Positions 1 through 64,000 of a DNA stretch of 64,000 nucleotides are shown here, piece by piece (position 1 is the stretch's first letter; each line of letters starts with the position of its first letter). The stretch comes from Tillus elongatus (lineage: Eukaryota > Arthropoda > Insecta > Coleoptera > Cleridae): contig OZ023267.1 in the NCBI GenBank assembly GCA_964006375.1, positions 31,353,094-31,417,093 of the forward strand, given 5' to 3'. Made by a program: the position numbers and the translations under genes. The notes beneath the pieces are model-generated. The model did no database searches. It saw only the letters and a program-made list of their open reading frames with translations, and was not told where the DNA came from.

Positions 1-51
1 GCCAGATCATTTCTATGAAAATTCACCACCATAACGCACATGCTGCGTCCA
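1..51 (+). repeat. R1 repeat, right-end fragment
   Basis: The first 50 bases match the right terminus shared by R1 copies (for example 6245-6293 and 24012-24062): a segment reading CTACCATAACGCAC-like followed by GCTGCGTCC. Only the terminus is inside the window; the rest of this copy lies upstream. Confidence 0.6.
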
Positions 52-580
52 TACTTTTTTACTTTCCATCTACTTATTTATTTTAGTGTCTATTTCTTGT
101 TCCTTGAGTCAGTTTCACAAGTGTTATACACCTATTCAGAGATGGAGTGACGATGGAAGGAAAAATATGTCGTTTTCGTTTCGTCACAGTAAGTTGCAAA
201 CAGTGATAAAGATTCCACAACTATTTTGATTTGAGGAGTTTATTATGAGAGGTACATGCTATTCGTTAGAAAGTACTGACCAGGCGTCAGAGGTAAGATG
301 AAATTATTCATCAAATTTTTTTTTTGGTAGTCTGGTTTTTTAAATTATGACTCTCACGTAGTATAATATATTACTGCTTTTAAATGTTTTTGTAGTGTAC
401 TGTTGTCTTTATGCTATATTTATTGTGTATTATGTCATTAGATAGCTCTGAAGAATGCTACACCTATATAGCTAAAACGTTATCCGAATGAGGTACGTGT
501 TTTATTGAGATCCTACTTTCTGGAGTAATCTAACATAACTCACATTATCTAATGGCAAGAATAAGAATCAAATCATTATC
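52..580. other. AT-rich sequence, nothing recognised
   Basis: No long reading frame, RNA gene or repeat seen elsewhere in the window could be recognised here. Confidence 0.5.
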
Positions 581-736
<156 letters not shown>

Positions 737-965
737 ATGACTTTTTATGGGTACTGCTTAAATTTTTCAAATGCCTCAAAGCCGTGCTCTCGTCATAGGC
801 GAATTTTTTTATTATTTCAGAATTAAAAAGTGTACTAAAAAGAGGTATATGAGGTCTCCATAGTTATGAAAATAGTGCCGGTAGGTCGAAGTAGTGAAGA
901 ATCAAGCGCCTAAAGCTAATGTTTTACAATATGCCTCATCACGCAGTTTTGTAGTCATACGCAGT

Positions 966-1208
966 GACTTCGAAAGAAAAATGGAGTGCCAGAAGTACTG
1001 CCAATAGGAAAGACTGTTGTAAATAAGTTAAGTTAAGTAGGTAGACTCTTCGTAAAGAGGGGTTGGTAAAACACTTTACATAATATATAGACTTCGAAAG
1101 AAAAACGCAGTGCCAAAAGTACTGCTAATAGAAAAGACTGTTGTAAATAAGTTAAGTAGGTAGACTTTTGTAAGGAGAGTTTGGTAGAACACTTTATGTA
1201 ATATATAA
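966..1208. repeat. Tandem duplication, period about 124 bp, two copies
   Basis: The unit beginning GACTTCGAAAGAAAAA occurs at 966 and again at 1090. Both copies run through GACTGTTGTAAATAAGTTAAG and a stretch ending in ACACTTTA plus AATATATA. The copies differ by scattered substitutions and small indels, so the duplication is not recent. No coding content. Confidence 0.85.
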
Positions 1209-1437
1209 AAAGACGGGCCATGAGGTACAAAAATATAATGTGATCTAAGACCATTGTAGCAATGGGCAAAGCGTTGGAGCAAACTGTGTTATATTGGCGT
1301 TAAAGGTAGCCTTGGATACTGACAAAGTTACACCTTGAATTTACAGAGAACGGCTGGATGGTGAGAGAGGCCGTGGAGGGCACAATGTGCCTGGTTGAAT
1401 GCTAAAGCAACATCTAAAAGTAAAATCATATTAGAAC

Positions 1438-3036
1438 TTTTTTTTTCAACAACACACCACGAGGTCTTACAGCCTAAAAACTATCGTACCGTGGGTGTCG
1501 ACAAGGAGGAAAGAGGCAACTTGGTAATTCTGGACTTGAAGGTTTGGAGGTTCGGGGAGAAGGAAAAACATGTGCCGGCAAGGAATTCCACAACTTTGAA
1601 GTCCTCGGGACAAAAGAGCGGGCATAACATGATGTTCTATGTCTGGTTACCTGGAAAATAAAAGGGTGCATTCGCTCTGTTCCCCTGGTAGATCTGTTGT
1701 GGGCAGCAGGTGCAGGAACTATGGAAGAAACCTCCTCTGAGCACTGCCCGTGCAGATATCTATAAAAGAGAGAGAGGTCACCAACGGCACGTCGGTGGGC
1801 AAGGCATGGCAGCCTTTGGGTGAGGGTAGGGTCATTGATGAGACGTATAGCTCTCTTCTGAATGGAGTCCAGGATAGTGAGTGTAGAAGCGGCAGCATCA
1901 CCCCAGATGTGGGAGCAGTATTCAAGGTTTGGTCTTATTTGTGAAGTATATAAGGTATAGAGATAAACTGGTGAAAGGTATTTTCGAACCCGGAAGAGGA
2001 AACCTAATTTCTTAGCAGCCGCTTCTGCAATTGATGTGACATATTGATGCCAATTCAAATTGATCTGATCCACAGAAATGCCAACAAGTGAAAAGGACTC
2101 ATTACTTTGAATAACTTGGTTGTTCATTGTGATGGGTCTAGGGATTGTGTATCTCTTATGAGAAAGAAAGCAAGACTGTGATTTGATGGGCTTGAATTGT
2201 ACAAGATTTTTACTTCCCCAGTCTAATATTTTTTGGAGACCCACGGAGATAGAACCCTCCATGAGTCTGCGATCCTCATCTAACTGGGCTAAAGAGACAG
2301 GCTTAGAATATTGTATATTTGAGTGGAGGGTGCTGTTGTCCGCGTAACTGTGAACTGGGTTGGATGTGCTATAGAGGAGGTCATTCATGTAGAGATGTAG
2401 AGAAGAAACAAAGTAGGGGCTAAAACTGAACCTTGAGGAACTCCTGCATTAATTGGATACAGTTTAGAGGAATGGCCATCGACCACAACAGAATTGCTCC
2501 GCTTGGAGAGGAAATTTTCTGTCCATGTACAGAGTTTTGGTAATAGGCCTTAGGCCGGAAGTTTGTTAAGCATCGCTGCGTGCCAGACCTGGTCGAATGC
2601 TTTGGATATGTTTAGAGCGACAAAATGGGATTCACCGTGTAGTTCCAGAGACTTGTTCCAAGAATAAGTGACAAAGGAAAGGAGGTCGGCAGTTGATCTG
2701 CGCTGACAGAATCCATAGTGCATGTCGTGGATTAGACTGTGTTTTTCAAGAAATTTTAGTAATTCGGTGTTTATATACTTTTCCATCACTTTAGAGACGA
2801 CTGAAAGGAGAGATATAGGCCTGTAGTTGCTAGGAAGCGCTTTGGATCCTTTCTTGGGGACGGGTTGTACTCGAGCAAATTTCCAGTTACTAGGGAATAT
2901 GCCTAACAGACGAATCAGGACAGGAGCAAGTTCTGGTACGCATTTTTTGAGAACAATTGCTGGGATCTCGTCAAGGCCAGAGGCTTTCCCGGTATTAAGA
3001 GAAGAGAGCATCTTTCGTACTTTTTTCGTTTTGCAT
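1438..3036 (-). pseudogene. LINE family A, copy 1: 5'-truncated reverse transcriptase pseudogene
   Basis: Non-LTR retrotransposon (CR1/Jockey-like) fragment on the minus strand, from the reverse transcriptase domain to the 3' tail. The upstream part (3041-2550) shows the RT fingers, with NYRPISLLSVVSKVMEKYI and an ISKAFDQVW block. A second frame (2388-1474) holds the palm C-motif, thumb and the C-terminal region. The frames are separated by a small insertion repeating ACATCTCTACATG near 2385-2400 and other damage. The catalytic YADD box reads YADN (RC of about 2335-2346), so the second catalytic Asp is lost. It ends in a T-rich run at about 1440 (the A-rich tail on the minus strand). The same family recurs at 25.7, 42.8 and 62.8 kb, which supports the gene model. 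It is dead: 5' truncated, shifted and catalytically changed. Confidence 0.88.
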
Positions 3037-6293
<3,257 letters not shown>

Positions 6294-6582
6294 TCGTTTT
6301 CAAGTGAATACCGAAATAACTAGACTTTTTTAACTACGACAGTGTTAGCAAACTTTTTAATGGGCAATCTAAGTATGTCACCATATTTTTCAAGGCGTTC
6401 TTGATGCAAGAGCTACAATACTTAACTTTGATTTCTCTTATGGGCGCCATATTAAATTTTTGCCATGTTATAAAGCCTTTTTTATGATTGAAATGATATA
6501 TCGCATGATACAGTCGCATCTTACCTGCTATCAAAATTTAAAAAGAATCATTTCTACGAATGGTGCTTTGGCAAGTGGCAAG

Positions 6583-7562
6583 TGGCCAAAATTCGAATAG
6601 ACAGCGAAACTTCCAACAGCATAAATATTGGGAAAGGAGTGAGACAGGGATGCGCATTGTCACCCATGTTGTTTAATCTGTATTCCGAGCTTCTGTTCAA
6701 AATGGGCTCTTGAGAAAGTTAATGAAGGTATAAAAGTAAATGGCGTTCGGATAAACACCATTAGATACGCCGACGACACCGTATTAATGGCAGATACGGA
6801 TACCAGCTTACAAAATATTCTAGATCAGCTAAATGAGACATGTTCGGAATTTGGAATGCGGATCAACGAGAGGAAAACGGAAACAATAGTAATGCAAGGA
6901 GAGAGATGGTACCTATACCCTTCATTATAAATAATAACATATTACAACAGGTCAATCGTTATAAATACTTGGGATGCTGGATAGACAGCCAATTAAACCC
7001 AGAAAAAGAAATAAATTCCAGAATTGCACAAGCCAAAAGCAACTTTACAAAAATACGAAGCCTTCTTTGCGATTCGCATCTCGACATAAACCTAAGGTTA
7101 AGGTAAGCAAAATGCTACATATGGTCAGTCCTTCTGTATGGAATAGAGACATGGACCTTAAAAATAACAAGCATGGATAAACTGGAAGCATTCGAGATGT
7201 GGGTTTATCGGCGCATACTAAAAGTACCATGGACCTCAAGAGTGCGAAATGAAGAGGTTTTACGCAGAGTGAACAGAGACAGAGAGCTTCTCCAGGTCGC
7301 CAAGCGGAGGAAGACAGCATATCTGGGCCACTTATTGCGCAATTCCAAATATTATATCCCCCAGCTCATAGTTAAAAGTAAACTAGAGGGGAAAAGAATT
7401 TTAGGCAGAAAGAAACTGCCATGGCTGAGAAACATAAGATGTGGGAGAAGTCTGGGATTTAAGGACTTGATGAGAGGATGGAGGATAGAGAGGAGTTTGC
7501 TGTTGTAGTCGCTAACCTCTATTAGTGGAGAAGGCACCCAAAGAAGAAGATTAACGATGTTT
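6583..7562 (+). pseudogene. RTE-type LINE fragment (reverse transcriptase palm to C-terminus)
   Basis: Read across frames, the plus strand gives GVRQGCALSPMLFNLY, then RYADDTVLMAD with an intact catalytic YADD (near 6757-6790), then KYLGCWID (near 6960-6985), then a C-terminal region with WVYRRILKVPW, AYLGHLLRN and GKRILGRKKLPWLRNIR (to about 7440). This motif set is typical of RTE-clade elements in insects. The element is 5' truncated: endonuclease and the first RT blocks are missing. The coding frame changes several times (6840, 6974, 7173), so it cannot make a full protein. The 3' part ends in the GAAGAAGA-type stretch near 7545. Confidence 0.85.
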
Positions 7563-7639
7563 TTGATCTTTTAAATTCAAAACAAGAGCAAAGTGAGTTT
7601 TAGAACCGTCTCATATCTTGGCTGGTGTAGTTTTTGTAT

Positions 7640-7895
7640 AAATTGCCTAGATAGGTTTGTTGGCCGGGAAAGTGAGATCATCAGATTTTGGTAAAATATT
7701 GAATTTATGTTGAGCACATTGAGGTACTTTTTCAAACAAAAAGTTAGTTTGATGAAATACGGTGCATGCTCTCCACTATAAAGGTTACACTGTCTACTAA
7801 ATTTGATGCCTTTAAAAAACATTTAAGATCAAACACCAGTTCTATGAATATTACCTACCATAAGGCACTTTCTGCGTCCAGAATGTTTCTTTATG
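7640..7895 (+). repeat. R1 repeat, right-module fragment
   Basis: Ends with CTACCATAAGGCAC and TCTGCGTCCAGAATG, matching the R1 right terminus. The preceding 240 bp match the right module seen at 13.75-14.01 and 23.75-24.06 kb, diverged. Confidence 0.6.
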
Positions 7896-8711
7896 GACGT
7901 AATATTTACGACACATTAATAGTACCAGGTATTAAAATCATATTAGTATTCTGGGGGTTGAAACCCACGAGCAAGGGTAAAAGTTATTTAAAAAGATGAG
8001 TAACGGAAACAGCCTTTTAGAGTAGCGTACGAAAAAGCAAAGTTTATTTAACTAGAATAATGTACGAGTAGAGTTACTTAATGCTACCACTGAGATACCG
8101 TACATTTCAATATGGCAACGAATTAAAAGCGACGTCCAATTAGTTATTTTTTTCAACGGCGGGAATGTTTCCCATCGATCCGCAGTCCCGGAGTCACCCT
8201 CTGTAATACTGGAAAACACCATTAACATAAATTTAAGTACGGGCCAACTTTTTATGGTTTCACTTTATTTCCCAGTAAGAGCAGCGATTCCGAAATGAGT
8301 TTTTATTTTATGCATGCACAGTTTAACTTGGTTTTCATAAATTATGGCCGGTCTAAAATATACACTCCGTAAAGTATAAAACACCTAACTTCATGAATGA
8401 AAAACAAAAGATTATGTTCAAAGGAGATGTTTCTCAGTATTAGAGGCCATATTTCGTTTACTTTTCACGAACGAAATCAAAGCATAACGGATAATGAAGA
8501 ATTATATCAAACCTTTTTTAATCAACGCATAAATCAATCAGTAATGTTTGGTGAGGAGGTATGATGTAAAAAAGTTTTTAGCAGAACCTATAGAGTGCTT
8601 TGAAAAAATGTTTTGTTTTGAATGACAGTCAACTTCAAGTACAAATTTAAGACACTTACAGTTGTTTATTTAACTAATCAGCAGTGTGTACAGAAATATT
8701 GTAAAAAGTTC
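7896..8711. other. Intergenic, nothing recognised
   Basis: No reading frame with recognisable content and no repeat shared with the rest of the window. Confidence 0.45.
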
Positions 8712-9036
8712 GGGACATAGCAAGTGCGTTATGGTAGTGAATTTTCATAAAAATGTTTTTAATAGCAAATATTGGTGGTTTCTTCTTTAAGAAAGCAGGC
8801 ATCAAATTTGGTTACCAGTCTTACCTACATAGTAAAAACAATGTGCCATGCTTCATCAAAATAACTTTATTGTTGTTTGAAAATGTACAAAAATTTCCGA
8901 TAGTAAATTTAAAGTGTTCCGGAAAAAACTCGTTTCTTGGTCAACCTTATAGGTTAATAGCAAATTGAGCTATTCAGATTAAAAGCATTTGATCAAAATT
9001 CGCTACCATAACGCATTTGTTGCGTCCAGAATTTCT
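8712..9036 (-). mobile_element. Solo R1 right module, a MITE-like unit with about 33-bp inverted ends
   Basis: The left end reads CAAGTGCGTTATGGTAGTG and the right end reads CGCTACCATAACGCATTTG, so the ends are inverted repeats of about 33 bp enclosing about 315 bp. A second copy of the same unit follows at 9115-9434 as the terminus of R1 copy b, and another closes the copy at 22.7 kb. This suggests the unit can exist as a small non-autonomous DNA element independent of the longer repeat. No coding capacity, and no clear target duplication was found. Confidence 0.65.
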
Positions 9037-9114
9037 TTTTTTACAAACATGCATTATTTTGATGGAAAATACTAAAATGCAATAACATAAGGCGTGTTTG
9101 ATTAAAGAAAAAAT

Positions 9115-10797
<1,683 letters not shown>

Positions 10798-11498
10798 CTT
10801 GAATCACTAACGACTTATGGGCCACCCTGTGATTGTAGAGATAATTTTTTAAGATGTAGCTCGAGACACTCTATAATTAATGCATATATATTTTTTTCAT
10901 AATGTATAATAACGGATATATTGAGCTTTATTAATTTTTTACGAAAATTCCACAAAAATTATATACCATTAAACGCTAAACTCTATAGCTAAGGCTACTA
11001 CTAAGCATCAGCGAAAGGGTCTATTTGAAATGAATTTTCTGGAAACATTTTAGTAAAATGAAGGGCAATGACGGTTGAAACTAAGACTTCAGGGTTTGTA
11101 AAATATTCTTCTTGAGAAATTTTCTTTCCATAGCGCGTATTAGATCCAAGTACTTTGCTTAAATGTTTCCAATTTTGACGTTTTAAATCGCAACTTTGAC
11201 GTTTTGAGGAAAACTCAAATTTATGCTTCTTTAAATGCCTATAACTTTTTGTCTTTTGATATACAGAGCTAGATTTTGGTAGGTTACCACGATATAAAAC
11301 CACGTACCAAATTTGCCCTTACTTTGTAACTTCCGGAGATATAATTATTTTTTTAAAGAAAACACAAAATTTTCCAGGAAAACCTGGGCCGATTTTCTTG
11401 GCTAACAAACTTATCCAAGCTACTTGCAAAAGGAAGACATTCACCAAATTTAATCAAAATCGGCCCATTCTACTTTGAGTTATCGGTGTGATACATAT

Positions 11499-11569
<71 letters not shown>

Positions 11570-11680
11570 CATATAAAAATTAAACTGACCCCGGATATGT
11601 GTTCTGGGGGGCCCAATAAGCGCTCATTTGAAGAAATTTTTTCAAAATTCAAAAGTGGAGATCTCCTTACTAATAAGAAA
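10798..11680 (-). repeat. R1 repeat, with (TA)n at 11503-11565
   Basis: A second minus-orientation copy directly abutting the previous one. It shares GGGCCACCCTGTGATTG, the TTGACGTTTT block, GTTATCGGTGTGATACA, the TA array and CGCTCATTTGAAGAAA. It lacks the right module, and the terminal palindrome is eroded (TTACTAATAAGAAAA). Confidence 0.8.
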
Positions 11681-11989
11681 ATCAGTTGATGTTTGTCGAT
11701 ATTTTCATTCTATAGAGTCTGCTTTATTCCTCTTATTGCTTAGTTATTTTATTCCTGTAATTATAATTATAGTTATTACTGCTACAGGTTAGTTATATCT
11801 TTATGTTGATAATTGACATACATGACGTAGGCACTTTGAAGAGGTCATTTGTGAATATTATTATATTTTATGTTCATTTTCCAAGAATTTTTTGATCAAA
11901 ACATAATATAGAAACATATCTTCATTTGCAGTGATCATGATTTCGTATTAATTCAATTTTATTCTGTCTGAGGGTGCTGTCAAGCAGAG

Positions 11990-12210
11990 AAACCGGTCAC
12001 AGAAACGTTGAAGAAAATCTAGAACATTTATAATTCAGAAAGGCAACTTGTTCCAGGTAGCGTACGCGCTGGCTACGTCCCTTATTTACATAAAGCAAAA
12101 CTAATATTAGTGAAGCCACAGCAATATCCTCCAAGTCCGTATTTTTTAAAATTCTCAACACATTAAAGTCGCGATTTAAACCGTCAAAATTGAAATATTT
12201 AGCCACGGAA
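11990..12210. repeat. Dispersed repeat R4 (single-sided copy)
   Basis: Contains CGCGCTGGCTACGTCC at 12067-12082 and AGTGAAGCCACAGCAA near 12110, shared in diverged form with the inverted pair at 34489-34691. Function unknown; possibly a terminal region of a Penelope-like element. Confidence 0.5.
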
Positions 12211-12439
12211 CCTGAAATGAATACATGTTATGTAAAAGAAATGTCGTAAAAGGTGTGTTAAACAAAGACTTAAGGTTTAGTTAAAACCATCATTGTCTTC
12301 AGTATATTCAAATATTTGCAGAAAATTAATTTTAAATAAACCATTTCTCTGATCTGCTCTCTAGCTTTGGCAGTGATTTCATTTATAAAACATTATCCTT
12401 TAACAGTCTATCATTTTTGGTGAAAGTTCTTATAAAAAA

Positions 12440-13250
<811 letters not shown>

Positions 13251-13502
13251 GAGCTAAATTAATTTTTAATTAATTAATCTGATTCAAGAAAGGTCAAACG
13301 TCAAAACTTATTGAGTACGAATGAGAGTGAAAAATGATACAAGAAATGACTAAAAAGCTCCTAGATATGTGTCTAAGCCGTTATTTTCCTTGATTTCGTT
13401 ATAATATGAGCAAAAGTCTATTGTAAATCTAAATGGTTTTATGTAAATTTTAAAACATTGAACAAATGTATGACGGGATAAAGCTGCTAGTAGACACATG
13501 TC

Positions 13503-13592
13503 GAGTATAGCTCAGTGGTCTAAGTCCCTGTAAATCCGATATTCAAATTCAGTTGACTTCTGCATGATGAGGTCGAATCCTAGTTAGTGACT
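13503..13592 (+). promoter_or_regulatory. tRNA-like internal promoter (A and B box), possible SINE head or tRNA relic
   Basis: TATAGCTCAGTGGT at 13507-13520 is a near-perfect pol III A box. AGGTCGAATCC near 13571-13581 resembles a B box with one base missing. The acceptor arms do not pair well, so I do not call a functional tRNA. The following 100 bp are AT-rich; it could be the head of a second SINE family. Confidence 0.45.
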
Positions 13593-13749
13593 TACTTTTA
13601 TTGAATTTTTTTTTAGTCTTATTTCACTTTACCGTTATCTATTTGGTTTGTTGTTATTCCGGTGAATCTTTTAGCGAGGTTTTGTATAGAAAATAATTAG
13701 ACAAAGAGGAGATGAAAATTTTAAGACTCAATTCAATTTGAATATCATG

Positions 13750-14012
13750 ATGTTTTGCTATTAACCTAAGGTTCGTCAGCTAGGAAACGAGTTTTCTCGG
13801 AAACGTTTTAAGTTTCTTTTCGAAAAATTTTTGTACATTTTCAAACAAGTTATGTTGATAAAATATGGTACATTGTTTCTACTACATAGGTTACACCGGT
13901 GACCAAATTGATGCCTGCTTGCATTGAAGAGACACATTTGCTATTAAAAACATTTTTATGAAAATTCACTTCCATAACGCACTTGCTGCGTCAAGATTTT
14001 TTGTATAATTGT
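13750..14012 (+). repeat. R1 repeat, right module only
   Basis: Shares GCTATTAACCTAAGGTT, GAAACGAGTTTT, GTACATTTTCAAACAA and GGTTACACCGGTGACC with 23.80-23.97 kb, and ends CACTTCCATAACGCAC then TTGCTGCGTC. The opposite inverted end is absent. Confidence 0.75.
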
Positions 14013-14719
14013 CCAAAAACAAACAAAGATATGGCTGATTGGAGGATTGTAATAAAAATATGAAATATTGCAGTATGTTTTATATTATATTGACCTTATT
14101 TGATTCAAAATTTGCTAAAAATTACATTTTCTGTGGCATATTTTCACCCCCGATCATGGGGTGAATTTCTGCCACTCTACATTTTAGTGCATATCTATTT
14201 TATTAAACAATCTGTTTGGCACATTCTAGCCTCAATATTTGGTAACTAGAAGAGTAGATAGCTTCAAAAATGTGTACATATTTCTGTTTGGATTATACAG
14301 TTCATAGAATTTAACACACAAGATTAACCTGCAACTTAAAAAGACCCAAGCTTAACACAACATGTAATGCTGAATATGGAAATAAGAATACTAAACGTTA
14401 TATAACAACATCACTAACATCATACGGACTTCAAAAATTTTTGTCCTAGAGATTTGAGTGGGTTTACAAATTTTTTGCCTAATCTTTTTGTAAAAATACC
14501 AAATCAAATCCAATTTTGTGGTCCCCTTCCAATTTGCACCACATTTTACCTTTGCCGAAATTAGCGTTGTATCACTACCAACTTTCTCACGTGACCAGTA
14601 TAAAGGTAATTGGCGTACATTGCAATTACATAGTCACCAACACCGACGTTATCTTTCTGCAGGTGGGTGCCTATTGTTTCAATGGTTGGCATATATCAGT
14701 CTGCTTCAAGTAGAACGCT
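14013..14719. other. Intergenic, next to the pogo-like pseudogene
   Basis: No open frame with recognisable content. It may include the 3' non-coding end of the pogo-like element on the minus strand, but I could not find matching inverted termini at 16.25-16.48 kb. Confidence 0.4.
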
Positions 14720-16249
14720 CTAGTCACTTTCTGCATAAAAAGCATGGCCCGTGCTTCCACTTTTACTGTAAGATTCTATATGAACTCGTTTGAAAATGCT
14801 TGGCGATCGAGATCCAGGAGAAGATTCAGGTTCCTCATGAGTATTGCCTGTTGAGATTGTCGGTTGCTCCAAATCCATTGCAGTAATGTTATTTTGCGGG
14901 CTAATATCGGCGGCCGTAATACTTTTGCCAGCAGGGACTTTGACTTTCTTCCTTTTTCTGTTTGGTCTCGTGTATGTGATGACGTGTCTCTTCGAATTAA
15001 GGTTCTCAATAAATATGTCACCGACTAATTTTTTCACTTCAGGTAGTGTTTCAATACTATACATGGGCATTCTTTGTGAAAGTTCATGACGATTAGTAGG
15101 GAATATGACGCATTTACGAAACCCAGACTGCATATTCTAAACAGGATTCTCCTTCATAATATTTCTGGGATTTTTCAAAAGTTCTGCAAATTCTTCTTTG
15201 GGTACTGTCATGCAGCGGCTGTTTCCAACCTTTGCTTTCCACTCATTCAGAAGCTTTCTCCACGCTACCCTCAGTGGTCGAAAATATGCAACATTTAAAG
15301 GTTGCAGAAGACGTGTGGAATTTGGCGGTAGGGCGATGAATGAAATATCATTTTCATCACAAAGGTCAATTCCTCTAGCGTTTATGTGGAAACTCAAATT
15401 ATCGCCTATTGCAATTTTATTTCCCTGTTGCTTCTTTAGATTAGGGAGCAGTAGGCTTATGAACCAATCCTCAAAGCATTGAAAATCAAACCACCCTGAC
15501 TTTCTAGGGTTGTAGCAAGTCTTTTCAAGGCCATTTTCGGTCCAACTTTCCCACATCTTTTCAGCCTTATATTCTACATAAAGAGGTGCTGTTTTATCAG
15601 CTGCACTCCCATACATCATTAGGGACGTGTTGGATTTTGACGATTTTTTTATATATTCTGGGTACTTACAGCCTCGCTTAACGAGCACATTAGATGATCC
15701 CGGATCGCCCACGAAACACGTGTCACCATAATTCCTTATGTTATCTGGGGAACCCCTTTAACTTCCTTTTCCAAATGAATATGAAAGTCATTCACCACTT
15801 CTTCGTTAACGCTGACTCGACCATCACTGAAATTTCTGGCTGTTTGGAAATTTGGTTTGCATGCACCTTAATAAAATAATTTGATTATTCGATTCCTGGT
15901 ACGTTATTTTTGAATTTTTCGATTGTCCTGCCCTGCTTATCCAAATAACTCTTACAATTAATTCCAATTGCTGCTTATGCACAAGGAATCCATGTGTTGA
16001 TAGCGTGATTAGATGTGCCACGATAGCTAACTTCTCGTCCTCGTTTAAGGCCGTCTGCCCTCCAGGCTTATTTGGAGATTTGCCTTTCAGTTTACTACTT
16101 AATACATTTCTATAAATGCCATATTTATCAGCTGTTTCAGGCACGGAAATTCTCTTGGCACGGATTTCATTTAAAATTCGCTGTAACGTCTCTGGCAGAT
16201 AATTACGGTAATGCCTCTGTTCTTACTTTCTAACATATTGACGTGGCAT
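14720..16249 (-). pseudogene. pogo/Tigger-like transposase pseudogene (DDE_1 family)
   Basis: Cut-and-paste transposase remnant. From the putative ATG at 16249 the frame reads MPRQYVRK and hits TAA at codon 9, then continues in the same frame into a Pipsqueak/CENP-B type HTH (LPETLQRILNEIRAKRISV then PETADKYGIYRN). After frame damage near 15.71-15.82 kb the DDE domain follows: GDPGSSNVLVKRG, IGDNLSFHI (second catalytic Asp) and LPPNSTRLLQPLNVAYFRP. Family members normally have an Asp in QPLDV; here it reads QPLNV, so the third catalytic residue is changed. An in-frame TAG at about 15137 interrupts the C-terminal part (AFRKCGIFPTNRHE-like), which runs to 14720. Two in-frame stops, a frameshift and a lost catalytic residue mean it is inactive. 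Confidence 0.85.
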
Positions 16250-16485
16250 TCTGTAATTCACACAGAAATGGGCAACTAGATATTTTGTATACAAAAACAG
16301 TACGTGACTATGTGCCATAAGACGTATTTTTCCGCCGTAACCTATAATCTTTTATAATTCATATCGTAATAAATTACGAGAGATTGCAAGCTTACATTCA
16401 AGCTAAATAGATGGATAATCAAAATCACTTACCTGAAGATCTGGATTTCTGATGGGGGCGTTGCACCATAACAAATGATACAGAC
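16250..16485. other. Spacer between pogo-like pseudogene and mariner-type element
   Basis: AT-rich, no recognisable content. It probably contains the 5' flank or terminus of the pogo-like element. Confidence 0.35.
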
Positions 16486-16486
16486 T

Positions 16487-16860
16487 GTTGCTTGTTTTCG
16501 ATATACAGTGTGTTAAATTTGACTTTGAAAAAAATTAAATCGCTCGTTTTTCTGCTAATTACGGGAATATTGATTTGGAACTTTGTAATAGGGGGTTATC
16601 GAGGATGCCGCTTCCAACTGTGATACCTATTTTGAGCTACATCATAGTTGGCGCCACCTACACTAAACCCGAATGTTTTACAGGGGCATAACTTTTTCGA
16701 TGATCAACTTTCTGCAAATCTGTTCAGAAAAACTGAAAACTATTAATTTTTTGTTCGAAAAAGGTATACTTAGTTGAAACTCATGAAGTGAGTGGTTACC
16801 GAGATATTGCGGTTTTAATAATGGTGTGCATTGAAAATCTCTCAAATCTGAAATTTTATT
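16487..16860. repeat. Left long terminal inverted repeat of the DD41D element
   Basis: Pairs with 18544-18918. Shared blocks include TATACAGTGTGTTAAA, GGGGGTTATCGAGGATGCCG and AATGGTGTGCATTGAAAATC. Confidence 0.92.
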
Positions 16861-16987
16861 AACATTATTATTATCACTAAATTATAAGAAAAAATTGACA
16901 ATTATCGAACAATGCACTTAATAAGATTCTCAAAATGGCCTCCGCCTACTTCAATACAATTTTCTAGTCTCAACCCAAAATTTTGCC

Positions 16988-18097
16988 TCACCTTAAAAAA
17001 GTTTGATAATCGTTTTTCAATATATCACTGGATTCGATTATTCTAGCCCAAAGTTCATCTCTGGAGTTACAAATATTCTTGTATACTAATTCTTTCAAGT
17101 GACCCCAGAGGAAGAAATCTAGAGGATTGAGGTCGGGGCTACGTGCAGGCCAAGGAAAATCTCCACCTCGACCTATCCATCGGCGCGGATAATTTTGGTT
17201 CAGAAATTCTCTGACAGGAAGTCCATAATGGGCAGGTGCCCCGTCGTGAATGAACCATAATCTCCTGCGCACGTCTAGAGGGACATCTTCCAAGAGAATA
17301 GGAAGTTGATCTCTCAAGAAAATTGAATAATTCTCCACATTGAGCCTTGCAGGAAGTTCTATTGGTCCCAACAACATGTCGCCTAGTATGCCACACCAGA
17401 CATTAATGGAGAACTCATGTTGAAAATGGTGTTCTCGCGTCAAATGAGGATTGCTGCTGTCATATGTGTGAGCATTTTTGAAATTGAAAACTCCTCTTCT
17501 TGTGAATGTCGCTTCGTCAGTGAATAGAATGTTGTTGAAGAAAAACAGATCGTCATTCTGATACCGACGAATGCGTTCACAAAAATCCAATCTAGATAGA
17601 AAATCTAGAGGTAAAAGATTCTGCACTGGTGTGAAGTGGTAAGGATGTAACTTTTCTTTTCTGAGAAGTTTACCAATACTTGATTTATTTATTCCAGTTG
17701 CTGCAGAGAGGCGTCTTACGCTTGTTTCCGGATCTTCTGCAAGGCGTACTAATATCTCTTCCTCTTGATGTACAGGACGTCTTGGTCCACCAACTTCCGA
17801 CTTCGAATTGAAAGAACCAGTTTCACCTACGAATACATTAGGACGAGATGATACGCATCCGTGTAACAAAATGTGTATTTCACGATTTTTCCAGCCCTCA
17901 GGTGTGAATTTTGTCAAAACTTTCGTTTCAGAAATAATCAATGGCAATGAGTGCATATTACTCTTTTACATACCTAATTCATCGTATAATCTTCTAAAGG
18001 TCTTGTGATCTGGTTGTCTACGACTAGGATATAATTCCAAGTATCTGGCGGCGGCTTGGTGGCTACGGAAGTTTGATTGCGCATAAACGCAGATCAT
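16988..18097 (-). CDS. Tc1/mariner-type transposase, DD41D, one intron
   Basis: Catalyses excision and integration of the surrounding element. I model two exons: 18097-17974 and 17826-16988, joined across a 147-bp intron with donor TTAG/GTATGT and acceptor CGTAG/GTGAAAC. The splice keeps frame (YDELG then ETGSF) and gives 320 residues. Exon 1 carries the first HTH (MICVYAQSNFRSHQAAARYL, then RRQPDHKTFRRLYDELG); the frame is open further upstream but has no ATG there. Exon 2 has a second HTH and the DDE domain: LFTDEATF, FIHDGAPAH and SPDLNPLDFFLWG. I count 41 residues between the second and third Asp. All three catalytic residues are present and the frame is intact, so the protein may be functional. 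It lies between the element's long inverted repeats. A longer unspliced frame starting at 17956 would use intron sequence and lose the first HTH, so I reject it. Confidence 0.87.
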
Positions 18098-18543
18098 ATC
18101 TCTCTTCTCAATATTGCTAAACTCATTATGGCGAGGTATTTCAGAAATAATAACTACCTACTGCTCTTAATTGAAAAACCATGTGCTTGTCAAAATTGAC
18201 AGATTATGTTTATTGTGCAAATGACATCGCTATGAAAACGAAAAACAAAAGATATTTCATCTACTTCATTGACAGTTGTTGACCCTGCCAATCAACTGCT
18301 ATAGTTATTAGCGCCGTGATATGTCCACAGGAATACATCTTTTATTTGCCAAAAACATACTTATTCTATGAAATCGAATTAAATCCAGAGAAACTTCCCA
18401 ATTTTTAGGAATTGATTTAGAATTAAAAAATTATGATTAAAATACACCGATCTCAATCCTCTAGAATTTTCCATTGGGGTTACTTGAAACAACTGGTACA
18501 TAAATAATAATGTTTGTAACTCCAGAGATGAACTTTGGGCCAG

Positions 18544-18918
18544 AATAAAATTTCAGATTTGAGAGATTTTCAATGCACACCATTATTAAAACCGCAATAT
18601 CTCGGTAACCACTCACTTTATGAGTTTCAACTAAGTATACCTTTTTCGTACAAAAAATGAGTAGTTTTCAGTTTTTCTGAACAGATTTGCAGAAAGTTGA
18701 TCATCGAAAAAGTTATGCCGCTGTAAAATATTCGGGTTTAGTGTAGGTGGCGCCAACTATGATGTAGCTCAAAATAGGTATCACGGTTGGAAGCGGCATC
18801 CTCGATAACCCCCTATTACAAAGTTCCAAATCAATATTCCAGTAATTAGCAGAAAAACGAGCGATTTAATTTTTTTCAAAGTCAATTTTAACACACTGTA
18901 TATCGAAAACAAGCAACA
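18544..18918. repeat. Right long terminal inverted repeat of the DD41D element
   Basis: Inverted partner of 16487-16860; the outer end reads ACTGTATATCGAAAACAAGC. Confidence 0.92.
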
Positions 18919-19008
18919 ATCGGACAAAACGTATTGATAAAAGTCTATTTAATTTTTGATGCTCTATCCGAATATATGGGTTTGGCCCATTGTTAGAGGG
19001 ACACCCTG

Positions 19009-19897
<889 letters not shown>

Positions 19898-21137
19898 GAA
19901 ACATAATACATAAGCGAAATTACAAATAGCAAGGAATTTCTGTTGGCCTTGTGCATGATGAATTAACCTTCTCGCTACAACCAAAGTCGTTCTTGAAATT
20001 GGTTAGTTTAGGTGCAGGGCATATTATAGACATCTAATTCCAGCTTGTATAGAGACTCTCATTTCCTTTACATGTAGCTAACATAGAGCGCACCTCAGTG
20101 TAGCAATTTCCTGGCAAGCAGGCTCCTAGTGCTTGTGAGATTGGTATAGAATCTAGAGGTGTTTCCTCTAAAACCTTAAAGGGGTATGTAATTAATGAAC
20201 ATATTCATATACAAGCATCTGCTGGTTGTGAACAAAATCAAAGCTCTGTCAGATTATAGACTGTAATAACTAAGTTTCACTAAATTGCATAATATCAAAG
20301 ATGTTGTGGATTAGGTGAGAGGGGATAGCTGTAATTAATTTATTAGTATCAGTAGTGTAAGATGTAAGTCATCATTAAAGTCTTAAAGCGATATTACCCT
20401 GTCGCCGCTACCATTTCTTCGCTAGTATCTAATAGCCAGTATAGATTGAGAATAATGCGGTTAACCCTTTAATCCAACCAAGCTCTCTTCACTAATATTT
20501 TCCAGTCCACATTTTTTAATGGTTTTTTCAGGTTTCCAAAAGCAATTAACGTGCCCTTACTTGTCTTAAGCCTCGATTTTACATTTGTTTGAGTGCAACA
20601 TAATTTTGTCTGTCAGGTATTTGATTATATCAAAGGTACTACTTTTTTGGAACATTTTAAACTCCATTTTTTTAACCTTACCTAATATTCAAACTATTTA
20701 CGGGTAATTCTTTAGTTTAGTATAGTTCGTTTTTTGTGTTTGTGGCAGAAAATGTTATTCGAGTCAAGATTTTGTTTAGAAAACTTAATATTACATGTTT
20801 TATAGGTCGCTTTAAAAACAGTTGGGTATCAATAAGATTAAAACAATCTTATGGAGCATTATCAATTTTTAATCATTATAGATTATCTCAGCATGTTTTT
20901 ATTTGCAGAAAAGTGCTATCTCGTCAAAACACCTAGTTTCTTGTGAAGAAAGAGGAGCCAGAATAGCTTTGTCAATAAAAATTTTACGCAGTTGTTCTAC
21001 CTTAATTTCCATTTATTCATAAAACCAAACTTTTTAATAGCCAGCTTTTTAACGACGCTAGGTACATACACGTTTTAGAGAGTATAAGACAGTGAAGTCT
21101 CAATATCGGTTTTGGCGACACAACCAAGTAAATCATA
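19898..21137. other. Intergenic, nothing recognised
   Basis: Low-complexity-free but non-coding by eye on both strands; no repeat shared with the window and no RNA gene seen. Confidence 0.45.
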
Positions 21138-21350
21138 GTAGCCCTTATTTTGTAAAGCTAGATGCATTCTCGCAACAATTACAACAAATTGTTGCGAGAA
21201 TGCATCTAGCTTTACATACTTTGTCCCTACATTAAGGTAGAAATGGACCAGGGATAACAATTTACTAAATTGTTAGTTAGTTGTATACAGTCTCTATTTT
21301 TTTAACACTTTGTGTTATTTGGAAATGGTGTGACAACATACTACTTGGTG
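21138..21350. repeat. Fragment of the 307-bp ribozyme-element family, head-to-head junction, ribozyme lost
   Basis: CTAGATGCATTCTCGCAACA and its inverse meet around a 6-base centre at about 21180, a 28-bp hairpin. The right side continues through CATACTTTGTCCCTACATTA, TTGTTAGTTAGTTGTATAC and TGTGACAACATACTACTTGG, all matching 38.95-39.12 kb. The segment that would hold the hammerhead motif is absent. Confidence 0.75.
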
Positions 21351-22699
21351 GCGGCACGTCCACTGGAACAACAAAGTAAGTCTCGAACTCCCCTTGCAGT
21401 CTTGTAGCACAATGTTCTTGCAGACAGAAACCAGTACCATATAATATCAGCATTTTATAAAGTGATAACACACAAACAGGACGCTAAAGATATATGTGGA
21501 TAATTATAGCGCTCAAAATAAAATTGGGACCTTTTTAGCTTCCTTGTTTATTTAATCAACAAAGAAACAAATCTAAAATTACCGAAAATCAATTATCTGG
21601 AGGGTGCATACTTTTATGATCACCAACAGCTTTCACCACCGAGCCGAGCAATCACTCAAATAGGTGGGCAAAGTATATGATTATGATATTAAGGACTACA
21701 TTAACGGTGAGAAAAGGTCTAGTAACTACCATGTCAACATCAAAGATATGGAGGTAAACAAGTTGCATAATTTTTATGATTTACCATCTAAATATAAACT
21801 AAATATCACCACACAAAAACTGTATTTGTGAAACCTTGTGAAAGTTGATCTCATAAGGGGGCACAATATGCTTTATCAAAAAATTTAGTTTCAATGGAGA
21901 TTTGCAGAATTAAACTTTCCACAGCAAAAGCTTTTGAAGAACGTTATGTTAATTTTGGCATCGTTGAACCTCCCTAAATCGTAAGTGACCGACTGCCTGC
22001 AGAAAAATATAAATAAAGTTATGGATATAAAATATTAAGAATCATTCATCCTCCGATGACTCTAATTTGGTTAGTGAAAAGACCGTGAGGTTTTTTAAGA
22101 TGTGTTGTGGTCATTTGGGCTCGCCATGTGTGCTATCAGTGCTCATCACAGGTTCAAATGTTCACTTAGCACCCTTTATTTACCTACTTTATATACTGGA
22201 AATGTGTGTGTGATTTTATCATTTTTTGAACATCTGTGATGTCAAATATTTGAAAACATTACAGTACTTTTTTATAAAGATGTGCTTTTTATAAAGAAAC
22301 GTTTGTGATTTTATCATCTCTTTGCACGGAATGGAAGTAAATGTGATCGGTTCGATAAAAAGTTTTTTTTAATTAACAGAAAAAGGTAGCTAGGTACTAA
22401 TTTATTAGCAATTACATTGGTTAAAGGCAAAATAAGATAAAGTTTTAAATGTGATATCGGAACGGGATATGTATTTTGTTTAATTTATGGAATTCGAACG
22501 CCACAAAATCAGTGCACAGTGCCGAAGTTTATAAAGAGCGACTGTTATCGCTTTGCAAAATAGATCATCGCATGTTTCTCACTGGATCATGGTTTTATTA
22601 GCTATTGATGATACACGAGGTTTACAGAAAATACTAAAACAATAATGTTGGTTTTATGTTAGGGACTCCTCATAAATATAAGATTTTTCGGCTTCAGGT
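21351..22699. other. Intergenic with a Penelope-like 3' terminus relic near 22050-22165
   Basis: At 22100-22135 the text ATGTGTTGTGGTCATTTGGG, then at 22136-22155 CAGTGCTCATCACAGGTTC, matches the outer terminus of the Penelope-like palindrome (48.10-48.17 kb and 51.26-51.30 kb). Just upstream CCGATGA...GAAA resembles a decayed hammerhead core. The remainder is unassigned. Confidence 0.5.
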
Positions 22700-24064
<1,365 letters not shown>

Positions 24065-24207
24065 TTTTTTTCTATAAATAACCTGTTTATTTATTTCTTA
24101 TTTTTTTGGGACAATATTTTGCCAAAAAACCATTTCAATAACAATTGAAACAGCATTGAACTGTGTATACAAACCATCTAGAAAAAAAATGAATAATCAA
24201 AACTTCC

Positions 24208-24370
24208 GAACGCAGCAGGTGCGTTATAATAGTGAATTTTCATGAAAATTTTATCCTATTTGTACAGCATATTACTAAAAGTAATACTATTAATTTCAAC
24301 AGACGTCGAAGATCGGGTTTAGAGATCCCAATAGACGCTCATTTGGAAAATTTCTCTCTTTCTATTATTA
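24208..24370 (-). repeat. R1 fragment, internally deleted
   Basis: CGAACGCAGCAGGTGCGTTA at 24208 is the inverted right terminus. At 24309-24350 GATCGGGTTTAGAGATCCC and GACGCTCATTTGG match the left block. Everything between, including the TA array, is missing. Confidence 0.55.
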
Positions 24371-24470
24371 TAAAAAATATTGAAATCTTGTGTTCTAGCT
24401 CATTTAAGAAAAAAAACTTTTATCCCAAAAGCCCTATTGGAAGGAAACTTAATTATGTGTGTGTGTTTTT

Positions 24471-24814
24471 ATTTCTTTAACGTCGGCCTATTTCCACGAC
24501 TATGGCCAATGACCAACGCCAGGGAGCAGTTTCACCTCAATATCCTGGAAATTTTGCCGAACCCCTGCCTTTATGTAAGGAGTGTAGGGATCTTTAACGT
24601 GTCCAACATCGAATGGACATGGTACTGACGGCTTTACGATCCCTCCGAAGGGCGGAACGTGCAGACAACCAACTTGCTCAAATACAATGCCACGACCTCG
24701 GTTGATCTTAATTGAACAGCATGTACTGAAAAAGTGAAAGGTGTACCCTGGGATCGAACCCAGTACCCTTCGGTTCAGAGGCACACGTTCTTACAACTGA
24801 ACCACCGAGACTCT
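24471..24814 (-). mobile_element. tRNA-derived SINE, copy 1
   Basis: About 340 bp on the minus strand. The head reads CTCGGTGGTTCAGTTGTAAG (A box) then GGGTACTGGGTTCGATCCC (B box), followed by a body with GAGCAAGTTG, CGTTCCGCCCTTCGGAGG and AATTTCCAGGATATTGAGG, and a tail GGCCGACGTTAAAGAAATAA. Four copies in this window share this architecture. Transcribed by pol III if active and mobilised in trans by a LINE; which LINE is unknown. Confidence 0.88.
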
Positions 24815-24892
24815 AAAAACTTAATTCATACCTTAGAAGTCAATTCGTTATTTAAATAACCTACCTACTTAAACAATTAATCAATGAATATT

Positions 24893-25150
24893 AATTCTTA
24901 TTCTTTGATTTCCAATTTTAGAAATATAATATAAAATCATTTACTGTTTAACCTCAAAATAGAACTACTCGTATCAAACCATGATAGATAAACAAAACAG
25001 GTTATTATTCTTTGGTTTCCAATTTTAAAAGCATAATATAGGTACAAGTTTTTATATCTATTTTAATGACAATCATTTACTACTTAACCTCAAATCAGAA
25101 CTGTCAAACCATAATAAAGAAACTCAACACGTTATTATTCTTTATTTTCG
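24893..25150. repeat. Diverged tandem repeat, period about 112-124 bp, 2.3 copies
   Basis: TTATTCTTTGATTTCCAATT recurs at about 24900, 25011 and 25134 (last copy decayed), with AATCATTTACTG/CTTAACCTCAAA in each full unit. Confidence 0.65.
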
Positions 25151-25574
25151 AATTCTAAGAACTCTCAGACCGGATATTTTTAGACATATTACAAATCAGT
25201 GCATCTAAATATACCCGAAGCCGGTCATTATGTTGGGATCGCCACAGTTCGGGTGTGAACGTTCGCTGTATATTAGAATGTTGTGGTTATTTTGTTTGGT
25301 TATCGCTGCATTATGATGTATACCTGTGGTACATGTATCAATCTACGCGCGGCAAAAAACTACTCTGTCTTTGTCTGGCATCATACTTCAACTACTTAAA
25401 TTGTTTCAATTCATGTTATTCAGATTTTATTTATAATTTGGAAAAAACTCAAAATGTTGTGAACAAAATTACTGACAATTTACAACATGGGTTTACTCGC
25501 TTCATTTCTAGCTACATGTCAAGTGTCATTGAAGTAACTTTAATACTTTCAAAAATATAGCGTATCCCAAAATA
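25151..25574. other. Intergenic, nothing recognised
   Basis: An open frame at 25255-25560 has no motif I recognise and no support from a paralogue in this window. Confidence 0.4.
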
Positions 25575-25720
25575 TTTTTGTATATCTTTTGAGAAAAAAT
25601 ATGTGTGTTATAGGTGATTAGTAAACTCTTTCGAGATTTTAACGAAATTAAGGCATGTGCTAAGTTTCGCTCAAATCAGTTGAGTATTTCTAAAATTAAA
25701 ACTGAGCATGGATATGGTTA
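25575..25720 (-). repeat. R1 fragment, left of the inserted LINE
   Basis: AAATTAAAACTGAGCATGGATATGG at the right edge aligns with the R1 block that precedes GGTTCTAGGG. The continuation of R1 is found at 28446, beyond LINE copy 2. Confidence 0.5.
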
Positions 25721-25800
25721 AATTGGGGAGTCTGGTGCAGGGTAGATTGCGTGTGCGCATACGTCCGTAGCAATCTACCCTGCACCAGACTCCTCAATTT
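25721..25800. repeat. 31-bp inverted repeat at the 5' edge of LINE copy 2
   Basis: GGTGCAGGGTAGATTGC and its inverse form arms at 25721-25751 and 25770-25800 with one mismatch, around an 18-base centre. The right arm runs into LINE coding sequence, so the left arm looks like a fold-back copy made at insertion. Confidence 0.9.
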
Positions 25801-28445
25801 AGAAGCTGGAAGAAAAGACGTACTATGGATAAAACTCCCTCTCAGGGCTGTAACTAAATTCATCTGTTGCATTTACCGGTCACCTCCTGCCAACAACTTT
25901 GTCCAGCTCTTTGACTAGCTTTGTGAAAAAACCGACCATCTGATTTCTTAATATCCTTCCTCCGAGGTCACTATTCTTGACGACTTCAATGTCCATAATA
26001 AGGAATGACTAGGATCTTCAAAAACCGATCCACAAGGGAGAGCAACGGAGGCCTTTGCTGTCATCAACTCTTTAACCAATATGGTTCAGCAACCTACTTA
26101 CTTTCCCCGCATCCCAACACACAGCTCAAATCCCTTGGATTTCCTTCTTACTACAAATCCTGAATGCTATAAAATATCAGTCACCGACCCCCTCGGTCGC
26201 TCAGACCATAGCATGGTCACAGCTTCCTGCGCAATGCCACCCGAGGTCACACAGTCATCACATCCACGCATCCTTTGGCACTACAACTCCGCGAACTAGG
26301 ACGAAATGCGAGATTCTTTTCCTCATTTCCATGGACGTCTGTCTGCTTCTCTCATCCTGACCCCTCTGATATCTCACACAACTTCACCGAAATTATCCAG
26401 GCTGGTATAAAATTATTTATTCCACGTACACAGAAAACCTCTTCAGCCACTCAAAAGCACTGGTTCTTTAAATATTGTGACAAGGCTAGGCCTGAAAGGG
26501 TCAAAGTTTACAAAACGCTTCTACAAAATCCAGGTCAAAAAAACCGTCAAGCATTTAACGACGCAAGAAACCGCTATGTCCGCATTCTTTCTGCGGCAAA
26601 AACTCGTTTAATACCCACATCAAAAACAAAGTCCTCTTAAGCTCCAACGGCAGCAAACCCTTCTGGATTCTTGCTAAATCTATTGGGAATAATTTCTGCA
26701 AGAGCACGTTCCGACCTCTTGTCTCAGGGGATGAAATTGTTTCTACCGCCCTAGGCAAGGATGAACTTTTTGCCTCGTTGTTCGCCGGCAATTATACTCT
26801 CAACCCAGCTCCAAATGTTCAACCACCAGCAGTCCCCAATGTCGCGCATAAAATGACGGATATCATTTTCAAAACTAAAAAGGTACGAAAGATGCTCTCT
26901 TCTCTTAATACCAGGAAAGCCTCTCGCCTTGACGAGATCGCAGAAATTGTTCTCAAAAAATGCGCACCAGAACTTGCCTCCGTCCTGACCCGTCTGTTTC
27001 AGACAGCTTACAATAGAGGCATATTCCCTAGTTAAACTGCTCGAGTACAACCCATCCCCAAGAAATAATCCAAAGCTCTTCCTTGCAACTACAGGCCTAT
27101 TTCTCTCCTTTCAGTCATCTCTATGGAAAAGTATATAAACACCGAATAACTAAAAATTCTTGAAAAACACAGTATAATCCACGACAGGTAGTATGGATTC
27201 CGTCAGCGCAGATCAACTGCCGACCTCCTTTCCTTTTCACCCATTCTTGAAACAAGTCTATAGAACTACACGGTGAATCCCAGATTGTCGCTCTAAACAT
27301 ATCCAGATTCGGCCAGGACTGGCACGCAGCGCTGCTTAATAAACTTCCGGCCTATGGCCAACCACCAAACCTCTGTACCTGCACAGCAAACTTCCTCTCC
27401 AACCGGAGCATTTCTGTTGTTGTGGATGGCCATTCCTCTAAACTATATCCAATTAATGCAGAGTTCCCTAAGGTTCAGCTTTAGCCCCTACTTTGTTTCT
27501 CATCCATATCAATGATCTCCTGTTTAGCACTTCCAACCCAGTTCACAGTTACGCGGACGACATCACCCTCCACTCAAATATACAATATTCTAAGCCTGTC
27601 TCCTCGGCCCAATTACATGAGGATCGCAGACTCATGGAGGGTTCTGTCTCCATGGATCTCCAAAAAATATTAGACTGGGGAAGTAGAAATCTTGTACAAT
27701 TCAACCCCACCAAATCTCAGTCTTTCTTTCTTTCTCATAAAAGATACACCAGCCCTAGGACCATTACAATAAACAAACAAGTTATTCAAAGTAATGAGTC
27801 CTGTTCACTTTTTGGCATTTCTGTGGATCGAAATCTCAAGTGGAACCAACATGTCACATAAATTGCAGAAGCGACTGCTAATAAATTGGGTTTCCTCTTC
27901 CGGGCTCGTAAACACTTTTCACCCGTTAATCCCTATACCTTATATACTTCACAAATAAGGCCAAACCTCGAATACTGCTCCCACATCTGGGGTGCTGCTG
28001 CCGCTTCTACACTCGCTATCCTGGACTCCATTCAGAAGAGAGCTATACGTCTCATTGGTGACCCTACACTCACCTTTGCCCACCGACATGCCGTTGTTGA
28101 CCTGTCTCTCTTTTATAGATATCTGCACGGGTAGTGCTCAGAGGAGCTTTCTTCCATAGTTCCTCCACCTGCTGCCCCTAACAGATCTACGAGGGGAACA
28201 GATCGAATGCACCCTTTTACTGCTCAGGTCACCAGACATATGACATCTTGTTATGCCCGCGCTTTTGTCCCGAGGTCTTCCAAATTGTGGAATTCCTTGC
28301 CGGCGCATGTTTTTTCTTCTCCTCCGAACCTCCAAACTTTCAAGTTTAAAATTAACAAGTTGCCCCTTTCATCCTTGTCAACACCCACGGTACGATAGTA
28401 TTTAGGCTGTAAGCCCTTGTGGTGTGTCGTTAAAATTTCAAAAAA
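25721..28445 (+). pseudogene. LINE family A, copy 2: endonuclease and reverse transcriptase pseudogene
   Basis: The longest copy of this CR1/Jockey-like family here. The apurinic-type endonuclease C-terminal half is visible (DFNVHNKE near 25985; NPLDFLLTTNPECYKIS and GRSDHSMV near 26130-26215). It is followed by the linker and RT (KVRKMLSSLNTRKASRLDEI; NYRPISL; SYADDITLH with an intact YADD near 27550) and the C-terminal region with CSHIWGAAAASTLAILDSIQ and FVPRSSKLWNSLPAHVF (to 28398). At least six frame changes or stops separate these blocks. The 3' end is GTGGTGTGTCGTTAAAATTT plus A-rich sequence. It appears to have landed inside an R1 copy, since R1 sequence resumes at 28446. Confidence 0.88.
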
Positions 28446-28552
28446 ATGGGTTCTAGGGACCCTAATTCCTGCTCATTTCAAAAAAAATTCTAACAATTTA
28501 TTAATGTTACCTATGAGTGAATTTCTTGATGAAAATTCACTAAAAGGCAAGG
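28446..28552 (-). repeat. R1 fragment, right of the inserted LINE
   Basis: TGGGTTCTAGGGACCCTAAT, then GCTCATTT, then the terminal palindrome GTGAATTTCTTGATGAAAATTCAC (split here: GTGAATTTC / GAAAATTCAC) at 28513-28541. Confidence 0.65.
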
Positions 28553-28802
28553 TTGATGACAATGCTGTTCCGCAGTTGTTTTGTTAGGTGAATATGCAAT
28601 GTTTTACGAACATTTTTATTTGATGTTATTCTTAAGTAGTGACGAAACTACAAGTGTCAAGGGCAGACATATTATTATAATCGTAATGTTTAGAAACTAG
28701 GCAATTGCCAAGAGCAATTGTATTCATTTATAGTTATCATGGATTTAACTTTAGAGAGAATGTAAATATGTATACTGTGGTGATTCAGATGATTACTAGG
28801 AA

Positions 28803-30135
28803 TTACTAGGCGTGGTCATGCCGTTTTTTAAATCAGGCGACGTTGTTGAAATTATCAACTACAGACCGATAACACTTATTACAAGTGTTGAAAAGATAAT
28901 AGAAATTGCTTCGTTTTTTGACAGGCACAGAATACTGTCAGATAGACAGTTTGCGTTTCGAAGGGCTTGTTCGACGAATGATGCCATCGCATGTCGGGTT
29001 TCGGAAGTTTGTTTGTTTCGGGTAGGCAATCTCTTGGCATCTTTGTGGACCTGGCCAAGGTTTTGAATACTGTTGACCACGGAATCTTTCTGGACAAGCT
29101 GGAGGCTTATGGGGTGCGTGATGTGCCACTTAAATTGATGGAAACATACCTTGTCAGTAGGAAACAAAGAGTTGATATAATAGGGGTACTGAGTGATGTG
29201 CAGGAGGTAGAATGTGGAGTCCCTCAGGGCAGCATATTGGGGCCAATCCTCTTTAACTTGTACATTAACGATCTGTTGAGTCTGGAATGCAGGGGCAAGG
29301 TAGTAGGTACGCTGATGAGACTGTTATCTTCTGGAGTGGACATACTTGGGGTGAGGTGAGGAAGATGGCGGAGTCTGGTTTTGGAAAAGTCATGGAATGG
29401 CTTGATTTAAACTGCCTGACGCTTAATGCGGAGAAGACAAAGTTTTTGCCTTTTGCAGCGTACATGAACGCACTGCCTACCTTTACAGACTTAACAATTA
29501 GCTCTGATAGTGTTTCACAGTTGAAGAAAGCCGAATGGGTCAAATATTTGGGCATAGTAATAGATGGACACCTAAGATGGGACAAACAAGTGGAACAGGT
29601 GGTAAATAGGGTCAGCTCCCTGCTTTGTAAATTTAAATTATTGAGACAGAACTTGAACACTCGAGAAATGAGAGTACTCTACCACGCCATGGTGGAGTCG
29701 CAACTGTCATATTGGATAATTGGATGGGGAGGTGCGAGGGACAGTGTGTTTAGGGCGGTGAATGTGGTACAGAAGTTGATACTAAAGATCATATATCGGA
29801 AACCAATTGCTTACCCAAGTGAATCTCTTTTCAGAGAATCGCGTCTTCTTGACTGTAGATGACTCTACTTCAAAACAGTACTGATAGAATTGTATAAGCA
29901 TCCTGACAGGCTGGTATTTTTTAATCACGGTCATAACACGAGACAGAAAATTGACTTTAGAGTGGACAAATGCAAAAAGAGTATCAGACAGGGAGGTCAT
30001 GCATACCTGGGGCAAAAGTTGTATAACCTGATCCCAAATGAAGTAAGAGCGAGTGTTTCACTACCAGTCTATAAAAATGAGTGACCGGATGGCTGCTTTC
30101 TATGACTCGGGACAGAGTCAGCAGAATAATAAATA
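28803..30135 (+). pseudogene. LINE family E (Jockey/CR1 group) reverse transcriptase pseudogene
   Basis: A LINE family distinct from family A. Blocks in order: FKSGDVVEIINYRPITLI (RT fingers), VDLAKVLNTVDH (catalytic first Asp), VECGVPQGSILGPILFNLYI (near 29212-29270), YADETVIFW (near 29309; the second Asp of YADD is Glu), LNAEKTKFL, KYLGIVIDGHLRWDKQ, and the C-terminal RQGGHAYLGQKLYNLIPNEV. The frame changes near 28990, 29290 and 29860 (TGA). It starts abruptly in RT, so it is 5' truncated. Codon use is GC-richer than the surroundings, as is usual for LINE coding sequence here. Confidence 0.86.
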
Positions 30136-30226
30136 GTAATTGGTGCTAGAGCACGGCTCATCTCCCTTGATCTTGGGACGACGTAGAAGTTTGGAAAATG
30201 GAAACGGGGGGGAAAGCTTGATGGGG

Positions 30227-30232
<6 letters not shown>

Positions 30233-30319
<87 letters not shown>
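30233..30319. repeat. (TA)n microsatellite
   Basis: 87 bp of TA following ATGGGGATATTT; flanks unlike R1. Confidence 0.97.
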
Positions 30320-30321
<2 letters not shown>

Positions 30322-31020
30322 CTGATTTGCTCTTGGGAGTGCTGGCAGCTTAAATATAGGGAGAATTAGTTTTTAAATTTTCTGAACTCACACGTAACTA
30401 CATTTGGGTACTTCGTAGGTATCGTTTTTGTTTCCTCTGTGATTGTAGGCTTTATGAGTAGCAAACCATGTGTGTATATTTCTTCTTTTGTTGAATAAAC
30501 TTTTGTTGAATAAACTTATATTATTATTAAAGTTATGTTTGTTTAAGAAGATGTCGCTCACGTTTAAAATATAGTGTATTTATAATCTCCCCAGCTTTAC
30601 CCACATCAAATATGTACCTACTATCTCCTTGAACACTTAGCACGCTCGTTGCCAATATTTGTCTTATATCGCGCCTACTGTTTTTTATATAGTCGCCAAT
30701 AAACAACTTGCAAGTTTTTTTCTTATCATATTTGATAGATATCCCACAAGGATGATTTTTAATATTTTCTTTCATTTCACATACTACAAAAATACCGATG
30801 TTAAAAATATTTGAAAATGTGAATTTCATAATTGATTTCCGACACAACTACTTTTTCGCCATGATTTGTGACATCACGAGACAGTACAATAGTCAACAAT
30901 GAACTTGCTTCTCTCAGCTTACATCCTGTGTTGCAAACTATTGATTGAATCTTGGATTTTGTATGTGATTTTATTTGATTATATGGAAAATAAACGTTAC
31001 ATAATTACTATATAGTAGCA
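30320..31020. other. Intergenic; unassigned 104-codon frame on the minus strand
   Basis: The frame at 30847-30533 (minus) reads with fair amino acid variety but shows no motif I recognise and has no paralogue in the window. I leave it uncalled. Confidence 0.35.
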
Positions 31021-31173
31021 ATGTTTAAAAATACGACTATAAAAGCTCCAGAGAAACTATATTTTATTGTTACAAGTAGTAAGCAATGGTGCAAGGTTAA
31101 AAAGTAGGATGAAAGGAAAAATCCACAGTTATCTGAGAAAACCGCCTTATATTGCTGTGCAGACCATTTAAAC
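31021..31173 (+). pseudogene. THAP-domain-like exon fragment with splice donor
   Basis: The frame reads KNTTIKAPEKLYFIVTSS, KQWCK, an in-frame TAG, then DERKNPQL and ALYCCADHLN, immediately followed by GTAAGTA. A conserved-looking Trp, the C-x2-H ending (CADH) and the exon boundary just after it fit the second half of a THAP (C2CH) DNA-binding domain. The leading Cys pair is missing. It may derive from a P-element-type or other THAP transposase, or from a host gene. The internal stop suggests decay. Assignment is by motif impression only. Confidence 0.4.
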
Positions 31174-31355
31174 GTAAGTACCTCCTCATCTTTAGAAGGA
31201 ATATTAGTCATAAAATGTTAGAATTCTTAACATACCTTATTAAATTAGGTCGTAATTTTCATGGGGTCAAGATATGTTCATTTGTACATGTTTTTTTTGT
31301 GTTTTTTGTTTCTTTAACGTCGGCCTATTTCCGCGACTATGGCCAATCACCGACG

Positions 31356-31391
31356 CACAGTGGGGCAAAAGGCCAAAAAGCTGGCCAAAAC
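31356..31391 (+). repeat. Transib left terminal inverted repeat (RSS-like)
   Basis: 36 bp, identical to the inverse of 33227-33262. The heptamer CACAGTG is followed after 22 bases by CCAAAACCC, which matches seven of nine positions of the RSS nonamer consensus. The nonamer match is suggestive only. Confidence 0.93.
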
Positions 31392-31624
31392 CCGAAAATT
31401 CAATGTTTTATTTAGGGACTTTTTACGCGATAACTTACTAGTAGGGGACCCCGGCCACACATAAATTCGGGTGAGAGTAGCCCAGCTCCCCCCACCCTTC
31501 GTAGCATCACTTTAATGGCGACCGTTGCAGTGTACGTCTATACGCATGTTTCCGAGCGCTCGAAAGTTATGTATTTCTTGTGTGAATTATTGTGACGAAG
31601 TAAAAAATAATAGCTTTCGACGAA

Positions 31625-31643
31625 ATGGATTCTCCTCAGCAAG
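31625..31643 (+). other. Possible first coding exon of the Transib transposase
   Basis: ATGGATTCTCCTCAGCAAG (MDSPQQ) directly precedes GTAAGTA, a consensus donor. It lies 270 bp inside the left terminus, a sensible place for the transposase start. No matching downstream exon except the C-terminal one at 32052 is visible, so the middle exons are deleted. Confidence 0.5.
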
Positions 31644-32051
31644 GTAAGTAGAATGAAGTTTAGTGAATAATATTTATTAATTATTAAACTGTTGTTCTTT
31701 ATGAATGTTTATTGCTATATTTTTAATAAACTATTACGAAAAGTATTTTAATAAATAAGCCTGCTAAAAAAATTCTCGCTAGATCCCACTTTGAGACCCA
31801 TTCAGACTTGTTTCCTAAACATTTTTACGTAAATTATGTAAAATTTAGCTGCGACCATCTGCGACCCTGGAAATGAGATAGGTTTTTCCATGAAAATGCT
31901 ATTCGAAAGCGAATGACACGTCACGTCATTGGCACTATGTAAATACATGAAAATTTAGCCAAATCGAGCAATTATTTAGCAGCATCTTTGACGAAATAAG
32001 CACATGGCTCGAGCAGCCGGACAATTCACAATTAACATCATTTAACATCAC

Positions 32052-32444
32052 GTGACCGATGAGAGAAACGCGCGGTTTTCAAATGTATATGCTTTCGAAA
32101 CAGCAGAACTATTTGTACGATTGCATCCGTGGTACTACATGCCGACTACGGTACATAAATTGTTAATTCATGGGCCACATATCATTGGTTCGGCTTTGCT
32201 TCCAATAGGCATGATGTCTGAAGAAGCCCAGGAAGCTTGCAATAAGTTTATTAAGAAATTCACGCAAGACTACACTTGGAAAATAAGTCGAACTGCAACA
32301 ATGACCGATTTAATGAATCGTATGCTTCTAAACTCCGACCCCTACATTTCAAGTGTTCGTAAATTACCAACTAAAAAGAAATCCGAACTGACTAATGACG
32401 CGAACTCATTACTTGAGAAAGGGCTCACATCAGACGACGAATAG
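32052..32444 (+). pseudogene. Transib transposase, C-terminal fragment (RAG1-like core end)
   Basis: 130 residues remain of a protein normally several times longer. The frame opens at a GTG shortly after a TAA, so there is no authentic start. Recognisable: TDERNARFS, then FETAELFVRLHPWYYMPTTV, HKLLIHGPHIIGSALLPIG, MMSEEAQEACNK and SDPYISSVRKLP. The HK..IHG..II and SEEAQEA.NK blocks are the parts of Transib that correspond to the RAG1 C-terminal catalytic segment, which holds the third acidic residue (Glu). The join between NARFS and YAFETAEL looks like the site of an internal deletion. The first two catalytic Asp are absent, so the fragment cannot transpose DNA alone. It lies in the same orientation as exon-like 31625. 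Confidence 0.88.
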
Positions 32445-32559
32445 TATTTAAACATGTAAATAACTTAAAAATAAATATTATTTCACCACTGATCAATAAG
32501 TGTATATGTTGTTTGATGTAAGTAATATCTTGTTTACAATTACAAGACTTTTAATTCCT

Positions 32560-33195
32560 AATCAGGAATCTACAAAACCCCGGATACCAAATTCACAATG
32601 ATCAGAGTACATTTTATAACAATCGGTCGCCATTTTTAAACCGCCATTTTGTTTTTGAAAAAAAGAATCTCAGATTCGTTATCAGCAACCTGAAAACCCG
32701 CCAGATATCAAATTTTATCATAATCAGAGTTAACTTCACTATTTCCGCTCGCCATTTTGAAGCCGCCATTTTGTTTTTAATAAAATGGATATAAGATTCG
32801 CAATCAGCGATCCAAAAAATCCCCAGATACAAAATTTCATCATTATCATAGTAAATTTCACAATTTCCGGTCGCCATTTTGAAGCCGCCATTTTGTTTTT
32901 AATAAAATGATTCTCAGATTCGCAATCATCGACCCAAAAAATCCCCAGATACATAATTTCATCATAATCATAGTAAATTTCACCATTTCCGGTCGCCATT
33001 TTGAATCCGCCATTTTGTTTTTGAAAAAAGGATATCAGATTCGTTATCAGCAACCTAAAAAACCCCCAGTTGTCAAATTTTATCATAATCGGAGTAGATT
33101 TCACAATTTCCGGTCGCCATTTTGAAGCCGCCATTTTGTTTTTAATAAAATGGATCTCACATTCGTAATCAGCAACCCCAAAAAACCCCGATACC
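32560..33195. repeat. 122-bp minisatellite inside Transib, about 5 copies
   Basis: CCGCCATTTTGTTTTT recurs at 32641, 32763, 32885, 33007 and 33128, a spacing of 121-122. Each unit also has CAGATTCG(C/T)(A/T)ATCAG, a CC(A/G)ATAC/ATCAAATTTTATCAT-type stretch and CACAATTTCCGGTCGCC. Units are about 85-90 percent alike by eye. Long frames in this array on either strand are repeat artefacts. Confidence 0.93.
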
Positions 33196-33226
33196 AAGTT
33201 TTGAAAAAATTGGTTCATTTTTAGTA

Positions 33227-33262
33227 GTTTTGGCCAGCTTTTTGGCCTTTTGCCCCACTGTG
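33227..33262 (-). repeat. Transib right terminal inverted repeat (RSS-like)
   Basis: Inverse of the left end, closing with CTTTTGCCCCACTGTG, then CGACG. Confidence 0.93.
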
Positions 33263-33563
33263 CGACGCCAGGGAGCAGTTTCACCTCACTATCCTGGAAA
33301 TTTTGCCGAAACCCTGTCTTTCTGTAAGGAGGGTAGGGATCTTTAACGTGCCCAACATCGCATGGACACGGGACCGACGGCTTTACGCCCCCTCCGAAGG
33401 GCGGAACGTGCAGACATTCAACTTGCTCAAATACAATGCCAGAACCTCGGTTGATCTTAATTTTACAGTTTGTACTGAAAAAGTGAAAGGAGTACGCCGG
33501 GATCGAACCCAGTACCCTTCGGTTCAAAGGCACACGTTCTTACCTCTGAACCACCGAGGTTCT

Positions 33564-34488
33564 TTCATTTGTACATATTAATTATTAACTTTATATATTA
33601 TTACTCTTAGTATTAACAACCGGACAAAATAATGGTTATTAACTAACGAAATTACTTGCTTTGCTTCCAGTACTTATCCGTAAATAATTCAGACAGTATT
33701 GTTCTATCAAGAAGAATGATGTCATTATAAATGAGTCAATTCCTGGCAAATTATCTGATTGCGCCTGTTGAAAAAAAAAAGTCTCCCATTATATTATGCA
33801 CACTTTTCACTATTCAACTAAAATAAAGACAATAAATGAATGAAATTCACCACTATGTTGAGAAACAATCGAGCGTAATTATCATACCATAAGGCAAATG
33901 TAAATACGATATTTATTTGCTATCCAACTACGTCACGACAAATAGAACGTTCGCGGTTCCATGATAGTAATTCGAAATTCTTTGATTTTAACAGCCTTTT
34001 TCTGTCCATCATATAGATTTTTGGGTATTTTCATGCATGTAGTAATGTTCTATGCATGAAAAAGTATTAGGTAAATGTTAAACTAGTCATGTAATGGAAA
34101 ACCCATGCAAATTGCCTATTTAATAAATTTATGTAAAAACTATATTTTAGCTTAGAAAAGTATCAAGATTCAAAATTAGTTTATAAATATTGTTAACTTA
34201 CTTTGAATTCGTGAGCATTTGGATTTTTCAGCACCTGAAAATATAGAAATTGTAAATAGGACATTGTAATTTACTACATTATCAGCAAAAAGCTGTTAAT
34301 ACAGGGAATTGTTATTTCAATATATGTCTCCGTTATTATTGTGTCTACAATTTGGTTCAAATTTTCGCAAGCATTTTGGTTCTGAAAAAGAAAACAATCG
34401 CGCATCAAATTTCCTAGATTTACATATCAATTCATTGATTGTTGTTGCCCTTACATGGAGGAACTTGTCCATACTACATAAAGACTTG
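33564..34488. other. Intergenic, AT-rich
   Basis: No gene or shared repeat recognised up to 34300. From 34300 to 34488 the sequence extends the R4 repeat outward and shares weak similarity with 12.10-12.20 kb. Confidence 0.4.
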
Positions 34489-34691
34489 GAGACTACTTCT
34501 CTGACTTCATTGTTGGTTTTCGTTTTTGTAGGTGAAGGACGTAGCCAGCGCGTAAGCTTACTGGAGCAGGTGACCCTTACGAATTTTAGATGTTCTAGGA
34601 TGTTCTTCACTTGATCCAGTTAGTTTACGCGCTGGCTACGTCCTTCACCTACAAAAGCGAAAACCAACAGTGAAGCCAGAGAAGTAGTCTC
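34489..34691. repeat. R4 inverted pair: 67-bp arms, 69-bp centre
   Basis: Arms 34489-34555 and 34625-34691 pair with about three mismatches (core GGTGAAGGACGTAGCCAGCG). The left arm plus centre resembles 12.0-12.2 kb, so this is two head-to-head R4 copies, the layout seen for terminal repeats of Penelope-like elements. No ribozyme core could be made out. Confidence 0.8.
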
Positions 34692-34889
34692 TAAATCTAT
34701 ATGTAGTTTACATGTCAAGTTTATTTTTCTAAAGGGAGCGCTAGGTATTTTCTTGGATAGTTCAACTGCAAATTCGATTGTCCACCTTATGAAGCTAACA
34801 CATTCTTGTCAAACCTACATAGTTCCAGAGATATCTAGATCTGGATATGCTTGTTAACGGGAATCGTTTACAATAGCCATCTCCGTTAC
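34692..34889. other. Intergenic spacer
   Basis: Nothing recognised. Confidence 0.4.
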
Positions 34890-35060
34890 TATTGGAGCTA
34901 CAATGTGGTTCATATAGGGAAAGTCGTAACATATAAGAATTAAAACTGCCCCCGGATATGGGTCCTAGAGATCCTATTTCGCGCTCATTTAAAGGAATTT
35001 TTTCAACATTCAAAAGTCGGGAACTCCACATTAGTGAATTTTTCTAAGAAAATTCACTAA
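34890..35060 (-). repeat. R1 left-end fragment without TA array
   Basis: ACTGCCCCCGGATATGGGTC, GCGCTCATTTAAAGGAA, and the terminal palindrome TTAGTGAATTTTTC / GAAAATTCACTAA at 35031-35061. The TA array position is replaced by CATATAAG, so this copy carries the site but no expansion. Confidence 0.8.
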
Positions 35061-35159
35061 TAAAAGGTGACATCTACTATAAGTATATTTGCAACAATAA
35101 ATTGAAAAACAGACCATAAGAAACTAGTAGATAAAGAACTTGAAATATTGTGTTTACCG

Positions 35160-35395
35160 AAATATTTCACACTGCCTGTTCTTATCTTATCTTTATCAGC
35201 ATATTTCTTATATCATTACTTGCAAATTTGTTATTTGGAAATAAAATAATAGTTTTAAAAATTGATACATCGCAAAACAGATGTTGAAAAAAAGCACTTG
35301 GAAAATATAGGTTGTAATTACCTGAAGCAGTTGCTGGAACTTATTAAGTTTTTTGTAAAATAATTGTACCGTAAACGTTGTATAATATACCACTT
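35160..35395 (-). repeat. Exon-like dispersed sequence, copy 1
   Basis: On the minus strand a frame ending KKLNKFQQLLQ meets GTAATTACAACC, and ATAACAAATTTGCAAG plus a stretch to AAGAACAGGCAGTGTGAAA follow. The same order is found on the plus strand at 54.43-54.66 kb. Either a short gene family fragment or the end of an unidentified element. This copy also shows the unoccupied version of the target used by the LINE at 54.66 kb. Confidence 0.5.
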
Positions 35396-35983
35396 TAAAT
35401 AATTAAAACCCCTGAATATGTATATATAGGGTAAGTTTAATTTTCATAATACCCTTGAATAGACTATGTTCATTCCAATGTTATTTTTTGACTCTTCTTA
35501 CAGAGTTTTTCACACTGGGATTTTTTCAACTGGTTTATAGTTTGCAAACAGACTGGTAATATATTTTAACCAGATCGGATTTTTCTGGATAGACTGGATT
35601 TGACCTGATACACTGGATTTCTCCTGATAAACTGGCTTTTCTTATATGCTGGCTTAATTGTGTGTGCGAATGCAATTTGTCTCACAATTATATTGCTGTT
35701 TAATTAACTCCAACAAAGACGTCTGGGTATAATGAACACACCAGCTGAGAAGAGGCAGATGAGTGTTACCACCCACTTTCAATACTCATTAACCGCATTA
35801 CTGTTCAAAACAACCACTATTGAGACATTTGCTGTTCGTTGATCTATTTTTGTTATTTTGTGTAAACGTTCTGTAATCACAGGTCGGTAAATTAGCTAGT
35901 TCATTATCAAATATAATTACACTACTTTCAAATAGCTTTACGATGCTAACCATTTAATATCACGGAGATGGTATTTATACTCT
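35396..35983. other. Intergenic; short imperfect CTGG(A)TTT tandem motif near 35575-35645
   Basis: GACTGGATTTGACCTGATA, CACTGGATTTCTCCTGATA and AAACTGGCTTTT follow each other with a period of about 22. Otherwise nothing recognised. Confidence 0.45.
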
Positions 35984-37302
<1,319 letters not shown>

Positions 37303-38652
37303 CTTTCATTTCAAAACCAGTCACCCTTAATAATTCCTTTATCAAGGAAATCTGGTTAAAAAAAAAACAGGTCAATTGGGATTTCGAGGGGCACGTTCAA
37401 AAACAGTATTTTTGGAATTTTACTTTTCACCCCCTAAGCCCCAGCCACCCCAACTTTATTATTTTAAATGACACCCCCTAGCTTGAGATACAACATTTTA
37501 AAGGTATTTAAAATCCTAATCCAACAGCCTTTACGAAATTTAAATCCACCGTCAACTTTTGAATTTAGAAGAAGAAAACCTCATCAAATTCGGAATTTAA
37601 AAAAATTATTATTTAATACTTTAAGACAAAAACCTACTTTATTAAGTGCTCAAAGTGCCCTCCGTTGTTAGCTTAACAATAAAAATAGCCAATTGACGAA
37701 TTGTTGTCTAACGTTTTGAAATGTTTCTGTAGTAATTTGTCGGAAAGCTCGGGTAATCCTATCTTTTAGAACCTGAATATTCTCTGGTGGAGGATTATGG
37801 TACACAACTGGTTTCAAATAACACCAAAGGAAGAAGTCCAGTGGTGTTAAGTCCGGAGATATGGCGGGCCATTCCAGGGCTTTGATTAAGCCACTCGCGA
37901 ACACGTAAGGCATAGTGTGGTGGTGCACCGTCCTGTTGATAGTGCAAATTTTGTTCATTCAGCAGTGGGTTGCCTTCTTCATTAACTTGGTTTTCTAAGG
38001 ACTCTGTTATAAGTGGGTCAATATAATTTTCCAAAAATTTTTAATACAAAGCACCAGTTAAATTTTCTTCAATAGACAAAGGGCCTATTATTTAATTTCC
38101 AAGAATTCCCGCCCAGACAATAATTTTTTGTGGAAACTGTGTATGACCCTCTACGAACACTCGTGGATTTTGATTATCCCAATATCTACAGTTGCGTTTA
38201 TAAGCAAAACCATTCAGAAAGAACGTTGATTCATCACTAAAGCAAATAATCTTTACCAAATTCGTATCGTCTTGAATTCTAGCAGTCATTCATTCACAGA
38301 ATTGAATCCTTCTATCATAATCATCCTCGCCGAGTTCATGAAGAATGGTAAATTTATAAGGAAATAACTTGTAAAGTTTTAAAACGTTATGTATGGAACC
38401 GACGGAAATATTCGTTAATCCAGCGACTTTTGGAACTGAAGTCGTAGAACACTAAGTGAGTAGCGAACGTGTCGCCACCTAGTTCGGAACCAAGTACTAT
38501 GTTGTCACGCCCGCTCCAAATAACACAGAGTATTAAAAATAGAGACGGTATACAACTAACTAACAATTTAAAAAATTGATAGCCCTGGCCCATTTCTACC
38601 CCAATATAGGGACAAAGTATGTAAGACTAGATGCATTCTCGCAACAATTAGA

Positions 38653-38695
38653 ACCGTAGACCGGTTTCGCTCTCATTAGAGCTCTTCAGTACGGC
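38653..38695 (-). ncRNA. Hammerhead ribozyme, type I, minus strand
   Basis: Inverse of the motif at 38901-38943. Core CUGAAGA, stem II GCUCU/AGAGC with an AAUG loop, GAAA, a minimal stem III made by ACCGGU, then the cleavage triplet GUC; stem I CCGUA/UACGG. Confidence 0.82.
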
Positions 38696-38900
38696 ATACT
38701 AATTGCAGCAAAAATGCACCAAAAATAACACGGCTATCGTATAGCCAGTCTTAAAACACTAAGTGAGTAGCGAACGTGTCGCCACCTAGTTCGGAACCAA
38801 GTACTATGTTGTCACGCCCGCTCCAAATAACACAGAGTATTAAAAATAGAGACGGTATACAACCAACTTATTTTTGGTGCATTTTTGCTGCAATTAGTAT

Positions 38901-38943
38901 GCCGTACTGAAGAGCTCTAATGAGAGCGAAACCGGTCTACGGT
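38901..38943 (+). ncRNA. Hammerhead ribozyme, type I, plus strand, first copy
   Basis: All invariant positions are present: CUGAAGA, GAAA and the cleavage triplet GUC. Stem I pairs CCGUA with UACGG, and stem II pairs GCUCU with AGAGC around AAUG. Stem III is only A-C-C/G-G-U, a palindrome with no loop, which in known retroelement hammerheads favours cleavage as dimers. Predicted cleavage after 38937. Confidence 0.85.
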
Positions 38944-39207
38944 TCTAATTGTTGCGAGAATGCATCTAGTCTTACATACTTTGTCCCTATATTGGGGTAG
39001 AAATGGGCCAGGGCTAACAATTTTTTAAATTGTTAGTTAGTTGTATACCGTCTCTATTTTTAATACTCTGTGTTATTTGTAGCGGGCGTGACAACATAGT
39101 ACTTGGTTTCGAACTAGGTGGCGACACGTTCGCTACTCACTTAGTGTTTTAAGACTGGCTATACGATAGCCGTGTTATTTTTGGTGCATTTTTGCTGCAA
39201 TTAGTAT

Positions 39208-39250
39208 GCCGTACTGAAGAGCTCTAATGAGAGCGAAACCGGTCTACGGT
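39208..39250 (+). ncRNA. Hammerhead ribozyme, type I, plus strand, second copy
   Basis: Same 43 bases as the copy 307 bp upstream. Predicted cleavage after 39244, so a transcript across both copies would release a 307-nt monomer (38938-39244). Confidence 0.85.
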
Positions 39251-40206
39251 TCTAATTATTGCGAGAATGCATCTAGTCTTACTGAAGTCGTAGGTTCGGC
39301 GGCAAAAATCCTAAAACCTCAATTTGTGCAGCTTCGTTAAGAACTCGTGGTTGCTTATTTGCTTTGTTACGTACTGAGCCAGTTTCTTCAAATTTTTGTG
39401 CGGTATTACGAGCACACCTATTCTGAGCACCATACAAGTAAATTATTTCAACTCTTTCTTGTGTAGTGTCAACCATGAATGTTAGTTTAATTTAAATTTA
39501 GTATCTTAAATTGAAATAATTTAAATGAGTTTGTTGTTTTCAAAATTTAAAAATCACAACAGACTCGGTTTTAACTCGTTGCAGTCGTCAAGAAATCGAA
39601 CACTAAATACGAATAAGTAACAAAGTTATCAAGAAAGTAAAACTGGTTCATTTTATTGGAAATTTATCGTTAAATTAGACATGGGCGTTATCGTTCCCAT
39701 ATCACCTCGTACCAGGAAAATTGATAGCCGCAAATGGCACCGGGGAGCTAAATTTGCAACAGCATTACGCTCAGAAAAATTATGGATAAAAACAATTCAA
39801 ATGTTAGAAAAAAAATCGACAGTCGACTATTTTAGTGTTAAGCTAACAACGGAGGGCAGTTTGAGCACTTAATAAAGTAGGTTTTTGTCTTAAACTATTA
39901 AATAAATTTTTGGAAAATATTCCGAATTTGATGAGGTTTTTCTTCTAAATTCTAAAGTTGGCGGTTGATTTAAATTTCGTGAACGCCGTTGGATTAGGCT
40001 TTAAAATAACTTTAAAATGATGTATCTCAAGCTACGGGGTGTCATTTAAAATTATACAGTTGGGGTGACTGGGGCTTAGGGGGTAAAATTCCGAAAATAC
40101 TGTTTTTGAACGTGCCCCTCGAAATCCCAATTGACCTGTTTTTTTTTTGAACCAGATTTCTTTGATAAAGAAATTATTAAGGGTGTGGCTAGTTTTGAAA
40201 TGAAAG

Positions 40207-40303
<97 letters not shown>

Positions 40304-40365
40304 TGAATTATTCAAAGAAACTTCATTAATACGATTTGTTAAAAAATGTATAGCTCTTTAACTAA

Positions 40366-41277
<912 letters not shown>

Positions 41278-42411
41278 AAAGAGTATATTAACTCCGTATG
41301 TGCATCAAAATAAACTATATTTGAATATGTGTATATGTTCTTCGTAACTTTGTGGTTATTATGAGATATAAATCCGTTTGAGATTCAGTTTTCAGCAGCA
41401 TGTGTATTAGACATTCCAGTTCAAAGTTTTGAGTAAAATTGGTTGAATTTTTCTTATAGTCACTGCGTAGGCAGCTTTACGAGACATGTTTCTTTGAACT
41501 TTTATATTTCCCTACTTAGATAAAGTGGTTTTCGGCACAGGTTCCCACTTTCATAACGGAATATATTAAAGTTTAATAAGACGTTTGTAGGGCAATCCGG
41601 GCGGGTCATTCGTGAAAACACAGACTCTCTCGCACGCCACCTCTTGGAATATTAAAGCGACGCAAAACGTACTCTGAGCCTCAACAATATAAAATAGATT
41701 TGTGACGTAAAAAAACGCAACCTGTACGGAAAAAATTATCACTAGCCCGCATTATTTTATAGCATCGTAGTTATGAGTGGTTTCTTTTATTACGTTTTCC
41801 AGAGATACAACATTCTTAGCAATAATAAAAAGGGCACCTCGCAGGAGTAACGGCGGAGTTATAGGGAGATGTTCGAGTCTGCCTTATATGAATATATGTC
41901 TTAAATTATTTATGAGTAGGGAGAGCTTCTAAGAACGATGGGACATAATTTAAATGTATACTGAATTTTCTTGACGAAGTTTATGCATTGTGATCAGGGT
42001 TGGACCAATATTTGGGTACGCTGGAATTTGTGAATAAGATTGTGCGCTCAAAAATTTGAATAAACTTATTGGCGGACAACATATTTCTTTTTAGATCCTT
42101 TATTAATTTATATATAGGCTGACGCATTGAAAACGAAACAAACCGATTTGCGTCCAGAGAATTTTTTTTTAAGAAACGCTGAAGCACGTCAATTTTAATA
42201 TTGAAGGGAACATGTTTTGGCATAAAACTCAACTTTGTCACATCAACCCCTTAAGGGTGGTGATAACAACCGTTATATTTCAAATAGGGAACATGGGTCG
42301 AGTGTTACATCATTTGAAAGCTCTTTCTTTTCTAAATTCAGTACACTAATTCTTTTGGAAGTTTTATCAACTCGTTTAAAAATTATTCACAGTTGAAGAT
42401 GCAAAAACGCA
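41278..42411. other. Intergenic, nothing recognised
   Basis: No gene; a minus-strand frame at 42241-41981 has no recognisable motif. The last 150 bp (from 42245, GGTGGTGATAACAACCG; CATTTGAAAGCTCTTTC) look like part of an old dispersed repeat, with a faint match at 60.38 kb. Confidence 0.4.
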
Positions 42412-42512
42412 TTTCACTCATTCCGATAAGAAATGTGCTGATAGTCAATGTTTTGTTGGTTTGTAAACAAAAAAATTGACTATCAGAACATTTCTTATCG
42501 GAATGAGAGAAA
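42412..42512. repeat. Near-perfect 38-bp hairpin with 25-nt loop
   Basis: Arms 42412-42449 and 42475-42512 pair with two mismatches (core CATTCCGATAAGAAATG). Size and geometry resemble a microRNA precursor or a tiny fold-back element; either would be consistent. Confidence 0.85.
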
Positions 42513-42751
42513 TACGGTTTATTATTCCAGTTTTCGGTCAGTTTGATACTTGATAGTACTACCAAAAATTAATTTCACAGTGGTGTATTCTGTAGAAGAA
42601 AAAGTTGAAATAATTACTCTTTTTGAATTTTCTAAAGTAACATAATCAAATTTGAACTTCAATAGTGTCAGTGAGGTGTCTGTAAAAGGGCAACTGTAAA
42701 TTTTCTGTTTATTCTTTAGAAATATGTCAATATTGTTAATTTAAATACATA

Positions 42752-45235
42752 TTGTCCATAATAAGGAATGGCTATGATCTTCAAAAACCGATCCACAAAG
42801 GAGGGCAGCGGAGGCCTTTGCAATCAGAAATTCTTTAGCCAATATGGTTCAGCAACCTACTAACTTTCCTCGTATCCCAACACACAGCCCAAATCCCTTG
42901 GATATCCTTCTTACTACAAAACCTGAATGCTATAACATATCAGTCACCGTCCCCCTTGGTCGCTCAGACCACGGAATGGTCACTGCTTCCTGTGCAATGC
43001 AACCCGAGGTCACACAGTCATCACACCCACATATCGCTTGGCACTACAACTCCGCCAACTGGAACGAAATGCGGGATTAATTTTCCTCATTTCCATCGGC
43101 GTATGTCTGCTTCTCTCATCCTGTCCCCTCTGATATCTCACAAAACGTCACCGAAATTATCCAAGCTGGCATGGAATTAGTTTTTCCACGTACACAGAAA
43201 ACCACTTCAGCCACTCAAAAGCCCTGGTTCTCTAAATCATGTGACAAGGCCAGACTTTAAAAGATCAAAGCTCACAAAACGCTTCTACACAATCCCAGTC
43301 AAGAAAATCGTCAAGCATTTAACGACGCTATGTCCGCATTCTTTCTGAGGGAAAAAACTCGTTTAATAACCACATCAAAAACAAAGTCCTCTCAAGCTCC
43401 AACGGCTGCAAACCCTTCTGGACTCTTGCTAAATCTATTGGGAATAATTTCTGCAAAAGCACGTTTCCACCTCTTGTCTCAGGGGATGAAAATGTTTCTA
43501 CCGCCCTGGGCAAGGCTGAACTTTTTGCTTCGTTGTTCGCCGGCAATTCTACTCTCAACCCACCTCCAAATGTTCAATCACCAACAGTCCCCAATGTCGC
43601 GCATAAAATGACGGATAACATTTTCAAAACTAAAAAGGTACGAAAGATGCTGTCTTCTCTTAATACCAGGAAAGCCTATGGCCTTGACGAGATCCCAGCA
43701 ATTGTTCTCGAAAAATGCGCACCAGAACTTGCTCCAGTCCTGACTTGTCTGTTTCAGATATCTTACAATAAAGGAATATTCCCTAGTAACTGGAAAACTG
43801 CTCGAGTACAACACATTCCCAAGAAAGGATACAAAGCGCTTCCTAGCAACTACAGGCCTATTTCTCTGCTTTCAGTCGTCTCTAAAGTGATGGAAAAGTA
43901 TATAAACACCGAATTACTAAAATTTCTTGAAAAGCACAGTCTAATCCACGACAGGCAGTATGGATTCCGTCAGCGCAGATCGACTGCCGACCTCCTTTTC
44001 TCTGTCACCCATTCTTGGAACAAGTCTATGGAACTACACGGTGAACCTCAGATTGTTTCTCTAGACATATCCAAAGCATTCGACCAGGTCTGGCACGCAG
44101 CGCTGCTTAATAAACTTCCGGCCTATGGCCCAGCACTAAAACTTTGTACCTGGACAGCAAATTTTTTCTTCAACAGGAGCATTTCTGTTGTTGTGGATGG
44201 CCATTCCTCTAAACTGTATCCAATTAATGCAGGAGTTCCTTAACGTTCAGCTCTAGCCCCTATTTTGTTTCTTCTCCACATCAATGACCTCCTCTTTAGC
44301 ACATCCAACCCAGTTCACAGTTACGCGGACGACAGCACCCTCCACTCAAATATATAATATTCTAAGCCTGTCTCTTTAGGACAATTAGATGAGGATCGCA
44401 GACTCATGGAGGGTTCTGTCTCCGTGCATCTCCAAAAAATATTAGACTGGGGAAGTAGAAATCTTGTACATTTCAACCCCACCAAATCTCAGTCTTGCTT
44501 TCTTTCTCATAAGAGATACACCAGCCCTAGACCCATCACAATGAACAACCAAGTTATTCAAAGTAATGAGTCTTTTTCTCTTGTTGGCATTTCTGTGGAT
44601 CGAAATCTTAATTGGCACCAACATGTCACAATTGCAGAAGCGGCTGCTAAGAAATTAGGTTTCCTCTTCCGGGCTCGCAAATACTTTTCACCAGCTAATC
44701 TCTATACCTTATATACTTCACAAATAAGGCCAAACCTCAAATACTGCTCCCACATCTGGGGTGCAGCTGCCGCTTCTACACTCTCTATCCTGGACTCCAT
44801 TCAAAAGAGAGCTCTACGTCTCATCGGTGACCCTAGCCTCACCCAAAGGCTGCCATCCCTTTCCCACCGACGTGCCGTTGGTGATCTTTCTCTCTTTTAT
44901 AGATATCTGCACGGGCACTGCTCAGAGGAGCTTTCCTCCATAGTTCGCCCACCTGCTGCCCCCAACAGATCTACCAGGGGAACAGAGCGAATGCACCCTT
45001 TCACTGTCCAGGTCACCAGACATAGAACATCTTGTTATGCCCGCTCTTTTGTCCCGAGGACTTCCAAGTTGTGGAATGCCTTGCCGGCACCTGTTTCTCT
45101 TTCTCCTCCGAACCTCTAAACCTTCAAGTCCAGAATTAACAAGTTGCCTTTTTCCTCCTTGTCAACACCCATGCTAAGATAGTATTTAGGCTGTAAGCCC
45201 TCGTGGTGTGTTAAAATAAAAATAAAAAAATAAAA
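42752..45235 (+). pseudogene. LINE family A, copy 3: best-preserved reverse transcriptase
   Basis: Starts inside the endonuclease domain (GTCCATAATAAGGAATGG; NPLDILLTTKPECYNIS; GRSDHGMV). RT runs open from 43533 to 44243: KVRKMLSSLNTRKAYGLDEI, NYRPISLLSVVSKVMEKYI, YGFRQRRSTADLL, LDISKAFDQVWHAALLNKLP, INAGVP, where CAG/CAA of the PQG block has become TAA. SYADDSTLH with an intact YADD follows near 44320-44347, then a TAA, then an open C-terminal frame 44406-45119 (NLVHFNPTKSQSCFLSHKR; CSHIWGAAAASTLSILDSIQ; FVPRTSKLWNALPA). The 3' end is GTGGTGTGTTAAAATAAAAA with A-rich repeats to about 45235. Compared with copies 1, 2 and 4 it has the fewest breaks, suggesting more recent insertion. No target duplication found. 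Confidence 0.9.
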
Positions 45236-45289
45236 AAATAGTAAATGAAATTGTAATTAACAGATTTTTGTTTGTAAAATATTTAACCG

Positions 45290-46060
45290 GTACATTTCTT
45301 AATACTTTTCGTTGACAATCCTTAAAGTAGACATTTCACATAGTAATATTTTTCTTAAATAGAGCCTCACTCAAAGGATTGGCCAGTTATTACATTGAAA
45401 AATCAACCGAACTGATTGACGAACGTCAAGCAATTTAGATGACAATTTGTATTTGCGTTTGAGCTGTAAAATACAGCATTGGATCCTTAATCTACCTCAA
45501 CTATGTAATGTTAATATTTTGGTAAACTAAGACCATTTTATTTTATTATTTTCTCATATGCTATAAGAAATTATATTTTTTTTCTTGAAACCCTTGCTGT
45601 TTATCTGTTATTTATTTGTGTATGAGTTAATATTTGTTTGAAATTTGCCAACCATTTTAATTTAATTTTGTTTGCTATCCCAAATTTATTTATATAAATA
45701 AATTTAATAATATTGTTACATTACCATAACTGTTTAATTGAAGAGAAATTCGTCCCTAATATCTCCGCTGTTTGGCAGCAACACATTTAATAAATTATAA
45801 TTATCGTTAGATTCCTTAAATTTATTATAACCAGGCCCTAGCCTGGGGCGCTCACAAATATAAGATTTCAGACAGAGCAACACAGAAAAGAGCGTGAGTA
45901 TCAAACCATACCAACACCATTCCAACCTTCTAAAGTGTTTCTAGTCTCAATAATAATATTAATCTGATAGATAGATGCCTTTAGGGTAGGTCTAATAAGT
46001 AAAAGTGACCTCACTATCAAGCAGATTCAAATCTACTTGATGTCAATCACCATATACCAC
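45290..46060 (+). repeat. Dispersed repeat R3, copy 1, possible LTR plus leader
   Basis: About 770 bp alignable by eye with 59500-60290. Shared landmarks: TTGACGAACGTCAA, GAGCTGTAAAATACAGCAT, AATAAATTTAATAATATTGT (polyadenylation-like), TTTGGCAGCAACAC (TTTGGTGACAACC in the other copy), AACCAGGCCCTAG, CTGATAGATAG and TTTAGGGTAGG. A polyA-like signal followed by a T-GG-G-AAC segment would fit the end of an LTR and a primer-binding site, but no retroviral-type protein follows, so the class is open. Confidence 0.5.
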
Positions 46061-46629
46061 GTCTCCAGTAGAGTTTTTGTTTAAAGGAGGTTACATTACA
46101 CATAAATAAGTGTAAACGAATGTTAGAAAAATAAGTTTTGTGTGTATATTTGCAAAGTGCCCATACCAGACGGTGTATTTTTCCACGGACTGCATAATTT
46201 TAACTGCGAAGGCATCTGCATACTTTTATTTATTCTGGGCTCGTTAATAGACGCCATTCGGAATATTCGAGGCAACGTTTGCGGTAAATTAAATTCTCAG
46301 CGAGACGTAAATGTTGAAAGAACACCAGGTTTCCATAGAAAGCTTCTGTTTTGCATTCTGCATATTCGTTAGTAGCGCTCTCGTTATTTACTTGCATGAA
46401 GTCTCGCTGGCATAAACGAGATTGCATTATATGAATGTAAATTAATATGTGTCCATTAAAAGATCACAAAGATCATTTATCTGTTGTCAGCATAGAAAAG
46501 CGAACGTTTTTCTGCTCTTAAAACACTTGTTACTGTTTTAAATTGCTCATAAATATAAATGTTGATGAACATTTTAATTATACCTTGAAAAACTTAACCA
46601 GCTGAATGCTTCTTAGCTCTATAGTACGC
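46061..46629. other. Intergenic, nothing recognised
   Basis: No recognisable gene or shared repeat on either strand. Confidence 0.4.
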
Positions 46630-46745
46630 TGGATACAAATGTCTCTGTAGCTTCACAACCGGCTTTGCCTTTTACGATGTCATAAAAGGCGAAACCGATC
46701 GCTGGAAAGAAAACAAGTTTTGAAGCCAGAGAAGGGTCTCTACGT
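46630..46745. repeat. R4-like terminal sequence with degenerate hammerhead-like palindrome
   Basis: GCCTTTTACGATGTCATAAA then AGGCGAAACCGAT (46665-46698) contains facing copies of the AAAAGGCGAAACCG-type box. A tail TGAAGCCAGAGAAGGGTCTC matches the R4 pair at 34.68 kb. CUGANGA is not preserved, so no functional ribozyme is claimed. Confidence 0.35.
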
Positions 46746-46878
46746 TTCTTTTTAGTATAAAATGGTTTACTTAGTAAGGGAAACAACAAACAATTAATTA
46801 AACTTGTAGTAAAGGAGATTTGGTTGTCGCACGGACTGGTTGTAGCATATTCTTATTTTTACTTCTAGGTGGGAGCTC

Positions 46879-47218
46879 AGAGCCTCGGTGGTTCAGTGGT
46901 AAGAACGTGTTCCTCTGAACCAAAGGGTAATGGGTTCGAACTTCACTTTTTTAATGCATACTGTAATATAAACACCAACAAAAGTTGTGGCATCATATGT
47001 GAGCAAGTTGAATATCTGCACGTTCCGGCTTTCGCAGGGGGCGAAAAGCCGTCGGTCCCGTGTCGATGCGATGTTGGGCACGTTAAATATCCCTACTCCC
47101 CTTACAGAAGGACAAGGTTTCGGAAAAATTACCAGGATAGTGAGGTGAAACTGTTGGGATCGTGATTTGCCATAGTCGGAAAATAGACCGACGTTAAATA
47201 AACAAAATCACACACAGA
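46879..47218 (+). mobile_element. tRNA-derived SINE, copy 3
   Basis: Plus-strand copy. A box TGGTTCAGTGG at 46889-46899, B box GGTTCGAACTTC at 46933-46944, body with TGAGCAAGTTGAATATCTGC and CCAGGATAGTGAGG, tail GACCGACGTTAAATAAACAA. The only plus-oriented SINE of the four. Confidence 0.9.
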
Positions 47219-47227
47219 TATGAGTGA

Positions 47228-47553
<326 letters not shown>

Positions 47554-48092
47554 AAGTAAGTATTCACTGTAACTAAACCATTGATATCAGGAAAATCCTT
47601 TATGAAATCTATGTTTAAAATTATACAATTTCACCTTAAACTTTTCAATTATCAACTAGATCATTAGCAGGTTATCATTAAAGTAATAGAAGTTGGCAAC
47701 TACTTTACAAGGGCGGTCGGGGCAATTTTAAGATTTAAATCACCGAAAAGATGCCCGAAGTACTCTCGCCTTACGGATGTCACAATCATGCGATTTCTAC
47801 AAGCATTCAAACAAATATTATTATGTAGTGGAACAAATTTTCCCGCTGTCTTGTAATAAGACGTCTCATTTAGCTAACTATTTGTAAAGTTTAGGATCGC
47901 TCTAAAAATGCACACATTTATCAAAAAAAGAGTCAGAGCTAAGAAGAAATCAAGTCTTTTCAGATATTCATTAACCGTTTCTATCAGTTTCCGGCTTTCT
48001 ACTTAGTTGTGCCTGGGAGTAAATACTGCAGACACAAACCCTTGGGGAAATCAGGCCGCCAAAAATGTGAATTTAGAAGCAATATAAGTAAA
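47554..48092. other. Intergenic flank of the Penelope-like palindrome
   Basis: No gene recognised. 48080-48092 (CAATATAAGTAAA) is the left copy of the target duplication. Confidence 0.5.
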
Positions 48093-48175
48093 CTATGTGA
48101 AAACTGGAACCTGTGATGAGCACTAATAAGTACACTTGGAGAACACCCAAATCACCACAACACATATTTCAGAGA

Positions 48176-48216
48176 CCTTACGATCGTTTCGTAGACAAAG
48201 TCTACATCTTCAGAGG
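48176..48216 (-). ncRNA. Penelope-type hammerhead-like motif, left arm
   Basis: Mirror copy of 51211-51251; see that entry. Confidence 0.6.
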
Positions 48217-48799
48217 AAGAAAAATTCTAACATAAAAAAAAAAAACTAGAACCCGTATATTTATATCGCGTCAAAGTAAACGAGCTAGTCCGAAGTAAAG
48301 TTGTCGTCTAACAACGATCATTTGTTTATTGCGACAGTGAAACAGGTCGGAGACCTGCTTTAATCTTTTGGTCGACAAATTTATGACCCTTATCTAATAT
48401 AGGTATTACAAGGACCGGAGTTCTTTAAAGAAACAGCACGTTTCTTTTCGATCTAGAATTTACTATGTGGATATTAGTTCATGCCGACAAAGACATCTGG
48501 TGCGATAACAAACCGTAAACTCAACTCATCTCTTTTAAAAATAGAAAACTAAAACCCAGATGTCTGTCTCACCGTGTTAACTTTAACAAAGGAAAATAGT
48601 TCAACTAAAATACTACATACAAACTATATTTATATTGATTTTAATTCTACGTGAAAATATTTATCTTGACTACATATATACAACAACCGAAACCGGTATT
48701 TAAATCAAGAAAAACATACTAATTAGTATATGTATAAACCGGTCGAGTTATTGGCAATAATTTATTGTTCTACCAGACAAATTAGGAGTATTTAAGCGG

Positions 48800-49699
48800 T
48801 CAAATGCAAAGAGAGAACAAAGAGCTAGAAATTACAGGTGCCGCACGATTTAATGAAGTTTTGTTCTTAATAGACCTTAATATAAAAATACTTTCTAATG
48901 AATCAAGCATAGTTTGATGTCTGACATTTTTGACAAGTTTCAAATTTTCTTTGTCAATGTGGTGGTTATTATCCCATATATGTTGTGCCACACATGATTT
49001 GTCCACCGTACCATATCGTAACTGTGAGAGATGTTCACGAAATCTGGTGGCTATGTTTCTTCTAGTTTGGCCCACGTATTTAAGATCACAATCTTTGCAA
49101 CTAATCTCATAAATTCCAGACATTTCCGTGACTTGGTCTTTGTCTTTCGTATTACCCAACAAATTTTTTAAATTACTTTTCGTCGAAAACGTCAAATGTA
49201 AATCGGCTTTCTTAAAAATACATTCCAAACCCTTTGTGATTCGTGGTTCATAAGGTAAGCACACAAATTTTTTCTCGATTTTATCATTCTTAAATGTCGT
49301 ACATTCAGATATCAACTTCTTTGTTCTGTGTTTGTTAACTAATTTGTCTATTAAACCATCCGAGTAACCGTTATAACTCGCCACATTTTTTATGTATTTT
49401 AATTCTGTATTAAATCTATTTTTACTCAACGGAAATTTGATCAATCTATTTACTAAGAAATTTAAACTAGCCGTTTTTTGTGCAAACGCATGATGTGAGT
49501 CATTAGGAATATAACTAATAGTAGCCGTTTCCTTCCTATAGACATCAAATTCAAGCGAGCATTTATTTTTGATAACTAGTACATCTAGGAACGAAAGTTT
49601 ATTGTTGTTTTCTATTTCGTGGGTAAATTTTATTGAATCAAATTGACTATTTAGTTTTTCAGTAAATTCTTCTACCTTACATGTATTTGTGTCAAACAC
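48800..49699 (-). CDS. Penelope-like reverse transcriptase C-terminus plus GIY-YIG endonuclease (left arm), partial
   Basis: 299 residues, identical to the right-arm protein but starting 14 residues later, after the RT catalytic motif. Begins VFDTNTCKVEEF, runs through the RT thumb and linker, and ends with the GIY-YIG nuclease: GIYEISCKDCDLKYVGQTRR, RFREHLSQLRYG and a late ESIFI segment. The nuclease cuts target DNA in intact elements. The 5' two thirds of the gene are missing at the palindrome centre and there is no proper start codon (GTG in the frame). Confidence 0.9.
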   Translation of the reverse strand: MFDTNTCKVEEFTEKLNSQFDSIKFTHEIENNNKLSFLDVLVIKNKCSLEFDVYRKETATISYIPNDSHHAFAQKTASLNFLVNRLIKFPLSKNRFNTELKYIKNVASYNGYSDGLIDKLVNKHRTKKLISECTTFKNDKIEKKFVCLPYEPRITKGLECIFKKADLHLTFSTKSNLKNLLGNTKDKDQVTEMSGIYEISCKDCDLKYVGQTRRNIATRFREHLSQLRYGTVDKSCVAQHIWDNNHHIDKENLKLVKNVRHQTMLDSLESIFILRSIKNKTSLNRAAPVISSSLFSLCI

Positions 49700-50630
49700 T
49701 GCAAAATGTTATGTCGATGATATTTTTGCAGTGTTTGACACAAATACATGTAAGGTAGAAGAATTTACTGAAAAACTAAATAGTCAATTTGATTCAATAA
49801 AATTTACCCACGAAATAGAAAACAACAATAAACTTTCGTTCCTAGATGTACTAGTTATCAAAAATAAATGCTCGCTTGAATTTGATGTCTATAGGAAGGA
49901 AACGGCTACTATTAGTTATATTCCTAATGACTCACATCATGCGTTTGCACAAAAAACGGCTAGTTTAAATTTCTTAGTAAATAGATTGATCAAATTTCCG
50001 TTGAGTAAAAATAGATTTAATACAGAATTAAAATACATAAAAAATGTGGCGAGTTATAACGGTTACTCGGATGGTTTAATAGACAAATTAGTTAACAAAC
50101 ACAGAACAAAGAAGTTGATATCTGAATGTACGACATTTAAGAATGATAAAATCGAGAAAAAATTTGTGTGCTTACCTTATGAACCACGAATCACAAAGGG
50201 TTTGGAATGTATTTTTAAGAAAGCCGATTTACATTTGACGTTTTCGACGAAAAGTAATTTAAAAAATTTGTTGGGTAATACGAAAGACAAAGACCAAGTC
50301 ACGGAAATGTCTGGAATTTATGAGATTAGTTGCAAAGATTGTGATCTTAAATACGTGGGCCAAACTAGAAGAAACATAGCCACCAGATTTCGTGAACATC
50401 TCTCACAGTTACGATATGGTACGGTGGACAAATCATGTGTGGCACAACATATATGGGATAATAACCACCACATTGACAAAGAAAATTTGAAACTTGTCAA
50501 AAATGTCAGACATCAAACTATGCTTGATTCATTAGAAAGTATTTTTATATTAAGGTCTATTAAGAACAAAACTTCATTAAATCGTGCGGCACCTGTAATT
50601 TCTAGCTCTTTGTTCTCTCTTTGCATTTGA
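49689..50630 (+). CDS. Penelope-like reverse transcriptase C-terminus plus GIY-YIG endonuclease (right arm), partial
   Basis: The open frame of 313 codons enters from the palindrome centre. CYVDDIFAVFD holds the RT catalytic YVDD (49707-49727). LSFLDVLVIKNKCSLEFDVY follows, then the connector rich in Lys, then the GIY-YIG domain: GIYEISCKDCDLKYVGQTRR (about residues 227-246), the catalytic-type Arg and REHL, with a Glu in DSLESIFIL near the end. A CxxC-like CKDC sits in the GIY-YIG motif, as in many members of this class. The true protein would begin several hundred residues upstream, so this is a 5'-truncated copy. Whether it is translated is doubtful. Confidence 0.92.
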   Translation: MSNTAKCYVDDIFAVFDTNTCKVEEFTEKLNSQFDSIKFTHEIENNNKLSFLDVLVIKNKCSLEFDVYRKETATISYIPNDSHHAFAQKTASLNFLVNRLIKFPLSKNRFNTELKYIKNVASYNGYSDGLIDKLVNKHRTKKLISECTTFKNDKIEKKFVCLPYEPRITKGLECIFKKADLHLTFSTKSNLKNLLGNTKDKDQVTEMSGIYEISCKDCDLKYVGQTRRNIATRFREHLSQLRYGTVDKSCVAQHIWDNNHHIDKENLKLVKNVRHQTMLDSLESIFILRSIKNKTSLNRAAPVISSSLFSLCI

Positions 50631-51210
50631 CCGCTTAAATACTCCTAATTTGTCTGGTAGAACAATAAATTATTGCCAATAACTCGACCGGTTTATACAT
50701 ATACTAATTAGTATGTTTTTCTTGATTTAAATACCGGTTTCGGTTGTTGTATATATGTAGTCAAGATAAATATTTTCACGTAGAATTAAAATCAATATAA
50801 ATATAGTTTGTATGTAGTATTTTAGTTGAACTATTTTCCTTTGTTAAAGTTAACACGGTGAGACAGACATCTGGGTTTTAGTTTTCTATTTTTAAAAGAG
50901 ATGAGTTGAGTTTACGGTTTGTTATCGCACCAGATGTCTTTGTCGGCATGAACTAATATCCACATAGTAAATTCTAGATCGAAAAGAAACGTGCTGTTTC
51001 TTTAAAGAACTCCGGTCCTTGTAATACCTATATTAGATAAGGGTCATAAATTTGTCGACCAAAAGATTAAAGCAGGTCTCCGACCTGTTTCACTGTCGCA
51101 ATAAACAAATGATCGTTGTTAGACGACAACTTTACTTCGGACTAGCTCGTTTACTTTGACGCGATATAAATATACGGGTTCTAGTTTTTTTTTATGTTAG
51201 AATTTTTCTT

Positions 51211-51251
51211 CCTCTGAAGATGTAGACTTTGTCTACGAAACGATCGTAAGG
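51211..51251 (+). ncRNA. Penelope-type hammerhead-like motif, right arm
   Basis: CUGAAGA, an extra U, stem II GUAGAC/GUCUAC with loop UUU, GAAA, a short stem III ACG/CGU, and triplet GUA, with stem I CCU/AGG. It sits 580 bp after the coding stop, in the 3' terminal repeat region, where Penelope-like elements are known to carry hammerheads. The extra base before stem II makes activity uncertain. Confidence 0.6.
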
Positions 51252-51314
51252 TCTCTGAAATATGTGTTGTGGTGATTTGGGTGTTCTCCAAGTGTACTTA
51301 TCAATATAAGTAAA

Positions 51315-52039
51315 GCATTTTCAAGACATAGGTTTTAAAGAGTCTGGTTATGATTTGGGATTTTATATTTCGGTTTCGCACATAACAACATCCACAAATA
51401 ATATTGTCTAACTGGAAAAAACTGGTTTCGTCTACTCCTGATTCTACTCGGACCTTTTGGGATATCATTTTATTTTTACCGTATTCATATTATCTGTACA
51501 AAGCCACATAATTAAAAATAGTCTTGAAGGGACAGGTGCCTTATGGCAGCAAATTTTTTTAATACTATTTCGTCACAAAAAAATTGACATAACGCTCTTT
51601 CGAAGTAACATAATTTGGAGCCGTTACCGCTTCCAGTTTAACCGGAAATAGCGATCAACTTTGGTTTTAAATGGAACAGCCTGTATATGAGACATTTTGA
51701 TTGTACATAAAATTCTGTGTACAAGAGCGTCACCCATCCTTATCTACCTCTAACTGTTTAAAAGTTATTGGGATTTTTTTAAATGTCTATTCATTTGCAT
51801 TGAAATATTGGTAGTCGCTAGTACAGATACTAGGTGTGTAGAATGTATAGGGATATTTGAACTTATTATACAGTATGTTTAAAATTTAATGGCGAATCAG
51901 AAAAATTTCAAAAATCAAAAATTCATTTTCTTCAAATAGAATCATATCTATATTTTTACATATTTGGATATAAAATTTAATTTTACGTCGATTCGATGTA
52001 GCATACCCTATACCCATGTACGATAGTTATGGGTATAGG
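51315..52039. other. Intergenic with a 15-bp hairpin at 52003-52043
   Basis: ATACCCTATACCCAT at 52003-52017 is matched by its inverse at 52029-52043 around 11 bases. No gene. Confidence 0.6.
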
Positions 52040-52588
52040 GTATTTGGTCACCCTTTGATTGTCAATATAATTTAAAAAGATGCAGCTCAAGACGCTCTAT
52101 AATTAACGTATACATTTTTTTAATCGTATCTTGTATAAAAGCAATTTTATTGAGCTTTACTGTGAAAATGCGTCACCCCGTATATACGTAAACGATAAAA
52201 ACTGAAAATAAACTCGTATATGGATTCTAGGGGGCCTAATTTACACTGATTTGAAGAAATATTTCTGAAATTGAAAATTCGCGGTCTCCTTGTTAACGAA
52301 TTTTTTAACTTAACTAAAACTACTGCCAAAGCATTAGAGAAAGCGTCTATTTGAAATAATTTTCTGGAAATATTTTAGTAAAATAAAGGACAGTCACGGT
52401 TGGCCCTGATACTTAATAGTTTACAGAACACTCTTCTTGCGACATTTTGCAGAATCCGTATTTATTTCAGGTAATTTGTCTGAATGTTTCAAATCGCGAC
52501 GTTTTGAGGAAAACCATTTTTTTTTCTTTAAATGACTATAGATTTTCAGATAATTTTTCGTAATACGAAAAATTTACTTATGAGGAGA

Positions 52589-52592
<4 letters not shown>
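52040..52592 (-). repeat. R1 repeat, rearranged
   Basis: Middle-block sequence (AAGATGCAGCTCAAGACGC, 52077) is followed by the left block (GGATTCTAGGGGGCCTAAT, 52212; GGTCTCCTTGTTAACGAATT) and then again by middle-block sequence (AATTTTCTGGAAATATTTTA, 52359; GACGTTTTGAGGAAAACC, 52498). The blocks are out of order relative to 22.7-24.1 kb. It ends TATGAGGAGATCTG at the next TA array. Confidence 0.7.

Positions 52593-52671
<79 letters not shown>
52593..52671. repeat. (TA)n microsatellite between R1 and a Penelope-like element
   Basis: Left neighbour is R1 (GAGGAGATCTG); right neighbour is the Penelope terminal repeat (GTTCAGAAAGGTTTTC). Confidence 0.97.
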
Positions 52672-52674
<3 letters not shown>

Positions 52675-53249
52675 CAGAAAGGTTTTCACGGTCTTTAATG
52701 TGAGACATACTTGGTTCTCGGGTTGAACCGCGTCTAGAATTTATGAAACCTCTACGTTTCGGCTCCTGTTTTGGAGCTACTTTTAAGAGGTAAAGAAAAT
52801 ATATATGGATTCTCTAAGGCCTCAATCTGCCTACTCCTTAGATCGGTGGACAAAGGTGGGTTGGGTTGGTTTCAAGAGGTAAAGGAAATATGTAAGGACA
52901 CTCTAAGGCCTCAATCTGCCTACTCCTTAGAGCGGTGAACAAAGGTGGGTTGGACCGTGGTAGCTCGATTACGGGGCCTCAATCTGCCTACTTCCCAAAT
53001 CTCGCCGGATATCATCTGTGAGGTCTCAGTGTGTTCAACCCTAGGCCTCAGAGAGATCTGGCAGTTCGTTGCGGATCTTGTCTTATATATGTCTACCTGC
53101 TTCGTTGTCAGTGAAAGTAGTAGGGTCAAGGTCAATAAAGTGGGGGGCTTTGGTCACGGTACTTATAGGATAATGAGGATTAAGAGGGTTACGCGCATTT
53201 GTTGAGACAGATAATGGGGAAATAAAATTGTCCGTGGAACTTTTGTTTT

Positions 53250-53618
53250 CTATTTGTGTGTTTTTAATAAATATATAATAGGTTTCCAAGTGGTCGGAAG
53301 GCGAAGACCATCATCTCTCTTATTTAAACAATCGAGACGTTTTTCAATCTCGATTGCTTCGCGGATAATTCTCAGTTTGAAGTTGTAAACCGGTGCTATT
53401 GTTTTGGCATTTTCGAAGTCTGTTTTGTATCCTGTATGAATATGATGCATGGCCAGCGCCGATGAGGGGTCGGATTTTCTAACTGCGAGGGTGTGTTCAT
53501 ATATTCTATTGTGGATGCGTCTGTTTGTTTGTCCTACGTAAGTTCGGTAACAGTCGGAGCAAGGAATTTCGTAAACTCCGTGGGATTCGGTTGGACTCGT
53601 ATCTTCAGGAGTATCCAA
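53250..53618 (-). pseudogene. Penelope-like GIY-YIG endonuclease domain, partial
   Basis: 122 codons. GVYEIPCSDCYRTYVGQTNR, then IHNRIYEHTLAVR, HHIHTGYKTDF and REAIEIEKRLDCLNKRDDG. This contains the GIY-YIG core with the CSDC pair, the Arg and the late Glu region. It is clearly a different family from the 48-51 kb element. The RT domain is missing upstream because the sequence joins the inverted terminal repeat at 53.6 kb. The frame begins at a TTG, so no true start exists. Confidence 0.85.
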
Positions 53619-53680
53619 AACAGGAGCCGAAACGTCGAGTTTTCATAAATTCTGGACGCGGTTCAACCCGACAACCAAGT

Positions 53681-53860
53681 ATGTCTCACATTAAAGACCG
53701 CGGAAATCTTTCTAAACATTTATTTCGCCTCTACAGGGAGGAACTTTTTTCTTATACCAAAACTTTCAGCAAACTTCTTATCCGCAAATCCCGTCTCCTT
53801 TGTGACCTCACCTTTCTAAAAACCTGCCGTGATCATCACGTGGTCCCAAAATCTTTTTAA
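53681..53860 (+). pseudogene. Penelope-like protein N-terminus, truncated
   Basis: ATG at 53681 opens 59 codons: MSHIKDRGNLSKHL, FSKLLIRKSRLLCDLTFLKT, CRDHHVVPKSF, then stop. The basic L-x-FL-x-x-C...VP pattern resembles the start of Penelope-like proteins, just after the terminal repeat. The frame ends where R1 sequence begins at about 53866. Confidence 0.6.
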
Positions 53861-53865
53861 TTTAA

Positions 53866-54410
<545 letters not shown>

Positions 54411-54429
54411 AGTATTATTTATTGATAAT

Positions 54430-54616
54430 ATGGCGTCTGGTGATGAGGTAAATTCCGAACAAATATTAAATAAGGAACTTGGTGATATCCAGCAGCCGCT
54501 GAAGGTAATTATAACAACCTACATTTTCAAGACTTTATTTCATCATCTGCCTTTCCAATAAAAGTAACTTTTAAAACTATTCCTTTCAGATAACAAATTT
54601 GCAAATCACAATATAA
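54430..54616 (+). other. Exon-like sequence, copy 2 (two short exons with splice sites)
   Basis: ATG at 54430 opens MASGDEVNSEQILNKELGDI then QQPLK, ending exactly at GTAATTATAA (donor, 54505). TATTCCTTTCAG at 54578-54589 is a good acceptor, after which ITNLQITI ends at TAA (54616), in frame. The composition of the first exon looks coding. A diverged copy is at 35395-35160 on the minus strand. If real, this is a 33-residue product or the last exons of a longer gene whose upstream part is lost. The TA array 25 bp upstream leaves no obvious promoter. Confidence 0.4.
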
Positions 54617-54657
54617 GAAACATGTGGATGAGATAGGGTTGATAAGAACAGGCAGTT

Positions 54658-56504
54658 ATTTTATTTGTATTTAACATATGGGGCTACAGTACGATACAGG
54701 TGATAGAAGTATACAAAATATACAAAATACACAAAATACAAAACACATATAAACAGAGGAATTTCAAATATATAAGGACAAACATAACTATTATGACAAA
54801 CTATATATCTACATCCAAATTGCGAAGCCATTCCATTGCCTCTGCTGTAGCTTTCATAAAACCTTCGAGGTCACAAACATAGGAACGGTTAGGACATTCC
54901 GATACGATGTGGTGGGTAGTTTGTCGCGGAGATCCGCAATCATATTGTGGGGATTCTGCCCTGCCCCATTTGTGTAAGGAGTCAGCACATTTCCCGCAAC
55001 CTCTTCTAACTCGGTTGAGCTTTGACCATAGTCGGCGTGGCAGGTCGGATCCGTTGAAACAGTGTGTTGGATGATCAAGTTGAATGTAGTGGTTTCCTGC
55101 AGTTTCTGTCCATATGGTAGTCCATTTGTTAGTCGCATGAAAGTTTTCGTTCGATTCTAATGCTGATAGGATGGCTTGATGTCTTGATTTGAGCCGATGA
55201 TATTGTCCCGCCAGGTATGAGATATCAGTATGGATTGGTAGGGCTGCGTTAGCCATGATTTTTCTATATTCCCTGATGAGAGCTGCAGTTCGTCGGATAT
55301 CTGGTGGTGTGATATTACTGAGCACTGGGAGCCAGCGCGTTGGTGTTGGCCGTATGGTCCCAGCAATCAGTCTCATTGTTTGGTTCAGTTGCACATCTAC
55401 TTTTATGGTGTGTGCACTGTTGATCCAAACAGGACAGCAATATTCTGCGACAGAGTATACCAAGGCCAGAGGCGCTGCGTGAAGTACTGTCGCTAGAGCT
55501 CCACATGTTGTTCCAGCAAGTCTGGCTATGACGTTATTGCGAGTTCTCAGCTTACCAGCCACGTTTCCAAGATGTGGATTGAACGTCAGTGATCGATCCA
55601 GTGTCACGCCCAAATACTTTGGGTTTTTATTGTGGTTAAGGATCCTGCCATTAAATTCCGCCCGCAGGGTAGCATTTGCTTGCCGGCTCGATAGATGGAA
55701 GCAACAGACTTCTGTTGGGCACAGTCTCCACTTTCTGAAGTAATCATTAAGGTGGGGTCTTCATTCAGAGCAGGTTCAGTCGGTAATTTGAGTTTGTGCT
55801 GGTAGGAAATCGCTAAGTCGTCTGCATATGCAAATTTTCTACACTTCGTTACAGGTAGGTCAGCTGTATAAAGATTGAAAAGGAGTGGGGCGAGCACCGA
55901 GCCCTGCGGGAGGCCATTGTTCAGTTTTCTATTCTTGCTCTTAGCATCGTTAACAAAGACCTGGAATAGTCTGTTTGATAATAGGTTAATAATTAAATGG
56001 CACGTTTTCAGGCATGGCATGACTCTGAGAAATTTGTATATTAGGCCCTCCCCCCATACGGTGTCATACGCCGCAGCAAGATCAATGAACGCTACGGATG
56101 TTCTGAGTCCCCTCTCAAACCCCGCTTCTATGTAAGTCGTCAAGGACAGGATCTGGTCAGTACAGAAACGACCACCCCTAAACCCAGCCTGTTCCACGGG
56201 GATCACTGCATCAACTGCAGGACATATACGGTTATAGAGTAATCTCTCCAGCTGCTTATAACAGCAGCTGAGGAGGGCTATAGGTCGATAGCTCTCGGGT
56301 GGCTTCTGTGATTTTCCAGGTTTTAGAATAGCAATAAACTTTGTTCTCTCAAATTCTGGTAATAGGCTGCCTGTGTTAAGGATGTCATTGAAAAATTTCA
56401 CGAGCCAAAGTCGAGTCGTCCCAGCACAACTAACCAGGAATTCGAGGTAGATGCCATCGAAGCCCGCTGCCTTCCCAATTTTTGTATCCATGAGGGATTT
56501 TTTG
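54658..56504 (-). mobile_element. LINE family F, 5'-truncated, with 13-bp target duplication
   Basis: AGAACAGGCAGTT occurs at 54645-54657 and 56505-56517, directly bounding the element. The unoccupied form of the site is visible in the related sequence near 35.18 kb. The 3' end (minus strand) is ATGTTAAATACAAATAAAAT. The 5' end is cut within the RT domain. Confidence 0.92.
54801..56504 (-). pseudogene. LINE family F reverse transcriptase and C-terminal zinc-knuckle region
   Basis: RT blocks: KIGKAAGFDGIYLEF, KSQKPPESYRPIALLSCCYK, QAGFRGGRFCTDQIL, AFIDLAAAYDTVW (first Asp), NNGLPQGSVLAPLLFNLY and KFAYADDLAI (intact YADD). A frameshift near 55.74 kb separates this from KYLGVTLDRSLTFNPHL and the C-terminal part (55613-54801) with YSVAEYCCPVWINSAHT, RGCGKCADSLHKWG and DCGSPRQTTHHIVSECP, a CCHC-like arrangement. 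Jockey/CR1 superfamily; the exact clade is not certain. Apart from truncation and one frameshift it is well preserved, consistent with a clear target duplication and fairly recent insertion. Confidence 0.88.
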
Positions 56505-56517
56505 AGAACAGGCAGTT

Positions 56518-57724
56518 GGAAATATTTTAACATAAAATGTCGAGCTATTTATCTGCTATTTGCTTATAGTCCATTCCTAAGTTTTATTGTTTTGAATATG
56601 CTTATAGTCCGTCCAAACTTTTATTCAATAAATTAATGAAATTAAAATTGTAATTTACAAAATTTACAGGTGTTACTTAGAACCGTCACAAGTCCTATTT
56701 GTGAAATAGATTATGTACCAAAAGGTTGCATGTATTTTCAACAAAACCTTTTTATGTCGCCCAATTTTCTTGACACAAAATAGTGTACTCAACTTTGTTA
56801 GTTTGTTGCGAAAATATTTTCGCGGTTTTGCTTGATCACACTAAAAATTAAAATTTCGTAGCGCGGTTGTGACAAGTTAGACATTAAGTGTGATGGTTTT
56901 ATGGCTGGTTTCTTAGAGATAATAATAGTTTTCCTATAAAAGGCATCTCAGAGTTCGTTGACATAGATTTTCCCTTATAACAAACGGAAATGAAGAGGAA
57001 CACTTATTCCAGCTCCAGAATTCGGCGTCTCATCTTGTTGGCCACCTTGACTTATTAAGATGCTACGCATTCCCGAATGAGGTGGTATTAATTACGTATT
57101 CAGGGGTGCACATTCGTTTCATTTCCAGAAAACGCAATTACTAGGTTGGTCCCTTGTTAATGAAACTTTTGTGTCAAGAAGGCGATATGCTCTTCAAATT
57201 TTACTCATCAATATTCGCTTTAATTAACAACTAGCATAGAAGGAAATTAATTAACGCACTTTTCCGGAACAGAATAAACTAATTCAAGATAAGCGAAAAG
57301 TGAAAGCGAGGGATTTTATTAATTATAAAAATGTCTAAAGACTTGATGAAAGAGAAAAGCAAGGGAGGAAACAATAAGTTGAAAATCGGGAACCGCGCTC
57401 TGCTTTGCGCGATCTGATCGTCTTTTATGATTCAATAAGGCGATGGAAGGCAAATTGGAATGTCGTAATAAAAGTGTCTCGATGGCCTTATCTGTGAATG
57501 GGGCGTTGTTATCACAGTCCTAAAAGCATTCGCAATTTGTTAAGCACACTAATTGGGTACAATTCATTTTGTTTTACACCTGAGCTTGCTTCTCCCCTTT
57601 AGTGAATGATAATTAAGATTTTATTGCCAGCCGACAAACAAAGAACAAACTAAAATTTTGACGACGACGCTGCTGCGAATTTCTAAAGTATAGCGGGAAT
57701 ATATCTGTTGTTTTAGTTTTACCG
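56518..57724. other. Longest repeat-poor stretch, non-coding
   Basis: No repeat shared with the window and no long open frame. Several TTAATTAA/TAATTA-type motifs (for example near 57105, 57254 and 57322) and a higher GC content than the surroundings at 57000-57500. It may be ordinary unique sequence or a regulatory region; nothing here decides. Confidence 0.35.
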
Positions 57725-57842
57725 AATTTTCCTAAAAAGTTTCGTTAATGAGGAGATCGCAACTTGAGGACTTTTGAAGAACTTATCCAAATGGGCGAGA
57801 ATTGGGACGAGTGGTATCCAAGGTCAGTTTTATTTTATACAG
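57725..57842 (+). repeat. R1 left-end fragment
   Basis: GAATTTTCCTAAAAAGTTTC (decayed palindrome), AATGAGGAGATCGCAACTTG, then GTATCCAAGGTCAGTTTTAT. No TA array. Confidence 0.55.
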
Positions 57843-58488
57843 TGTGAAACAGTAAAGTGGGATAAATTCGGTATCTCAATTATAAAAAATATTTATAAAA
57901 AAAACCGTAGCGTGTACATTTTTGATTAAAAAATTACTTCATGCAGCGTGAAAACTTCATTCAACGCCCTTCAAGGACAGTTTGTAACGATTCAGTTTTT
58001 ACGTGGAATCATTGCCGGCTTAAAAACACCTAGAAGACCCTCAAGCCTGATAAACAACACCAGAAACCCTATCTATATTGAATATTTCACGTTTTGGTTT
58101 CAAAATAATGTTGATGAAAATTCGCTAAAATATTCTGTACCGTAAGAAATGTACTGATTTTCCTATAATATACGTCAAGATCTAAATATTGAAAAAAACA
58201 TTGCATTGTGTTGGGGAAAATAAACATCTCTATTGTCCTGAAATTCTAGGTAAAAAGCTGACGTAATTATGATGAAATCCAGAAAGTCGGTTAGTAAATG
58301 AACGGACAAGTCCATTATTGTGGAGGTGTGTATAGAAGACGTTGGTGACTTCGCCAAGGATTTGGGCTCTCGTTCTATCCAATTCAAAAAATGAAGGCGA
58401 GAAAGAGCTCGCGAATAACGGCTAACGCTCATAACACTGAAAACTGCGTGCTGGTGTCAGCCGCAGCCGAACGCTCTCTGCCTCTAGG
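57843..58488. other. Intergenic, nothing recognised
   Basis: No supported gene or shared repeat. Confidence 0.4.
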
Positions 58489-58946
<458 letters not shown>

Positions 58947-59499
58947 AACCTAGATTGTGGTTTTTGTTTCAACCTGTTGCCTTGCTGCTTTAATTTACGT
59001 TTGAGTTGCGATTCGCGAAGTTTACAACAAGCGAATTCAGAAAATCGGCCTAGGTGTCAAAGGGTTTTGTACACGTGACACAATAAATCCACCGGCTTAG
59101 TAACCATCAATCAACCATCACTGTTTATCCCAGCTTCTTTTCTCTTGTTGGAGTCACTAAGACTTGTGTCAGCTACCAGTATTGCATTCAATCTGGAGAT
59201 CGTCCCCAAAGAGTAACCAGGTAATTCAAAGCAGAAGATTCGGCGAGTCAAAAATTGTTTTCCTCTGAACTAGCAAAGTTTGTCTTACACACACATCTAG
59301 CAACTGAATTTTTATAATCTGAACTTTCAAAGACACACAATCAAGTTTTAGTTTTGAATAGCGTCAGGGAGCTGCTATTAGAATAATTATGAATTTCCTG
59401 TTTTAATCTATAAAATTATCTGTTTTTGTAAATTTAAACACGTCATCTTTGAAATTCTAATCAGTGAATCTTGTCTGTAAAAATATCTAACCTGTACAT
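58947..59499. other. Intergenic, nothing recognised
   Basis: No gene or shared repeat recognised. Confidence 0.4.
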
Positions 59500-60290
59500 T
59501 GTCTTTAATATCACTTATTTTCAATAATTAGTATAGAGTTTTCAATGTAGACATACATATAAGTATATTAAAAAAATGAGCTTCACTCGAGAACTGGCCA
59601 GGATCTAACTAAAAGATTAACAAAATTGATTGACAAACGTCAAACAATTTACATATTAATTTGTGTATTTTTGAGCTGCAACAAACAGCATCTGATTTTT
59701 AATGTATACCTCGATAATAAGTGTTTAGATTTCTTTACTGATGATCAAACCACATTTGTCTCATTGTTCTGTCACATGTTTGTAAGTTAACCATTTATTG
59801 TCATTGAAGTTCTTGCTATTTATTTTATTTCTATTTGTGTAAAATTAATGTTTATTTTGATAAGTACCAACTATTTAATTTTATTTTGTTCACCATTTCA
59901 AATTCAATCCATATGAATAAATTCAATATTTTGTTACATTAACATGTCTGTCTGATTGAAGATTAATTCCTGTTTAAACCCTTTTGACTTTTTGGTGACA
60001 ACCAAATTGGACTCTTTAATATCGCATTCCTAGATATCTAAGAGAGGTTTTAAGTAAAAATAATCGAAACCAGGCACTAGTTTGGAGCGATGATAAATAT
60101 GAAACTCCAGGCAGTGCAACAACACAACAACAGCGTAAGTAGTAAACAACCTTATAAGCTATTTCTAATCTTGTTAGTTATATATCTGATAGATAGAAAC
60201 CTTTTAGGGTAGGACTTATAGGAAATAGTAAAATTACTACTGACCAGATTTCGATTCACTTGAGGTCCCATATATTACCACTACTGCTTG
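59500..60290 (+). repeat. Dispersed repeat R3, copy 2
   Basis: Landmarks shared with 45290-46060: TTGACAAACGTCAA, GAGCTGCAACAAACAGCAT, ATAAATTCAATATTTTGTTA, TTTTGGTGACAACC, AACCAGGCACTAG, CTGATAGATAG and TTTAGGGTAGG. The copies differ widely, so the family is old. Confidence 0.5.
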
Positions 60291-60539
60291 CCTATTACCG
60301 ATAAATAAATCCCGCGTATCTTTAATTATTTTGAGAAGGTTTCAAGTTGCAGCCATCAAACTTTGAAATATGAAGTATGTGCGTGTGTTAAATCATTTGA
60401 AAGATCAAACATTATATGGTTTAAAAATTTATTGCAAAATTTAACAGACCTATCAACATTCTTCATAGTTGGCAATGTTAGTTTTGTCTAAAACGCCTTT
60501 GCAACTTACTGTGTGATTACAACAGAATGACAGTAGTTG

Positions 60540-60845
60540 TTTTTTTTTCCTGAACGTTGGCTTATTTCCGCGACTAGCCAATCACCGACGGCAGGAAGGA
60601 GTTCACCTCACAAATTTTGCCGAACCCCTGCCTTTCTGGAAGGAGGATACGGGACCGTCGGTTTTACGCCCACTCCGAAGGGCGTAACATGTAGACATTT
60701 AACTTGCTCAAATACAATCCCACAACCTCGGCTGGTGTTAGTGTTACAGTATGTACTAAAAAAGTGAAAGGAGAACTCTGCGATCGAACCCAGTACCCCT
60801 GGATTCAGAGGCACACGTTCTTACCACTGAACCACAAAGGCTCCG
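60540..60845 (-). mobile_element. tRNA-derived SINE, copy 4, with internal deletions
   Basis: Minus strand: head GAGCCTTTGTGGTTCAGTGG, B box GGGTTCGATCGCAGAG, body, tail near 60545. Lacks about 40 bp of body (the block with CATGTCGATGTTGGACACG-type sequence) relative to copy 1. Confidence 0.85.
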
Positions 60846-60999
60846 ACAATATCTGTTTTTAACCCTTTGCAGACAGAATTTAGAAATAGTTGTTGCCTGT
60901 ATATGGTTTGGCAATGGGTAAAAAAGTGATGTGCATTTTTTTTCAAAATTTTTATCTAACCATATTGTTTTCAAAAAAGGTGGTATATTAGACATACCA

Positions 61000-61215
61000 C
61001 TAAGCTACGGAATTATTGTTTTGATGATTTTGGAAACAAGACTGTTTGTCAGAAATACATAAGGCGACACCACAAGTATCACAAGCCCGTCTGGATCTCC
61101 TTTGATGGTATCTTTTATTACACAGACTACAACGTCGAGAATTTCCGTAAACTGACACATGTAGAGGCTGGTCCCATCTCTTCTCGAGTGGTACGACTGG
61201 CCTATAATTATTCAC
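61000..61215 (-). pseudogene. piggyBac-type transposase C-terminal cysteine-rich domain, fragment
   Basis: 71 codons at the end of a lost gene: RPVVPLEKRW, then RRCSLCNKR, RRACDTCGVALC and KQSCFQNH. The C-x2-C ... C-x2-C-x4-C ... C-x3-H spacing matches the cysteine-rich DNA-binding domain at the C-terminus of piggyBac transposases and piggyBac-derived proteins. No catalytic domain is found upstream (61216-61930), so this is an isolated relic. Confidence 0.72.
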
Positions 61216-62530
<1,315 letters not shown>

Positions 62531-62645
62531 AGCTAGATACTTTTTCGACCACAATGTTGTATTCATCAGTATCTCTCGCTAAACTGTTTAGCGACAGCTA
62601 CTGGAGAAGATAACTTCGTTGTCGAAATACGTATCTAGCGTATAA
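62531..62645. repeat. Penelope-like terminal repeats, head to head, each with a hammerhead-like motif
   Basis: Minus strand 62575-62531: CUGAUGA, imperfect stem II, CGAAA, GUAUC, UAGCU. Plus strand 62597-62639: CUGGAGA, an extra A, stem II GAUAAC/GUUGUC with loop UUC, GAAA, palindromic AUACGUAU, C at the cleavage site, and stem I GCUA/UAGC. The plus motif has G for A at one invariant core position. No protein frame nearby. Confidence 0.55.
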
Positions 62646-62828
62646 CTCTCCGTTATTCTTTTTGTGGATCTTGGGGTGATTCTGCCTTTCGTTTAAGTTT
62701 TCAGCCTCAGTGTCCAGCTTCAGACTTTTCAATTTTCTGGTATGTCATACAAATACTTTTTCTGCAAAGGGACTCTAAAGATCAGAGCAATGGCACTTGT
62801 GCCTTAGGCTATTAACCTATAGCCACGA
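62646..62828. other. Spacer before LINE copy 4
   Basis: Nothing recognised. Confidence 0.4.
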
Positions 62829-63985
62829 TGAATCCAGATTGTCGCTCTAGACATATCCAAAGCATTCGACGAGGTTCGGCACGCAGCGCTGCTTAATTAA
62901 CCTCCGACCTATAGCCAGCCACCAAAACTCTGTACCTGGACAGCAAATTTCCTCTCCAACCGGAGCATTTCTGTTGTCGTGGATGGACATTCCTCTAAAC
63001 TGTATATAATTAATGCAGGAGTCCCTCAAGGTTCAGCTTTAGCGTCTACTTTGTTTCTTCTCCACATCAATGACCTCCTCTCTAGCACATCCAACCCTGT
63101 TCGCAGTTACGCGGATGACAGTACCCTCCACTCAAGTATACAATATTCTAAGCCTGTCTCTTTAGCCCAGTTAGATGAGGATCGCAGACTCATGGAGGGT
63201 TCTGTCTCTGTGGATTTCCAAAAAATATTAGACTACGGAAGTAGAAATCTTGTACAATTCAACTCTTAGTCTCGCACCAGCCCTAGACCCATCACAATGA
63301 ACAACCAAGTTATTCAAAATACTGAATCCTTTTTACTTGTTGGCATTTCTGTGGATCGAAATCTCAATTGGCACTAACATGTCACATAAATTGCAGAAGC
63401 GGCTGCTAAGAAATTAGGTTTCCTCTTCCGGGTTCGCAAATACTTTTCACCAGCTAATCTCTTTACCTTATATACTCCACAAATAAGGCCAAACCTCGAC
63501 TACTGCTCCCACATCTGGGGTGCCGCTGCCACTTCTACACTCGCTGTCCTGGACTCCATTCAAAAGAGAGCTATACGTCTCATCGGTGACTCTAGCCTCA
63601 CCCAAAGGCTGTCATCCCTTGCCCAGCGACGTGCCGTTGGTGACCTCTTTTTCTTTTATAGATATACGCACGCGAACTACTCATCGGAGCTTTCTTTCAT
63701 AGTTCCTCCACCTGCTGTCCCCAACAGATCTACCAAGGGAACAGAGTGAATTTTACTGTCCAGGTCACCAGACATACAACATCTTGTTATATCCGCTCTT
63801 TTGTCCGGAGGACTTTCAAGTTGTGGAATTCCTTGCCGGCACATGTTTTTCCTTTTCCTTCGAACCTCCAAACCTTCAAGTCCAACATTAACAAGTTGCC
63901 TCTTTCCTCCTTATCGACACCCACAGTACGATAGTATTCAGGCTATAAGCGCTCGTGGTGTCTTGTTGAAATATAAAAAAAGCCC
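62829..63985 (+). pseudogene. LINE family A, copy 4: 5'-truncated, RT palm to 3' end
   Basis: Begins in the RT first-Asp block (LDISKAFDEVRHAALL). Then VDGHSSKLYIINAGVPQGSA and INDLLSSTSNPVRSYADDST (62979-63269, one open frame with intact PQG and YADD), a deletion near 63268 that removes the SCFLSHKR segment, and the C-terminal region with CSHIWGAAATSTLAVLDSIQ and FVRRTFKLWNSLPAHVF, ending about 63932. 3' end GTGGTGTCTTGTTGAAATAT. Stops and frameshifts make it inactive. Confidence 0.88.
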
Positions 63986-64000
63986 TTTGTTATATTTCTT

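Follow-up and report, generated by a model that had tools for sequence, protein, structure and literature searches.

A usually mirrored hammerhead retrozyme with two fixed ends in the beetle Tillus elongatus, probably copied by a Penelope-like enzyme

Background

The described elements that come closest to the one reported here are of two kinds. Metazoan (non-LTR) retrozymes, in the portion of PMC7229834 considered here, are short, non-coding repeats that carry a type I hammerhead ribozyme and occur as tandem copies; the present element shares these properties and is also alike in its GC content of 40%, its target duplications of more than 4 bp and its predicted rod-like circular fold. However, the same portion describes the metazoan retrozymes as tandem repeats, the words 'inverted', 'opposite' and 'head-to-head' being absent from its text, whereas the present element usually consists of opposed arrays whose two ends are fixed. 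Penelope-like elements (PLEs) are named there as a strong candidate carrier of these retrozymes.

The PLEs with inverted pLTRs and a 'tail' (PMC11167929 and part of PMC3846280) are likewise arranged head-to-head, with target duplications of 8-13 bp and a hammerhead motif, and also have two ends, namely, alternative 3' ends about 30-40 nt apart. By contrast, PLEs encode a reverse transcriptase (RT) and a GIY-YIG endonuclease and the 307-bp unit of the retrozyme encodes nothing; moreover, the apparent start sites of the retrozyme lie about 170 nt apart on its 307-nt unit and are adjacent solely in the predicted fold, and every clean retrozyme copy has one of each. The part of PMC3846280 considered here explains the head-to-head PLE repeats by self-priming. 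The PLE protein of the anole has been found to cut and extend both strands, starting at two internal positions of the RNA that agree with the genomic 'tail'; in vitro, no strand difference in the start site was seen and the hammerhead was dispensable, which speaks against part of the mechanism proposed below, and the later steps of integration were left for validation (PMC11167929).

Metazoan retrozymes, PLE inverted repeats and PLE tails are, then, already known (PMC11167929 and portions of PMC7229834, PMC3846280 and PMC8969392). No report of mirrored retrozymes was found by title and abstract in a literature scarce in subscription papers and, on this evidence, a usually mirrored retrozyme with two fixed ends is a new form. 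Its analysis bears on the integration of metazoan retrozymes and on the completion of PLE integration, which are left open in the considered portion of PMC7229834 and in PMC11167929, respectively.

Anatomy of the insertion

The analysed stretch (hereafter, the window) comprises 64,000 nucleotides of contig OZ023267.1 of Tillus elongatus (assembly GCA_964006375.1). Repeat comparison of the window delineates an insertion of 833 bp (38448-39280) inside a 13-bp target duplication, ACTGAAGTCGTAG; together with mapping of the unit, it confirms the size, the duplication, the 307-bp period and the two opposed arrays that an initial annotation had reported from the letters of the sequence (Table 1). 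The direct repeats spaced by 307 are 98% identical on the left (38440-38561 and 38747-38868) and 99% identical on the right (38868-38975 and 39175-39282), and the inverted arms are 98% complementary. When the unit (307 bp, GC 0.404) is numbered from phase 0 at 38938, the first base after the predicted cut, the left array extends from an outer end at a site that we denote B (phase 210) to an inner end at phase 97, and the right array from an inner end at phase 237 to an outer end at site A (phase 35).

Table 1. Features of the retrozyme insertion, its host transposon and related elements in the window
Feature	Positions	Strand	Basis and details
Host transposon, broken, mariner/Tc1-like (presumed)	37640..39890 (approximate bounds)	-	inverted ends, weak HTH, joined-flank frames
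Left target-duplication copy	38435..38447	+	13 bp, exact match to 39281-39293
Left array	38448..38868	-	421 nt, 1.37 units; unit mapping
Hammerhead motif, left array	38637..38707	-	Rfam HH9, 30.4 bits, E 2.4e-5
Right array	38868..39280	+	413 nt, 1.35 units; unit mapping
First hammerhead, right array	38889..38959	+	HH9, 30.4 bits; predicted cut after 38937
Second hammerhead, right array	39196..39266	+	HH9, 30.8 bits, E 1.8e-5; predicted cut after 39244
Right target-duplication copy	39281..39293	+	13 bp, exact match to 38435-38447
Short mirrored copy, second subfamily, diverged	21151..21370	+	arms start near hammerhead cut site; B end damaged
3' end of second PLE family	22076..22169	+	ends in TTCACTTAG, like retrozyme B end
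Mirrored PLE, 5'-truncated	48093..51301	.	arms 99.5% identical; GIY-YIG 30.5 bits
PLE right-arm hammerhead-like core	51214..51248	+	motif match; mirror copy 48179-48213, minus

As initially claimed, the insert contains no coding sequence, the longest stop-free stretch in a frame scan being 59 codons; a frame for an RT and GIY-YIG endonuclease of its own, as in PLEs, is absent. The unit falls within the range of metazoan retrozymes, which are tandem repeats of 150-450 bp with a GC content below 50% and no coding capacity. The surrounding sequence looks like a broken transposon, which we take to be mariner/Tc1-like, in agreement with the proposed insertion into a mariner gene: the flanks have 525-bp inverted ends of 90% identity and a helix-turn-helix match of 20.6 bits, just under the Pfam cut-off of 22.6, and, once joined, transposase-like blocks recognized by eye in different frames.

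The initial annotation also placed a full hammerhead in each array, and the Rfam model HH9 yields one full-length match in the left array and two in the right one, with the predicted plus-strand cuts at exactly the positions proposed before. The three matches, at 30-31 bits, are all below the gathering score of 52 (their E-values, about 2e-5, refer to a search of 1151 bases), and a scan of the whole window with Rfam at the gathering threshold produced no matches. The genome-wide HH9 search counts against the assignment as well, with four matches listed and none over the cut-off (58 of 118272 candidates scored). These four, at 34-37 bits, score above the retrozyme's own motifs and lie at loci outside the mapped set; they may represent another hammerhead family. 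The 12-nt hammerhead core is intact in 205 of the 220 fully covered units, and the letters of stem III, ACCGGU, are self-complementary, as is the case in hammerheads acting as dimers, which are mentioned in the considered part of PMC7761336. A match to MIR821 was set aside as a chance hairpin.

Genome-wide copies and the two-end rule

When the genome (1.72 Gb, 30 contigs) was searched, the insert gave 1211 first-look candidates and a single unit gave 455, with the best 40 scored in each case; the genome carries hundreds to thousands of candidate copies in which the reaction is recorded. We mapped 58 distinct loci of the window's subfamily (L001, L009-L047 and L049-L066), which, being the best-scoring ones, are probably young copies. 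Two arms within an exact target duplication of 11-18 bp (12-14 bp in 34 cases), within the range of more than 4 bp seen in metazoan retrozymes, were found at 39 of these loci, each duplication having a different sequence. Without exception, these 39 loci start with a minus-strand array on the left and finish with a plus-strand array on the right, and one outer end is at phase 32-38 (A) and the other one at phase 201-212 (B), most commonly 208 (11 of 39). Outer ends of the A/A or B/B type never occur among these clean loci, and under a free choice of A or B by each DNA end, the probability of such an outcome would be 2^-39. Save for short filler at some joints, the inserts are unit sequence throughout, and both outer ends adjoin the duplication directly, with no poly(A) or simple-repeat 3' tail. 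Head-to-head arms, two alternative 3' ends and one duplication, the hallmarks of PLE-type insertions, are present in 39 of 39. Two of the clean loci, L035 and L047, are four-armed; like L116 of the second subfamily, they would represent nested insertions or extra template jumps.

The other mapped loci are less regular. A/B ends are also found in L013, inside an AT repeat that renders the duplication uninformative, in L025 and L034, with an imperfect duplication, and in L040, with no convincing one. Two-armed L016, L017, L020 and L051, which have another outer end and in which the duplication was not found, count against the rule. L022, L023, L029, L052 and L057 extend past the fetched sequence or stop too near its edge, L023 reading A/B, and L036, L042, L061, L063, L064 and L065 are one-armed in appearance; inspection by eye reveals a short inverted remnant in L036 and, in L064, a concealed B arm of about 18 nt. 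Because a single-unit query holds no mirror and 33 of the 40 loci that it retrieved are mirrored all the same (one has a remnant second arm, four are one-armed and two unclassed), the mirror is not produced by the mirrored query.

The mapped loci support the original reading of the insertion as a copy of a non-coding, hammerhead-bearing, retrozyme-like, multi-copy repeat. The genome search proposed along with it reveals many copies, those examined usually having the form of a mirrored array with A and B outer ends, and at the 39 clean loci, made of unit sequence end to end, the unit is thus more than a terminal repeat belonging to some coding element.

Selection on the ribozyme and the RNA fold

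Variants shared by every unit of one insert, here called pre-insertion variants, provide a natural selection test for the ribozyme and the fold. They occur at 2 of 61 hammerhead sites compared to 46 of 246 other sites (p 0.0015); the later, unit-private changes are almost as frequent in the motif (89 of 12954 base observations) as elsewhere (497 of 58650). For the 12-nt core alone, there are no pre-insertion changes against 13 later ones (p 0.046). Predicted pairs are kept in 20 of 27 distinct pre-insertion cases, as opposed to 96 of 209 private changes (p 0.007).

The predicted circular fold of the unit is 6.6 SD below 300 shuffles. For 93 of 97 complete units, the predicted fold places A and B on opposite sides of one helix, an arrangement reached by chance in 3 of 300 shuffles and in 11 of 307 rotations of both sites on the real fold. 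The two sites meet at an internal loop (A36-U212, C37 against U210-U211, A38-U209) with predicted pair probabilities of 0.68-0.80. The A/B strands show no depletion of pre-insertion changes relative to the other positions (p 0.46), which counts against this part of the picture.

Penelope-like elements of the same genome

The mirrored PLE in the window lies within a 13-bp duplication (48080-48092 and 51302-51314). At the outer end, its left arm exceeds the right one by 33 nt, and the right arm has, at its inner end, a short stretch that the left one lacks; the joint has short inverted repeats around a loop of about 17 nt, which would also allow snap-back. Its closest named protein relatives, at 54-55% identity, are from longhorn beetles. 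Rfam did not find the hammerhead-like core, and a search of solved structures with a piece of the PLE gave no match. The search for this family yielded 2743 first-look candidates, of which the best 40 were scored and are 99-100% identical; the family is young and abundant.

Two further insertions, L068 and L069, are mirrored within 13-bp duplications; one of their ends (end1) is GTACTTAT or a few nucleotides short of it, and the other (end2) is CACATAG, with TG added in L068. All three insertions of the family that could be read at both ends (the window PLE, L068 and L069) are mirrored and possess one end1 and one end2, which are 33 nt apart. L067 is a tandem and mirrored array with an open frame of 789 aa, its right end being beyond the fetched stretch; among 20 additional end2 stretches, one is followed by a further tandem copy and the remaining 19 by different sequence. 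A facing of end1 and end2 in one stem was rejected, as the two lie in the loops of two neighbouring predicted hairpins. The end2 terminus of L069 (109-127) holds a nine-base tandem duplication (TTCACATAG twice in sense), as if the RT had slipped at its start hairpin.

Retrozyme targets weakly prefer GTTA (14 of 78 flanks, against a background of 7%). None of 19 ends of the window PLE family carries the motif (one version of the target tabulation used 17 of 20 ends, without L070, L079 and L087), so this particular family may not be the driver of the retrozyme. A second PLE family gave 3118 candidates, with the best 40 scored; all 20 ends examined contain CACTTAG and 6 of the 20, by eye, contain TCACTTAGTG, the ten bases found at retrozyme phase 199-208, which terminate at the commonest B phase. 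It is the position alone that makes this ten-base match notable, free local alignment of the unit with PLE ends being no better than with shuffles; the remainder of the PLE end has no similarity to the retrozyme beyond chance. A shared interior of the retrozyme and the PLE 'tail' was likewise discarded as not beyond chance. Site A has CTTA in common with PLE end1 and nothing else, which counts against the mechanism proposed below. A second PLE-like C-terminal frame (window 53250-53618, minus strand) resembles GIY-YIG by eye and has no Pfam match.

The two-end anatomy of the PLEs (3 of 3) and the likeness of the terminal motif indirectly favour the initial suggestion that the retrozyme is mobilized by a PLE enzyme in trans, and we consider it very likely that a PLE supplies the copying enzyme.

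A second retrozyme subfamily

A second subfamily, about 87-90% identical, produced 2745 first-look candidates, with the best 40 scored, and eight of its loci were examined. L114 and L117 are mirrored and follow the A/B rule (duplications of 11 bp, exact, and 12 bp with one mismatch, respectively), L113 and L115 consist of plus units alone and L116 has four arms. In L110-L112, which span 227-250 bp, the A arm measures about 40 nt and the B arm about 200 nt, and each stops within about 10 nt of the hammerhead cut; the duplication is 12 bp with one mismatch in L112 and 9 bp with one mismatch in L110, and there is none in L111. This shape appears to be the expected trace of copying a cut, uncircularised RNA. 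These three loci were picked via the window copy of like shape (Table 1), so their frequency is uninformative. In the first subfamily, 8 of 82 inner ends lie at phase 0-9, just after the cut, compared to 2.7 expected (p 0.005); when the 10 nt before the cut are counted as well, the number is 9 of 82 (p 0.09). Metazoan retrozymes are expressed as self-cleaved linear and circular RNA, and the inner ends near the cut, together with the depletion of pre-insertion variants in the hammerhead, lend indirect support to such RNAs here. Tests for RT stops at hairpins gave weak results: 5 of 82 inner ends are just 3' of phase 219-233 (p 0.04), and 5 of 82 just 3' of phase 78-99 (p 0.06).

Integration mechanism and its alternatives

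We propose that a PLE enzyme acting in trans probably makes these insertions by bilateral (twin) target-primed reverse transcription, the template being an RNA that is cut by the hammerhead and is often circular. Array transcripts would cut themselves at the hammerheads and then be closed into circles, whereas the enzyme would cut both DNA strands about 11-15 nt apart, leaving 3' overhangs. On either side, the duplication separates the flank from the point at which the cDNA starts; with direct priming, the 3' overhangs would thus have the same length as the duplication. Both 3' ends of the single staggered break would prime on the same 307-nt RNA, one overhang starting at A and the other at B, two sites that the folded RNA would hold on opposite strands of a single helix. 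Each copy would then follow the RNA for up to about 15 turns of the circle, or to the cut end if the RNA is uncircularised, and the two copy ends would be joined, often sharing a few bases, to give two plus-sense arrays that point outwards.

The arms of the 41 unambiguous A/B loci (82 inner ends) are unequal, and neither site favours the longer one, the A arm exceeding the B arm in 20 cases; the medians are 1.91 (A) and 1.41 (B) units, and the maxima 14.75 and 8.43 units. A longer arm tends to be accompanied by a shorter partner (Spearman correlation of the lengths -0.43, p 0.006). According to raw counts, 31 of 48 two-arm joints overlap by 0-4 bases and 12 contain filler.

The alternative that survives best retains bilateral priming but has uniform young arrays transcribed into linear, uncut multimers, which would take the place of circles as the template of the multi-unit arms. 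This appears unlikely in view of the similarity of units, which differ by 0.9% within an arm and 1.3% between the arms of one insert, against 3.4% between inserts. When the right arms were shuffled among 43 loci in 1000 permutations, the pairings differed by 3.7% (minimum 3.0%), compared to 1.8% for the two arms of one locus, which have template variants in common. At the eight most polymorphic sites, units are mixed in 35 of 434 locus-sites, far under the approximately 278 expected for free drawing, and the depletion of pre-insertion variants in the hammerhead also argues against uncut transcripts. There is evidence in favour of this alternative, too: mixing is commoner at the polymorphic sites than elsewhere (455 of 16183), foremost in L035, L039 and L040, and private variants are in part common to several loci (71 of 265); for some inserts, more than one template may thus have been used. 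For most inserts, the data fit a single template, and the likeness of their units is consistent with rolling around one RNA circle; that a circle is the usual template seems likely, if slightly less so than the proposed mechanism as a whole.

Another possibility is that one cDNA folds back and copies itself, producing head-to-head arms, as proposed for rotifer PLEs and, in the considered portion of PMC3846280, for PLE inverted repeats with palindromic joints. The hairpin-like joint of the window PLE would suit such self-priming, which is nevertheless quite improbable here and was set aside on the inner and outer phases of the arms. The inner ends are no closer than chance (4 of 41 pairs within 10 nt against 2.8 expected; 7 of 41 within 20 nt against 5.5), the outer ends differ in 39 of 39 loci, and each arm of the window PLE has bases missing from the other one, namely, the 33 nt at the left outer end and the short stretch at the right inner end. 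The use of a different start site by each DNA end is not predicted by self-priming. Taken together, two different fixed outer ends, unequal arms and chance-level inner ends fit priming from both DNA ends, and for the same reasons, the template switch onto the other strand that the initial annotation had offered as one origin of the mirror is not supported.

In LINE-1 twin priming, both DNA ends prime on one RNA, yielding an inverted and a direct part inside one duplication. A LINE-type enzyme engaged in ordinary twin priming could, by virtue of this similar geometry, be invoked for the retrozyme, and the window has frames resembling a LINE RT by eye (with no Pfam match for the one tested). Yet in LINE-1, this is a by-product with a free internal start, whereas here, it is the usual product, with dedicated starts and multi-turn arrays: the mirror is the rule among the copies examined, the outer ends have no poly(A) or simple tail, and the two-end rule and the terminal motif are common to PLEs of the same genome. 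We regard a LINE enzyme as no more probable than self-priming. Finally, two separate insertions, integration of a preformed dimer (the other origin initially suggested for the mirror) or later inversion by recombination are very improbable and were discounted, given that a single duplication, different in each case, encloses both unequal arms in 39 loci, always with one A and one B end, and that the mirror recurs in most of the copies examined, even if four-armed L035 and L047 show that secondary events do happen.

Bilateral priming as proposed above may extend beyond the retrozyme. We give somewhat better than even chances to a common integration mode of retrozymes and PLEs, in which one enzyme uses two start signals side by side and both DNA ends are copied at once; a dimeric enzyme would hold the RNA, and each 3' DNA end would take one signal and, where the RNA is a circle, roll around it. 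If this is true, retrozyme and PLE integration normally yields mirrored double arrays, and three features so far described apart from one another, namely, the tandem copies, the inverted pLTRs and the optional PLE 'tail', follow from a single rule. That each insertion has an A end and a B end, with two defined starts on a 307-nt RNA, is directly testable.

Other repeats in the window

The window contains many long, near-perfect (AT)n tracts, such as those at 4549-4748, 40950-41152 and 47253-47438, and tracts of this kind end some retrozyme and PLE copies (L013, L079 and L087). A 122-bp tandem repeat is present in about five copies at 32554-33194.
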